From contig JAGWBM010000016.1 in assembly GCA_021295895.1 (NCBI GenBank), positions 1 through 32,682 of the forward strand: 32,682 bases of DNA, read 5' to 3'. Positions 1-32,682 of this stretch are shown piece by piece (position 1 is the stretch's first letter; each line of letters opens with the position of its first letter). Source of the DNA: Pseudomonadales bacterium. Its GTDB lineage: Bacteria; Pseudomonadota; Gammaproteobacteria; Pseudomonadales; Azotimanducaceae. The translations under genes were made by a program, and so were the position numbers. The notes under the pieces were generated by a model that saw only the letters and a program-made list of their open reading frames with translations, made no database searches and had not been told where the DNA came from.

Positions 1-459
1 GAGTGCCAAAAGCCCGATCGCGGAGGGGATGGCGAGGGTCGGCGGTCGTTCATCCCAAGCGAACATACCCCGGATCCGGTGCCGTCCCGGAACGAGCCGC
101 AACGAGGGTGCACCGTTTCGCAGCACGACCACCGCACCGCGTTCATTCACAGCGACCTGCTCGGGCCAAGTATTCACGTCGCCGGGCAACACCACCCATT
201 GGACATCGCCGTACACCGTCCAAGAATGATCGAAACGGGCGCCCTCGGCGGTCACCAACAGGTCGAGTCGACCCGGCCACGCACAGATGTAGTCGTCGCG
301 ATCGGCGGCATCGCTGTTGTAGACGAATGGACAGTCGCGGTGCGCCTCGCCATCCAGAACCCAGTCCGCCCAACCCTCGAGATCGCTCGGCAGCTCAATC
401 TCGCGACCGTGACCAGCGAGGCAGGCCAATGCGAGACATGCGGCGGCGGTTAAGCGCAT
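1..459 (-). CDS. Secreted protein of unknown function, N-terminal part (runs off the left edge)
   Basis: This frame is open for 153 codons from an ATG at 459 to the window edge, so the C-terminus is missing. A purine-rich GGGGGGAG lies about 12 nt before the start. The first ~17 residues (MRLTAAACLALACLAG) form a short hydrophobic signal peptide, so the product is probably exported. The visible part is rich in Trp and acidic residues, has paired Cys in 'DCPFVY' and 'YICAWPGRLDL', and looks like beta-sandwich sequence. I recognise it only as resembling the N-terminus of large conserved hypothetical exported proteins of Gammaproteobacteria; no function can be given. It is divergent from the acetyltransferase gene, with a 152-nt gap. 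The long plus-strand frame covering this region is its antisense shadow. Confidence 0.7.
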   Translation of the reverse strand, partial: MRLTAAACLALACLAGHGREIELPSDLEGWADWVLDGEAHRDCPFVYNSDAADRDDYICAWPGRLDLLVTAEGARFDHSWTVYGDVQWVVLPGDVNTWPEQVAVNERGAVVVLRNGAPSLRLVPGRHRIRGMFAWDERPPTLAIPSAIGLLAL

Positions 460-568
460 ACCCACGGGTAGCTCCCCCCAAATCCCAGCGCCTGTCATGG
501 ACGAACTGGGCGCGCCGCGCACCGAATCCCCTCGTGGTCGCGGCAGACGACACCGCACCGAGTCACGA

Positions 569-598
569 TATAATACCGGCCCGGGGAATTTCTCCCCG
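569..598 (+). promoter_or_regulatory. Candidate -10 box and 5' UTR hairpin ahead of the acetyltransferase gene
   Basis: A perfect TATAAT occurs at 569-574, rare in DNA this GC-rich, 38 nt before the ATG at 612. No good -35 hexamer sits at 17 nt spacing. Just downstream, 582-598 can fold into a CGGGGA/TCTCCCCG hairpin that would lie in the 5' leader. This is a promoter inference from sequence only. Confidence 0.4.
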
Positions 599-611
599 AT
601 CCGGAACCACG

Positions 612-1829
612 ATGGCCATCGAAATCCGCCAAGCAACCGCCGAAGAGATGGCGGAGTTCGGAACTCTCGGCGGCTACGTCTACGGGGGTACCTTCGGGGA
701 CGGTCCCGACAACATGATCGCCAAGGGGATCATGCCCGAGTGGACTCTGTGCGCCTTCGACGATGGCAAACTGGCGACGAGTTTCTCGAACCTCCCGTTC
801 ACCATGCGCGCCAACGGCTTGTCCATGCCAATGGCCGGGGTGTCCACCGTCGGCACGCAGCCCGAGTATCGCCGACTGGGACTGGTGCGCCGAATCCACA
901 CCCAGGCCCTCGCCCAGATGCGCGACGCGGGACAACCGGTGGCAGCGTTGTGGGCATCTCAAGCTGCGATCTACCAACGCTACGGCTACGCCATGACGAC
1001 CGTTCGCCGCCACTACGCCGTGGACACCGCCGACATTCGATTCCACGACGACCAAGCCGGCAGCGGTCGCGTCAAACGGATCGGCGCGGACAACGGCTAC
1101 GACATCATCAAGGCGATCTACATTGAGTTCATCGGCGAGCGGACCTGCTACCTCCACCGGGCCAAGGACCTGTGGCTCAACAATGTGCTCGAACCCGTGG
1201 AGGCGGACGGTCCCATCTGGATCGCCGTGTGCTACGGCGAAACCGGACAGGCGACGGGCTACGTGGTCTATACGCTCCGTGCCGGCAAGGTGAACCATTC
1301 GTCCCGTGACCAGGAGCTAAAGGTGCGCGAGTTGGTGTGGCTCGACCAAGACGCCTACCGCTCGCTTTGGAGCTTCATCGCCAGTCACGATCTCGTCGGT
1401 CGGGTCGCGTGGAACGACGCCCCAGCAGACGATCCCGCGTTTGAGTTCTTCCTGGAGCCCCGGCTCCTCCATGCCCGAGACCAGGAGGGTGCCTGGTTCC
1501 GGATCGTCGATGTACCCAAGGCGCTCGGCGGGCGCGGCTACGACGTCACGGCCGATATCGCCATCGGTATCGAGCCCGACCCGCTGACGCCGTGGAACGA
1601 CGGGGTGTGGCGACTCGAGACCAGCGCCGAGGGAGCACATGCGCGTCCCAGCAACGAGACGCCAGACATCCGTCTCAACGCCAAGGCGCTGATTTCGTTG
1701 TTCACCGGTTTCCGCTCCGCCACGGCGCTTGCCGGCTGGGGGTTGCTCGACGGCGACCGGGACGCGGTGGTCCGGGCCGATGCGATGTTCCGCACGCGCC
1801 ATGCGCCGCATTGCCCGGATCACTTCTAG
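612..1829 (+). CDS. Eis-like GNAT N-acetyltransferase
   Basis: The 405-residue length matches the Eis/enhanced-intracellular-survival family of acetyltransferases, which have two GNAT lobes followed by an SCP2-like C-terminal domain. The acetyl-CoA loop is visible at residues ~78-92 (VSTVGTQPEYRRLGL). The signature IYQRYGY at 120-126 includes the Tyr that acts as general acid in mycobacterial Eis. The chain ends in Phe, whose free carboxylate serves as the base in Eis, and that feature is kept here (...PDHF). The family transfers acetyl groups from acetyl-CoA to amines such as aminoglycosides or polyamines; the substrate here is unknown. The start at 612 is chosen because the family begins with this first beta-strand (EIRQAT), and the longer upstream frame is antisense to the neighbouring gene. 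It stands alone, with the metallophosphoesterase 54 nt downstream. Confidence 0.85.
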   Translation: MAIEIRQATAEEMAEFGTLGGYVYGGTFGDGPDNMIAKGIMPEWTLCAFDDGKLATSFSNLPFTMRANGLSMPMAGVSTVGTQPEYRRLGLVRRIHTQALAQMRDAGQPVAALWASQAAIYQRYGYAMTTVRRHYAVDTADIRFHDDQAGSGRVKRIGADNGYDIIKAIYIEFIGERTCYLHRAKDLWLNNVLEPVEADGPIWIAVCYGETGQATGYVVYTLRAGKVNHSSRDQELKVRELVWLDQDAYRSLWSFIASHDLVGRVAWNDAPADDPAFEFFLEPRLLHARDQEGAWFRIVDVPKALGGRGYDVTADIAIGIEPDPLTPWNDGVWRLETSAEGAHARPSNETPDIRLNAKALISLFTGFRSATALAGWGLLDGDRDAVVRADAMFRTRHAPHCPDHF

Positions 1830-1883
1830 GAGCGCCCCATTGCCGGGTCGGCCGCGTCGTAGCACCAGACCGAGGTAGTGGAA

Positions 1884-2597
1884 GTGGACCCGCAAACGCT
1901 CAAACAACACTACGAGACCGAACTCGAAGCCCGGTCCCGCCCCGGTGGCGGCGACAAGCGCCACGGTCGCCGGATGTTCCGAGCGATGCTCAAGGCATCC
2001 CGGGCGCTGTCGCCCCGCGAGCTAGAAGATCCCGATTCGGCGTGGGTCTGGTCGGATCTGCATCTCGGCCACGCGAACATCATCCGCTACACGAACCGGC
2101 CCTTCGCCGATGCCGAGACCATGGATGAGGCCCTCTACGGGAACTGGGCGACGACGGTCGGGAACGCCGACGAACTCATCTTCGTCGGCGACCTTGCCAT
2201 GCGCAAAGCCGTCGGCCCGCATACGTGGCAACGCATCCGGGACGGACGGGGCGCCAAGAAGCGCCTGGTGATCGGCAACCACGATTTGACCGGATCGGGA
2301 AGTCTGCGGGTCGACGGGTTCGAGGAAATCAGCGCCGTGCTGTTCATGGCCGGCGATCCGCCGCTCGTGTTCACGCACATACCCCTGACCCGCGTGCCGG
2401 AGGGTTGCGTAAACATTCACGGTCACACCCACGATGAGCCGCCTCGGGATTCGAGGCATATCAATGTCTCGGTGGAGCAACTCGACTACCGCCCCGTCGC
2501 ACTGAGGCGCCTCGAGGTCTTGGCGCGCGTTCTGGTTGAGGGGCGTTATCCGGGCGGCGCGACAACATTGGCAAGGCTGGAGACGATCGGGTCCTGA
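1884..2597 (+). CDS. Calcineurin-like metallophosphoesterase
   Basis: About 237 residues from a GTG at 1884, preceded by GAGG at 1872-1875 with 8-nt spacing; a GTG at 1878 is possible but too close to that site. All metal-binding blocks of the family are present in order: SDLHLGH (~57-63), GDLA (~102-105), GNHD (~131-134), FTHIPL (~163-168) and HGHTH (~179-183). The family hydrolyses phosphomono- or phosphodiesters with a dinuclear metal centre. The short form with 'SDLHLGHANIIRY' resembles the phage/bacterial MPE subfamily that acts on small phosphoesters, but the substrate cannot be told. There is no signal peptide, so it is probably cytoplasmic. The first ~50 residues are basic and precede the catalytic fold. 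Confidence 0.85.
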   Translation: MDPQTLKQHYETELEARSRPGGGDKRHGRRMFRAMLKASRALSPRELEDPDSAWVWSDLHLGHANIIRYTNRPFADAETMDEALYGNWATTVGNADELIFVGDLAMRKAVGPHTWQRIRDGRGAKKRLVIGNHDLTGSGSLRVDGFEEISAVLFMAGDPPLVFTHIPLTRVPEGCVNIHGHTHDEPPRDSRHINVSVEQLDYRPVALRRLEVLARVLVEGRYPGGATTLARLETIGS

Positions 2598-2728
2598 AGG
2601 CACGGCATTCGTCGGTTCTGCCGGTCATGGCCTTGCTGTGCGCGGGCACCCAGTCCTACGACCGACCCCAGGTCGTGCTGGTGATGGCGGACATCGGTTG
2701 GGCACAGACCGGCCACCTCGATCAGTAG
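2594..2728 (+). pseudogene. N-terminal remnant of an arylsulfatase-family gene
   Basis: After the metallophosphoesterase stop, a frame encodes a hydrophobic leader (ARHSSVLPVMALLCAG) then 'DRPQVVLVMADIGWAQTGHLDQ' and a stop at 2726-2728. This matches the conserved opening of sulfatases (RPN-[IV]-[VI]-L-[IV]-M-A-D-D-x-G-W-x-Q-T-G). One of the two metal-binding Asp codons is missing, and nothing of the remaining ~450 residues follows: the frame ends inside the convergent arfB gene. No standard start codon lies ahead of the leader; the aligned first codon is CTG at 2594, and an internal ATG is at 2627. I read it as a decayed, deleted sulfatase gene rather than a working peptide. Confidence 0.6.
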
Positions 2729-3141
2729 TCGTCCGGTGGCTTGCGCTGCCTCTTGGTCTCGCCGCGGCGCCGCTTGTCCGCGCGCCGTTTCTCCTTTTGC
2801 CTAGCCGAGATCCGCCTCGGAACGCGCGGTTTCGGCACCTCCCGCGCGGCCGCGATCAGGGCACCAAGGCGTTCGAGGGCGTCGGCCCGGTTCCGGGCCT
2901 GGGTCCGCTGGTTGTCCGCGACGATCAGAACTTCTCCGGCGTTCGTCAAACGACTGCCGGCGAGCCCCTCAAGGCGCTGCCGCACGGTCTGATCAAAACC
3001 AGCCGCGTCTAGGTGGAGTCGGCATTCGGCCGCCGTCGCGACCTTGTTCACGTTTTGTCCGCCCGGTCCCGAGGCACGAACGAAGTTCCACGACAGCGCC
3101 GCCTCGGGGATCGCCAAACCGCCGAGTTCGATCATTGCCAT
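2722..3141 (-). CDS. arfB: Peptidyl-tRNA hydrolase ArfB (ribosome rescue, YaeJ type)
   Basis: From ATG 3141 the product is 139 residues, as in E. coli ArfB (140). AGGGGG sits about 5 nt upstream, favouring this start over a longer frame reaching 3201. The catalytic GGQ lies at residues 27-29 in 'ASGPGGQNVNKV', the only domain of release factors that is kept. The C-terminal third is very rich in Lys and Arg (RRISARQKEKRRADKR...), the tail that threads into the empty mRNA channel of stalled ribosomes. The role is release of nascent chains from non-stop ribosomes. Its last 7 nt overlap the sulfatase remnant on the opposite strand. Confidence 0.92.
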   Translation of the reverse strand: MAMIELGGLAIPEAALSWNFVRASGPGGQNVNKVATAAECRLHLDAAGFDQTVRQRLEGLAGSRLTNAGEVLIVADNQRTQARNRADALERLGALIAAAREVPKPRVPRRISARQKEKRRADKRRRGETKRQRKPPDDY

Positions 3142-3245
3142 CACCGCCCCCTGACCAATCGGTCGACGACGGGTTGTCGGTGTTGCATCCGGTCGTTCCA
3201 TCGCTTACGTTGCCGCCGCAGCAGTATTGGACCCGATGGTGATGT

Positions 3246-4211
3246 ATGCGTCCAACCAGATGGACGATGTTGCCGAGTGCCCACCCAGTGATCCCTGTGG
3301 GGATTCTTACGGACAAGGCCTTTCGACCGCATTTGCACCGTTCCTTGGCGCTCTGCCTCGGCATTGCAGCCGCCGGTACGTCCTGGGTCCCCGCACTGGC
3401 CGAAACGACCGTCGACGTGCCGTTGATGCGGGCTGCGGGCCACCCCACCCAACAGGGGTTCGTCCGGGTCACTGCGGTGGAGTCCGGGACGATCGCGATC
3501 AAAGCCTGGAACGACGCAGGCGACGTCGAATCCACGTCCTTGTCCGTGGTGGGCGGCACCACCACCCACTTCAATTCCGATGACCTCGAGTTCGGCAACG
3601 CCGACAAGGGGATCCCTCGCCGCATTGGCTCGGGTTTCGGCGACTCCTATGTCCAACTTACCGCCGACTTCGATTTCGTCGCCACCTCCTATATGCGAAC
3701 CAACGACGGCTTCCTCACCGGGATGGGGAACATCCTCGTTCCCGTCGACGGTGAAGCGTTCGGTACCGCGTGTGTGTACGAAGCGACCATCTTCAATCCG
3801 GCCTCGAACACCAATCAGGTCAGCAGCCTGCGCATCGTCGAACGCGGGGGCTCGGATACGGCGGTCAGCATCTACGGTACCGATGACGATGGGGTTACGT
3901 ACGGCCCCGTGGGGCTCACCGTTGCCGCGAACGGCGCCCGCACGGTCACGTCCCAGCAATTGGAGAACGGCGATCCCGACCTAGACGAAATGCTCGCGGA
4001 TGGCACCGGCAAATGGCGACTCGCCGTCGCCACCGACGGGATGATCGTGGTCATGAACCTGCTGGAGTCACCCACCGGCCATCTCACCAACCTCGGTCCC
4101 GTGGTCCTATCGGCATTCAGCGATGGCGACGATCTCGAGACCCCGCAGGGATGCACGGGAGCACCGCCCCACCGCCTGGTCGCTCAACCGCCCGCAGCGG
4201 ACGTTCGCTAA
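3246..4211 (+). CDS. Exported protein with two copies of an unnamed beta-rich repeat
   Basis: The frame gives up to 321 residues. The start is uncertain: ATG 3246, ATG 3267 or GTG 3297 are all in frame and none has a good ribosome site; GTG 3297 would place the signal peptide (HRSLALCLGIAAAGTSWVPALA) near the N-terminus. Two related modules follow. The first has 'QQGFVRV...TTHFNSDDLEFGNADKGIPRRIGSGFGDSYVQLTADFDFVATSYMRTNDGFLTGM'. The second has 'NQVSSLRIVER...ARTVTSQQLENGD...GTGKWRLAVATDGMIVVMNLLESPTGHLTNL'. Each runs about 120 residues and looks like a beta-sandwich. The same module is familiar from exported gammaproteobacterial proteins, some of them proteases, but its function is unknown to me. 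Only 11 nt separate it from the next gene, so the two are probably co-transcribed with the protease beyond. Confidence 0.75.
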   Translation: MRPTRWTMLPSAHPVIPVGILTDKAFRPHLHRSLALCLGIAAAGTSWVPALAETTVDVPLMRAAGHPTQQGFVRVTAVESGTIAIKAWNDAGDVESTSLSVVGGTTTHFNSDDLEFGNADKGIPRRIGSGFGDSYVQLTADFDFVATSYMRTNDGFLTGMGNILVPVDGEAFGTACVYEATIFNPASNTNQVSSLRIVERGGSDTAVSIYGTDDDGVTYGPVGLTVAANGARTVTSQQLENGDPDLDEMLADGTGKWRLAVATDGMIVVMNLLESPTGHLTNLGPVVLSAFSDGDDLETPQGCTGAPPHRLVAQPPAADVR

Positions 4212-4222
4212 GGAGTTCTTGA

Positions 4223-4756
4223 ATGTCCTTCGAGAGATTACTTCCGGCTTTGACGCTAGTTCTGGCCGCCACGTGGGCGACTGGGCAGGAGCAGAGCACG
4301 GCGCCACGGACAGTCGATACCGCCCGGGGTCCGATGTTGGCACTGCCCCGGCTGGACTCGACGAGTCCCGCGTCGGTGGTCGTCGAAGACGTACGCATCG
4401 AGATGTCCGTGGAAGCGGGGTTCCGCGTATACCGTGCCCACCAGGACGGGCAGACCCGCACGGTCTACGAAGCGGCCGATGGTCCCGCCGGACGGTACGC
4501 CTACGACCCCGTAGAAAGACGATTCGATCGGGTGTCGTCCAGCCTGCGGGTACGGCTTACCGACTACGAGCGCCTGGACGACGTGGTTGCTTCGGCCGGG
4601 GCGTTGCGGGGCAAGAACTACAAGGCCCTCGGGTGGGCACTGCTGCGTCTACGACCCGAGCAAGACCCGGCGACTGTCGCCCGTTCGCTGCTGGAGAATC
4701 CGCTCGTCGTCGGCGCTGAAGTCATGCTTGAGGAGCCCATCCGTGTTCCACAGTAG
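4223..4756 (+). CDS. Exported stand-alone propeptide-like protein, candidate partner of the S8 protease
   Basis: This 177-residue protein starts at an ATG with AAGGAG 8 nt upstream. A signal peptide covers residues 1-21 (LLPALTLVLAATWATGQ). After a low-complexity linker there is a compact domain, 'FRVYRAHQDG...YDPVERRFDRVSSSLRVRLTDYERLDDVVASAGALRGKNYKALGWALLRLRPEQDPATVARSLLENPLVVGAEVMLEEPIRVPQ'. The last ~45 residues (beta-alpha-beta with 'P.VVGAEVMLEEP') resemble the end of I9-type subtilisin propeptides, which act as folding chaperone and inhibitor. The protease 57 nt downstream lacks that segment in front of its catalytic domain. Acting as a propeptide in trans is inference from order and pattern; no such activity can be read directly. 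Confidence 0.7.
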   Translation: MSFERLLPALTLVLAATWATGQEQSTAPRTVDTARGPMLALPRLDSTSPASVVVEDVRIEMSVEAGFRVYRAHQDGQTRTVYEAADGPAGRYAYDPVERRFDRVSSSLRVRLTDYERLDDVVASAGALRGKNYKALGWALLRLRPEQDPATVARSLLENPLVVGAEVMLEEPIRVPQ

Positions 4757-4813
4757 ACGAAGGGGTCTGACCGACGCGCTCGTTTGGACAAGTGACCCAG
4801 GGGATCGGCGAAG

Positions 4814-6892
4814 GTGATCACATCACTACTCTGTCTGTTTCTCGCCGTGGGTTGCGGCCCGGACGCCAAGCAGTCGATGGCTCCCGACATCCTCGTGTTC
4901 GCCGGCGACGCCCCGGTTCATGAGGAGGGCATCGAGCTTCCGGTCAGGATCCTCAACTGGGGCGCGGTACCGTCGACGGCTACCCCACTGCAGGTCTACA
5001 TCAACGATCGACCGAACTGGTCTGATTCGACCACGAGGACGCTCCTCGACACCGAGATCCCGCCGATCGATCCCAAGTCCTCCATTCGGTTCAACGTCGA
5101 CATCACCCTCGATGAATTCGAGCCCGACACCGACTACTACCTGCTGATGCGGGCCGACGGTCTCGACGGGGAACTCAACACGAGGAACTGGGACTATTGG
5201 GGCTTCTCCCTCGACGAGGAGGGGCGTGTCGTCATGCACTGCGACCTGGAGGCGCCGAACGACGGCCGGGACGGGGCAACCGACCCGCTGTTCGGGGAAC
5301 AGTGGCACCTCGAGAACACCGGCCAGCGAGCCTACGCGAGGACGCCCGCCTCGCCGGGCGAGGACCTCGGAATGACGAACGTCCTGTCGTCGGGAACGCC
5401 GACCGGCGCCGGCGTACGTATCGCTGTCGTCGACACGGGCATGGAGCTATGTCACCCCGACTTGGTCGCAAACGTCGAGCCCTTTGCTTCCCACAACTTC
5501 AATGCCAACGACTGGCACGGCGCCATTGTGGCCGAACCGTTCTTACCTTGGACTCTCGGCGACCACGGCACGTCCGTGGCGGGCACCGCGGCGGCCTCGG
5601 CAAACAACGGGACCGGGGGACGAGGCGTTGCCCCCGACGCGATCCTACGTAGTTACAACATGCTGGCGGCCGTTGAATCCGCCGGGACGTACTACGATTC
5701 CCTAGGCGGCAGCGACACCGACCCGGATTCGAGTGTGGTCGACATCTTCAACATGAGCTTCGGAACCCTGGGCGGGGAGTTCGCCGTCGACCGGGATGAA
5801 GACCGACTGCTCCGCCTGGGCGTCACCAATCTGCGCGGCGGGCGCGGCGCGCTCTACGTGAAGTCCGCGGGGAATGCCTTCAACGCCTGCGGAACCATGC
5901 GCCGTCCCGCCAACGCTCGCATCGGTTGTACCAGTTCCAACAGCGCTTCCTCGCATCACTCCCGATATCTGATCATCGTCGGTGCCTTCGACGCTCAAGG
6001 AACCCGCGCCAGCTACGCCTCCGCGGGCTCCAACCTGTGGGTCAGCGCCCCGGCCGGCGAATTCGGCTCACGATACGGTGCCACCATCACCGCAGACCAA
6101 GTGGGAACGAACCGGGGCTATGACGTACTCCGGAACTACGGCGTCGCCGAAGACGCCGTCAACAATCCCCACGGCAACTACGTGAGCACCTTCAACGGCA
6201 CGTCGGCCGCCGCCCCGAACACCAGTGGCGCCATCGCGCTGCTGCTGGAAGCCGCGCCCGAGCTGACGTGGCGCGACGTCAGGTACATACTCGCCAAGAC
6301 CGCCCGACAGATCGATGCCGACATCGAACCGGTGCAATACGTGGTCGGCGGCACGGTCTACGTCGCGCAACTGCCGTGGACCTCGAACGCCGCCGGCTAC
6401 CACTTCCACAATTGGTATGGATTCGGTGCGGTGGCCGTGGACGATGCCCTGGACCTGGTGGCCAGGCACACCCCGGACAGCCTTGGCGTATTCGTGGAGA
6501 CGGACCTGAACGCGTTCGCCCGGGAGGACATGGTTTCGATTCCGGACGACGACGGGACCGGTGTCGCCCAAACGCTTACCGTCGAGGGCCTCGCCGACAA
6601 CGCCAACATCGAAGCCGTGACCCTGCGCGTCAATATCACGCACCCGCAGACCAACGATCTCGCCATTCACCTCACGTCGCCTTCGGGAACCGAGAGCATC
6701 CTGAACCCCATCTTCAACGATGCCCTGGCGGGGAACGCGGATCTCGACTGGACACTCTTGAGCAACGCCTTCTACGGCGAGTCCCCGAACGGCGACTGGA
6801 CGATACGGGTCGTGGACGCCGCCTCGGAGGACGAGGGCACGCTCAACGGGTGGCGTCTCAGCTTCGCCCTGGGGACGCACCCGGCGTCCTGA
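4814..6892 (+). CDS. Subtilisin-family (S8) serine protease with C-terminal P/homoB domain, probable lipoprotein
   Basis: 692 residues from a GTG at 4814 with AGGGG upstream. The N-terminus (MITSLLCLFLAVGC) ends in a lipobox-like AVGC, so the protein may be lipid-anchored after export. Residues ~25-135 form a CARDB/Ig-like domain ('DILVFAGDAPVHEEGIELPVRILNWG'). The catalytic domain spans ~155-560, with Asp207 (VVDTGM), His251 (GDHGTSVAG), oxyanion Asn354 (SAGN) and Ser464 (FNGTSAAAP). A proprotein-convertase P-domain lies at ~568-690 and ends in 'LNGWRLSFALG'. All triad residues are present, so it should be active. It lacks a normal I9 propeptide; the preceding gene may supply one. Large inserts around the His motif and before Ser are Gly/Asn rich. 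Confidence 0.9.
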   Translation: MITSLLCLFLAVGCGPDAKQSMAPDILVFAGDAPVHEEGIELPVRILNWGAVPSTATPLQVYINDRPNWSDSTTRTLLDTEIPPIDPKSSIRFNVDITLDEFEPDTDYYLLMRADGLDGELNTRNWDYWGFSLDEEGRVVMHCDLEAPNDGRDGATDPLFGEQWHLENTGQRAYARTPASPGEDLGMTNVLSSGTPTGAGVRIAVVDTGMELCHPDLVANVEPFASHNFNANDWHGAIVAEPFLPWTLGDHGTSVAGTAAASANNGTGGRGVAPDAILRSYNMLAAVESAGTYYDSLGGSDTDPDSSVVDIFNMSFGTLGGEFAVDRDEDRLLRLGVTNLRGGRGALYVKSAGNAFNACGTMRRPANARIGCTSSNSASSHHSRYLIIVGAFDAQGTRASYASAGSNLWVSAPAGEFGSRYGATITADQVGTNRGYDVLRNYGVAEDAVNNPHGNYVSTFNGTSAAAPNTSGAIALLLEAAPELTWRDVRYILAKTARQIDADIEPVQYVVGGTVYVAQLPWTSNAAGYHFHNWYGFGAVAVDDALDLVARHTPDSLGVFVETDLNAFAREDMVSIPDDDGTGVAQTLTVEGLADNANIEAVTLRVNITHPQTNDLAIHLTSPSGTESILNPIFNDALAGNADLDWTLLSNAFYGESPNGDWTIRVVDAASEDEGTLNGWRLSFALGTHPAS

Positions 6893-6964
6893 TTGCCCGC
6901 CCGCCTACGGCGTGCCACCACCGCACTTTCCGGTTACGCTCACCCTTGTGTGAAGGGGTACGAC

Positions 6965-7720
6965 ATGCTTAGCGCCGAGGACATCGAGCACTACCACACC
7001 GACGGCTATGTCTCCCCCGACTTCCGGCTTGACGACGCCGTGCTCGACGACATCCGGGTCAATCACGACAGGCTGGTCGCCAAGCATCCGGCGTTCACCG
7101 ACTATTGTCCGGCCGTGCTCGCCTTCGACACCGGCTTCCTGAACATTGCCCGCATCCCCGCGATTCTCGACATGGTCGAGCAACTGATCGGTCCGGACCT
7201 CGCGTTGTGGAACTCAAGCTTCTTTGCCAAGCCGGCACGCGTCGGCACCAAGACGCCGTGGCATCAAGACGGCGAGTATTGGCCGATCCGGCCACTCGCG
7301 ACCTGCTCGGTCTGGATCGCCGTCGACGCGGCCACTACCGACAACGGCTGTCTGCGCGTGATCCCCGGATCGCACCGCCGTCGCACAATCGGCCGGCACG
7401 ACTTCAACGGCGCCGAGGGGCTGAGCCTGCCACTGGAACTCCGCGCCGACGAGTTCGACGAGACGACCGCCCGCGACATCGTGCTCGAAGCCGGGCAGGT
7501 CTCCCTGCACGACATCTTCCTGGTTCATGGCTCGGAGCCCAACCGCTCCGACACGCCCCGGCGCGGCATGACGCTGCGCTACATGCCGACATCGTCGGTC
7601 TACCGAAGAGACCTCGCCGACGGCCGGCGCGGCGGCCCGCTCGCCATGTCGGAGCGCACACTCTATCTCATGAGGGGGATCGACCGGTCAGGGCGGAACG
7701 ACTTCCGCCAGCGATTTTGA
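6965..7720 (+). CDS. Phytanoyl-CoA dioxygenase (PhyH) family 2-oxoglutarate/Fe(II) oxygenase
   Basis: 251 residues from ATG 6965, with AAGGGG about 7 nt upstream; the frame extends further 5' but that part has no family match. The N-terminus 'LSAEDIEHYHTDGYVSPDF' is the usual PhyH opening helix. Iron ligands are seen as His100-x-Asp102 (WHQDGEYW) and His188 (LVHGSEPN), with the 2-oxoglutarate-binding Arg in 'DTPRRGMTLRY' (199-200). 'GCLRVIPGSH' is the family core strand. These enzymes hydroxylate diverse small molecules; the substrate is not predictable here. The 3' end converges on the small lipoprotein gene with 6 nt between stop codons, and no terminator is obvious. Confidence 0.88.
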   Translation: MLSAEDIEHYHTDGYVSPDFRLDDAVLDDIRVNHDRLVAKHPAFTDYCPAVLAFDTGFLNIARIPAILDMVEQLIGPDLALWNSSFFAKPARVGTKTPWHQDGEYWPIRPLATCSVWIAVDAATTDNGCLRVIPGSHRRRTIGRHDFNGAEGLSLPLELRADEFDETTARDIVLEAGQVSLHDIFLVHGSEPNRSDTPRRGMTLRYMPTSSVYRRDLADGRRGGPLAMSERTLYLMRGIDRSGRNDFRQRF

Positions 7721-7726
7721 AACGGT

Positions 7727-8047
7727 TCACTCGCGTCGTCGCGCTGCGCCGAAACGGGACGGGACGAGCCCGTCCCCTAGTTGCAGGACATTTGGTTCCA
7801 AGATCGCGGGGCAACGCCGGTTGACCTCCCGGACAAGGACGGCCAGTTGTCGCTTCATCGGCTGAACTTGCCCGCCCTGCCTGACGTCCGCCTCGAGATC
7901 CGCGAGGTGCTTCATCAAGTCGGCGCACGACATCGTCCGGTAGCCGCCCCCGCCGGATATGCCAACCATCGAACCCCGTCCGGGCGGTTGGTGAGCGCAT
8001 GCCGCCATCGCGACGGCGCAAACAGCGATTACCAAGCGGGCACCCAC
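7727..8047 (-). CDS. Small lipoprotein, last gene of the sigma/VWA operon
   Basis: A GTG at 8047 lies 7 nt after the VIT/VWA stop and gives a short classical lipoprotein signal, GARLVIAVCAVAMAAC; an in-frame ATG at 8086 would overlap the preceding gene by 32 nt and lengthen the leader. The mature part is about 90 residues with 'GGGGYRTMSCADLMKHLADLEADVRQGGQVQPMKRQLAVLVREVNRRCPA', a helical segment with two Cys that could pair. No family was recognised. The final ~10 residues (LGDGLVPSRF) are encoded by a copy of the dispersed palindromic repeat, so the native C-terminus may have been replaced. The position makes it part of the envelope system encoded upstream. Confidence 0.65.
   Translation of the reverse strand: MGARLVIAVCAVAMAACAHQPPGRGSMVGISGGGGYRTMSCADLMKHLADLEADVRQGGQVQPMKRQLAVLVREVNRRCPAILEPNVLQLGDGLVPSRFGAARRRE
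7755..7780 (-). repeat. Half unit of the dispersed palindromic repeat
   Basis: On the minus strand this reads CTAGGGGACGGGCTCGTC then CCGTCCCG, one arm of the element seen complete at 24394-24474 and 32599-32680, with one changed loop base (CTCG for CTTG) and CTAG in place of GTAG. It forms a GGGACGGG/CCCGTCCC stem. It lies within the 3' end of the small lipoprotein frame. Confidence 0.7.
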
Positions 8048-8054
8048 GGTGGCT

Positions 8055-10403
8055 TCAGTCCACGGTGGTCTCGTAGCGAACGCCATCCGGCACCGGCACG
8101 GGCTGACGAACGGTTACCCCGTGCTCGCCGGCGGTCTTCTGGGACGAGTCCACCGCCACGAACGACGTGTAGTTCGACACCAACTGGTAGCGTAGCGCCG
8201 TGTTGCGAATGGCGTCGCCTAGCTCGCCATAGGGATCGCCCGCCCAGGTCAGGCGATTTGCCAAGTCGGCGATGCGTAGGCGGGCCCAGACCTTGGCGAG
8301 GGATGAGCCGGCGTTGCCTTGCTTGTTGTCCGCGGTCAGGAGGGTATGTCGTTCGCCGCCCGATGAACCGAGCACCCGAACCCTCTTCGAATCCCCGGTG
8401 AATTTGCCGGTGACCACCAGCGGCCGGCCCACGAACAGGTCCGGGAGCTTGGGCGGGTAGACCTCGGTCACCGCCATGCCGCCCCAATCGACCGCCACGT
8501 CGGTGAGCGCCGGACGGCTGACGCGGGCGAAGAAGTCGTCCATGACGTCCCGGGCCGAATCGTTCAGGCCGATATACGCGACCACGCCGCGCCCCGCATC
8601 CGCCATGCGCTCCATCAGGTAGCGATTGACCGAGTCGCCGACCCCGAAGCTGAAGACTCGCGATGCACCAATGCGGCTGTGCACCGCCCCGAGGATGTCA
8701 CTCTCATTGCCGATGTAGCCGTCGGTCATGAACGTGACGAAGCGGAACCGCGACGGGTCGTGGGGGAAATTCAACGCCGCATTGACGCCGTTGATCATCC
8801 GCGTCCCGCCGTCTGCCCGGAGCGCAGACACGTAATGGCGCGCCTTTGTCAGGTTTCGCTCGGTGGCCGGCACCGGCTTCGTCCCGAACTGGCTCGCCGC
8901 ATCCGAAAACCGGATGATCTGGAAGGTATCGTTGGGATCGAGCCGGTCCAACGCGACCATGACCGCGTCCTTGGCCTGCTGCAGGGGTTGTCCCTGCATT
9001 GAGCCCGAACAGTCGATGACGAAGACCATCTCCATGGCCTGGCGGGGAACCCGTGTCGAGTCCTTGGGCGGAATGACCATCAGCGTGAAGTAGCCATCCC
9101 CCGTTTCCGGATCCCGATGCGTCAACAGGTTTGACTTCAATCGTTCCCCGGCGACGCGGAAGTCGAGTACGAAGTCCCGGTTGGGGATGGTGGACTCGTT
9201 CTTGAGCTTGACCACCGCCGTGCGGTCGTCGTCGCGGGATACGTCGACGCCGTGGGACGCCTTGACCTCCTCGATCTCGACGCCGGCATCAAGGCGTACG
9301 TTGATGCTGATGTCGTGCCCGGAGCGCTCCTCGGGCCGCAGGTATTCCACCGCCGTACCGGCGGCGTTCGAGCCGCCGCCCCGCGGCACCGCATCGATGG
9401 GGTCGGGGTGTCCAGGGGGGTTGTAGCGGGGACCGACCACGGTGGGGAACACGAACGAATACCAGCCGTCCTCGTAGGCCAAGGTGTGGAAGTAGGTGAT
9501 GTCGATGTCGATGGCCTTGCCGGGCTCGATATTGGCAACTTTCTGTTCGAATATGTTGGGCCGGCGCTGCACTAGGAGGCTTGCGTGGTAGCCCTGCCGG
9601 CGTGCTTCCTTGTAGATGGCCTCCGCCTCTTCCTTCTCGCGCAAAATGCCCCGGATCGTGCGGTTGCCGATCACCATGAGGAACTCGTTGACGGCGGCTT
9701 TTTCCGGCAGCGGGAACACGTACACGGCCTCGATCTTGGCGTCGTAGGGGTTCTGGTACTCCTGCGTGACGTTGACCGTGCCTATGTAACCGCTGATCGC
9801 GGCCTCGACCGCAGTGTGCTTCAAGGGTAGCGGTATATACCGGACGCGATCCGGCTTGCCGGGGGAGGGAAAGCCCACCAACATCGCGCCGGATCCCGGC
9901 GCCTGTCGCATGTCCAGAATGACCCTGTCCGACTCCGGGCTAGACGGCGATGGTTGGGGGACCCGCGAAAACCTCATCAGGCGTCCTCCCGCGGCGGCCT
10001 CAGCATCCCTGAGACGGTCGACCAAGGCATCTACACCTACTTGGTACGTGCGATCGAAGATGACGACATCCGAGGCTTGGGTATTGAACTCGGCGGGTAG
10101 GTCGTCGAAGCTATCCCGCCGGACGCTCGACACGATGACTTTCTCGACCTCCTCCGCCGCGGCCTCGGGAGGCGGCTTCGCGATGATCCAGAGTTCCGGC
10201 TCGGCAGTCGGCGACGAAGCCGCAGTCTTCGGTCTCGGCAGTGGCGGTGCCGCTGGCGGCAGTGGCGCGGTCGCTTCCGGCGCGGGCTCGGGCACCGAAA
10301 CCGTTTCCGTCACGCTGCACGAGACGACCGCGACGGGCACCGCGAATACTAGACCCGTGGCCAGGACACCGAGGGCGACAGTGAAGAGGGGGCGTTTCAT
10401 CAT
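8055..10403 (-). CDS. VIT and von Willebrand factor A domain protein, exported, probable lipoprotein
   Basis: 782 residues. The start ATG overlaps the stop of the cohesin-like gene (ATGA), indicating translational coupling. The N-terminus is a signal segment ending in VVSC (Cys29), a possible lipobox, followed by a Pro/Ala-rich linker (~35-65). A VIT domain spans ~190-325 (IPLPLKHTAVEAAISGYIGTVNVTQEYQNP...). The VWA domain spans ~457-625, with a complete MIDAS: Asp464-Cys-Ser466-Gly-Ser468, Thr534 and Asp561 (MTDGY). A C-terminal beta/helical region follows to 'RYQLVSNYTSFVAVD', as in inter-alpha-trypsin-inhibitor-like bacterial proteins. Such VIT/VWA proteins bind ligands through a divalent cation at the cell surface. 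The extra ~100 residues at 65-180 are not recognised. Confidence 0.9.
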   Translation of the reverse strand: MMKRPLFTVALGVLATGLVFAVPVAVVSCSVTETVSVPEPAPEATAPLPPAAPPLPRPKTAASSPTAEPELWIIAKPPPEAAAEEVEKVIVSSVRRDSFDDLPAEFNTQASDVVIFDRTYQVGVDALVDRLRDAEAAAGGRLMRFSRVPQPSPSSPESDRVILDMRQAPGSGAMLVGFPSPGKPDRVRYIPLPLKHTAVEAAISGYIGTVNVTQEYQNPYDAKIEAVYVFPLPEKAAVNEFLMVIGNRTIRGILREKEEAEAIYKEARRQGYHASLLVQRRPNIFEQKVANIEPGKAIDIDITYFHTLAYEDGWYSFVFPTVVGPRYNPPGHPDPIDAVPRGGGSNAAGTAVEYLRPEERSGHDISINVRLDAGVEIEEVKASHGVDVSRDDDRTAVVKLKNESTIPNRDFVLDFRVAGERLKSNLLTHRDPETGDGYFTLMVIPPKDSTRVPRQAMEMVFVIDCSGSMQGQPLQQAKDAVMVALDRLDPNDTFQIIRFSDAASQFGTKPVPATERNLTKARHYVSALRADGGTRMINGVNAALNFPHDPSRFRFVTFMTDGYIGNESDILGAVHSRIGASRVFSFGVGDSVNRYLMERMADAGRGVVAYIGLNDSARDVMDDFFARVSRPALTDVAVDWGGMAVTEVYPPKLPDLFVGRPLVVTGKFTGDSKRVRVLGSSGGERHTLLTADNKQGNAGSSLAKVWARLRIADLANRLTWAGDPYGELGDAIRNTALRYQLVSNYTSFVAVDSSQKTAGEHGVTVRQPVPVPDGVRYETTVD

Positions 10404-10855
10404 GGTTCTCTCGCTTGCGTTTCTTCCAGGCTTACGGTTGCAGCTTCGATCGGCCGTCCGTCCGCGGTATTGGCCGTTACCAGGTTGAGTTCGAAGTCGG
10501 CATCGCCTTCGAGCATCACGTGAACCGTGGCCACGCGCACGCGGCCCGACGGCAACTTGCTCTCCTCGGCGAGGGAATAGTCGGCGACGACGATGCGATC
10601 GGCATCGCCCCGGGTCACCGCCTCACGGTCGTAGTACGGCGCACGCCGGAACACGTCGCTCCCGCCATTCTCGACGCCCACGACCGTCATCGACGCGTTG
10701 CGGTCCTTCAACTCGAACTGCCAGGCCGCCACGGGTTCGGGGCTGTCCAGGAATACCTCGACCGGTACAAACCGTGCTTTGGCCTGGCCCATCGCGGCCA
10801 CCGAGAGCAAGCCCGCGACCACGAGGGCAAGTGCCCCCCAACCGGGCTTCTTCAT
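10400..10855 (-). CDS. Secreted cohesin-like small protein
   Basis: 151 residues from ATG 10855, which overlaps the preceding stop (ATGA); it overlaps the next gene in the same way. The signal peptide is KKPGWGALALVVAGLLSVAAMGQA. The mature ~125 residues read 'FVPVEVFLDSPEPVAAWQFELKDRNASMTVVGVENGG...RVRVATVHVMLEGDADFELNLVTANTADGRPIEAATVSL'. The pattern of beta-strands, with 'V.VFLDS...AAWQFEL' at the start and 'GRVRVATVHV' in the middle, is that of the cohesin/carbohydrate-binding jelly-roll superfamily. The assignment is by pattern and is not secure. Its neighbour carries a dockerin-like calcium loop, and cohesins are the known partners of dockerins, which strengthens the idea of a pair. Confidence 0.65.
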   Translation of the reverse strand: MKKPGWGALALVVAGLLSVAAMGQAKARFVPVEVFLDSPEPVAAWQFELKDRNASMTVVGVENGGSDVFRRAPYYDREAVTRGDADRIVVADYSLAEESKLPSGRVRVATVHVMLEGDADFELNLVTANTADGRPIEAATVSLEETQAREP

Positions 10856-11250
10856 CGCACGCCTCCCGCATCCAGGGAGACCACGCGCATCGCGAAGGCA
10901 TCGAGATCGGCTTGCGTGACCCCGGGCCGTTCGGCGCGGGCGAGCGCCAGCACGTCGGCGATATCGATTCGACCGGAACGGTTCAGGTCCGCGTATGGCA
11001 CGTCGGCGACGCCGGATGGCGGACCGATCAGCTGCACCGCCAACACGGCCACGAGTGCAACCGAGGCGGCCAATGCCCAACCACCGTGCCGTTTCCACGT
11101 GGCGCGGCGCGTACCGAAGTGCCCGACCGCCATATCCGCCAGGGTCCGATCGATTGTTGCGGTAATGACCGGCGGCGCGGCATCCACGGCCTTCAACGCT
11201 CGGAGTAAGCCCTCGGGAAGTTGCTCGTTGTCGGTATCTTGATCGGGCAC
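10852..11250 (-). CDS. Single-TM protein with periplasmic dockerin-like Ca2+ loop, candidate anti-sigma factor
   Basis: 132 residues. Residues 1-56 are a charged, probably cytoplasmic part (PEGLLRALKAVDAAPPVITATIDRTL...). One transmembrane helix spans 57-75 (WALAASVALVAVLAVQLI). The rest should be periplasmic and contains 'YADLNRSGRIDIADVLALARAE', with Asp88, Asn90, Ser92, Asp96 and Asp99 in the spacing of an EF-hand/dockerin loop. The gene follows the ECF sigma gene by 46 nt and overlaps the cohesin-like gene by 4 nt. Position and topology suggest it is the membrane sensor that holds the sigma factor, but no known anti-sigma fold (ZAS, RskA) is evident. A single dockerin half rather than the usual two repeats is odd. 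Confidence 0.7.
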   Translation of the reverse strand: MPDQDTDNEQLPEGLLRALKAVDAAPPVITATIDRTLADMAVGHFGTRRATWKRHGGWALAASVALVAVLAVQLIGPPSGVADVPYADLNRSGRIDIADVLALARAERPGVTQADLDAFAMRVVSLDAGGVR

Positions 11251-11296
11251 GTTTCGTCTCTCCTTGGCCGTTTAGCGCACGAGCGGCGCGAAAGGT

Positions 11297-11869
11297 TCAT
11301 TCGTCTTTGAGTCTTTTCGCGAAGTCGGATGACTTGAGCCTCGCGATGCCGGTATGCAGCCGGGACTTGACCGTCCCGAGTGGCACCATGAGCACCTCGG
11401 CAATCTCCTGCAGCGACAGGTCGTCCATGAACCGAAGCTGGAGCACCTCTCTCTGGCCTTCGGGTAGGCTCGCGAGCACGCCCCGAATGTCCCCGGTGTC
11501 GACGTCATCCGGCCCCGGAAGGTCGTCTGGCCCGACATCCTCCGCTGTTGGGAAACGTCCCGATTTCCGCAACATCGTGATCGCGGTGTTCTTGGCGATG
11601 GGGTAGAGCAGGGTGGTGAGCTTCGCGGTGAGCTCGATGCCCTCGCCGGTCGGCGGAAAACGGCGCAGCAGGTAGGTGAACGTCTCCTGGAGGACGTCGA
11701 GCGCGGTGTCCGTATCGGACACGTAGCGCAACGCCACGCGCAACACGTAGTCCTTGTGCCGCCCGTAGAGCGTCTCGAAAGCGCCCGCCGCCTCCGCCGC
11801 GTCGCCGCCGTTGCACGCCGCCACCAGAGCTTCGTCGCTGCGCGGATCCTGGCGGCGAAGGCGGGCCAT
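11297..11869 (-). CDS. ECF-type RNA polymerase sigma factor
   Basis: 190 residues with the two ECF regions. Region 2 (~25-95) reads 'AFETLYGRHKDYVLRVALRYVSDTDTALDVLQETFTYLLRR'. Region 4 (~130-180) reads 'LASLPEGQREVLQLRFMDDLSLQEIAEVLMVPLGTVKSRLHTGIARLK', a classical helix-turn-helix for -35 recognition. It is the first gene of a five-gene minus-strand operon ending at 7727. The start at ATG 11869 has no strong ribosome site, and only 16 nt separate it from the truncated dioxygenase fragment upstream, so its promoter probably lies inside that fragment. The presumed job is to turn on envelope genes, including its own operon, when the membrane partner is released. Confidence 0.92.
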   Translation of the reverse strand: MARLRRQDPRSDEALVAACNGGDAAEAAGAFETLYGRHKDYVLRVALRYVSDTDTALDVLQETFTYLLRRFPPTGEGIELTAKLTTLLYPIAKNTAITMLRKSGRFPTAEDVGPDDLPGPDDVDTGDIRGVLASLPEGQREVLQLRFMDDLSLQEIAEVLMVPLGTVKSRLHTGIARLKSSDFAKRLKDE

Positions 11870-11885
11870 CGTCAGGAACGGGCCG

Positions 11886-12188
11886 TCATCCCGTCGACGC
11901 GCATAGCCCCATCTCCGCCTCGAAGGAGATCACTTCGCGGTACTCCCGCTCGCCCCCGGTGGCGCCCTCTCCCGTCACGTGGACGTGTTGCCAGCGATGG
12001 CCGGCGCGCGTCGCGTGGCTGGCGTGGTCCATGTTGACGAAATCCGTTATCGACACGTCCCGCGGCAGGCCCGCCGTCACCCAACGGTCCACTTCGCGCT
12101 TCAATGCCGCCGCTTCCGCCGGTGCGAAGAAGCCGGGAACGATGGTATAACCCGCGTTTTTGTACTGGCTGACGTGGTCGGGCGTCAT
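11886..12188 (-). pseudogene. Truncated PhyH-family dioxygenase, N-terminal fragment
   Basis: From ATG 12188, 'MTPDHVSQYKNAGYTIVPGF' and the following 'FAPAEAAALKREVDRWVTAGLPRD' are a typical PhyH dioxygenase N-terminus. After about residue 55 the sequence no longer looks like the family, and it stops at residue 100, far short of the usual ~270. No HxD...H iron site is present. The tail (EREYREVISFEAEMGLCASTG) may come from the far end of the same or another gene after deletion; I could not identify it. It could still be expressed as a small protein, but it cannot be an oxygenase. Confidence 0.6.
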
Positions 12189-12245
12189 CGTTCGCTCGGT
12201 GTTAGGGCCGGGGAGAGCATAGGCCGAACGTTTGAGGGGGGCATC

Positions 12246-13145
12246 ATGAGCGAGTTCGAGAACAGCGAGTTCCAAGGCAAGGTCGCCGCGGTTACCGGGG
12301 CGGGGGGTGGCATCGGCCGCTGCCATGCCATCGAGTTCGCCAAGCGCGGCGCGAAGGTCGTGGTCAATGACCTCGGCGGTGCCGTGGATGGCTCCGGGGC
12401 CGGGGACGCTGCCGATGCTGTGGTCGCGGAGATACGGGAGCTAGGGGGCGACGCCGTCGCCAACAAGGCTTCCGTCGCCGACGGGAACGGCGCCAAGAGC
12501 ATCATCGACGACGCGATCGAGAACTTCGGCCGCATCGACATCCTGGTGAACAACGCCGGCATCCTCCGTGATCGAACCTTCAAGAACATGACCCTGGACG
12601 AGTTCGACCTGGTCATGCAGGTGCACTTGACCGGCACCGCCTATGTCACGCATGCCGCTTGGCCGCACATGTACGAGCAGAACTACGGTCGCATCGTCTT
12701 CACGAGTTCCGGCTCGGGCATCTTCGGCAACTTCGGCCAGTCCAACTACGGTGCTGCCAAGATGGGCATGCTGGGGCTTGCCAACGTACTCGCCCTCGAG
12801 GGCGCCAACCACAACGTCCGGGTCAACGTGCTCGGTCCCGGGGCCGCGACGCGGATGACCAACACCGTGCCCGGACGCGACGAGGACATCGGCGATCCCG
12901 ACCCCATGCGGCACCCCGCGCTGGTGAGTCCCGCCGTGTTGTTCATGTGCAGCGAGGACGCCCCCAACGGCGCAGTCATCCACGCCTCCGGCGGCAACTA
13001 CAGCCGCAGCGAAGTCTGGGTCAACGACCCGGTGCAACTCGGTGCCGGCGCCACCTACGAGGATCTGCTGGAGCACGTCGACAAGCTGATGGACATGTCG
13101 AACGCACACCCGCGCGCACCCCGCACACCGCGGCCACGACGCTAG
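12246..13145 (+). CDS. Short-chain dehydrogenase/reductase, 17-beta-HSD type 4-like
   Basis: 299 residues from ATG 12246, with GAGGGGGG 5 nt upstream. The Rossmann motif TGAGGGIGR (~17-25) starts the NAD(P)-binding fold, NNAG follows at ~100, and the catalytic Ser-Tyr-Lys set is in 'FTSSGSGIFGNFGQSNYGAAK'. 'VVVNDLGG' after beta-2, with its acidic Asp, favours NAD. The overall pattern (GKVAAVTGAGGGIGR, FKNMTLDEFD, HLTGTAYVTHAAWPHM) is that of the (3R)-hydroxyacyl-CoA dehydrogenase part of MFE-2-like enzymes, suggesting acyl-CoA or steroid substrates. It lies divergent from the dioxygenase fragment and convergent with the TPR gene, so it forms its own transcription unit. Confidence 0.88.
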   Translation: MSEFENSEFQGKVAAVTGAGGGIGRCHAIEFAKRGAKVVVNDLGGAVDGSGAGDAADAVVAEIRELGGDAVANKASVADGNGAKSIIDDAIENFGRIDILVNNAGILRDRTFKNMTLDEFDLVMQVHLTGTAYVTHAAWPHMYEQNYGRIVFTSSGSGIFGNFGQSNYGAAKMGMLGLANVLALEGANHNVRVNVLGPGAATRMTNTVPGRDEDIGDPDPMRHPALVSPAVLFMCSEDAPNGAVIHASGGNYSRSEVWVNDPVQLGAGATYEDLLEHVDKLMDMSNAHPRAPRTPRPRR

Positions 13146-13158
13146 CCCTACGACGAGA

Positions 13159-13896
13159 TCAGTCGCCGCGCGCCGACTTCATCCAATCAAGCAGGTTGGT
13201 CCACTCTTCCTCAACGCGCATACCGCGCTCGTCGGCGAGCCGGATGGCCGCCTCGAGGCTCTCGATGCCGCCCTCCACGTCGTTGAGTTCGAGTTGGATT
13301 CGGGATAGGAAGAGGTAGTCCTTGGGCACCTTGTGCGGTGCCGCGCCCATCCACGTTTGCATCGAGGACAGCGCCCGACGAAACCACTGTTCCGCGTCTT
13401 CGTCCCATAGCTGCTCGTCACCCCGCGCGTAGTAGAGCCGCGCCAGCTCGCGTCGTGCCGTCAGGCCGATCGGCTCGTCAACCGCAGGTGTGTTGAGTAG
13501 GCGTTCGTAGTGCCGGATCGCCTTCTCGGGTTGATTGGATTGGCTGTAGGCAAACGCCAGCGTGCTTTGCACGTGGGCGAAATCCCCGGCACTTCTGCCC
13601 ACGCGTAGGCTCTCGAGCAACGCCGCACCCTCCTTGTACTTCCCCTTCTCGATGAATTCGTCGACGCGTCGTAGTTTCCTGCGCAACGTTCGTTCGCGCC
13701 GCTCATCGGGCGTCAGCGTCTTGAACTTTCGGATATCCGGCGCGGTTACGTCGGCACGAGGTCGGCCGAGCAATTCGTCCCGCTCTCGCAGTTCGTCGAC
13801 CCCCCGAGGCGGTCGCTGTTGACCAAGGCCCGGCTCGGCGAGGATGCCGAAAAGCAAAACGACCGCGATGACAGTCGAGATCCGTCGGGCACTCAT
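13159..13896 (-). CDS. Exported TPR protein, last gene of the BlaI/M56/TonB cluster
   Basis: 245 residues with a signal peptide (RISTVIAVVLLFGILAEPGLGQ). A charged segment (~27-75) is followed by helical repeats: 'RVDEFIEKGKYKEGAALLESLR', 'VQSTLAFAYSQSNQPEKAIRHYERLL', 'ARRELARLYYARGDEQLWDEDAEQWFRRAL', 'DYLFLSRIQLELNDVEGGIESLEAAIRLA'. These have TPR spacing and the W-x-Y/A-x-A flavour. It resembles the upstream TPR lipoprotein in both repeats and its ending ('EEWTNLLDWMKS' against 'EAWTRLLDYMRS'), so the two are paralogues. They probably form a periplasmic scaffold with the TonB-like proteins. The gap to the upstream gene is 47 nt. Confidence 0.8.
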   Translation of the reverse strand: MSARRISTVIAVVLLFGILAEPGLGQQRPPRGVDELRERDELLGRPRADVTAPDIRKFKTLTPDERRERTLRRKLRRVDEFIEKGKYKEGAALLESLRVGRSAGDFAHVQSTLAFAYSQSNQPEKAIRHYERLLNTPAVDEPIGLTARRELARLYYARGDEQLWDEDAEQWFRRALSSMQTWMGAAPHKVPKDYLFLSRIQLELNDVEGGIESLEAAIRLADERGMRVEEEWTNLLDWMKSARGD

Positions 13897-13943
13897 GCTC
13901 CGTTCCCCGTTCGAGGCGCCACCAGACCAACAGTATCACATCG

Positions 13944-14636
13944 CTATGCCGCGCCGGCATCGACACTTGACCGCATGTAGTCCAGCAACCGGGTCCACGC
14001 CTCCTTGACAGGAATGTCCCGTTTCCCGGCAAGACGGATGGCGGTCTCCACGCTCTCGATGCCGGCTTCGTAGTCCGCCAATTGATAGTGAACCTGGGCG
14101 AGAACGTAGTACGCACTCGGGTCCGGATCTTCCGCCAGGGCCATGTGCGAATTCATGGCCGAGAGCGCCCGCCGGTACGAATCCGTTCTTTGTTCCCCGG
14201 CGTGCGCTTGGGCCCTATCGACATGGAGCGATGCCAGCGTGCGATGGGTCATCGACTCGGCTTCCACCGAGATGAACGGTGCCTGTTCGAGTACCTTTTC
14301 GTGCTGCTCGATCGACTTCGTGGGCTGATCGAGCTGCCAGTGAACGTACGCCAACAGCCTGTGCATCTGAGCGACTTCGTTGCGGTTGTAGCGATCTGAT
14401 CGCGAAAGGAGCGATTCCAATTCCGTTCTACCCTCCCCGTATCGCTTCGACACGATGAGCTTCTGGACATCCTGCAGCTTCTTCCAGGTCGCGTGATGGA
14501 TATGCGGGACTTGCCGCGGCTGCGCCGCCTTCGCTTGACCCGTCGCAAACCCCCGGGTCTCGAAGCTGCTGCATGCGCCACCCAGCACGACCGCGGCAAT
14601 GGCGGCGCCAATCCAGCAAATCCTCTGAGCCGCCAT
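13944..14636 (-). CDS. TPR lipoprotein of the BlaI/M56/TonB cluster
   Basis: 230 residues from ATG 14636, preceded by GGAGG and overlapping the stop region of the TonB-like gene by a frame-shifted step, so translation is likely coupled. The signal ends in a lipobox LGGAC (WIGAAIAAVVLGGAC). The mature part has TPR-type helical pairs: 'DVQKLIVSKRYGEGRTELESLL', 'MHRLLAYVHWQLDQPTKSIEQHEKVLEQ', 'AYYVLAQVHYQLADYEAGIESVETAIRLA'. It is paralogous to the following gene. Acting as an adaptor for the TonB-like proteins is inferred from operon position only. Confidence 0.8.
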   Translation of the reverse strand: MAAQRICWIGAAIAAVVLGGACSSFETRGFATGQAKAAQPRQVPHIHHATWKKLQDVQKLIVSKRYGEGRTELESLLSRSDRYNRNEVAQMHRLLAYVHWQLDQPTKSIEQHEKVLEQAPFISVEAESMTHRTLASLHVDRAQAHAGEQRTDSYRRALSAMNSHMALAEDPDPSAYYVLAQVHYQLADYEAGIESVETAIRLAGKRDIPVKEAWTRLLDYMRSSVDAGAA

Positions 14637-14640
14637 TGAC

Positions 14641-15237
14641 CTAGTCCTCCATCTCGAAAACAACCCGGGTGCGGACACCGGAAACCGCCACGGGTTTACC
14701 ACCGGTCACCTTCGGCTTGTACTTGAACTTCAAGACGGCGCTCAGCGCGGCCCGTTCGAAGAAACCCGGCGGGTCCGCGACGAGCACGACGGGATTCCGT
14801 ACCGCACCGGTGGCCGTTACGACGAACTCCACGAGGACGTAGCCCTCGATGCCCCGCGTGAGTGCCCGCCTCGGGTAGATCGGCTGAACCCGGACGATGG
14901 GCAGGTAGGTGCCATCGTCGATGTAGCGATCGAAGAAGCCTTCTCCACCTGGCGGCGTTGGTTCCGGTGGGTCCCCGCCAATCCTCGGGCCACCAATATC
15001 GGGGTCGGGCGGCGGCAGTGGCGGTGGCTGTTCGTCCGGCAGGGGCGGCGGTTCCGGTTTGGGTGGGTCGAGGACGATGTCCAGCTCCTCCACCAGGCGG
15101 ACGAAGTCGAGCACCTCGCCCGTCACGCCGGAATCCTCCGCGGGCATCGGGTCGGCAATGACCGAACGCATCAGCATCAACAGTCCAAAGGTCGCCACGG
15201 TGCCGAGCAAAACGGCGGATATGTATCGAAACAGCAT
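14641..15237 (-). CDS. TonB-like energy-transducer protein, Pro-rich
   Basis: 198 residues from ATG 15237 with GAGAGGAGAG upstream. One N-terminal transmembrane anchor (YISAVLLGTVATFGLLMLM) is followed by an acidic segment, a Pro-rich spacer (PPKPEPPPLPDEQPPPLPPP) and a TonB C-terminal domain: 'PIVRVQPIYPRRALTRGIEGYVLVEFVVTATGAVRNPVVLVADPPGFFERAALSAVLKFKYKP'. This is the full TonB layout of anchor, periplasm-spanning Pro region and receptor-binding domain. No exbB or exbD lies nearby, so it must borrow them, or it works as a scaffold in the M56 pathway. Its C-terminal domain is clearly related to those of the two genes upstream. Confidence 0.85.
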   Translation of the reverse strand: MLFRYISAVLLGTVATFGLLMLMRSVIADPMPAEDSGVTGEVLDFVRLVEELDIVLDPPKPEPPPLPDEQPPPLPPPDPDIGGPRIGGDPPEPTPPGGEGFFDRYIDDGTYLPIVRVQPIYPRRALTRGIEGYVLVEFVVTATGAVRNPVVLVADPPGFFERAALSAVLKFKYKPKVTGGKPVAVSGVRTRVVFEMED

Positions 15238-15473
15238 CTTGAACTCTCCTCTCGGGGTTTGTTGTGCGGCAACGCACTCTAACGTTGCCTTGGGTGCGGC
15301 CTCGGTAGCATTTCGATGGCGGCCTTCGTTGTTGGAAAAAACGCTGGCACCCCGGGGTCCGAAGACCACCGGAGCACCAGCGAGGCCGCTCGTTGTCCGC
15401 GTGGCACGGCACGCGGTAAGGAAATCGCGCCAATGGCGCAGAGCACGTTCGGTAATCGTGGACGTCGATTCAT
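15238..15473 (-). other. 236-nt gap between two tonB-like genes; leader hairpin and weak terminator candidate
   Basis: Read on the minus strand, 15336-15360 holds a short GGACC-CCGG-GGTGCC stem (one bulge) followed by GCGTTTTTT, a weak Rho-independent terminator candidate for the upstream genes. Nearer the next start, 15264-15277 forms a perfect 5-bp hairpin (GTGCG/CGCAC, 4-nt loop). A 64-codon frame at 15279-15473 lacks any protein-like pattern. The gap suggests that the three distal genes may have their own promoter or be attenuated. Confidence 0.3.
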
Positions 15474-15932
15474 CTAGTCGGAAACCTCGAAGCTGATTCG
15501 ATTGCGCACGCCGGGGGTTTCCACGGGCTTGCCGTCGACGATCCGGGGCTTGTACTTGAACTTCGCCGCCGCCTTGAGCGCGGCCTGCTCGAAAACTCCG
15601 TTCGGTTTCGCCTCTAAGACCACGGCATCACGGACATCGCCCGTTTCCGTGACGACGAACTCGAGCAGGACGTGGCCCTCGATCCGCTCCTTAAGCGCAC
15701 GCCTCGGATAGATCGGCGCCACCTTGACAATCGGAAGGCCCATGCCTGTTTCGACGTCCGGCCTCGGTTTGGATTTGGTCGCGGACGACGACTGCTCGTC
15801 TCGGGGCACTTCCTTCCCATCGTTCTGCGCATCGCTTGCCGGCGGCGGTGTCGCGCTGACCGTTAGCGCGATCATCAATAGGGCGAGGGTCGCAACGGCG
15901 CCCTGCGGTTTCGAATCGGTGTTAGGGAACAT
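15474..15932 (-). CDS. Small TonB-like protein
   Basis: 152 residues from ATG 15932, with AAGGAG 7 nt upstream. The N-terminal hydrophobic stretch (GAVATLALLMIALTVSATPPP) is a signal or anchor. A short polar linker leads to a TonB C-terminal domain: 'PIVKVAPIYPRRALKERIEGHVLLEFVVTETGDVRDAVVLEAKPNGVFEQAALKAAAKFKYKPRIVDGKPVETPGVRNRISFEV'. The Pro-rich periplasm-spanning region of true TonB is absent, so it is unlikely to reach the outer membrane alone. The domain is most like the last one of the adjacent M56 fusion and probably arose by tandem duplication. The 5' end lies within 38 nt of the M56 stop. Confidence 0.8.
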   Translation of the reverse strand: MFPNTDSKPQGAVATLALLMIALTVSATPPPASDAQNDGKEVPRDEQSSSATKSKPRPDVETGMGLPIVKVAPIYPRRALKERIEGHVLLEFVVTETGDVRDAVVLEAKPNGVFEQAALKAAAKFKYKPRIVDGKPVETPGVRNRISFEVSD

Positions 15933-15969
15933 TGGAATCTCCTTGGGCTTCCTCTTACAGCGGCGGCGT

Positions 15970-17706
15970 TCAACCATCCGAAAACTCGAAGACAATCCGA
16001 TTGCGCACGCCGGTCACTTCAACCGGCTCGCCTTGGACCACGGCGGGCTTGTAGATGAACCGCGACGCAGCGCTGATGGCGGCGTCATCGAAGACACCGG
16101 GAGGATCGGCTTCGAGAACAACGGGATCACGCACCGCGCCCGCGGTGGTGACGGCGAACTCGAGAAGCACATGGCCTTCGAGGTTTCTCTCGAGCGCGTG
16201 CCTCGGGTAGATCGGTGCGACCTTGACGATGGGCTGAAAGGTTCGCGGCTCGATCGACGGTTTTGCCACGCTGGAATCGACGCGGATCGATACCATCGGC
16301 GCGGGCGCTACCCAATCCTCATCCGGTTCGGGCAGCTCCACACCCGGCTGCGGGAGGTTCGGCGGTGGGAGGTTTGGCGGTGGGGCCAACGGGGCCAGCG
16401 TCGTGGTCTCGGGCTCCGTGTCCGGCAGGTCGAAGTCGAAACGACGAAGGATTCGGCTAGGCGGGTTCCGCGATCCGGCGTTCTCGAGTTCGTGGCTGGG
16501 CACGTACTCGCGGCGGGCGACCGCGCGCAGGGCCACTTCGTCGAACACGCCGGGCGGTTCGCTATCCACCACTGCGGGACGTACCACGCGACCATCGCGA
16601 GATACGGTGTATTCGACGACAACGTGACCTTCGATGCCGTCGCTGATCGCACGTCCCGGATAGATCGGCGACGGCGCATGCTTTACGGCGCGGTCGCCGC
16701 CCAAGGCTCGCTCGCTCACCTCCGGCAGGTCGAGTTCGGGTTCAAACGTCAGGGTCCTTAGCCCGGAGTAGCCAGCTAACGACCGGACGGGTGCGGCTTC
16801 GTGCGCTTCGAATTCGACGCTTGTGAACAACAACGCCACCCCCAACCCGACGACGAGGCCCCAGTAGACGCCCCCGGCATCGAGTTGGCGTTCCCGATTG
16901 CCCAGGAAACGCTGGAAGCGCGTGACAACACCGGAGCCCGCCAAGGCGGCAACGATGGAAGGCTCCTGTTCGGACCGCGCAGCGCAGAGGACGCCATCCA
17001 GGTAGTCCGCACAACTCGGCAGGATCTCCGCCGCCCGGTCGTCGCAACTCTGTTCCATGGCACTCGCGTACTGCGCCCGCAGCAAGGAGACCCACGGCGC
17101 GAACCAGTACCAGTTCAGCACGAGTCCTAGACCGAACAGGCAAAGGTCGTCGCGCCGCGCCAGGTGCACGAACTCGTGGGCGAGTACCGCTTGCACGGCG
17201 CGAGGGTCCCAGTCCTTGGCGTCGGACCGCAGGACGATCCGGTTGCCCGCCAGGGCCGAAGAACACGAACTCGGACCGAAATGCAGGTGATAGGGCCGGT
17301 CAAACGCCAGCCGTCTCGCGACGAGGGCGGCCTCCGCCACGATAAGAGGGTCGTCCACCGTCGGCAGGGCGGCAAGCTCACGCCGGGTCTCGACGAGACG
17401 AAAGAGGCCCCGTAGGTTCAGGGCCAAGGCGCCAACGGTCCAGACGACGATCAGCCACACCGGAATCGGCACGCTTCCCGCCAGCGACATCAGCTTCAGT
17501 ACTTCGAACGGTGCGGTCCAGTGCCAGCCGCTCGTCAAGGCAAGTGCAAACGGCAAGGTGGTCAGTACCAAACCCGCCATCAGGGTGTAGGCGCGACGGG
17601 TTATCGGATTGCTACGAAAAGCGACGATCGCGAACGCGCTTAACAGCGCCGAGCACAGGACGAGTTGGACGATCCAACGGGCGTCGATGTGCACGACCTC
17701 GGTCAT
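15970..17706 (-). CDS. BlaR1/MecR1-type M56 membrane protease fused to two TonB C-terminal domains
   Basis: 578 residues. Transmembrane helices are visible at ~11-30, 38-58, 82-102 and 281-297. The zinc protease motif HEFVH is at 177-181, with a later acidic residue Glu218 in 'MEQSCDDRA' as the third ligand, so the protease should be active. The C-terminal half is periplasmic and carries two TonB_C modules: ~340-405 (HAPSPIYPGRAISDGIEGHVVVEY...) and ~490-575 (QPIVKVAPIYPRHALERNLEGHVLLEF...), joined by a Pro-rich linker (~437-470). BlaR1 family proteins sense a periplasmic signal and trigger cleavage of a BlaI repressor. Here the penicillin-binding sensor is replaced by TonB domains. The start overlaps the blaI-like stop (ATGA). 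Confidence 0.9.
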   Translation of the reverse strand: MTEVVHIDARWIVQLVLCSALLSAFAIVAFRSNPITRRAYTLMAGLVLTTLPFALALTSGWHWTAPFEVLKLMSLAGSVPIPVWLIVVWTVGALALNLRGLFRLVETRRELAALPTVDDPLIVAEAALVARRLAFDRPYHLHFGPSSCSSALAGNRIVLRSDAKDWDPRAVQAVLAHEFVHLARRDDLCLFGLGLVLNWYWFAPWVSLLRAQYASAMEQSCDDRAAEILPSCADYLDGVLCAARSEQEPSIVAALAGSGVVTRFQRFLGNRERQLDAGGVYWGLVVGLGVALLFTSVEFEAHEAAPVRSLAGYSGLRTLTFEPELDLPEVSERALGGDRAVKHAPSPIYPGRAISDGIEGHVVVEYTVSRDGRVVRPAVVDSEPPGVFDEVALRAVARREYVPSHELENAGSRNPPSRILRRFDFDLPDTEPETTTLAPLAPPPNLPPPNLPQPGVELPEPDEDWVAPAPMVSIRVDSSVAKPSIEPRTFQPIVKVAPIYPRHALERNLEGHVLLEFAVTTAGAVRDPVVLEADPPGVFDDAAISAASRFIYKPAVVQGEPVEVTGVRNRIVFEFSDG

Positions 17707-18083
17707 GACTTGGGAGCCTTGAGCTTCTCGAGGGTTGCCTCGATGCGCGCCAGTTCCTCCACCGAGAGACTGCGCTCGCTTCCGAGTAGACCCACCACGG
17801 CGTCCGCTGCGGAACCGTCGAAGAACGTGGTAACCACCCGCTGCAGAGCACTTCGCCGAGCCCGGTTGCGCGCCAGCACGGGCCGGTAGACGTATCGGGT
17901 GCCCTCTTCACGATAGGATGCGTGGCCCTTGTCGAGCAGCTTGCGCATGAGTGCCCTGACGGCCGAGTAACTCGGCGCATTGGGAAGGGCGCGGCGCACC
18001 TCGCCGACAGATGCCTCTCCCTGTTCGTAGAGGATATCCATGATCTGTCGTTCGCGGCGCGTTAGGTGTACGTGATCATCCAT
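17703..18083 (-). CDS. BlaI/MecI/CopY-family transcriptional repressor
   Basis: 126 residues. The winged helix (~5-75) reads 'LTRRERQIMDILYEQGEASVGEVRRALPNAPSYSAVRALMRKLLDKGHASYREEGTRYVYRPV', matching MecI/BlaI with recognition helix 'SYSAVRALMRKL'. The C-terminal dimerisation part (~85-125) follows. It is the first gene of the cluster and overlaps the M56 gene by 4 nt, the standard repressor/sensor-protease pairing. It probably represses its own operon from the dyad at 18091-18128. Release would follow cleavage by, or signalling through, the M56 protease. No beta-lactamase gene is nearby, so the signal is not evidently an antibiotic. Confidence 0.92.
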   Translation of the reverse strand: MDDHVHLTRRERQIMDILYEQGEASVGEVRRALPNAPSYSAVRALMRKLLDKGHASYREEGTRYVYRPVLARNRARRSALQRVVTTFFDGSAADAVVGLLGSERSLSVEELARIEATLEKLKAPKS

Positions 18084-18090
18084 GGGGACT

Positions 18091-18128
18091 TGCTAACTTT
18101 GCAGCACCAACATGCTGTTTATTTAGCA
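18091..18128 (-). promoter_or_regulatory. Nested 38-bp dyad, candidate operator for the BlaI-type repressor
   Basis: On the plus strand: TGCTAA (18091-18096), CAGCA (18102-18106), TGCTG (18113-18117), TTAGCA (18123-18128). Both inverted pairs share one centre at 18109.5. The site overlaps the proposed -10 box and ends 8 bp before the repressor's start codon, as expected for an autoregulatory operator. It does not match the TACA/TGTA core of staphylococcal bla/mec operators. Confidence 0.5.
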
Positions 18129-18149
18129 CCCGATGGACGCGGAGCGAAA
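18120..18149 (-). promoter_or_regulatory. Candidate promoter of the BlaI/M56/TonB cluster
   Basis: On the minus strand, TTTCGC (18144-18149) and TAAATA (18120-18125) are separated by 18 nt. This would start transcription about 30 nt before the repressor ATG. The match to sigma-70 boxes is modest, and the support comes mainly from the overlap with the dyad. The rest of the gap up to aceE (18150-18214) shows nothing definite. Confidence 0.35.
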
Positions 18150-18214
18150 GTGCATCGTTAGACGGATTTGCTCTAAGCAGGGTTCTATTTAGGCTGAAAA
18201 CATCGTAGGGACGC

Positions 18215-20857
18215 TCAGGCCGGCATCGCCTTGTCCAGGTCCAGACCGGCTGAAGTGGCGTACTCCATCGCGTCCTTGACCGTCCCCTTGTTGGCCTGGG
18301 CGAGTGTCGACAACGCCGAGAACACGATCCACTCCTTCGACACCTCGAAATAGCCGCGCAGCGCTTCCCGAGACTCCGACAAGCCGTAGCCGTCGGTGCC
18401 GAGTACGCTGTAGGCGCCCGGCAACCAACGGGCGATCAAGAGCGGTAGCGCCTTCATGTAGTCCGACGCGGCCACGAACACACCGTTTTCGCCTGCCAGC
18501 AGCGTCCCGACATAGGGTCGTTCATCCGAGGCGCCAGCGGCGAGCATCTGCGCCCGTTCCGCGGCCACGCCCTGGCGGGCGAGTTCCGTGTAGCTCGTGA
18601 CACTCCAGACATTCACGCGTTTGCCCATGGCTCGTAACGTCGCCGCCGCCGCCAATACCTCGGTCATGATCGCGCCGCTACCTAGCAGGTTCACCGACGC
18701 CCGCGACGAGCGTTCAAGCGCGTACATCCCGCGCACGATGCCCTCCTCCGCACCGTCCGGCATCGGCGGCATCACGTAGTTCTGATTGGTGAGCGTCAGG
18801 TAGTAGAAGACATCCTCCCGGGCTTCATACATGCGCCGGATACCGTCGCGCACGATGACCGCGAGTTCGAACGCGAACGCCGGGTCGTAGCTCACCAGGT
18901 TCGGCACTGTGGCGGCAATCAAGTGCGAATGCCCGTCCTGATGCTGCACGCCTTCGCCGTTCAGCGTCGTGCGCCCCGACGTACCGCCCAGGAGAAATCC
19001 CTTGCACATCATGTCGCCGCAGGACCAGATCATGTCGCCGACACGCTGGAAGCCGAAGATCGAGTAAAAGATGTAGAACGGCACCATCGGCAGCCCGTAG
19101 TTGGCGTACGCGGTCCCGGCAGCCAGGAACGATGCGATGGCACCGGTCTCGCAAATGCCCTCTTGCAGGATCTGGCCGTCTTCCGCCTCCCGGTACGGAG
19201 CGATGCTGCCCGCATCCACAGGCTTGTAGTGCTGGCCTGCGGGGGAATAGATGCCGGCCTGCGGGAACAGGCCGTCCATGCCGAACGTGCGTGCCTCATC
19301 GGGCACGATGGGCACGATGTACCTGCCGATGGTCTTATCGCGAAGGAGTTTCTGGAGCATCCGCACCATGGCCATGGTGGTGGAAACGGCACGCCCTCGA
19401 GAACCGTCCAGCATGTCCTGGAAGAACGGGAGCGGCGGCGGTGCCAGGGTCGGGCAGCTTACTTCTCGCTTCGGAATCGGCCCGCCCAACGCGTCGCGGC
19501 ACGCCTTCAGGTAGCGCACCTCGTCGTTATCGTCCGGCGGGCGGTAGAACTCGGCGCGTTCGATGGCATCGCGCTCGAGTGGGATGCGCAGCCGCTCGGC
19601 AAGCGCCAGTCGTTCGGCGGGGTTTAGGTACTTCTTCTGGTGCACCGTGTTGCGACCTTCGATCTCCGGCCCGAGGCCATAGCCCTTCACCGTCTTCAGA
19701 AGCAGCACGACGGGCTTGCCGGTCACCTCCTCCGCCTCCTTGAAGGCGGCGAAGATCTTCTTGTGGTCGTGCCCGCCGCGTTTGATGGAGCGGATCTCCT
19801 CGTCGGTGAGCGCACTCATCAGGTCCTTCAACGGCTGGTTGTTCTCCACCCAGTGCTCGCGCACGACATCCCCGGGCGAGACCGTGTACATCTGGTAGTC
19901 GCCGTCCACGGCCTGTTCCATGCGCGCCTGGAGGATGCCTTCGACATCCCGCTGCAGGAGCACGTCCCAACCGCTGCCCCAGATCACCTTGATGACGTGC
20001 CAGTCGGCACCGCGGAACGCCCGCTCCAACTCCTGGATGATCTTGCCGTTGCCGCGCACCGGACCATCCAGCCGCTGCAGGTTGCAGTTAACCGCGAGCA
20101 CGATATTGTCGAGTTGCTCGCGGGCCGCGATGGCGATGGTGCCAAGCACTTCCGGCTCGTCGGACTCGCCGTCCCCGATGAATGCCCAGATCTTGCCGCC
20201 GTTGTCTGCCTTCAGACCCCGATGTTCGAGGTACTTGGCGAAGCGCGCCTGGTAGATCGCGCTCGGCGTGGATAAACCCATGCTCGCGCAGGGCATCTGC
20301 CAGAAGTGCGGTAGCCGGCGCGGGTGCGGATAGGACGGCAGGCCACCGCCTTCTGCCAACTCCCGACGGAAATTCTTGAGTTCCGTCTCCGACAACCGAC
20401 CCTCCAGGAAGGCGCGGGCGTAGATCCCGGGGGCCGTGTGCGCCTGGAAGTGCACCTGGTCGCCGCCGTAGCTGTCGCTTCGCGCCCGGAACACGTGGTT
20501 GAGGCCCACTTCCATCATGGTCGAGGCCGAAAGGTAGGTGGCGATATGGCCCCCGACACCGGATCCGCTGTCGTAGGCCTGCAGCACCATCGCGGCGGCG
20601 TTCCAGCGCAGAATGTCCTCGATGCGGCTCTCCAACTCGATGTCACCGGGGTAGGGCGGCTGTTGCGCCAACGGGATGGTGTTCTTGTAGGGCGTGTTGA
20701 GCGCCGCGTCGGTGAGCACGATGCCTTTCTGGGAGAGTTCGTGCTGCAGGCGCGCCAGCAGCGCCTTGGCCTCGTCGTTGCCGCGCTCGTCGAGGACGCC
20801 GGCGAGAGCCTCGATCCACTCCTGTTGCTCGAGTTCCCAGTCGGCCGAGGATTCCAT
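18215..20857 (-). CDS. aceE: Pyruvate dehydrogenase E1 component, homodimeric type
   Basis: 880 residues from ATG 20857, close to E. coli AceE (887); the N-terminus 'WELEQQEWIEALAGVLDERG' is typical of the family. The frame is open further upstream and an ATG at 20905 is possible, but that extension has no family match. The thiamine diphosphate motif is seen as 'GDGESDEPEVLGTIAIAAREQLDNIVLAVNCNLQ'. Other family blocks include 'HFQAHTAPGIYARAFLEGRL', 'PSYPHPRRLPHFWQ' and 'VVLLKTVKGYGLG'. The enzyme decarboxylates pyruvate and acetylates the lipoyl group of E2. The usual partners aceF and lpd are not next to it: the following gene on this strand is the BlaI-like repressor, an unrelated cluster. 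The orphan location is the only odd feature. Confidence 0.95.
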   Translation of the reverse strand: MESSADWELEQQEWIEALAGVLDERGNDEAKALLARLQHELSQKGIVLTDAALNTPYKNTIPLAQQPPYPGDIELESRIEDILRWNAAAMVLQAYDSGSGVGGHIATYLSASTMMEVGLNHVFRARSDSYGGDQVHFQAHTAPGIYARAFLEGRLSETELKNFRRELAEGGGLPSYPHPRRLPHFWQMPCASMGLSTPSAIYQARFAKYLEHRGLKADNGGKIWAFIGDGESDEPEVLGTIAIAAREQLDNIVLAVNCNLQRLDGPVRGNGKIIQELERAFRGADWHVIKVIWGSGWDVLLQRDVEGILQARMEQAVDGDYQMYTVSPGDVVREHWVENNQPLKDLMSALTDEEIRSIKRGGHDHKKIFAAFKEAEEVTGKPVVLLLKTVKGYGLGPEIEGRNTVHQKKYLNPAERLALAERLRIPLERDAIERAEFYRPPDDNDEVRYLKACRDALGGPIPKREVSCPTLAPPPLPFFQDMLDGSRGRAVSTTMAMVRMLQKLLRDKTIGRYIVPIVPDEARTFGMDGLFPQAGIYSPAGQHYKPVDAGSIAPYREAEDGQILQEGICETGAIASFLAAGTAYANYGLPMVPFYIFYSIFGFQRVGDMIWSCGDMMCKGFLLGGTSGRTTLNGEGVQHQDGHSHLIAATVPNLVSYDPAFAFELAVIVRDGIRRMYEAREDVFYYLTLTNQNYVMPPMPDGAEEGIVRGMYALERSSRASVNLLGSGAIMTEVLAAAATLRAMGKRVNVWSVTSYTELARQGVAAERAQMLAAGASDERPYVGTLLAGENGVFVAASDYMKALPLLIARWLPGAYSVLGTDGYGLSESREALRGYFEVSKEWIVFSALSTLAQANKGTVKDAMEYATSAGLDLDKAMPA

Positions 20858-20968
20858 TAACAGCGGTTCCGCCAAGATGCTTGGTCCGTGCCTGTCCGAC
20901 CCCATGAGAATACCGGCATTGGCGGGTAGGTTGTATGCTTCGGCGGTTTCGGTCTCGGGTCGACAAAG

Positions 20969-22564
20969 GTGTACGTACGAGCGCAACTGATTGGACGATT
21001 CGTTGTGCTGGCAGCGATCGCGGGCGTTAGCGGGTTGTGGCCCGACACCCGCCGAAGAGGCAGCCTCGCGGGTCGAAGCCATCCGTGCCGCAACGGCGTC
21101 CGTGGCCGGCGACCGCATCGAAGCGGCTGACACCGAACCCGGCAACTGGCTGGCTCACGGCCGTACCTACGACGAACAACGCCACAGTCCCCTGGCGGAC
21201 ATTGACGCGGACAACGTCGCCGAATTGGGCCTCGCCTGGTACTGGGACACGGAGGACACCCGCGGCCTCGAAGCAACTCCCATCGTCGTCGACGGTGTCG
21301 TCTTCACGACCGGCACCTGGAGTCGCGTCTACGCCAACGACGGCCGCACCGGCGAACTCATCTGGCGATACGATCCTGAGGTACCCAAGACTTGGGGCAA
21401 GTACGCCTGCTGCGACGTCGTCAACCGCGGGGTCGCCGTTTGGAAGGGCCGCGTGTTCGTCGCCACCCTCGACGGCCGCTTGGTCGCCCTCGACGCCGGA
21501 ACCGGCGAGGTGATCTGGGAAATACTGACCATCGACCCGGAACGCCCCTACACAATCACCGGTGCACCGAGGGTCGTAAAGGATCTCGTCGTGATCGGCA
21601 ACGGCGGCGGCGAATACGGCGTGCGTGGCTACGTCACGGCCTACGACTGGGAGACGGGCGCGGAGCGCTGGCGATTCTGGACCGTCCCGGGGCCTTCAAT
21701 TCCGGTATCGACCTGACGCCCCTGCTGCCGCCCAAGACCGTTGAGGCGCGGGCTGCCATGTTCGAATCGACGGCCTGGGATCCCGTCGCACAGAAGGAAG
21801 CCTGGCGCGTGCAGCATCCGAGCACCTGGAACGGCGGCGTGCTGACCACCGCCGGCAACCTCGTCTTCCAGGGACGATCCGACGGCTATTTCGCCGCCTA
21901 TGCCGCCGACACCGGCGAACTCAAGTGGGAAACGCCGGTACACACGGGCATCGTCGCCGCCCCCGTGACCTATACCATCGACGGCGAGCAGTACATCGCG
22001 GTCATCGCCGGTTGGGGCGGCTCGTTCACGCTGTTCACCGGCGCGCCGCGGCACCGGGGCAACGTCCTCTCCGAGGGACGCCTGCTGGCCTACAAGCTGG
22101 GCGGCGAGGCCCAACTGCCCGAACCGGACGTCACCTATGTGAACATCCCCGAACCGCCCGAGATCGAACTCAGCGAAAAGGAACTCGCCAGCGGCGAGAT
22201 GCTCTACCACACCTGGTGTTCGTCCTGTCACGGCTCCGACGTCCACTCGGGAAGTTCCGTGCCGGACCTGAAATACCTACCTGCCGCGGCCCACTCGCGC
22301 TGGAACGTGATCGTCCGCGAAGGCGCGTACGCCACCGTCGGCATGCCGGGATTCAAGGGGATCCTGAGCGAGGAGGAGTCCCGCCTCGTGCACGGCTACG
22401 TCGTCAACCGCGCCAAGACGGCAATCGCCGAGTGCCAAAGCGACTACCCGAAACAATACCCAGAGGTGTTCGAGACGGCCTGCACGAAACGGGTCATCGT
22501 CGACGCGTGGGGCCGCCGGCGGGTCCTCAACCCCACCCCCCGATACGATAGTCTCGAGTCGTAA
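20969..22564 (+). pseudogene. PQQ-dependent quinohemoprotein dehydrogenase, internally deleted and frameshifted
   Basis: Three pieces of one gene lie in two frames. A GTG at 20969 opens a signal peptide ([19 protein letters not shown]). The sequence then continues in another frame, entering near 21035 with '[15 protein letters not shown]' and running to 'WRFWTVPG' at 21692, including the 'ACCDVVNRG' vicinal Cys pair. Next, '[16 protein letters not shown]...AWDPVAQKEAWRV...WNGGVLTTAGNLVFQGRSDGYFAAY' resumes in the first frame. The roughly 280-300 residues normally between 'TVPG' and 'NSGIDL' are absent, including the PQQ-site catalytic Asp and Ca2+ ligands. A C-terminal cytochrome c domain is intact (CSSCHG haem site; 'VGMPGF' Met ligand). 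It should be inactive as a dehydrogenase unless the lesions are assembly errors. Confidence 0.8.
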
Positions 22565-22584
22565 CACGTCGCCCCGGAGTCGCC

Positions 22585-23352
22585 ATGCCGACCCATTGCA
22601 ATTCCCGCCAAGTCGCCGGCAATCCCATGTCCGGTCGCTGCAAGTCGAGACAACCAAGTCGAATCCGGTCGTTGCCGTTCACATTCGTGGGGGCGACTCT
22701 GGTTCTCGGGGCCTGGTTACAGGGCTGCGCCACGCTGTCGGAAGCCGACTGCCTGTCTGCGGACTGGGCCGTAATGGGCGAGGCCGACGGCCAACGAGGC
22801 CGGCCAGTATCCGACCTTAATCGTTATCGACGCCAGTGTGCCCCCTACGGCGTGGTTCCCGACACGCAGGCCTACCTCGAAGCGCGTGAACGTGGGCTCG
22901 CCCGGTATTGCACCAATAGCAACGGCTACGACGAAGGCCGCTCCGGCGCACCGCACAACCTGGTCTGCCCCGCGGCGCTTGAGCCCAGCTTCCGAAGGGG
23001 CTACGACCTCGGGCGTGCCGTCCACGTGTCGCTCACCGACCTGCGCAACAGCAACCACGCTATCGATTCGAACCGGAGCGAGATCGACGAGCTACGGTCC
23101 GATATCTCGGACCGCGAGGAGTCGATCAGTTCCGACGATCTCACGGACGAGGAAACACGGCGCCCGCGCGACGACGTCGACTCGATGAAACGCCGTATCA
23201 AACAGCTAGAAGACGACATAGTCGGCCTTAAGGCTAGCGCGGCGATCTCAATCGTTCAGTACCGCAACGCCGTCGAGGCCGCGCGCCGGGATGGCCACGA
23301 CGAGCCCATGGAAGCGGATCTGCTCCAGCAGATCCTGCGACTGGTGAGATGA
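22585..23352 (+). CDS. DUF2799-like lipoprotein with coiled coil
   Basis: 255 residues from ATG 22585, with CGGAG 6 nt upstream. A basic N-terminal stretch leads to a signal ending in LQGC (~45-48), so it is a lipoprotein with an unusually long n-region; an internal Met at residue 15 may be the true start. Four further Cys and repeated short motifs 'DWAVMGEADGQRG', 'YCTNSNGYDEGRSG' and 'FRRGYDLGRAV' match the DUF2799 pattern of envelope lipoproteins. Residues ~155-220 are strongly charged and heptad-like (SEIDELRSDISDREESISSDDLTDEETRR...MKRRIKQLEDDIVGLK), a likely coiled coil. Function unknown. Confidence 0.75.
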   Translation: MPTHCNSRQVAGNPMSGRCKSRQPSRIRSLPFTFVGATLVLGAWLQGCATLSEADCLSADWAVMGEADGQRGRPVSDLNRYRRQCAPYGVVPDTQAYLEARERGLARYCTNSNGYDEGRSGAPHNLVCPAALEPSFRRGYDLGRAVHVSLTDLRNSNHAIDSNRSEIDELRSDISDREESISSDDLTDEETRRPRDDVDSMKRRIKQLEDDIVGLKASAAISIVQYRNAVEAARRDGHDEPMEADLLQQILRLVR

Positions 23353-23487
23353 CGTTCGGCGGCGGCGCGGCACATTCAGCGCCCCCGGTCGACCAGGACC
23401 GCAGAGCTCGCCATTTCCAGACGATGCTCGGCGACCCAATAGGAGGTCGGCATCTACACTCGTCCATTTGTGTACGATTGACCACCC

Positions 23488-24321
23488 ATGGCTGCCTGGT
23501 GCCGAGAGGAAGTAGAAGCCGCGGTTCAGGACTACCTGAACATGCTTGCTCTTGAACTATCCGGTAAGCCCTACAACAAGAAGGACCACAATCGACTGCT
23601 GCGCGAGCACCTAGACGACCGCAGCCACGGTTCGGTCGAATTCAAGCACCAGAACATCAGCGCCGTTCTCGACGGCATGGGGCTTCCCTACATCGACGGT
23701 TACAAGCCGCGCGGAAACGTGCAGGCCCTGCTGCGAAAGGTGGTTGGCGAACGTGTATCGCCCCTCCGCGAACAATTGTCTCGGGAAGTATCAGCACCTC
23801 AAGAGGTCCCGTCCTTGACCGATATTCTGCAAATACAGGTCGACCCGCCCAAGCCTGGACTCGTCGCCGCAGAGGCTCAGGCCCAATACACCCTGCCGAG
23901 GCACAACCCGAAGCCATTCGACTATGTGCAACGGGAAGCCGAGAACCGATCCCTCGGCGATGCTGGTGAAACCTTGATCGTGTCCTACGAAAGGACACGG
24001 CTCGAGCGGGCGGGAAGGGACCATCTGGCACGAAGTGTCGAGCAGGTATCCAAGACGGTGGGAGACCATCTCGGCTACGACATCCATTCGTACGAAGAGA
24101 ACGGCCGAGACCGTTTCGTCGAAGTCAAGACCACGCGCTACGGAAAACGGACGCCGTTTTATATCAGCACGGGCGAGATCCAGTTCTCCAAGGCCAACAT
24201 CGACACTTATCAACTCTATCGAGTCTTCGAGTTCCGGGAACGCCCAAGGCTCTTCACCCTGCCCGGCGATGTCGAGAGGCACGTGACATTGCGAGCCACC
24301 AATTACCGCGCGCACTTTTGA
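23488..24321 (+). CDS. DUF3883-domain protein with PD-(D/E)xK-like nuclease fold
   Basis: 277 residues. The N-terminal half (1-95) has 'EEVEAAVQDYLNMLALELSGKPYNKKDHNRLLREHLDDRSHGSVEFKHQNISAVLDGMGLPYIDGYKPRGNVQALL', a conserved module often seen ahead of DUF3883. The C-terminal domain (~150-255) carries 'GDAGE' (157-161), 'GYDIHS' (Asp198) and 'FVEVKTTRYG' (Glu212, Lys214), then 'TPFYISTGEIQFSKANIDTYQLYRVFEF', the hallmark of DUF3883. The D...ExK arrangement is that of restriction-endonuclease-like folds, and DUF3883 occurs in DNA-defence proteins. There is no ribosome site before the ATG; a TACGAT box about 9-14 nt ahead suggests possible leaderless expression. It is an orphan between a lipoprotein gene and a pseudogene. 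Confidence 0.8.
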   Translation: MAAWCREEVEAAVQDYLNMLALELSGKPYNKKDHNRLLREHLDDRSHGSVEFKHQNISAVLDGMGLPYIDGYKPRGNVQALLRKVVGERVSPLREQLSREVSAPQEVPSLTDILQIQVDPPKPGLVAAEAQAQYTLPRHNPKPFDYVQREAENRSLGDAGETLIVSYERTRLERAGRDHLARSVEQVSKTVGDHLGYDIHSYEENGRDRFVEVKTTRYGKRTPFYISTGEIQFSKANIDTYQLYRVFEFRERPRLFTLPGDVERHVTLRATNYRAHF

Positions 24322-24393
24322 ATCAGGAATGTCACGGAGCTCCAGCGCGGCTGCGCCACCCCAAGGCCGGGGCACATGCAAGCAACAGCGAAT

Positions 24394-24474
24394 CGTAGGG
24401 GACGGGCTTGTCCCGTCCCGTTTTCCGGGTAGCCGGCATGTCGGATCCGGGCGACCGCAAGGGTCGCCCCTACG
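24394..24474 (+). repeat. Complete paired-palindrome repeat, copy 1 (81 bp)
   Basis: The ends are CGTAGGGG and CCCCTACG, inverted with respect to each other. The left arm is a hairpin of GGGACGGG/CCCGTCCC with a CTTGT loop region. The right arm is GGGCGACC/GGGTCGCCC with a GCAA loop. About 25 variable bases lie between. It is intergenic, between the DUF3883 stop and the cyclase pseudogene end, with no coding sequence of its own. It resembles REP/BIME-type elements or a small MITE. Confidence 0.85.
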
Positions 24475-24479
24475 AACTT

Positions 24480-25393
24480 CTAGAACGTCGCGATCGCGTT
24501 AATCGCCGAACCCGTGCCGTTCGGTACCCGTATGGGCGCCGCGGTGAGCAGGAACGTCCAGCGTTTGCGTTCGGCTGCGGCTTCGGACACTTTCGTTAGG
24601 TCCATAACGTCCAGCACCGGCATGCCGAGGGCGGTCAGTACCAGCGTATGGACCGGCGCCCCCGAGTTCGGCACTCCCGAGGGGTAGACGTCAAGGCCGC
24701 CATCGGTACCGACCACGGCAACGTCCCGCGCTTTGAACCAAGGCACGGTGGACGCGTGGAAGCCCGGGTAGCCGCCTTCCCAGGTCCCCTCCTTGGCGCG
24801 GCGCACCCAGCGCCCGGTATGGAGCAGCACCGCATCGCCCGCGCCAACCTCGAACCCGGCTTCCTTCTCCCAAGCTTCGAGATCCGCGACCATCACCGGT
24901 TCGCCGGCGTCCAGCCACGCCTTGCCCTTGAGGCGGGGAATGTCCATCAACACGCCGCGCGTGAAAATCCCGTTGGCGATGTTGGTGACAGCCAGGTTCT
25001 TGCACCCTTGTGCCGTCGGACAGGTGGCACAAGGCATCGATGTGGGAGTGGGCGAAGCCGTGGAACATCAGGCTCCAGGAATCTGTTGCCCAACCGCCGG
25101 CCCGTTCCGGTGTCGCCATCATCCGGTGCTCGAAGGGCGAGGTGTTGTCGGCCGCTCGCTCCGTCAGCAACGGATGCGCCATGGAAATCGACACGCCTTC
25201 GATGACGAGTTTGGCCGCGGCCACGCGCACGGCGGGGGTGATGAGGTTGGCGACCGGCGTTCGAGAGTTCACTCGCCCAAGCGTCGATCGTCGCTCCCGT
25301 GATCGGCGCCTCTTTCTCTTCCGCGTACACGATCTGCAATGCGATCACGACCGCCGCGACGGTGGCGATGATTCGTCCAGCAAGCTTGTTCAT
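24480..25393 (-). pseudogene. Cyclase-family (KynB-like) metal-dependent hydrolase, broken by two lesions
   Basis: Segment 1 from ATG 25393 gives a signal peptide and 'GATIDAWASELSN'. Near 25255 the match moves to a second frame: 'PVANLITPAVRVAAAKLVIEGVSISMAHPLLTERAADNTSPFEHRMMATPE...WSLMFHGFAHSHIDALCHL', containing the metal-binding HxxxHxDxxxH block. Near 25020 it moves to a third frame: 'AQGCKNLAVTNIANGIFTRGVLMDIPRLKG...GDAVLLHTGRW...HTLVLTALGMPVLD...LLTAAPIRVPNGTGSAINAIATF'. Each junction also lacks about 8-18 codons found in relatives (around WGPDDQLG, and the loop after DALCH). With both junctions changing frame, no intact enzyme can be made. The 3' end lies 5 nt from the palindromic repeat. 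Confidence 0.8.
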
Positions 25394-25471
25394 TGCCAGC
25401 CCCCGGTTGTCAACGAATGAACGACTCTACCAAGGAAGGAGCCCATTGCCAGCGCTCGCCGAACGCTCCCG

Positions 25472-25532
25472 CGTAGGGGCGACCCCACCGCGTCGTTCCG
25501 TCACCACGGGACGCCGCGATGGCGTCCCCTAC
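25472..25532 (+). repeat. Variant paired-palindrome repeat, copy 2 (61 bp)
   Basis: It begins CGTAGGGGCGACCCCACC and ends GGCGTCCCCTAC, the same outer inverted ends as the other copies, but the inner arms are shorter and different (GACGCCGCGATGGCGTC forms the right hairpin). Its right end supplies the stop codon of the small membrane protein on the minus strand. Confidence 0.7.
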
Positions 25533-25777
25533 AGGAACAGCCTCAGGTACTCGATGAATCCGACGCCGTACCGTTCCCGGTACGTGAACCAAGTGAGCAC
25601 CGCCACGCCGAAGCAGGCTAGGAACGAAATCGCGAGCACCGCAACCACGGCAATGAGGCCCTCACTCTTCAACAACGCCCCAAAGCCGAATCGGCGCTTC
25701 GCATTCGCTTTGCGCCGCCCCGGGCGCAGGATCCGGTGTCCGACGGTCGAACGCTTATTGGTGCTCCGCGTTTGCAC
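25529..25777 (-). CDS. Small one-TM membrane protein downstream of xylA
   Basis: 82 residues from a GTG at 25777, 13 nt after the xylA stop, with AAGGCG about 9 nt upstream. The N-terminal half is very basic (NKRSTVGHRILRPGRRKANAKRRFGFG), followed by one strong transmembrane helix (GLIAVVAVLAISFLACFGVAVLTWF) and a short tail 'YRERYGVGFIEYLRLFL'. By the positive-inside rule the N-terminus is cytoplasmic. No family was recognised. The stop codon falls within the palindromic repeat, so the end may have been set by that insertion. It might be a small subunit tied to xylose uptake, but only position supports this. Confidence 0.5.
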   Translation of the reverse strand: MQTRSTNKRSTVGHRILRPGRRKANAKRRFGFGALLKSEGLIAVVAVLAISFLACFGVAVLTWFTYRERYGVGFIEYLRLFL

Positions 25778-25790
25778 TGTATCGAACGCC

Positions 25791-27107
25791 TTAGCGCACG
25801 AACCGCGAGACGACGTTCTCGAGAAACTCCTGACGACCGCTGGTGGGAGACAGGTCGAGATTCATCGTGTGGACATGGCCCGCCAGGCTGGCGAAGTCCA
25901 TCTCGCCGTTCAGGATGCGTTGTCCGAATTCACCGTCCCATCCCGAATAGCGGTTCGCGACGTGCTTGGCCAGTTCGCCGGATTGGATCAACACAGCGGC
26001 GTTCAACAAGCCCCGCGCCAAGGTGTCCATGCCGCCGATATGGCCGTAGAAGAGATCCTCCCGGGCCACGCTCTGCCGGCGTAGCTTGGCGTCGAAATTG
26101 AACCCGCCGCTCCCGAGGCCACCTGCGCGCATTATCTCGTACAGCACCAAGGTCGCTTCCTCGACGCTGTTCGGGTACTGGTCGGTGTCCCAGCCGTTCT
26201 GGGGATCGCCCCGGTTGGCGTCGATGCTCCCGAAGATGCCGTGCGCGATGGCGTAGGTCACTTCGTGCTGGAAGGTGTGGCCGGCGAGCGTCGCGTGGTT
26301 GCCCTCGATGTTGAGCTTGAACTCGCCGTCTAGGCCGTACTTCTGCAGGAAGGCGTAGCAGGCCGCACTGTCGTAGTCGTATTGATGCTTGGTCGGCTCG
26401 CAGGGTTTGGGTTCGATGAGTAGCGTGCCCCGGAACCCGATGTTGTGCTTGTGCTCAACCACCAGTTGCATGAAGCGGCCGAGTTGGTCGGACTCGCGCT
26501 TGAGGTCCGTGTTCAACAGCGTGTCGTAGCCTTCGCGCCCGCCCCAGAGCACGTAGTTCTCCCCGCCCAACTGGTGGGTGAGTTCGAGGACGGTCTTCAC
26601 CTGGGCCGCGGCATGGGCGAACACTTCCGGGTTCGGGTTGGTGGCAGCGCCTGCTGCGTAACGGGGGTGGCCGAAAAGGTTGGCGGTTCCCCACAGGAGC
26701 TTCACGCCGGTCTGCTCCATTTCACGCGCCATGTCCTCACCGATGGCGAGCAGGTTTCGCTCCGACTCGGCGAGGGTTGCCCCCTCGGGCGCCACATCGC
26801 GGTCGTGAAAGCAGAAGTAGGGTGCCGTGAGCTTCGCGATGAACTCGAAACCGGCGGCTAGTTTTTCCCGGGCCGCACCCATCGGATCCGCACTGCCGTT
26901 CGCCCAAGGCCGGTCCCAAGCCCCCGCCCCGAACACGTCGGAACCGGGGGCGTCGAAGGAATGCCAGTAGCAGACCGCGAAGCGCAGGTGCTCCTTCATC
27001 GTCTTGCCCAGCACCTGGGCATTGGCATCGTAGTAGCGAAACGCCAAGGGGTCCGTGGACTCCGGCCCCTGATAGCGAATGGTGTCAACATCCGCAAAAA
27101 AGCTCAT
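25791..27107 (-). CDS. xylA: Xylose isomerase
   Basis: 438 residues from ATG 27107, which has GGGAG at 9 nt spacing; the in-frame ATG at 27116 directly abuts that site and is less likely. Family blocks: '[17 protein letters not shown]' with catalytic His49 and Asp52, '[28 protein letters not shown]', '[17 protein letters not shown]', '[17 protein letters not shown]' with metal-binding Glu and Lys, '[17 protein letters not shown]', '[18 protein letters not shown]' and '[13 protein letters not shown]'. It is the long class II form. It interconverts D-xylose and D-xylulose in the cytoplasm using two divalent metals. It forms an operon with xylB upstream; no xylose regulator or transporter is in the window. 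Confidence 0.96.
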
Positions 27108-27169
27108 ATCGCCCATCTCCCCCGTGTTCCGGCACTCCGGATTATGGCCCTTTGGCGCGCCTCGTGCGG

Positions 27170-28624
27170 TCAGGCGATGTGAAGCGCCGGGAAACGGTCC
27201 TTGAGATCCTCGTAGAGGGCCCGATAGGTCGCGAAACGCGCTGCGGAGCGCTCGGTCTCCTCGGGCGACGCCGCCACCGTTTCGACTACCGGGGCCTGCG
27301 GGCAGACCTCGGCCGGATCACCGCCCCGGTGGCCTAGGGCGGCCAGCCGTGCGGCACCCAAAGCGGGTCCAACCGCCGCGTCTTCGCGGTAGGTCAGGGG
27401 TCGGCCCAAGGCGGCCGACAATATGCGGCCCCAATAGACGCTCCGCGCGCCACCGCCGATCACACTGACCTCGCCGATGTTCGCCCCCGCCTCCTCGAGC
27501 ACCCGCTGACCGTCGGCCAGCGCAAAGGCGACGCCTTCGAGTACGGCATGGGCCAGTTGCGCGCGGTCGACATCGTGGTCGAGTCCCACGAACGCGCCCA
27601 GCGCATTGGCGTCGTTGTGCGGAGTGCGCTCACCCGACAGATAGGGCAGGAAGTAGACGCTCCGGGGGCCCGTGCCCGAGGACTCGACTTCGTCGATGAG
27701 GGCTGCTTCGGAGTCCGCACCCGTGAGGCCCGTCACCCACGTCAGCGCGCTGGCGGCGGACAGGATCACGGACATCTGGTGCCACATGCCGGGAAGCGCG
27801 TGGCAGAAAGCGTGAACGCCGCCCATTGGATTGGGTCGATAGGTCGAGTCCGGCACGAAGTACACGCCCGACGTGCCGAGAGACAGGAAACTCACGCCCT
27901 CCACCACGGCGCCGGCACCAACCGCGCCCGCAGCCTGATCTCCGGCCCCGCCGACGACGGGCACCCGCTTCAATCTCCAGCCATCGGCGACTTCTGAGCG
28001 CAATTCCCCCGCGATCTCCGATCCCTCGACCAGTCGCGGCATATGCGAGAGGGAAAGTCCCGTGGCGGCGAGCATCCGCTCCGAATAACACCGTCCGCCC
28101 ACGTCGAGCATAAGCGTTCCCGCTGCATCGGACATGTCGCTCGCAAACTCGCCCGTCATGCGGTAGCGCAGATAGTCCTTGGGCAGGAGAACGGTACGGG
28201 TCCGCGCAAAGATCTCCGGTTCGTGTCGGCCTACCCAAAGCAGCTTCGGTGCCGTGAAGCCCGGCATCGCGCGGTTGCCCGTCAACGCCGCCACATCGAC
28301 CGCGTCTTCGAGTTCCGAGCACTCCGCCTGCGAGCGACCGTCGTTCCAGAGAATCGCGTTGCGTAGGACCGACCCGCGGTCGTCCAACAGAACGGCACCG
28401 TGCATTTGTCCGGAAAGGCCGATGGCGTCGACGCCCGGCGCGAAATCCTTCAACTGCCGAACGGCAGCGTCGGTTGCCTGCCACCAGTCTTCCGGCGACT
28501 GTTCGCTCATCCGGGGTCCGGGCCTCGAAACCTCCAGGCTCGCGCTGGCTTCGGCGACAACCTCGCCGTTGTCGACGATCACCGCCTTGACGGCGGACGT
28601 ACCGAGATCAATGCCGAGGTACAT
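27170..28624 (-). CDS. xylB: Xylulokinase
   Basis: 484 residues of FGGY kinase type. The N-terminal phosphate loop is '[17 protein letters not shown]'. '[30 protein letters not shown]' is the xylulokinase substrate block. '[16 protein letters not shown]' includes the catalytic Asp. The C-terminal ATP-binding part has '[21 protein letters not shown]' and '[25 protein letters not shown]'. It phosphorylates D-xylulose for the pentose phosphate pathway. The gene starts 48 nt after dsbA and is followed by xylA, so it may share transcription with the cytochrome/dsbA pair. No clear ribosome site precedes the ATG. Confidence 0.96.
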
Positions 28625-28672
28625 GGTTCGCGTCGACGTGCTTCGACGCGGCGTGCTAGCCCGTCGTCGAGT

Positions 28673-29353
28673 TCAAGGCGTTGCCGGAGCCGGCTGCTCT
28701 GTGACGCCGCCTTCGCCGGCCTGGCTTTCCCGCTCCGCGCGCACCTTGGCGATCAGGTGGTTGACCACCAGGAGCATGCCCTCGGCGCTTCCCGCCGAGA
28801 CCGTATCCACGAGGTAGTGGCCGTCGACGATGATCGTGGGGGTTCCCTGCACCCGGTACAGGCGTGTTTGCGCATCGGCCTGGCGGACCCGGGTGTTGAT
28901 TGCGAACGAATCGAACGTGCGCGTGAACTCTTCTTCGTCGACGCCCCCCTGGGTGACGAACATTCGACGGATCAGTTGCGGCCGGGTCATGTCGAGGCCG
29001 TAGTCGTGGATATTCTCGAACATCGGCATATGCACTTGCGCGAGGATGTCCATCTGCTGCGCGGTGTAGAAGGCTTGGGCCAGGGTTCTCAGGTTCCGCG
29101 TGGCCATTGGCACTCGATGGAAATCGACGTCGTCGCCTTGGGCCAGCACCCACGCGTTCAGGATGGGCTCAAGCTGATAGCAGTGGATGCAACCGTAGGA
29201 GAACACCTCCACGACTTCAATCTTCCCGGGATCCCGGGTCTCAACGGGAACCGGCAGTTTGAAGTAGTCCCTGCGCTCCTGGAATTCCTGGGCGGGGACG
29301 GCAACCGTCATGGCCAGGGCGATAGCAGCGAGAGTTCGGACCACAAGCTTCAT
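28673..29353 (-). CDS. dsbA: Thiol:disulfide interchange protein DsbA
   Basis: 226 residues from ATG 29353 with GAAGGCAG upstream. The signal peptide is KLVVRTLAAIALAMTVAVPAQ, so the protein acts in the periplasm. The thioredoxin-fold active site is 'VFSYGCIHCYQLEP' with Cys55-Ile-His-Cys58; the common DsbA site is CPHC, so Pro is replaced by Ile here. The cis-Pro loop 'VQGTPTIIVDG' is intact. A Glu/Pro-rich tail ends the chain. It introduces disulfides into exported proteins. It follows cytochrome c4 by 49 nt, the conserved gammaproteobacterial order. Confidence 0.9.
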   Translation of the reverse strand: MKLVVRTLAAIALAMTVAVPAQEFQERRDYFKLPVPVETRDPGKIEVVEVFSYGCIHCYQLEPILNAWVLAQGDDVDFHRVPMATRNLRTLAQAFYTAQQMDILAQVHMPMFENIHDYGLDMTRPQLIRRMFVTQGGVDEEEFTRTFDSFAINTRVRQADAQTRLYRVQGTPTIIVDGHYLVDTVSAGSAEGMLLVVNHLIAKVRAERESQAGEGGVTEQPAPATP

Positions 29354-29402
29354 GGATCTGCCTTCGCGGACGACGAGCCGCATTAGACCGCGCCGCAATC
29401 GG

Positions 29403-30053
29403 TCAGTGCAATCCCAATACGTAGTTGGCGACGGCCGCGATCTCGGTGTCAGTCAAATTGGCCACCGTGTGGCGCATCATGCCCTCGAAGTCACCCGCGT
29501 CCGTCGTGCGCTGACCCTCGCGATAGGCTTTTAGCTGCTCGACCACGTATTCCGCGGTCTGACCCGAGAGGCCCGGGAAACCGGCCAAGGCGTTGCCGCT
29601 ACCGTCCGGTGCGTGACACGCCGTGCATGCCGCGACCTGCTTGGCGACGATGCCGCCCCGGTAGATTGCCTCGCCGAGTTCGATGCCGTCCGGCGACGCC
29701 TGGCCAACCCTGCCCGTCTGGCTGGCGTAGAACGCCGCCATGTCCCGAAGATCCTGGTCGGTCATGTTGTCCAACTGACCGAGCATGTCTCCGGGATCCC
29801 GGTTCCCGTCGCGCATGAGTTGCATTTGGCGGAACAGGTAGCGCGCGCTCTGGCCGGCGATATGGGGATAGCCGGCCATAAGGGAGTTGCCATCTTCGCC
29901 GTGGCAGGCAATACAGGTTTTCGAAGCGAGCACGCGGCCCGCAGCGGCGTCGCCGGGGCGCGATTCATCCTCGCCCTCGGCTGCCGACGCACTCGCCACA
30001 CCTACAACCGCGCACAGTGCGCCAATCCCAATGATCGTTAGCGATCTCACCAT
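29403..30053 (-). CDS. Diheme cytochrome c4
   Basis: 216 residues with a signal peptide (SLTIIGIGALCAVVGVASASA). Two class I cytochrome c domains repeat one another: haem sites CIACH (47-51) and CTACH (143-147). Axial Met candidates are in 'LDNMTDQDLRDMAAFYASQ' and 'FEGMMRHTVANLTDTEIAAVANYVLGL'. 'YPHIAGQSARYLFRQMQ' and 'FPGLSGQTAEYVVEQLK' are the matching motifs of each half. It carries electrons in the periplasm to terminal oxidases. It is divergent from engB with 99 nt between the start codons and precedes dsbA. Confidence 0.93.
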   Translation of the reverse strand: MVRSLTIIGIGALCAVVGVASASAAEGEDESRPGDAAAGRVLASKTCIACHGEDGNSLMAGYPHIAGQSARYLFRQMQLMRDGNRDPGDMLGQLDNMTDQDLRDMAAFYASQTGRVGQASPDGIELGEAIYRGGIVAKQVAACTACHAPDGSGNALAGFPGLSGQTAEYVVEQLKAYREGQRTTDAGDFEGMMRHTVANLTDTEIAAVANYVLGLH

Positions 30054-30152
30054 GACCCCACGAAAGTTCTCGAAAACAACGCCGCCGGCGGCGCAATTCG
30101 CCCCCGGGGCCGCTAGACTCCGCCTTCCCGAGCGGCGGGATTATATAGCACC

Positions 30153-30776
30153 GTGTCCGACGATGGACTGCCCACGGCACCCGCGCCCCGCGCGCTGGCA
30201 AGCGAGTTCCTGACCAGCGCCGACCGGCTCGAAGCCTGTCCCCGGGACGATGTTCCGGAAGTGGCATTCGCCGGGCGCTCCAACGCGGGCAAGTCGAGTA
30301 CCTTGAACCGCCTGACTGGCCGCCGGCAACTCGCCCGGGTGAGCAAGACGCCGGGCCGCACACAGCTAATCAACTTCTTCACGGTCAACGAAGGTGGAAG
30401 GTTGGTGGACCTTCCCGGCTACGGCTACGCCCGCGCGGCCAAGTCGCGCCAGCAGGCATGGGGTCACGCCGTTGACGAGTACTTGAACCACCGCGCCAAT
30501 CTGACCTGCGTTGTCCTCGTAATGGACGCCCGCCATACGCTCAAGCCCTTCGACCGGCAGATGATCGACTGGAGCGCCGACCGGTCCATGCCTCTCCTCG
30601 TCCTGCTCAACAAGGCGGACAAGCTGAAACGCGGCGAACGGACGAAGGTGCGCCGCTCCGTCGAATCCGAAGTGCCGCCAGGCACCCGGACATTGCTGTT
30701 CTCGGCGACAAACGGAATGGGTGCTGCCGAAGCCATTGCGGCGGTTCGGGAGCAACTGGGAGGGGAGTCGGGCTAG
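30153..30776 (+). CDS. engB: Ribosome biogenesis GTPase EngB (YihA/YsxC)
   Basis: 207 residues from a GTG at 30153. GTPase motifs: G1 'GRSNAGKSS' (41-49), G2 'TPGRT', G3 'DLPGYGYA' (86-93), G4 'NKADK' and G5 'SAT'. This is the complete EngB pattern. The protein helps assemble the large ribosomal subunit. A TATATA at 30142-30147 lies only a few bases before the start, so it is either a -10 box for a leaderless transcript or chance; no good -35 fits. The divergent order with cytochrome c4 and dsbA is known in Pseudomonas-like genomes. Confidence 0.95.
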   Translation: MSDDGLPTAPAPRALASEFLTSADRLEACPRDDVPEVAFAGRSNAGKSSTLNRLTGRRQLARVSKTPGRTQLINFFTVNEGGRLVDLPGYGYARAAKSRQQAWGHAVDEYLNHRANLTCVVLVMDARHTLKPFDRQMIDWSADRSMPLLVLLNKADKLKRGERTKVRRSVESEVPPGTRTLLFSATNGMGAAEAIAAVREQLGGESG

Positions 30777-31039
30777 CGACGCAGCATGGCCCGCCCGGGT
30801 GCGCTGTCGATCTAGGCGCGGCGTGCCGCCGAAGCCTTCGCCACGGTACGGGCTCAGCTGAATCGCGGGCATTCCGAGCAGAACGGCGCCGGTGAGCTAG
30901 TGTGCCGCGTCACAAATAGGTTTATGTTTGGAGGGATTGGTGTTCGTGTCGCAACTGACGTCTACGGTTATGACTTTTCGTGCGCTACCCTAACCCGATC
31001 CGCCGTGCGGTAGGTTCAAGTTATTTCCGGCGCAGGACA
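30777..31039. other. 263-nt gap between engB and the ATPase gene, 3' ends facing
   Basis: There is no convincing gene. A local AT-rich patch (30910-30930) precedes GGAGGG and a 17-codon plus-strand frame from GTG 30940 to TAA 30993, which could be the start of a lost gene. GCGGC/GCCGC at about 30819-30830 is a weak hairpin without a T-tract. No tRNA or palindromic repeat copy was seen. Confidence 0.4.
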
Positions 31040-32404
31040 CTAGCGGAGTGCCTGGAGAACCATCCGCGCGTCGACGACATCGGCGTGGTCCCGCGACGGG
31101 TCCGGCGTGAACAGGAAGGACCGAATCGGCGCACCCGCGTCCGCGACGAGGGTACCGACGCGCGTCGCACCACGTCGTCCGCCCGTCGCACGCCACTTCG
31201 CTTCTCCGACGAGGATGTCCGGCCCTGCGACCGAGCGCGCCACGATGTCCAGTTCCGGATCGTTGCCCCGCCAATAACGTTGCGCCTCTCCAAGCGGCCC
31301 GAAGGCCGCGATCGCGGGAACCGCCCTGTGCAGATTCGGCACGGCCATGCGGCACAGTTCCTCCCAAGCATAGGCTTCCAGTTGTGTCCGGTGCCGTTGC
31401 CAAATCTCGAGCCGCGTTTCCCGCGGCGCCGCGGCGAGCAGCGATCGGTTGGGGGCAACGACACGAAACCAGAACCGGAGAAAGGGATCGGCAATCTGGT
31501 AGAGACTGCGTTTCCCGGACGTCGGATCGCTCCCGAAAGGAGTCTCTCGGCGGATCAAACCCATCTCGCCGAGCGTTGCCAACGGTCCAGCTAGGCTCGA
31601 CGCCTGGCGTCCCAACCGACCGGCGATTTCGCTCACCCGGTGTGCGCCGTTGCCGATCACGTCCAGAAGCGGCCGCAGCGCGGTGGCGGACGGCGTTTCG
31701 GCCTGCAGCAGCCGGTCGGGCTCGCGATGCAGAGGGCCCTTAGGATCGAGCACCAACGTGTCCACTGCCGCGCTCGACGCCGCGCCGAAGGATTCCGCGA
31801 GTTCCCAATACCTGGGCATTCCGCCCCACACGGCATACGCCGACACCAGTTCGCGAGCGGTGGCGCGCGGGAAAACCTCCGCAAGGAATCCTGGCCGCAA
31901 TGGGTGGACCGGAAACGCCTCGCCGGCTCGCCCGTAGAGCGGCGCACCGCTGTCGAGGACGGCGCTGTGCATCATGCGCGTGCTGGAACCGCACGCGACA
32001 AGGCCGACTTGACGCGTCGGCGAGTCCAGCCAGTTCTGCAATACGGCGAGGATCTCCGGCTGGGCGGCAACCAGGTACGGCAATTCGTCCACGATCAGAG
32101 GACCTCGCCATCCCAAGCTATGGGCATCGCGGTCGAGCCTGCGCAGAAGGGCTCGCCAATCGGGATACTCCACTTCGTCAAATCCCGGCAAGCGCAACGC
32201 CAACGCCGAGGCTAGGTATCGCCGCTGCAAAGCGGGCGCGGATTGATCGGCCACGGCATAGACGCCATCGTTGTGTCTGCACCACTCCGTGAGAAGCCGC
32301 GTCTTGCCGACACGACGACGACCCCAAAGTACGCCGAAGCCGCGCGGGCGCGAAATCGCGTCATTGAGACGTTGTATCTCGCCGTGCCGGTCAATGAAGT
32401 CCAC
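31040..32404 (-). CDS. Archaeal-type ATPase with DUF234 nuclease-like C-terminus
   Basis: 454 residues from a GTG at 32404. Residues 1-210 are a P-loop ATPase: Walker A 'GRRRVGKT' in 'FGVLWGRRRVGKTRLLTEW', Walker B 'GPLIVDELPYLVAA', and sensor 'LVACGSSTRMM'. 'LYGRAGEAFPVHPLRP' is the usual next block of the PF01637/DUF234 group. A winged-helix follows (~255-310: 'HRVSEIAGRLGRQASSLAGPLATLGEMGLI'). The DUF234 region (~320-454) has 'YQIADPFLRFWFRVV' and 'DPELDIVARSVAGPDILVGEAKW', an E-x-K site like PD-(D/E)xK nucleases. The biological role of this family is not established, and mobility or defence has been suspected. The gene stands alone, flanked by repeats and an AT-rich promoter. Confidence 0.85.
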   Translation of the reverse strand: MDFIDRHGEIQRLNDAISRPRGFGVLWGRRRVGKTRLLTEWCRHNDGVYAVADQSAPALQRRYLASALALRLPGFDEVEYPDWRALLRRLDRDAHSLGWRGPLIVDELPYLVAAQPEILAVLQNWLDSPTRQVGLVACGSSTRMMHSAVLDSGAPLYGRAGEAFPVHPLRPGFLAEVFPRATARELVSAYAVWGGMPRYWELAESFGAASSAAVDTLVLDPKGPLHREPDRLLQAETPSATALRPLLDVIGNGAHRVSEIAGRLGRQASSLAGPLATLGEMGLIRRETPFGSDPTSGKRSLYQIADPFLRFWFRVVAPNRSLLAAAPRETRLEIWQRHRTQLEAYAWEELCRMAVPNLHRAVPAIAAFGPLGEAQRYWRGNDPELDIVARSVAGPDILVGEAKWRATGGRRGATRVGTLVADAGAPIRSFLFTPDPSRDHADVVDARMVLQALR

Positions 32405-32411
32405 GGGAGGT

Positions 32412-32446
32412 ATTATGTGTATTCAAATTATGTCAATCAACATAAT
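32412..32446 (-). promoter_or_regulatory. AT-rich promoter with three ATTATGT half-sites before the ATPase gene
   Basis: On the minus strand, TTGATT (plus 32435-32440) and CATAAT (plus 32412-32417) are 17 nt apart. This puts the transcript start almost on the GTG at 32404, so the mRNA would be leaderless; no ribosome site is present. ATTATGT occurs directly at 32412-32418 and 32427-32433, and inverted as ACATAAT at 32440-32446. The last two form a perfect 7-6-7 palindrome. The site contrasts sharply with the GC-rich surroundings and looks like a repressor-bound promoter. Confidence 0.55.
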
Positions 32447-32479
32447 AATTGCCCGGCGCCTCTGAGCGGTATGCGAGAC

Positions 32480-32497
32480 GCGACCGCTCGCGGTCGC
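32480..32497. repeat. Isolated GC hairpin related to the repeat's right arm
   Basis: GCGACCGC-TC-GCGGTCGC is a perfect 8-bp palindrome with a 2-nt centre. It shares GCGACCGC with the right arm of the 81-bp element and may be a degenerate copy. Confidence 0.4.
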
Positions 32498-32559
32498 CAA
32501 CCGCCAGGCAACAAACGACGCGTTTGCTTCATGGAAGTTTCCACCCCGCGCCGCGGACG

Positions 32560-32576
32560 CGCGCCCTTCGGGCGCG
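32560..32576. repeat. CGCGCCC-TTC-GGGCGCG hairpin
   Basis: This is a 7-bp stem with a 3-nt loop and no following T-run, so it is not a standard terminator. It lies just before the last copy of the dispersed repeat. Confidence 0.35.
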
Positions 32577-32598
32577 TTACGTGCGGGGAACAACGTGT

Positions 32599-32680
32599 CG
32601 TAGGGGACGGGCTTGTCCCGTCCCGTTGCCAGGCAGAGCGGGTATGTCTGATGCGGGCGACCGCAAGGGTCGCCCCTACG
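32599..32680 (+). repeat. Complete paired-palindrome repeat, copy 3 (82 bp)
   Basis: The left arm (CGTAGGGGACGGGCTTGTCC...) and right arm (GGGCGACCGCAAGGGTCGCC...) are identical to copy 1, while the ~25 bases between differ partly. The outer ends CGTAGGGG/CCCCTACG are inverted. Conservation of the arms but not the spacer supports selection for the two hairpins, or recent spread with spacer decay. Confidence 0.85.
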
Positions 32681-32682
32681 GA

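Follow-up and report, generated by a model that had tools for sequence, protein, structure and literature searches.

A subtilase propeptide probably supplied in trans by an upstream gene, related to the ASP-ORF2 system

Introduction

The propeptide of a subtilase serves as a folding helper and as a safety catch, and normally lies within the protease chain. The ASP protease of Aeromonas sobria, an S8B enzyme without a propeptide, needs a separate chaperone/inhibitor called ORF2, as described in the available portion of PMC5638518. The same portion lists homologous ASP-ORF2 operons in Vibrio, Shewanella, Chromobacterium and Pseudoalteromonas, five genera in all, and gives the C-terminal tail of ORF2 as Gln-Pro-Lys. 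Structures of the system are found in PDB entries 3hjr, 3wqb and 2mk4. In the accessible text of a survey (PMC9549277), ASP is counted as one of two subtilases without a propeptide. Propeptide-like inhibitors that stand alone are also known, and the excerpted parts of PMC6993865 name Plasmodium SUB1-ProM, TgMIC5 and fungal and plant I9 proteins.

The contig stretch analysed here (32,682 nucleotides, the window) encodes a 177-aa protein that is very probably a subtilase propeptide supplied in trans, in an upstream-gene version of the ASP-ORF2 arrangement.

Organization of the locus

Three consecutive ORFs on the + strand encode proteins of 321, 177 and 692 aa, the last one with a GTG start (Table 1). 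A first-pass annotation of the window had placed the gene of an exported 177-aa protein directly before an S8 protease lacking a propeptide, and this is the arrangement found.

Table 1. Features of the propeptide-protease locus (positions in the window).
Feature	Position	Strand	Basis or remark
Exported protein with two ~110-aa repeats	3246..4211	+	ORF; start codon uncertain
AAGGAG, likely ribosome-binding site of the 177-aa ORF	4210..4215	+	starts 13 bases ahead of the ATG
Propeptide-like protein of 177 aa with its own gene and a likely export signal	4223..4756	+	60-member family; mean model pLDDT 84.1; signal judged by eye
Propeptide-fold domain, residues 100-169, b-a-b-b-a-b	4520..4729	+	predicted secondary structure; PC1/3 prodomain, ORF2 and prosubtilisin matched by VIA-align
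Free C-terminal tail V-P-Q of the 177-aa protein	4745..4753	+	Pro counts in the family; would dock in the protease cleft
S8 protease of the kexin type with likely lipoprotein signal (C14) and CARDB-like, catalytic and P domains	4814..6892	+	
S8 catalytic domain, residues 198-537; D207, H251, N354, S464	5405..6424	+	
P domain, residues 599-684	6608..6865	+	PF01483 E 1.1e-22

The protease contains a Peptidase_S8 domain (E 7.9e-38) followed by a P domain. N-terminal to both, CARDB was weakly matched (E 0.055), and the signal leads directly into this CARDB-like domain. When the protease was scanned for propeptide families at E<=1, none was found. Its residues D207, H251, N354 and S464, which we take to be the key residues of the catalytic domain, lie in motifs that align with ASP. 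The best solved relatives are the ASP entries 3hjr (E 1.2e-67) and 3wqb (E 3.2e-67), and the homology spans residues 156-671, most of the P domain included.

By eye, the signal peptide of the 321-aa protein would end near ...VPALA, before ETT, and no Pfam family was identified (best E 0.35). The two repeats reported for it by the first-pass annotation align at a score of 52, where 200 shuffles average 30.3 and one of them also reached 52. This protein alone thus gives moderate support to the putative repeat, and offset matches in paralogues lend it further weight. The repeat module occurs at 13 further places in the same genome, the 321-aa protein being a stand-alone copy. A homologue lies directly upstream in 11 related loci besides the window (six split, five fused). 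Ten of these fall, together with the window, in one group of 15 rows of the tree, the others of which are without it; the remaining locus, L128, is off the tree. As it is directly upstream in only these 11 loci, the 321-aa protein was rejected as a fixed third part in general, and is a clade-limited companion of the pair.

Conservation of all three adjacent genes in the six split loci is what would be expected if their three products formed one stable complex, like the multi-subunit surface protease dentilisin. The protease weakly matches dentilisin PrtP (NCBIfam NF033595), the one dentilisin subunit compared, at 45.3 bits; however, this is far below the cut-off of 300, and the repeat protein is not beside the rest of the pairs and fusions. 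Such a complex is considered very unlikely.

Sequence and predicted fold of the 177-aa protein

The C-terminal domain had been read as I9-type. Its sequence is not that of an I9 domain: the family model PF05922 gave no match to the 177-aa protein at E<=1 and none in its own genome at E<=0.001. Fervidolysin-type prodomains and ORF2 are closer to it. Residues 111-166 weakly match PF22148 (Fervidolysin_NPro-like; E 0.13, 13.1 bits, under the curated cut-off of 21), and 13 of 29 small-family members match this family at E<=0.01, an E-value criterion rather than the curated cut-off, the best at 2.3e-6.

What agrees with the I9 reading is the predicted fold. In the predicted structure, the ten-residue blocks of residues 91-170 have a pLDDT of 93-97, and the topology of the domain is that of subtilase propeptides. 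An unrelated fold was looked for, and the predicted one is the propeptide fold. VIA-align superposed the model on the PC1/3 prodomain (Z 9.2, 9.1 and 8.9), on ORF2 (3wqb_B; Z 8.0 over 97 residues, model residues 27-177) and on prosubtilisin 3cnq_P (Z 7.3). Foldseek returned nothing for the model at E<=0.001, and the small-family profiles retrieved none of the solved structures at E<=1 or E<=10. The ferredoxin-like fold is common, and a DNA polymerase scored Z 8.2 against the model in VIA-align, above the value of ORF2.

Profile comparison with hhalign aligned the small family with ORF2-like proteins at a probability of 95.8 (E 6.5e-9), reaching the last residue of both; among 100 column shuffles the probability was at most 0.6. 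The ORF2-like profile retrieves ORF2 itself (E 3.9e-11). The Pfam family ORF_2_N (PF18492) was matched by all 11 ORF2-like proteins at E<=1 (best 2e-34), and by none of the 29 small-family members at E<=0.01. It gave no match in the own genome, and the same search exceeded the cut-off in three genomes with ORF2-like genes.

With such a common fold, the small protein might resemble propeptides by chance and be a substrate or structural partner of the protease. This is extremely unlikely, given the ORF2 profile link that no shuffle approached, the PF22148 matches across the family, and the fusions in which the domain takes the N-terminal position.

Homology stops at the stop codon, at the same family-model position, in 46 of the 47 separate small proteins. 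Of these 47 members with their own stop, 36 have Pro and 9 have Trp as the penultimate residue, against a Pro background of 6.3%. It is proposed that the V-P-Q tail of the 177-aa protein would occupy the active-site cleft of the protease.

Conservation of the pair

The small family has 60 members, 58 of them placeable. The gene adjoins a protease gene, upstream and on the same strand, in 35 of the 58; it is fused to it in 12 and unlinked in 11. By this survey the pair is conserved. In 34 of the 35 adjacent pairs, the protease frame opens at most 100 bases from the end of the small gene or overlaps it. The surrounding stretch holds no S8 gene for 13 of the 60 members (two of these at contig ends). 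Where the small gene is unlinked (11 genomes), the protease is in every case present elsewhere in the genome. In the fused chains the small domain is N-terminal to the protease, and a linker and CARDB-like domain separate it from the catalytic domain, unlike in a classical propeptide. A structure model of a fused chain reached a mean pLDDT of 54.3, with mostly 20-40 in the catalytic domain.

Across 200 genomes, counting strong small-family matches and proteases at E<=1e-60, both were present in 43, the small gene alone in none, the protease alone in 5 and neither in 152 (Fisher p 1.5e-38, a nominal value as these genomes are related). All five protease-only genomes carry an ORF2-like gene downstream. 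Weak small matches in G783, G888 (twice) and G928 (L141-L144; E 6e-4 to 0.008) failed the family model and were dropped; at a loose threshold of E<=0.01, G783 and G928 would count as having a weak small match without a protease at E<=1e-60. Three genomes (G624, G697 and G882) each combine a single propeptide gene with two protease matches at E<=1e-60. A class-wide search of 369 genomes with the 177-aa protein gave five matching genomes besides its own; the three matches inspected (L005-L007) were set aside as chance, their ORFs resembling peptide-binding transport proteins. Viral contigs offered 15 candidate stretches, none of them positive.

The 177-aa protein could also be an inhibitor only, blocking the protease in trans and dispensable for folding, as proposed for eukaryotic mimics. 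The product-like tail and the known stand-alone inhibitors, as far as the excerpts of PMC6993865 go, are in line with this. However, the protease has no other propeptide, a strong small-family match never occurs without it in the 200 genomes, and 12 natural fusions put the small domain at the N-terminal, propeptide-like position; inhibition alone is therefore judged unlikely. The fused homologues might further suggest that one gene was broken here by mutation or assembly error. This was rejected as scarcely credible because separate forms are conserved: there are 35 separate pairs, the small proteins end at one family-model place, and nearly all split proteases have signals of their own, as described below.

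Putative lipid anchor of the protease

The putative lipoprotein signal of the protease, MITSLLCLFLAVG followed by C, is short and without a basic residue. Six close relatives (L092, L094, L095, L097, L099 and L113) share it, and the sequence of the signal suggests that the protease is probably lipid-anchored at its N-terminus. A lipobox is present in 29 of the 35 split proteases, 27 by pattern and two (L091 and L113) added by eye. Of 36 split rows, 27 fitted the pattern; one row, the second frame of L138, proved to be another S8 gene, so that 35 remain; a stricter pattern, which missed the window protease and others, was replaced. Five split proteases of one clade (L051, L106, L107, L112 and L125) have an ordinary-looking signal by eye instead of a lipobox, and L129 is truncated. 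Among the fused chains (n=11, L128 being too short), the pattern called only L122, which was read as an ordinary signal (AYA/QA) and scored as none. On the tree, which omits L128, L129, L060 and the second L138 frame, lipid anchoring and the split form can be compared independently only twice (sign test, median p 0.5). The link between lipid anchoring and a separate propeptide is thus suggestive only.

Proposed role of the separate propeptide

In the marine source bacterium, the folding helper and inhibitor of the protease probably comes from its own upstream gene. Gene anatomy, predicted fold, pair conservation, natural fusions and ORF2 profile homology carry this explanation, and they support, as a reading, the trans-acting chaperone/inhibitor of the first-pass annotation; by homology, it may act on the adjacent protease. 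For binding, folding, inhibition, release, lipidation and the role of the anchor, we would infer the following. The 177-aa protein would be exported separately from the protease. Its b-a-b-b-a-b domain would bind the catalytic domain while this is unfolded or has just folded, and aid its folding. The free tail would lie product-like in the substrate cleft, keeping the protease inactive up to release of the tail or destruction of the propeptide. Supply in trans may be explained by the probable N-terminal lipid anchor, because cleavage of a cis propeptide at this end would remove the anchor as well.

It is possible, though rather doubtful, that among members of a single bacterial family the propeptide repeatedly changes between three states, fused in cis, adjacent in trans and fully unlinked in trans, with lipid anchoring selecting for trans. 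One unlinked gene would then serve two proteases in the three genomes with a double protease match, so activation of the surface protease could be controlled from elsewhere.

With fused, adjacent and unlinked versions, close relatives supply natural intermediates for asking by what route a foldase separates from its enzyme, and whether a covalent link is needed for folding and inhibition. Lipid anchoring offers a testable reason for the split.

Comparison with known systems

The propeptide mimics of MEROPS I9 and SUB1-ProM resemble the 177-aa protein in presenting a propeptide fold as a separate gene product, and SUB1-ProM also lies beside subtilase genes, according to the excerpts of PMC6993865. 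The same excerpts give Plasmodium SUB1 its own propeptide, whereas the protease described here has none, and in contrast to the I9 mimics the 177-aa protein has no I9 sequence match. The fervidolysin-type N-terminal prodomain (PF22148) is shared through the family matches and the N-terminal position in fused forms; it differs in that the 177-aa protein stays under the cut-off and has a separate gene.

The trans-acting propeptide is of an already known kind, that of ASP-ORF2. Both systems have an ASP-type, kexin-type S8 protease with a P domain and without its own propeptide, and a separate partner gene adjoining the protease gene, the export signal here being judged by eye. The partners are predicted to be alike in fold over the aligned residues and appear homologous by profile, and a penultimate Pro is common to V-P-Q and to the ORF2 tail given in the available portion of PMC5638518. 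The partner gene is upstream here, whereas 11 of the 12 further ASP-like loci retrieved have it downstream; the small family lacks the ORF_2_N match, its relatives include fused and unlinked versions, and the protease carries a CARDB-like domain and is likely to be lipid-anchored. The small family thus extends a known, little-described arrangement, the new elements being the upstream gene, the fused and unlinked versions, and the bridge from ORF2 to ordinary propeptides.

Locus organization

Three consecutive open reading frames on the same strand encode a repeat protein made of two ~110-aa repeats, a small propeptide-like protein and a kexin-type S8 protease. The protease, one of three S8 places in its own genome, contains both a Peptidase_S8 and a P domain, and its catalytic motifs are intact. 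All that precedes the catalytic domain is a short lipoprotein-like signal followed by a CARDB-like domain (a weak match). Only in the five closest loci does the pair have close homologues of the PhyH dioxygenase gene (directly 3' of the protease) and of the RF-1-domain gene (5' of the operon) nearby; the VIT and von Willebrand factor A protein is also found near the pair in these loci.

Features of the protease locus and places of the repeat module (G000, own genome; C-numbers, contigs)
Feature	Position	Strand	Type
RF-1-domain protein	2722-3201	-	gene
Repeat protein, 321 aa, likely export signal	3246-4211	+	ORF
Small protein, 177 aa, likely export signal	4223-4756	+	ORF
Protease, 692 aa	4814-6892	+	ORF
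PhyH dioxygenase	6893-7720	+	gene
VIT and von Willebrand factor A protein	8055-10403	-	
Repeat module places	3246-4211; G000 contigs C9, C50, C79, C98, C101, C102, C137, C157		

In 11 further loci the gene immediately 5' of the pair or fusion encodes a homologue of the repeat protein, and in three more a homologue forms part of larger nearby proteins. The module occurs at 13 other places in the genome (14 with the window copy, which matches no Pfam family). Ten of these 13 belong to five large proteins; among the additional domains there are a leucine-rich-repeat metalloprotease, a carbohydrate-binding module (CBM60), and cytochrome c-like, beta-lactamase-like and NHL domains.

Conservation and co-occurrence with the protease

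Used alone as the query against 390 genomes of the order, the sequence of the small protein matched in six, its own included, all of the same bacterial family. With a profile, 46 of 200 genomes of that family matched at E≤0.01, 43 of them strongly (E<1e-20). Every matching place was fetched, and 60 loci, including the window, carry a member: 35 as a separate gene that precedes the protease and shares its strand, 12 fused with it in one frame, and 13 in a stretch without S8. In 34 of the 35 separate pairs, the protease frame opens at most 100 bases after the small-gene stop or overlaps it; at L129, a contig-end locus, it starts 663 bases beyond the small gene. Two of the 13 (L100 and L139) run to the contig end and are not judgeable; the remaining 11 were counted as unlinked. 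A protease is encoded elsewhere in the genome in all 11 of these cases and in genome G805 (12/12, E≤1e-10). Fourteen stretches around such unlinked proteases (L053, L054, L056, L057, L182-L191) gave neither a small-family match at E<0.01 nor an ORF2-like match at E≤1. In six loci of one genus (L098, L104, L109, L110, L111, L120), the unlinked propeptide gene adjoins conserved genes whose products resemble NfuA and methionine synthase. Three genomes (G624, G697, G882) each have two ASP-type protease matches (E≤1e-60) and a single propeptide gene.

The 200 genomes were taken as one draw, as the handles listed by the small-family and protease searches coincide. Counting proteases at E≤1e-60 and strong small-family matches, with three weak ones left out, the protease is present in 48 genomes and the small family in 43: both in 43, small only in none, protease only in five and neither in 152 (Fisher p 1.5e-38, nominal because the genomes are related). 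All five protease-only genomes have an ORF2-like gene directly downstream of the protease, four by profile (E 2e-4 to 1e-9); the fifth, at L192, was missed by the profile and is 74% identical to one of the other four. The Pfam family ORF_2_N at E≤0.01 matches three of the five, under its cut-off (the match of G903 sits on a different contig from L192), and none of eight small-family genomes tested. Such sub-cut-off matches are poor evidence alone, since two control genomes match likewise at E≤0.01.

Relation to the ASP-ORF2 system

The closest solved relative of the protease is Aeromonas sobria ASP. A further 12 ASP-like loci were retrieved from the order. In 11 of them the protease gene is immediately followed by a small gene whose product has a likely signal; L168 is the exception. 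This relative (G738:C99) has a frame of more than 2000 aa, no ORF2-like gene was found there, and its N-terminal stretch, judged by eye, resembles a cis propeptide. The small-family profile directly matches three of the 11 downstream proteins (E 4e-6 to 5e-4), the rest weakly or not at all. A profile built from these 11 retrieves ORF2 itself, and ORF_2_N matches all 11 at E≤1. Profile comparison of the window family with the 11 ORF2-like proteins gave an 88-column alignment that extends to the C-terminal residue of each (prob 95.8, E 6.5e-9); column-shuffled controls reached a prob of at most 0.6. Among 47 separate small-family members, 36 have Pro and nine have Trp at the penultimate position, where 5/11 ORF2-like proteins have Pro. 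PMC5638518 reports that ASP maturation needs ORF2, that ORF2 inhibits ASP (IC50 84.3 nM) and that its C-terminal Gln-Pro-Lys is placed at the ASP active site.

AlphaFold was run on the 177-aa protein together with 12 relatives as alignment. The model (pLDDT 84.1) has a b-a-b-b-a-b arrangement at residues 100-169. With this predicted model as query, the top VIA-align scores among the re-aligned chains belong to the PC1/3 prodomain (Z 9.2, 9.1, 8.9). A. sobria ORF2 ranks sixth at Z 8.0 (97 residues aligned within model 27-177, rmsd 3.8), with the longest alignment among 50 VIA-align rows, and prosubtilisin reaches Z 7.3. Unrelated polymerases score up to Z 8.2, and therefore the fold alone is not decisive. 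Foldseek gave no match at E≤0.001.

Evolution of split and fused forms

In a midpoint-rooted tree of 60 proteases, a fully supported branch separates the ORF2-downstream proteases from the window's family, within which split and fused forms are intermixed. At least two changes of the fused state are forced by strong branches, and four occur on the best tree. A single fused clade was rejected (p-AU 4e-12). With the ORF2-type as outgroup, the separate form is likelier to be ancestral and fusion secondary, a reading limited by the midpoint root and by some uncertain long branches. When three fused chains and 10 split pairs are aligned, the split small protein ends where the fused chain enters its linker, and the own signal of the shorter, window-like proteases stands in the linker's position. 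In the fused chains too, a CARDB-like domain separates the propeptide from the catalytic domain.

By pattern and hand corrections, a lipobox is present in 29 of 35 split proteases, while among 11 fused chains the count is zero or one. Removal of a cis propeptide would take an N-terminal lipid anchor with it, which supply in trans would avoid. Lipid anchoring is an attractive but no more than suggestive reason for a trans propeptide: the link has two independent comparisons behind it, a whole clade forms an exception, and the signal of the window's protease has no basic residue.

We infer that the 177-aa protein is a propeptide of the ASP-ORF2 kind, acting in trans. The literature located, which is no proof of absence, describes no ASP-type protease with its propeptide gene upstream, no fused versions of the two and no proteases of this bacterial family. 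New to this kind of propeptide are the gene order and the natural fused and unlinked forms: in ASP-ORF2 the partner gene lies downstream, whereas in the window family the propeptide gene is upstream, fused or unlinked.

Follow-up and report, generated by a model that had tools for sequence, protein, structure and literature searches.

A conserved cohesin-dockerin gene cassette with an ECF sigma factor and a VIT/VWA lipoprotein, a candidate trans-envelope signalling system

We describe a four-gene core, encoding an ECF sigma factor, a one-transmembrane (one-TM) dockerin protein, a secreted protein with a predicted cohesin fold and a VIT/VWA lipoprotein, that recurs as a real genetic unit in Gammaproteobacteria and Planctomycetota. 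Cohesin and dockerin are the glue of the cellulosome, and both are also present in many cellulosome-free bacteria, where their role is a long-standing question. The location of the pair within a conserved operon, with an ECF sigma factor on one side and a lipoprotein on the other, offers it a testable job, signal transduction, and suggests that the Velcro-like pair of the cellulosome here serves to relay a signal to gene expression. We consider it somewhat probable that these genes form a trans-envelope ECF signalling cassette, in which the cohesin would dock on the dockerin of an anti-sigma factor and the lipoprotein would supply the signal.

Layout and conservation of the gene set

The window analyzed here is a 32,682-nucleotide stretch of DNA, contig 61 of a Pseudomonadales genome of 3.39 Mb that is 92% complete. 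A previous sequence-only reading had described five consecutive minus-strand ORFs as an operon with two ATGA overlaps; all five ORFs lie at the positions it gave, and both 4-base overlaps (dockerin/cohesin and cohesin/VWA) are present. The features of the locus are as follows.

11297..11869, minus strand: ECF sigma factor, 190 aa, with region 2 and region 4 (Pfam, NCBIfam, orthologues)
10852..11250, minus strand: putative one-TM anti-sigma factor with a periplasmic single-loop dockerin, 132 aa, GTG start (Planctomycetota orthologues)
11023..11082, minus strand: predicted TM segment, approximately residues 57-76 of the dockerin protein (hydrophobic stretch; position conserved in the alignment)
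10954..10989, minus strand: codons 88-99 of the dockerin protein, calcium loop DLNRSGRIDIAD, the first dockerin loop, retained
10400..10855, minus strand: secreted protein with a predicted cohesin fold, 151 aa, signal peptide at the N-terminus (AF2, Foldseek, VIA-align)
8055..10403, minus strand: VIT/VWA lipoprotein, 782 aa (lipobox Cys29; VIT 194-304; VWA 458-607 with MIDAS)
10125..10145, minus strand: EKVIVSS, degenerate TonB-box-like motif, residues 87-93 of the VWA lipoprotein
7727..8086, minus strand: small putative lipoprotein, 119 aa, accessory and lineage-restricted

A gap of 46 bp separates the sigma gene from the dockerin gene, the VWA gene overlaps the last ORF by 32 bp, and the VWA protein is present in a single copy in the genome. 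The sigma factor consists of regions 2 and 4 only (Pfam Sigma70_r2, 1.3e-9; Sigma70_r4, 9.5e-16) and exceeds the NCBIfam sigma70-ECF cut-off. A simple bipartite scan of 31 regions upstream of sigma yielded no common ECF promoter motif above shuffles.

The order sigma, dockerin, cohesin, VWA was found in 20 other gammaproteobacterial loci and in most of the 15 Planctomycetota loci, with neighbouring genes of the cassette overlapping mostly by 1-4 bases. Linkage across genomes, on which the sequence-only reading had made its proposal depend, extends over about 35 loci, and a four-gene order shared by two phyla is far beyond chance. Thirteen loci came from a protein search of genome contigs and belong to Gammaproteobacteria MAGs (several of them Woeseiaceae) and one Phycisphaerales MAG. 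All four genes are present in the Planctomycetota locus L014, where the dockerin gene was recognised by its reading frame. In nearly all related loci, the dockerin gene is directly preceded by the sigma orthologue; among those from Gammaproteobacteria, this orthologue is absent in L005 only, the contig of which ends before the sigma gene. The Planctomycetota exceptions L055, L064 and L065 sit close to contig ends, and in L061, from the same phylum, the sigma gene lies about 1.2 kb off. L058 has no adjacent sigma gene and carries another gene in the sigma slot, which counts against the signalling reading. Whole-genome searches found the cohesin family in 2 of the 369 genomes sampled from the window's class, in 2 of 61 genomes of the window's own family, in 14 of 107 genomes of a family with contigs that match the Woeseiaceae loci, and in 15 of 294 Planctomycetota genomes.

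Relatives of the fifth gene (7727-8086) are confined to the two closest loci, L002 and L013, and the gene thus lies outside the conserved unit; in Woeseiaceae, its slot is taken by an unrelated lipoprotein. Of the five-gene operon originally proposed, the four-gene core stands, and the terminal lipoprotein, which is lineage-specific, is ruled out as a core member.

The cohesin-fold protein and the membrane dockerin

The AF2 model of the 151-aa protein, built from 14 sequences, has a mean pLDDT of 86.5, exceeding 93 over most of the core. When the model was compared to the PDB with Foldseek, the top 21 matches were all cohesins with a probability of 1.00, one alone having an E-value <0.001. In VIA-align, 42 cohesin entries, with Z up to 9.3, precede the first other fold (Z 6.8); Z values of such size are possible for common folds, and it is the unbroken run of one family that would be unexpected for a generic beta sandwich. 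The models point to a cohesin jelly-roll fold, in agreement with the cohesin-like character that the sequence-only reading had assigned to this protein. Pfam finds no match in the window protein, PF00963 matches only one of the 35 members of the cohesin family (E 0.075) and none above the cut-off, and a profile of the family run against PDB sequences returned no cohesin, so that the cohesin fold is visible by structure only.

The one-TM protein carries, at residues 88-99, the 12-residue calcium loop DLNRSGRIDIAD noted previously. Residues D88, S92, G93, I97, A98 and D99 are invariant in 13 gammaproteobacterial loci, and a single loop of the approximate form DxDxSGxIDIAD is present in all gammaproteobacterial dockerin proteins but one. 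Classical dockerins have two loops; the single loop of the gammaproteobacterial proteins, and the loss of both loops in the gammaproteobacterium L075, count against the signalling reading. Two loops are present in the Planctomycetota loci L014, L055-L061, L063, L064 and L066, and the first loop, not the second, was lost in L062, L067 and L068. The second loop of the Planctomycetota proteins, together with the TonB-box-like motif described below, lay beyond the view of the earlier reader.

Dockerin_1 matches the window protein below threshold (E 0.032; 14.9 bits vs a cut-off of 22.9), covering its one loop. A dockerin in the formal sense has two calcium F-hand loops and a score above the PF00404 cut-off; the window protein, with one loop only, does not, and is accordingly classified as a one-loop dockerin descendant. 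At E <=1, 26 of the 33 family members match Dockerin_1 (best 1.4e-9), several of them above the cut-off, which six Planctomycetota orthologues pass when scanned singly. When a profile of the family was run against PDB sequences, dockerins ranked first (best E 4.5e-6). By homology, that is, by the family profile and by the Planctomycetota orthologues above the cut-off, the membrane protein is a dockerin.

With respect to its topology, read from the sequence, and its linkage, the dockerin protein has the layout expected of a partner in an ECF/anti-sigma pair, being a one-TM protein with a cytoplasmic N-terminal domain encoded next to the sigma gene. No Pfam anti-sigma domain was matched in the window protein. 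The N-terminus preceding the TM segment is conserved (L11, L15, L19, I29, D34, R35, F45), and the N-terminal region of the L064 protein contains HVDRCAEC, an instance of the HxxxCxxC signature of zinc anti-sigma factors, along with a sub-threshold match to zf-HC2. In several Planctomycetota members, a long linker connects the TM segment to the dockerin. For the dockerin protein, AF2 gave a model of low quality (pLDDT 49) that is too weak for use, which also counts against the signalling reading.

In one case, in the Planctomycetota locus L059, dockerin and cohesin are encoded in one open frame of 265 residues (Dockerin_1 at 83-127). The cohesin follows directly after the dockerin and lacks a signal peptide of its own, so that, as parts of a single protein, the two must share one side of the membrane. 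Another fusion of this kind, in a more degenerate form, may be present in L065.

The VIT/VWA lipoprotein and its TonB-box-like motif

Pfam identifies VIT (1.5e-33) and VWA_3 (2.3e-18) in the VWA lipoprotein of the window, and the complete MIDAS that the sequence-only reading had recognised is indeed there (DxSxS, GGT and TDG). A lipobox is present in most of the VWA proteins and the MIDAS in nearly all. The stretch between the lipobox and VIT is weakly conserved apart from a TonB-box-like motif, such as EEIVVTG. The presence of this motif in most gammaproteobacterial VWA lipoproteins is new here, and most of the orthologues from this class show clear EE[IV]VVTG forms. The motif was detected in 16 of the 21 gammaproteobacterial lipoproteins vs 0.04 expected from shuffles, the carriers being related and the 16 therefore not independent events. 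It was found in none of the 14 Planctomycetota VWA lipoproteins, nor in the remaining TIGR03788-family proteins from Gammaproteobacteria, which mostly have C-terminal sorting signals. Its absence from L003, L004 and L012 and its degenerate form in the window count against TonB coupling.

The EEIVVTG-type motif has the form that the TonB box takes in the TonB-dependent receptors of the window's genome. The linker of the L002 lipoprotein and the receptor L111 of the window's genome have TGSFIRRDNFDLPSP in common (15 of 15 residues). The window's genome encodes 30 plug domains; a loose version of the motif is found, on either strand, in 18 of the 30 plug-bearing loci, and in the frame of the plug in 9 loci. 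That the motif marks the remnant of a plug domain was considered and dismissed, as Pfam matched no plug in the N-terminal regions of three orthologues or in the window VIT/VWA protein. The lipoprotein thus differs from a TonB-dependent transducer, which has a plug domain and a beta barrel.

In the tree of VWA proteins, built by a quick method with a midpoint root, so that only high-support forks are usable, the members from Gammaproteobacteria group in a single clade with full support, amid Planctomycetota that are paraphyletic, and the cassette proteins branch apart from the sortase targets. The simplest reading of these sequences would be a single transfer from Planctomycetota to Gammaproteobacteria, after which the second dockerin loop would have been lost and the TonB-box-like motif acquired.

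Signalling, competing readings and known systems

In the signalling reading, the one-TM protein would tie the ECF sigma factor to the inner membrane via its cytoplasmic N-terminus, by analogy with known ECF pairs, and the secreted cohesin-fold protein would bind its periplasmic dockerin. The VIT/VWA lipoprotein, probably anchored in the outer membrane, would be the sensing or force-bearing part that sets the docked state. We infer that docking or undocking, whichever the direction of the switch, would alter the tightness of the hold in response to the signal, and sigma would then transcribe its regulon. In the gammaproteobacterial members, the lipoprotein would probably be coupled to the TonB motor through its TonB-box-like sequence, which lies between VIT and the lipid anchor. 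A fuller scheme, which we put forward only tentatively, has cohesin docking on the anti-sigma factor set sigma activity, TonB pull on or report through this joint via the TonB-box-bearing lipoprotein (in the gammaproteobacterial branch), and the dockerin also act as a joint that depends on calcium, each lineage having lost loops in its own way. The sequence-only reading had proposed surface sensing, with the docked cohesin-like protein controlling sigma release; the cohesin fold, the linkage and the dockerin homology are in its favour, and none of the possible refutations that were run went against it.

The main rival is a structural tether without signalling. The genes would then form a surface-assembly cassette in which the cohesin, by linking the VWA lipoprotein with the membrane dockerin, provides a tether between the two membranes. 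The dockerin protein would serve as an anchor and not as a signalling anti-sigma factor, and the role of sigma would be limited to expressing the operon. The characterised cohesin-dockerin pairs are, to our knowledge, structural, the VWA protein has relatives among the TIGR03788 surface proteins, and the long linkers of several Planctomycetota members are in line with a tether. A mere anchor is at odds, however, with the conservation of the N-terminus preceding the TM segment, with the sigma gene directly upstream in nearly all loci and with the HxxxCxxC at the N-terminal end of the L064 protein, and we regard this explanation as unlikely. The two folds might also be together by descent only, with the cohesin-fold protein binding the VWA protein or an outside ligand and the dockerin binding another partner. 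Such independence would be compatible with the mere seven columns that are invariant over the 35 cohesin-fold proteins, with the loss of the second dockerin loop while the cohesin stayed, and with the existence of other cohesin and dockerin modules in Planctomycetota (PMC6461901). Nevertheless, the in-frame fusion in L059 joins the two directly, and the window's genome contains a single dockerin-like match, the cassette protein itself, and a single cohesin of this family, which makes separate partners quite improbable.

If the cassette were a variant of the proteobacterial sortase system and the VWA protein a sortase substrate, the 500-bit match to TIGR03788 would be accounted for. This match (500.3 bits) is below the equivalog cut-off of 551.65, though, and the VWA protein, unlike most of its other relatives, has no C-terminal sorting signal or TM segment. 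A sortase was not found in the window's genome (one could sit in the missing 8%), the cassette proteins form a clade of their own, and the genome G167 holds cassette-type and sortase-target-type proteins side by side. We dismissed this reading as extremely improbable, on the strength of the missing sortase and sorting signal and the separate clade.

FecI-FecR-FecA is a cell-surface signalling system of an ECF sigma factor, a one-TM regulator and a TonB-dependent outer-membrane transducer. The cassette likewise combines an ECF sigma factor with an adjacently encoded one-TM partner and, in Gammaproteobacteria, a lipoprotein with a TonB-box-like motif, but it lacks a TonB-dependent receptor and an STN domain; the periplasmic place is taken by a cohesin-fold protein and a dockerin, and the outer partner would be the VIT/VWA lipoprotein. 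SigI-RsgI, the biomass-sensing system of cellulosome-forming clostridia, resembles the arrangement proposed here: in a cohesin-dockerin context, an alternative sigma factor is controlled by a membrane anti-sigma factor whose extracellular part is a binding module. RsgI, however, senses polysaccharide by carbohydrate-binding modules, whereas the anti-sigma-like protein here bears a dockerin. The cohesin fold and the dockerin calcium loops are shared with cellulosomal and non-cellulosomal pairs and with the planctosome (PMC6461901), a cohesin-dockerin complex that is proposed to degrade peptides in freshwater Planctomycetota. Enzymes are what the cellulosome, and the planctosome as proposed, bring together; in contrast, neither partner here is located on an enzyme, and the pair is encoded in a sigma operon. 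We found no account in the literature that joins these parts; a prior mention is possible in the ECF classification or in the work on non-cellulosomal cohesins (Peer et al.), which lay outside the search.

The VIT and VWA architecture is that of the TIGR03788 sortase targets, from which the cassette protein differs in having a lipid anchor in place of the C-terminal sorting signal, in the lack of a sortase, in its distinct clade and in the TonB-box-like motif. It might also resemble the vWA proteins proposed to be linked to proton motors as force transducers (PMC12204202), in that a VWA protein would be tied to a proton-driven envelope motor. Those proteins are inner-membrane proteins encoded beside TolQ/TolR-like genes, unlike the lipoprotein with a TonB-box-like motif described here. 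If functional, this motif would widen the range of TonB from receptors to a lipoprotein.

Genes flanking the cassette in the window

The neighbours of the cassette in the window include a PhyH-family gene, a short PhyH-like ORF, a subtilase and a pair of TPR proteins.

4814-6892, +, subtilase that carries a proprotein-convertase P-domain and begins like a lipoprotein
6893-7720, +, PhyH-family dioxygenase, oriented towards the cassette
11886-12326, -, short ORF corresponding to the N-terminal part of phytanoyl-CoA dioxygenase (sub-threshold PhyH match)
13159-14702, -, a neighbouring pair of TPR proteins that resemble each other and have N-termini like export signals

The short PhyH-like ORF adjoins the sigma gene on its upstream side and is perhaps a truncated gene; similar DNA is also present in the two loci closest to the window, L002 and L013. 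The TPR pair might have arisen by tandem duplication.

A lipoprotein downstream of Woeseiaceae cassettes

In Woeseiaceae, the cassettes are followed by a conserved lipoprotein (for example, L006:6837-7646) that has no match in Pfam and is unrelated to the small lipoprotein at 7727-8086 in the window. A distant relative of this protein is encoded in two Planctomycetota loci, L055 and L062, and in L055, its gene is located between the cohesin and VWA genes.

Related sequences outside the cassettes

The TonB-box region of L111, a TonB-dependent receptor of the window's genome, shares a stretch of 15 identical residues with the linker of the L002 VWA lipoprotein, a sequence identity hinting at transfer between the two kinds of proteins. 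In locus L128, an ECF sigma gene (3885-4497, + strand; E = 1.2e-18 against the sigma profile) lies near a TIGR03788-family VWA gene from another family, with no dockerin or cohesin match.
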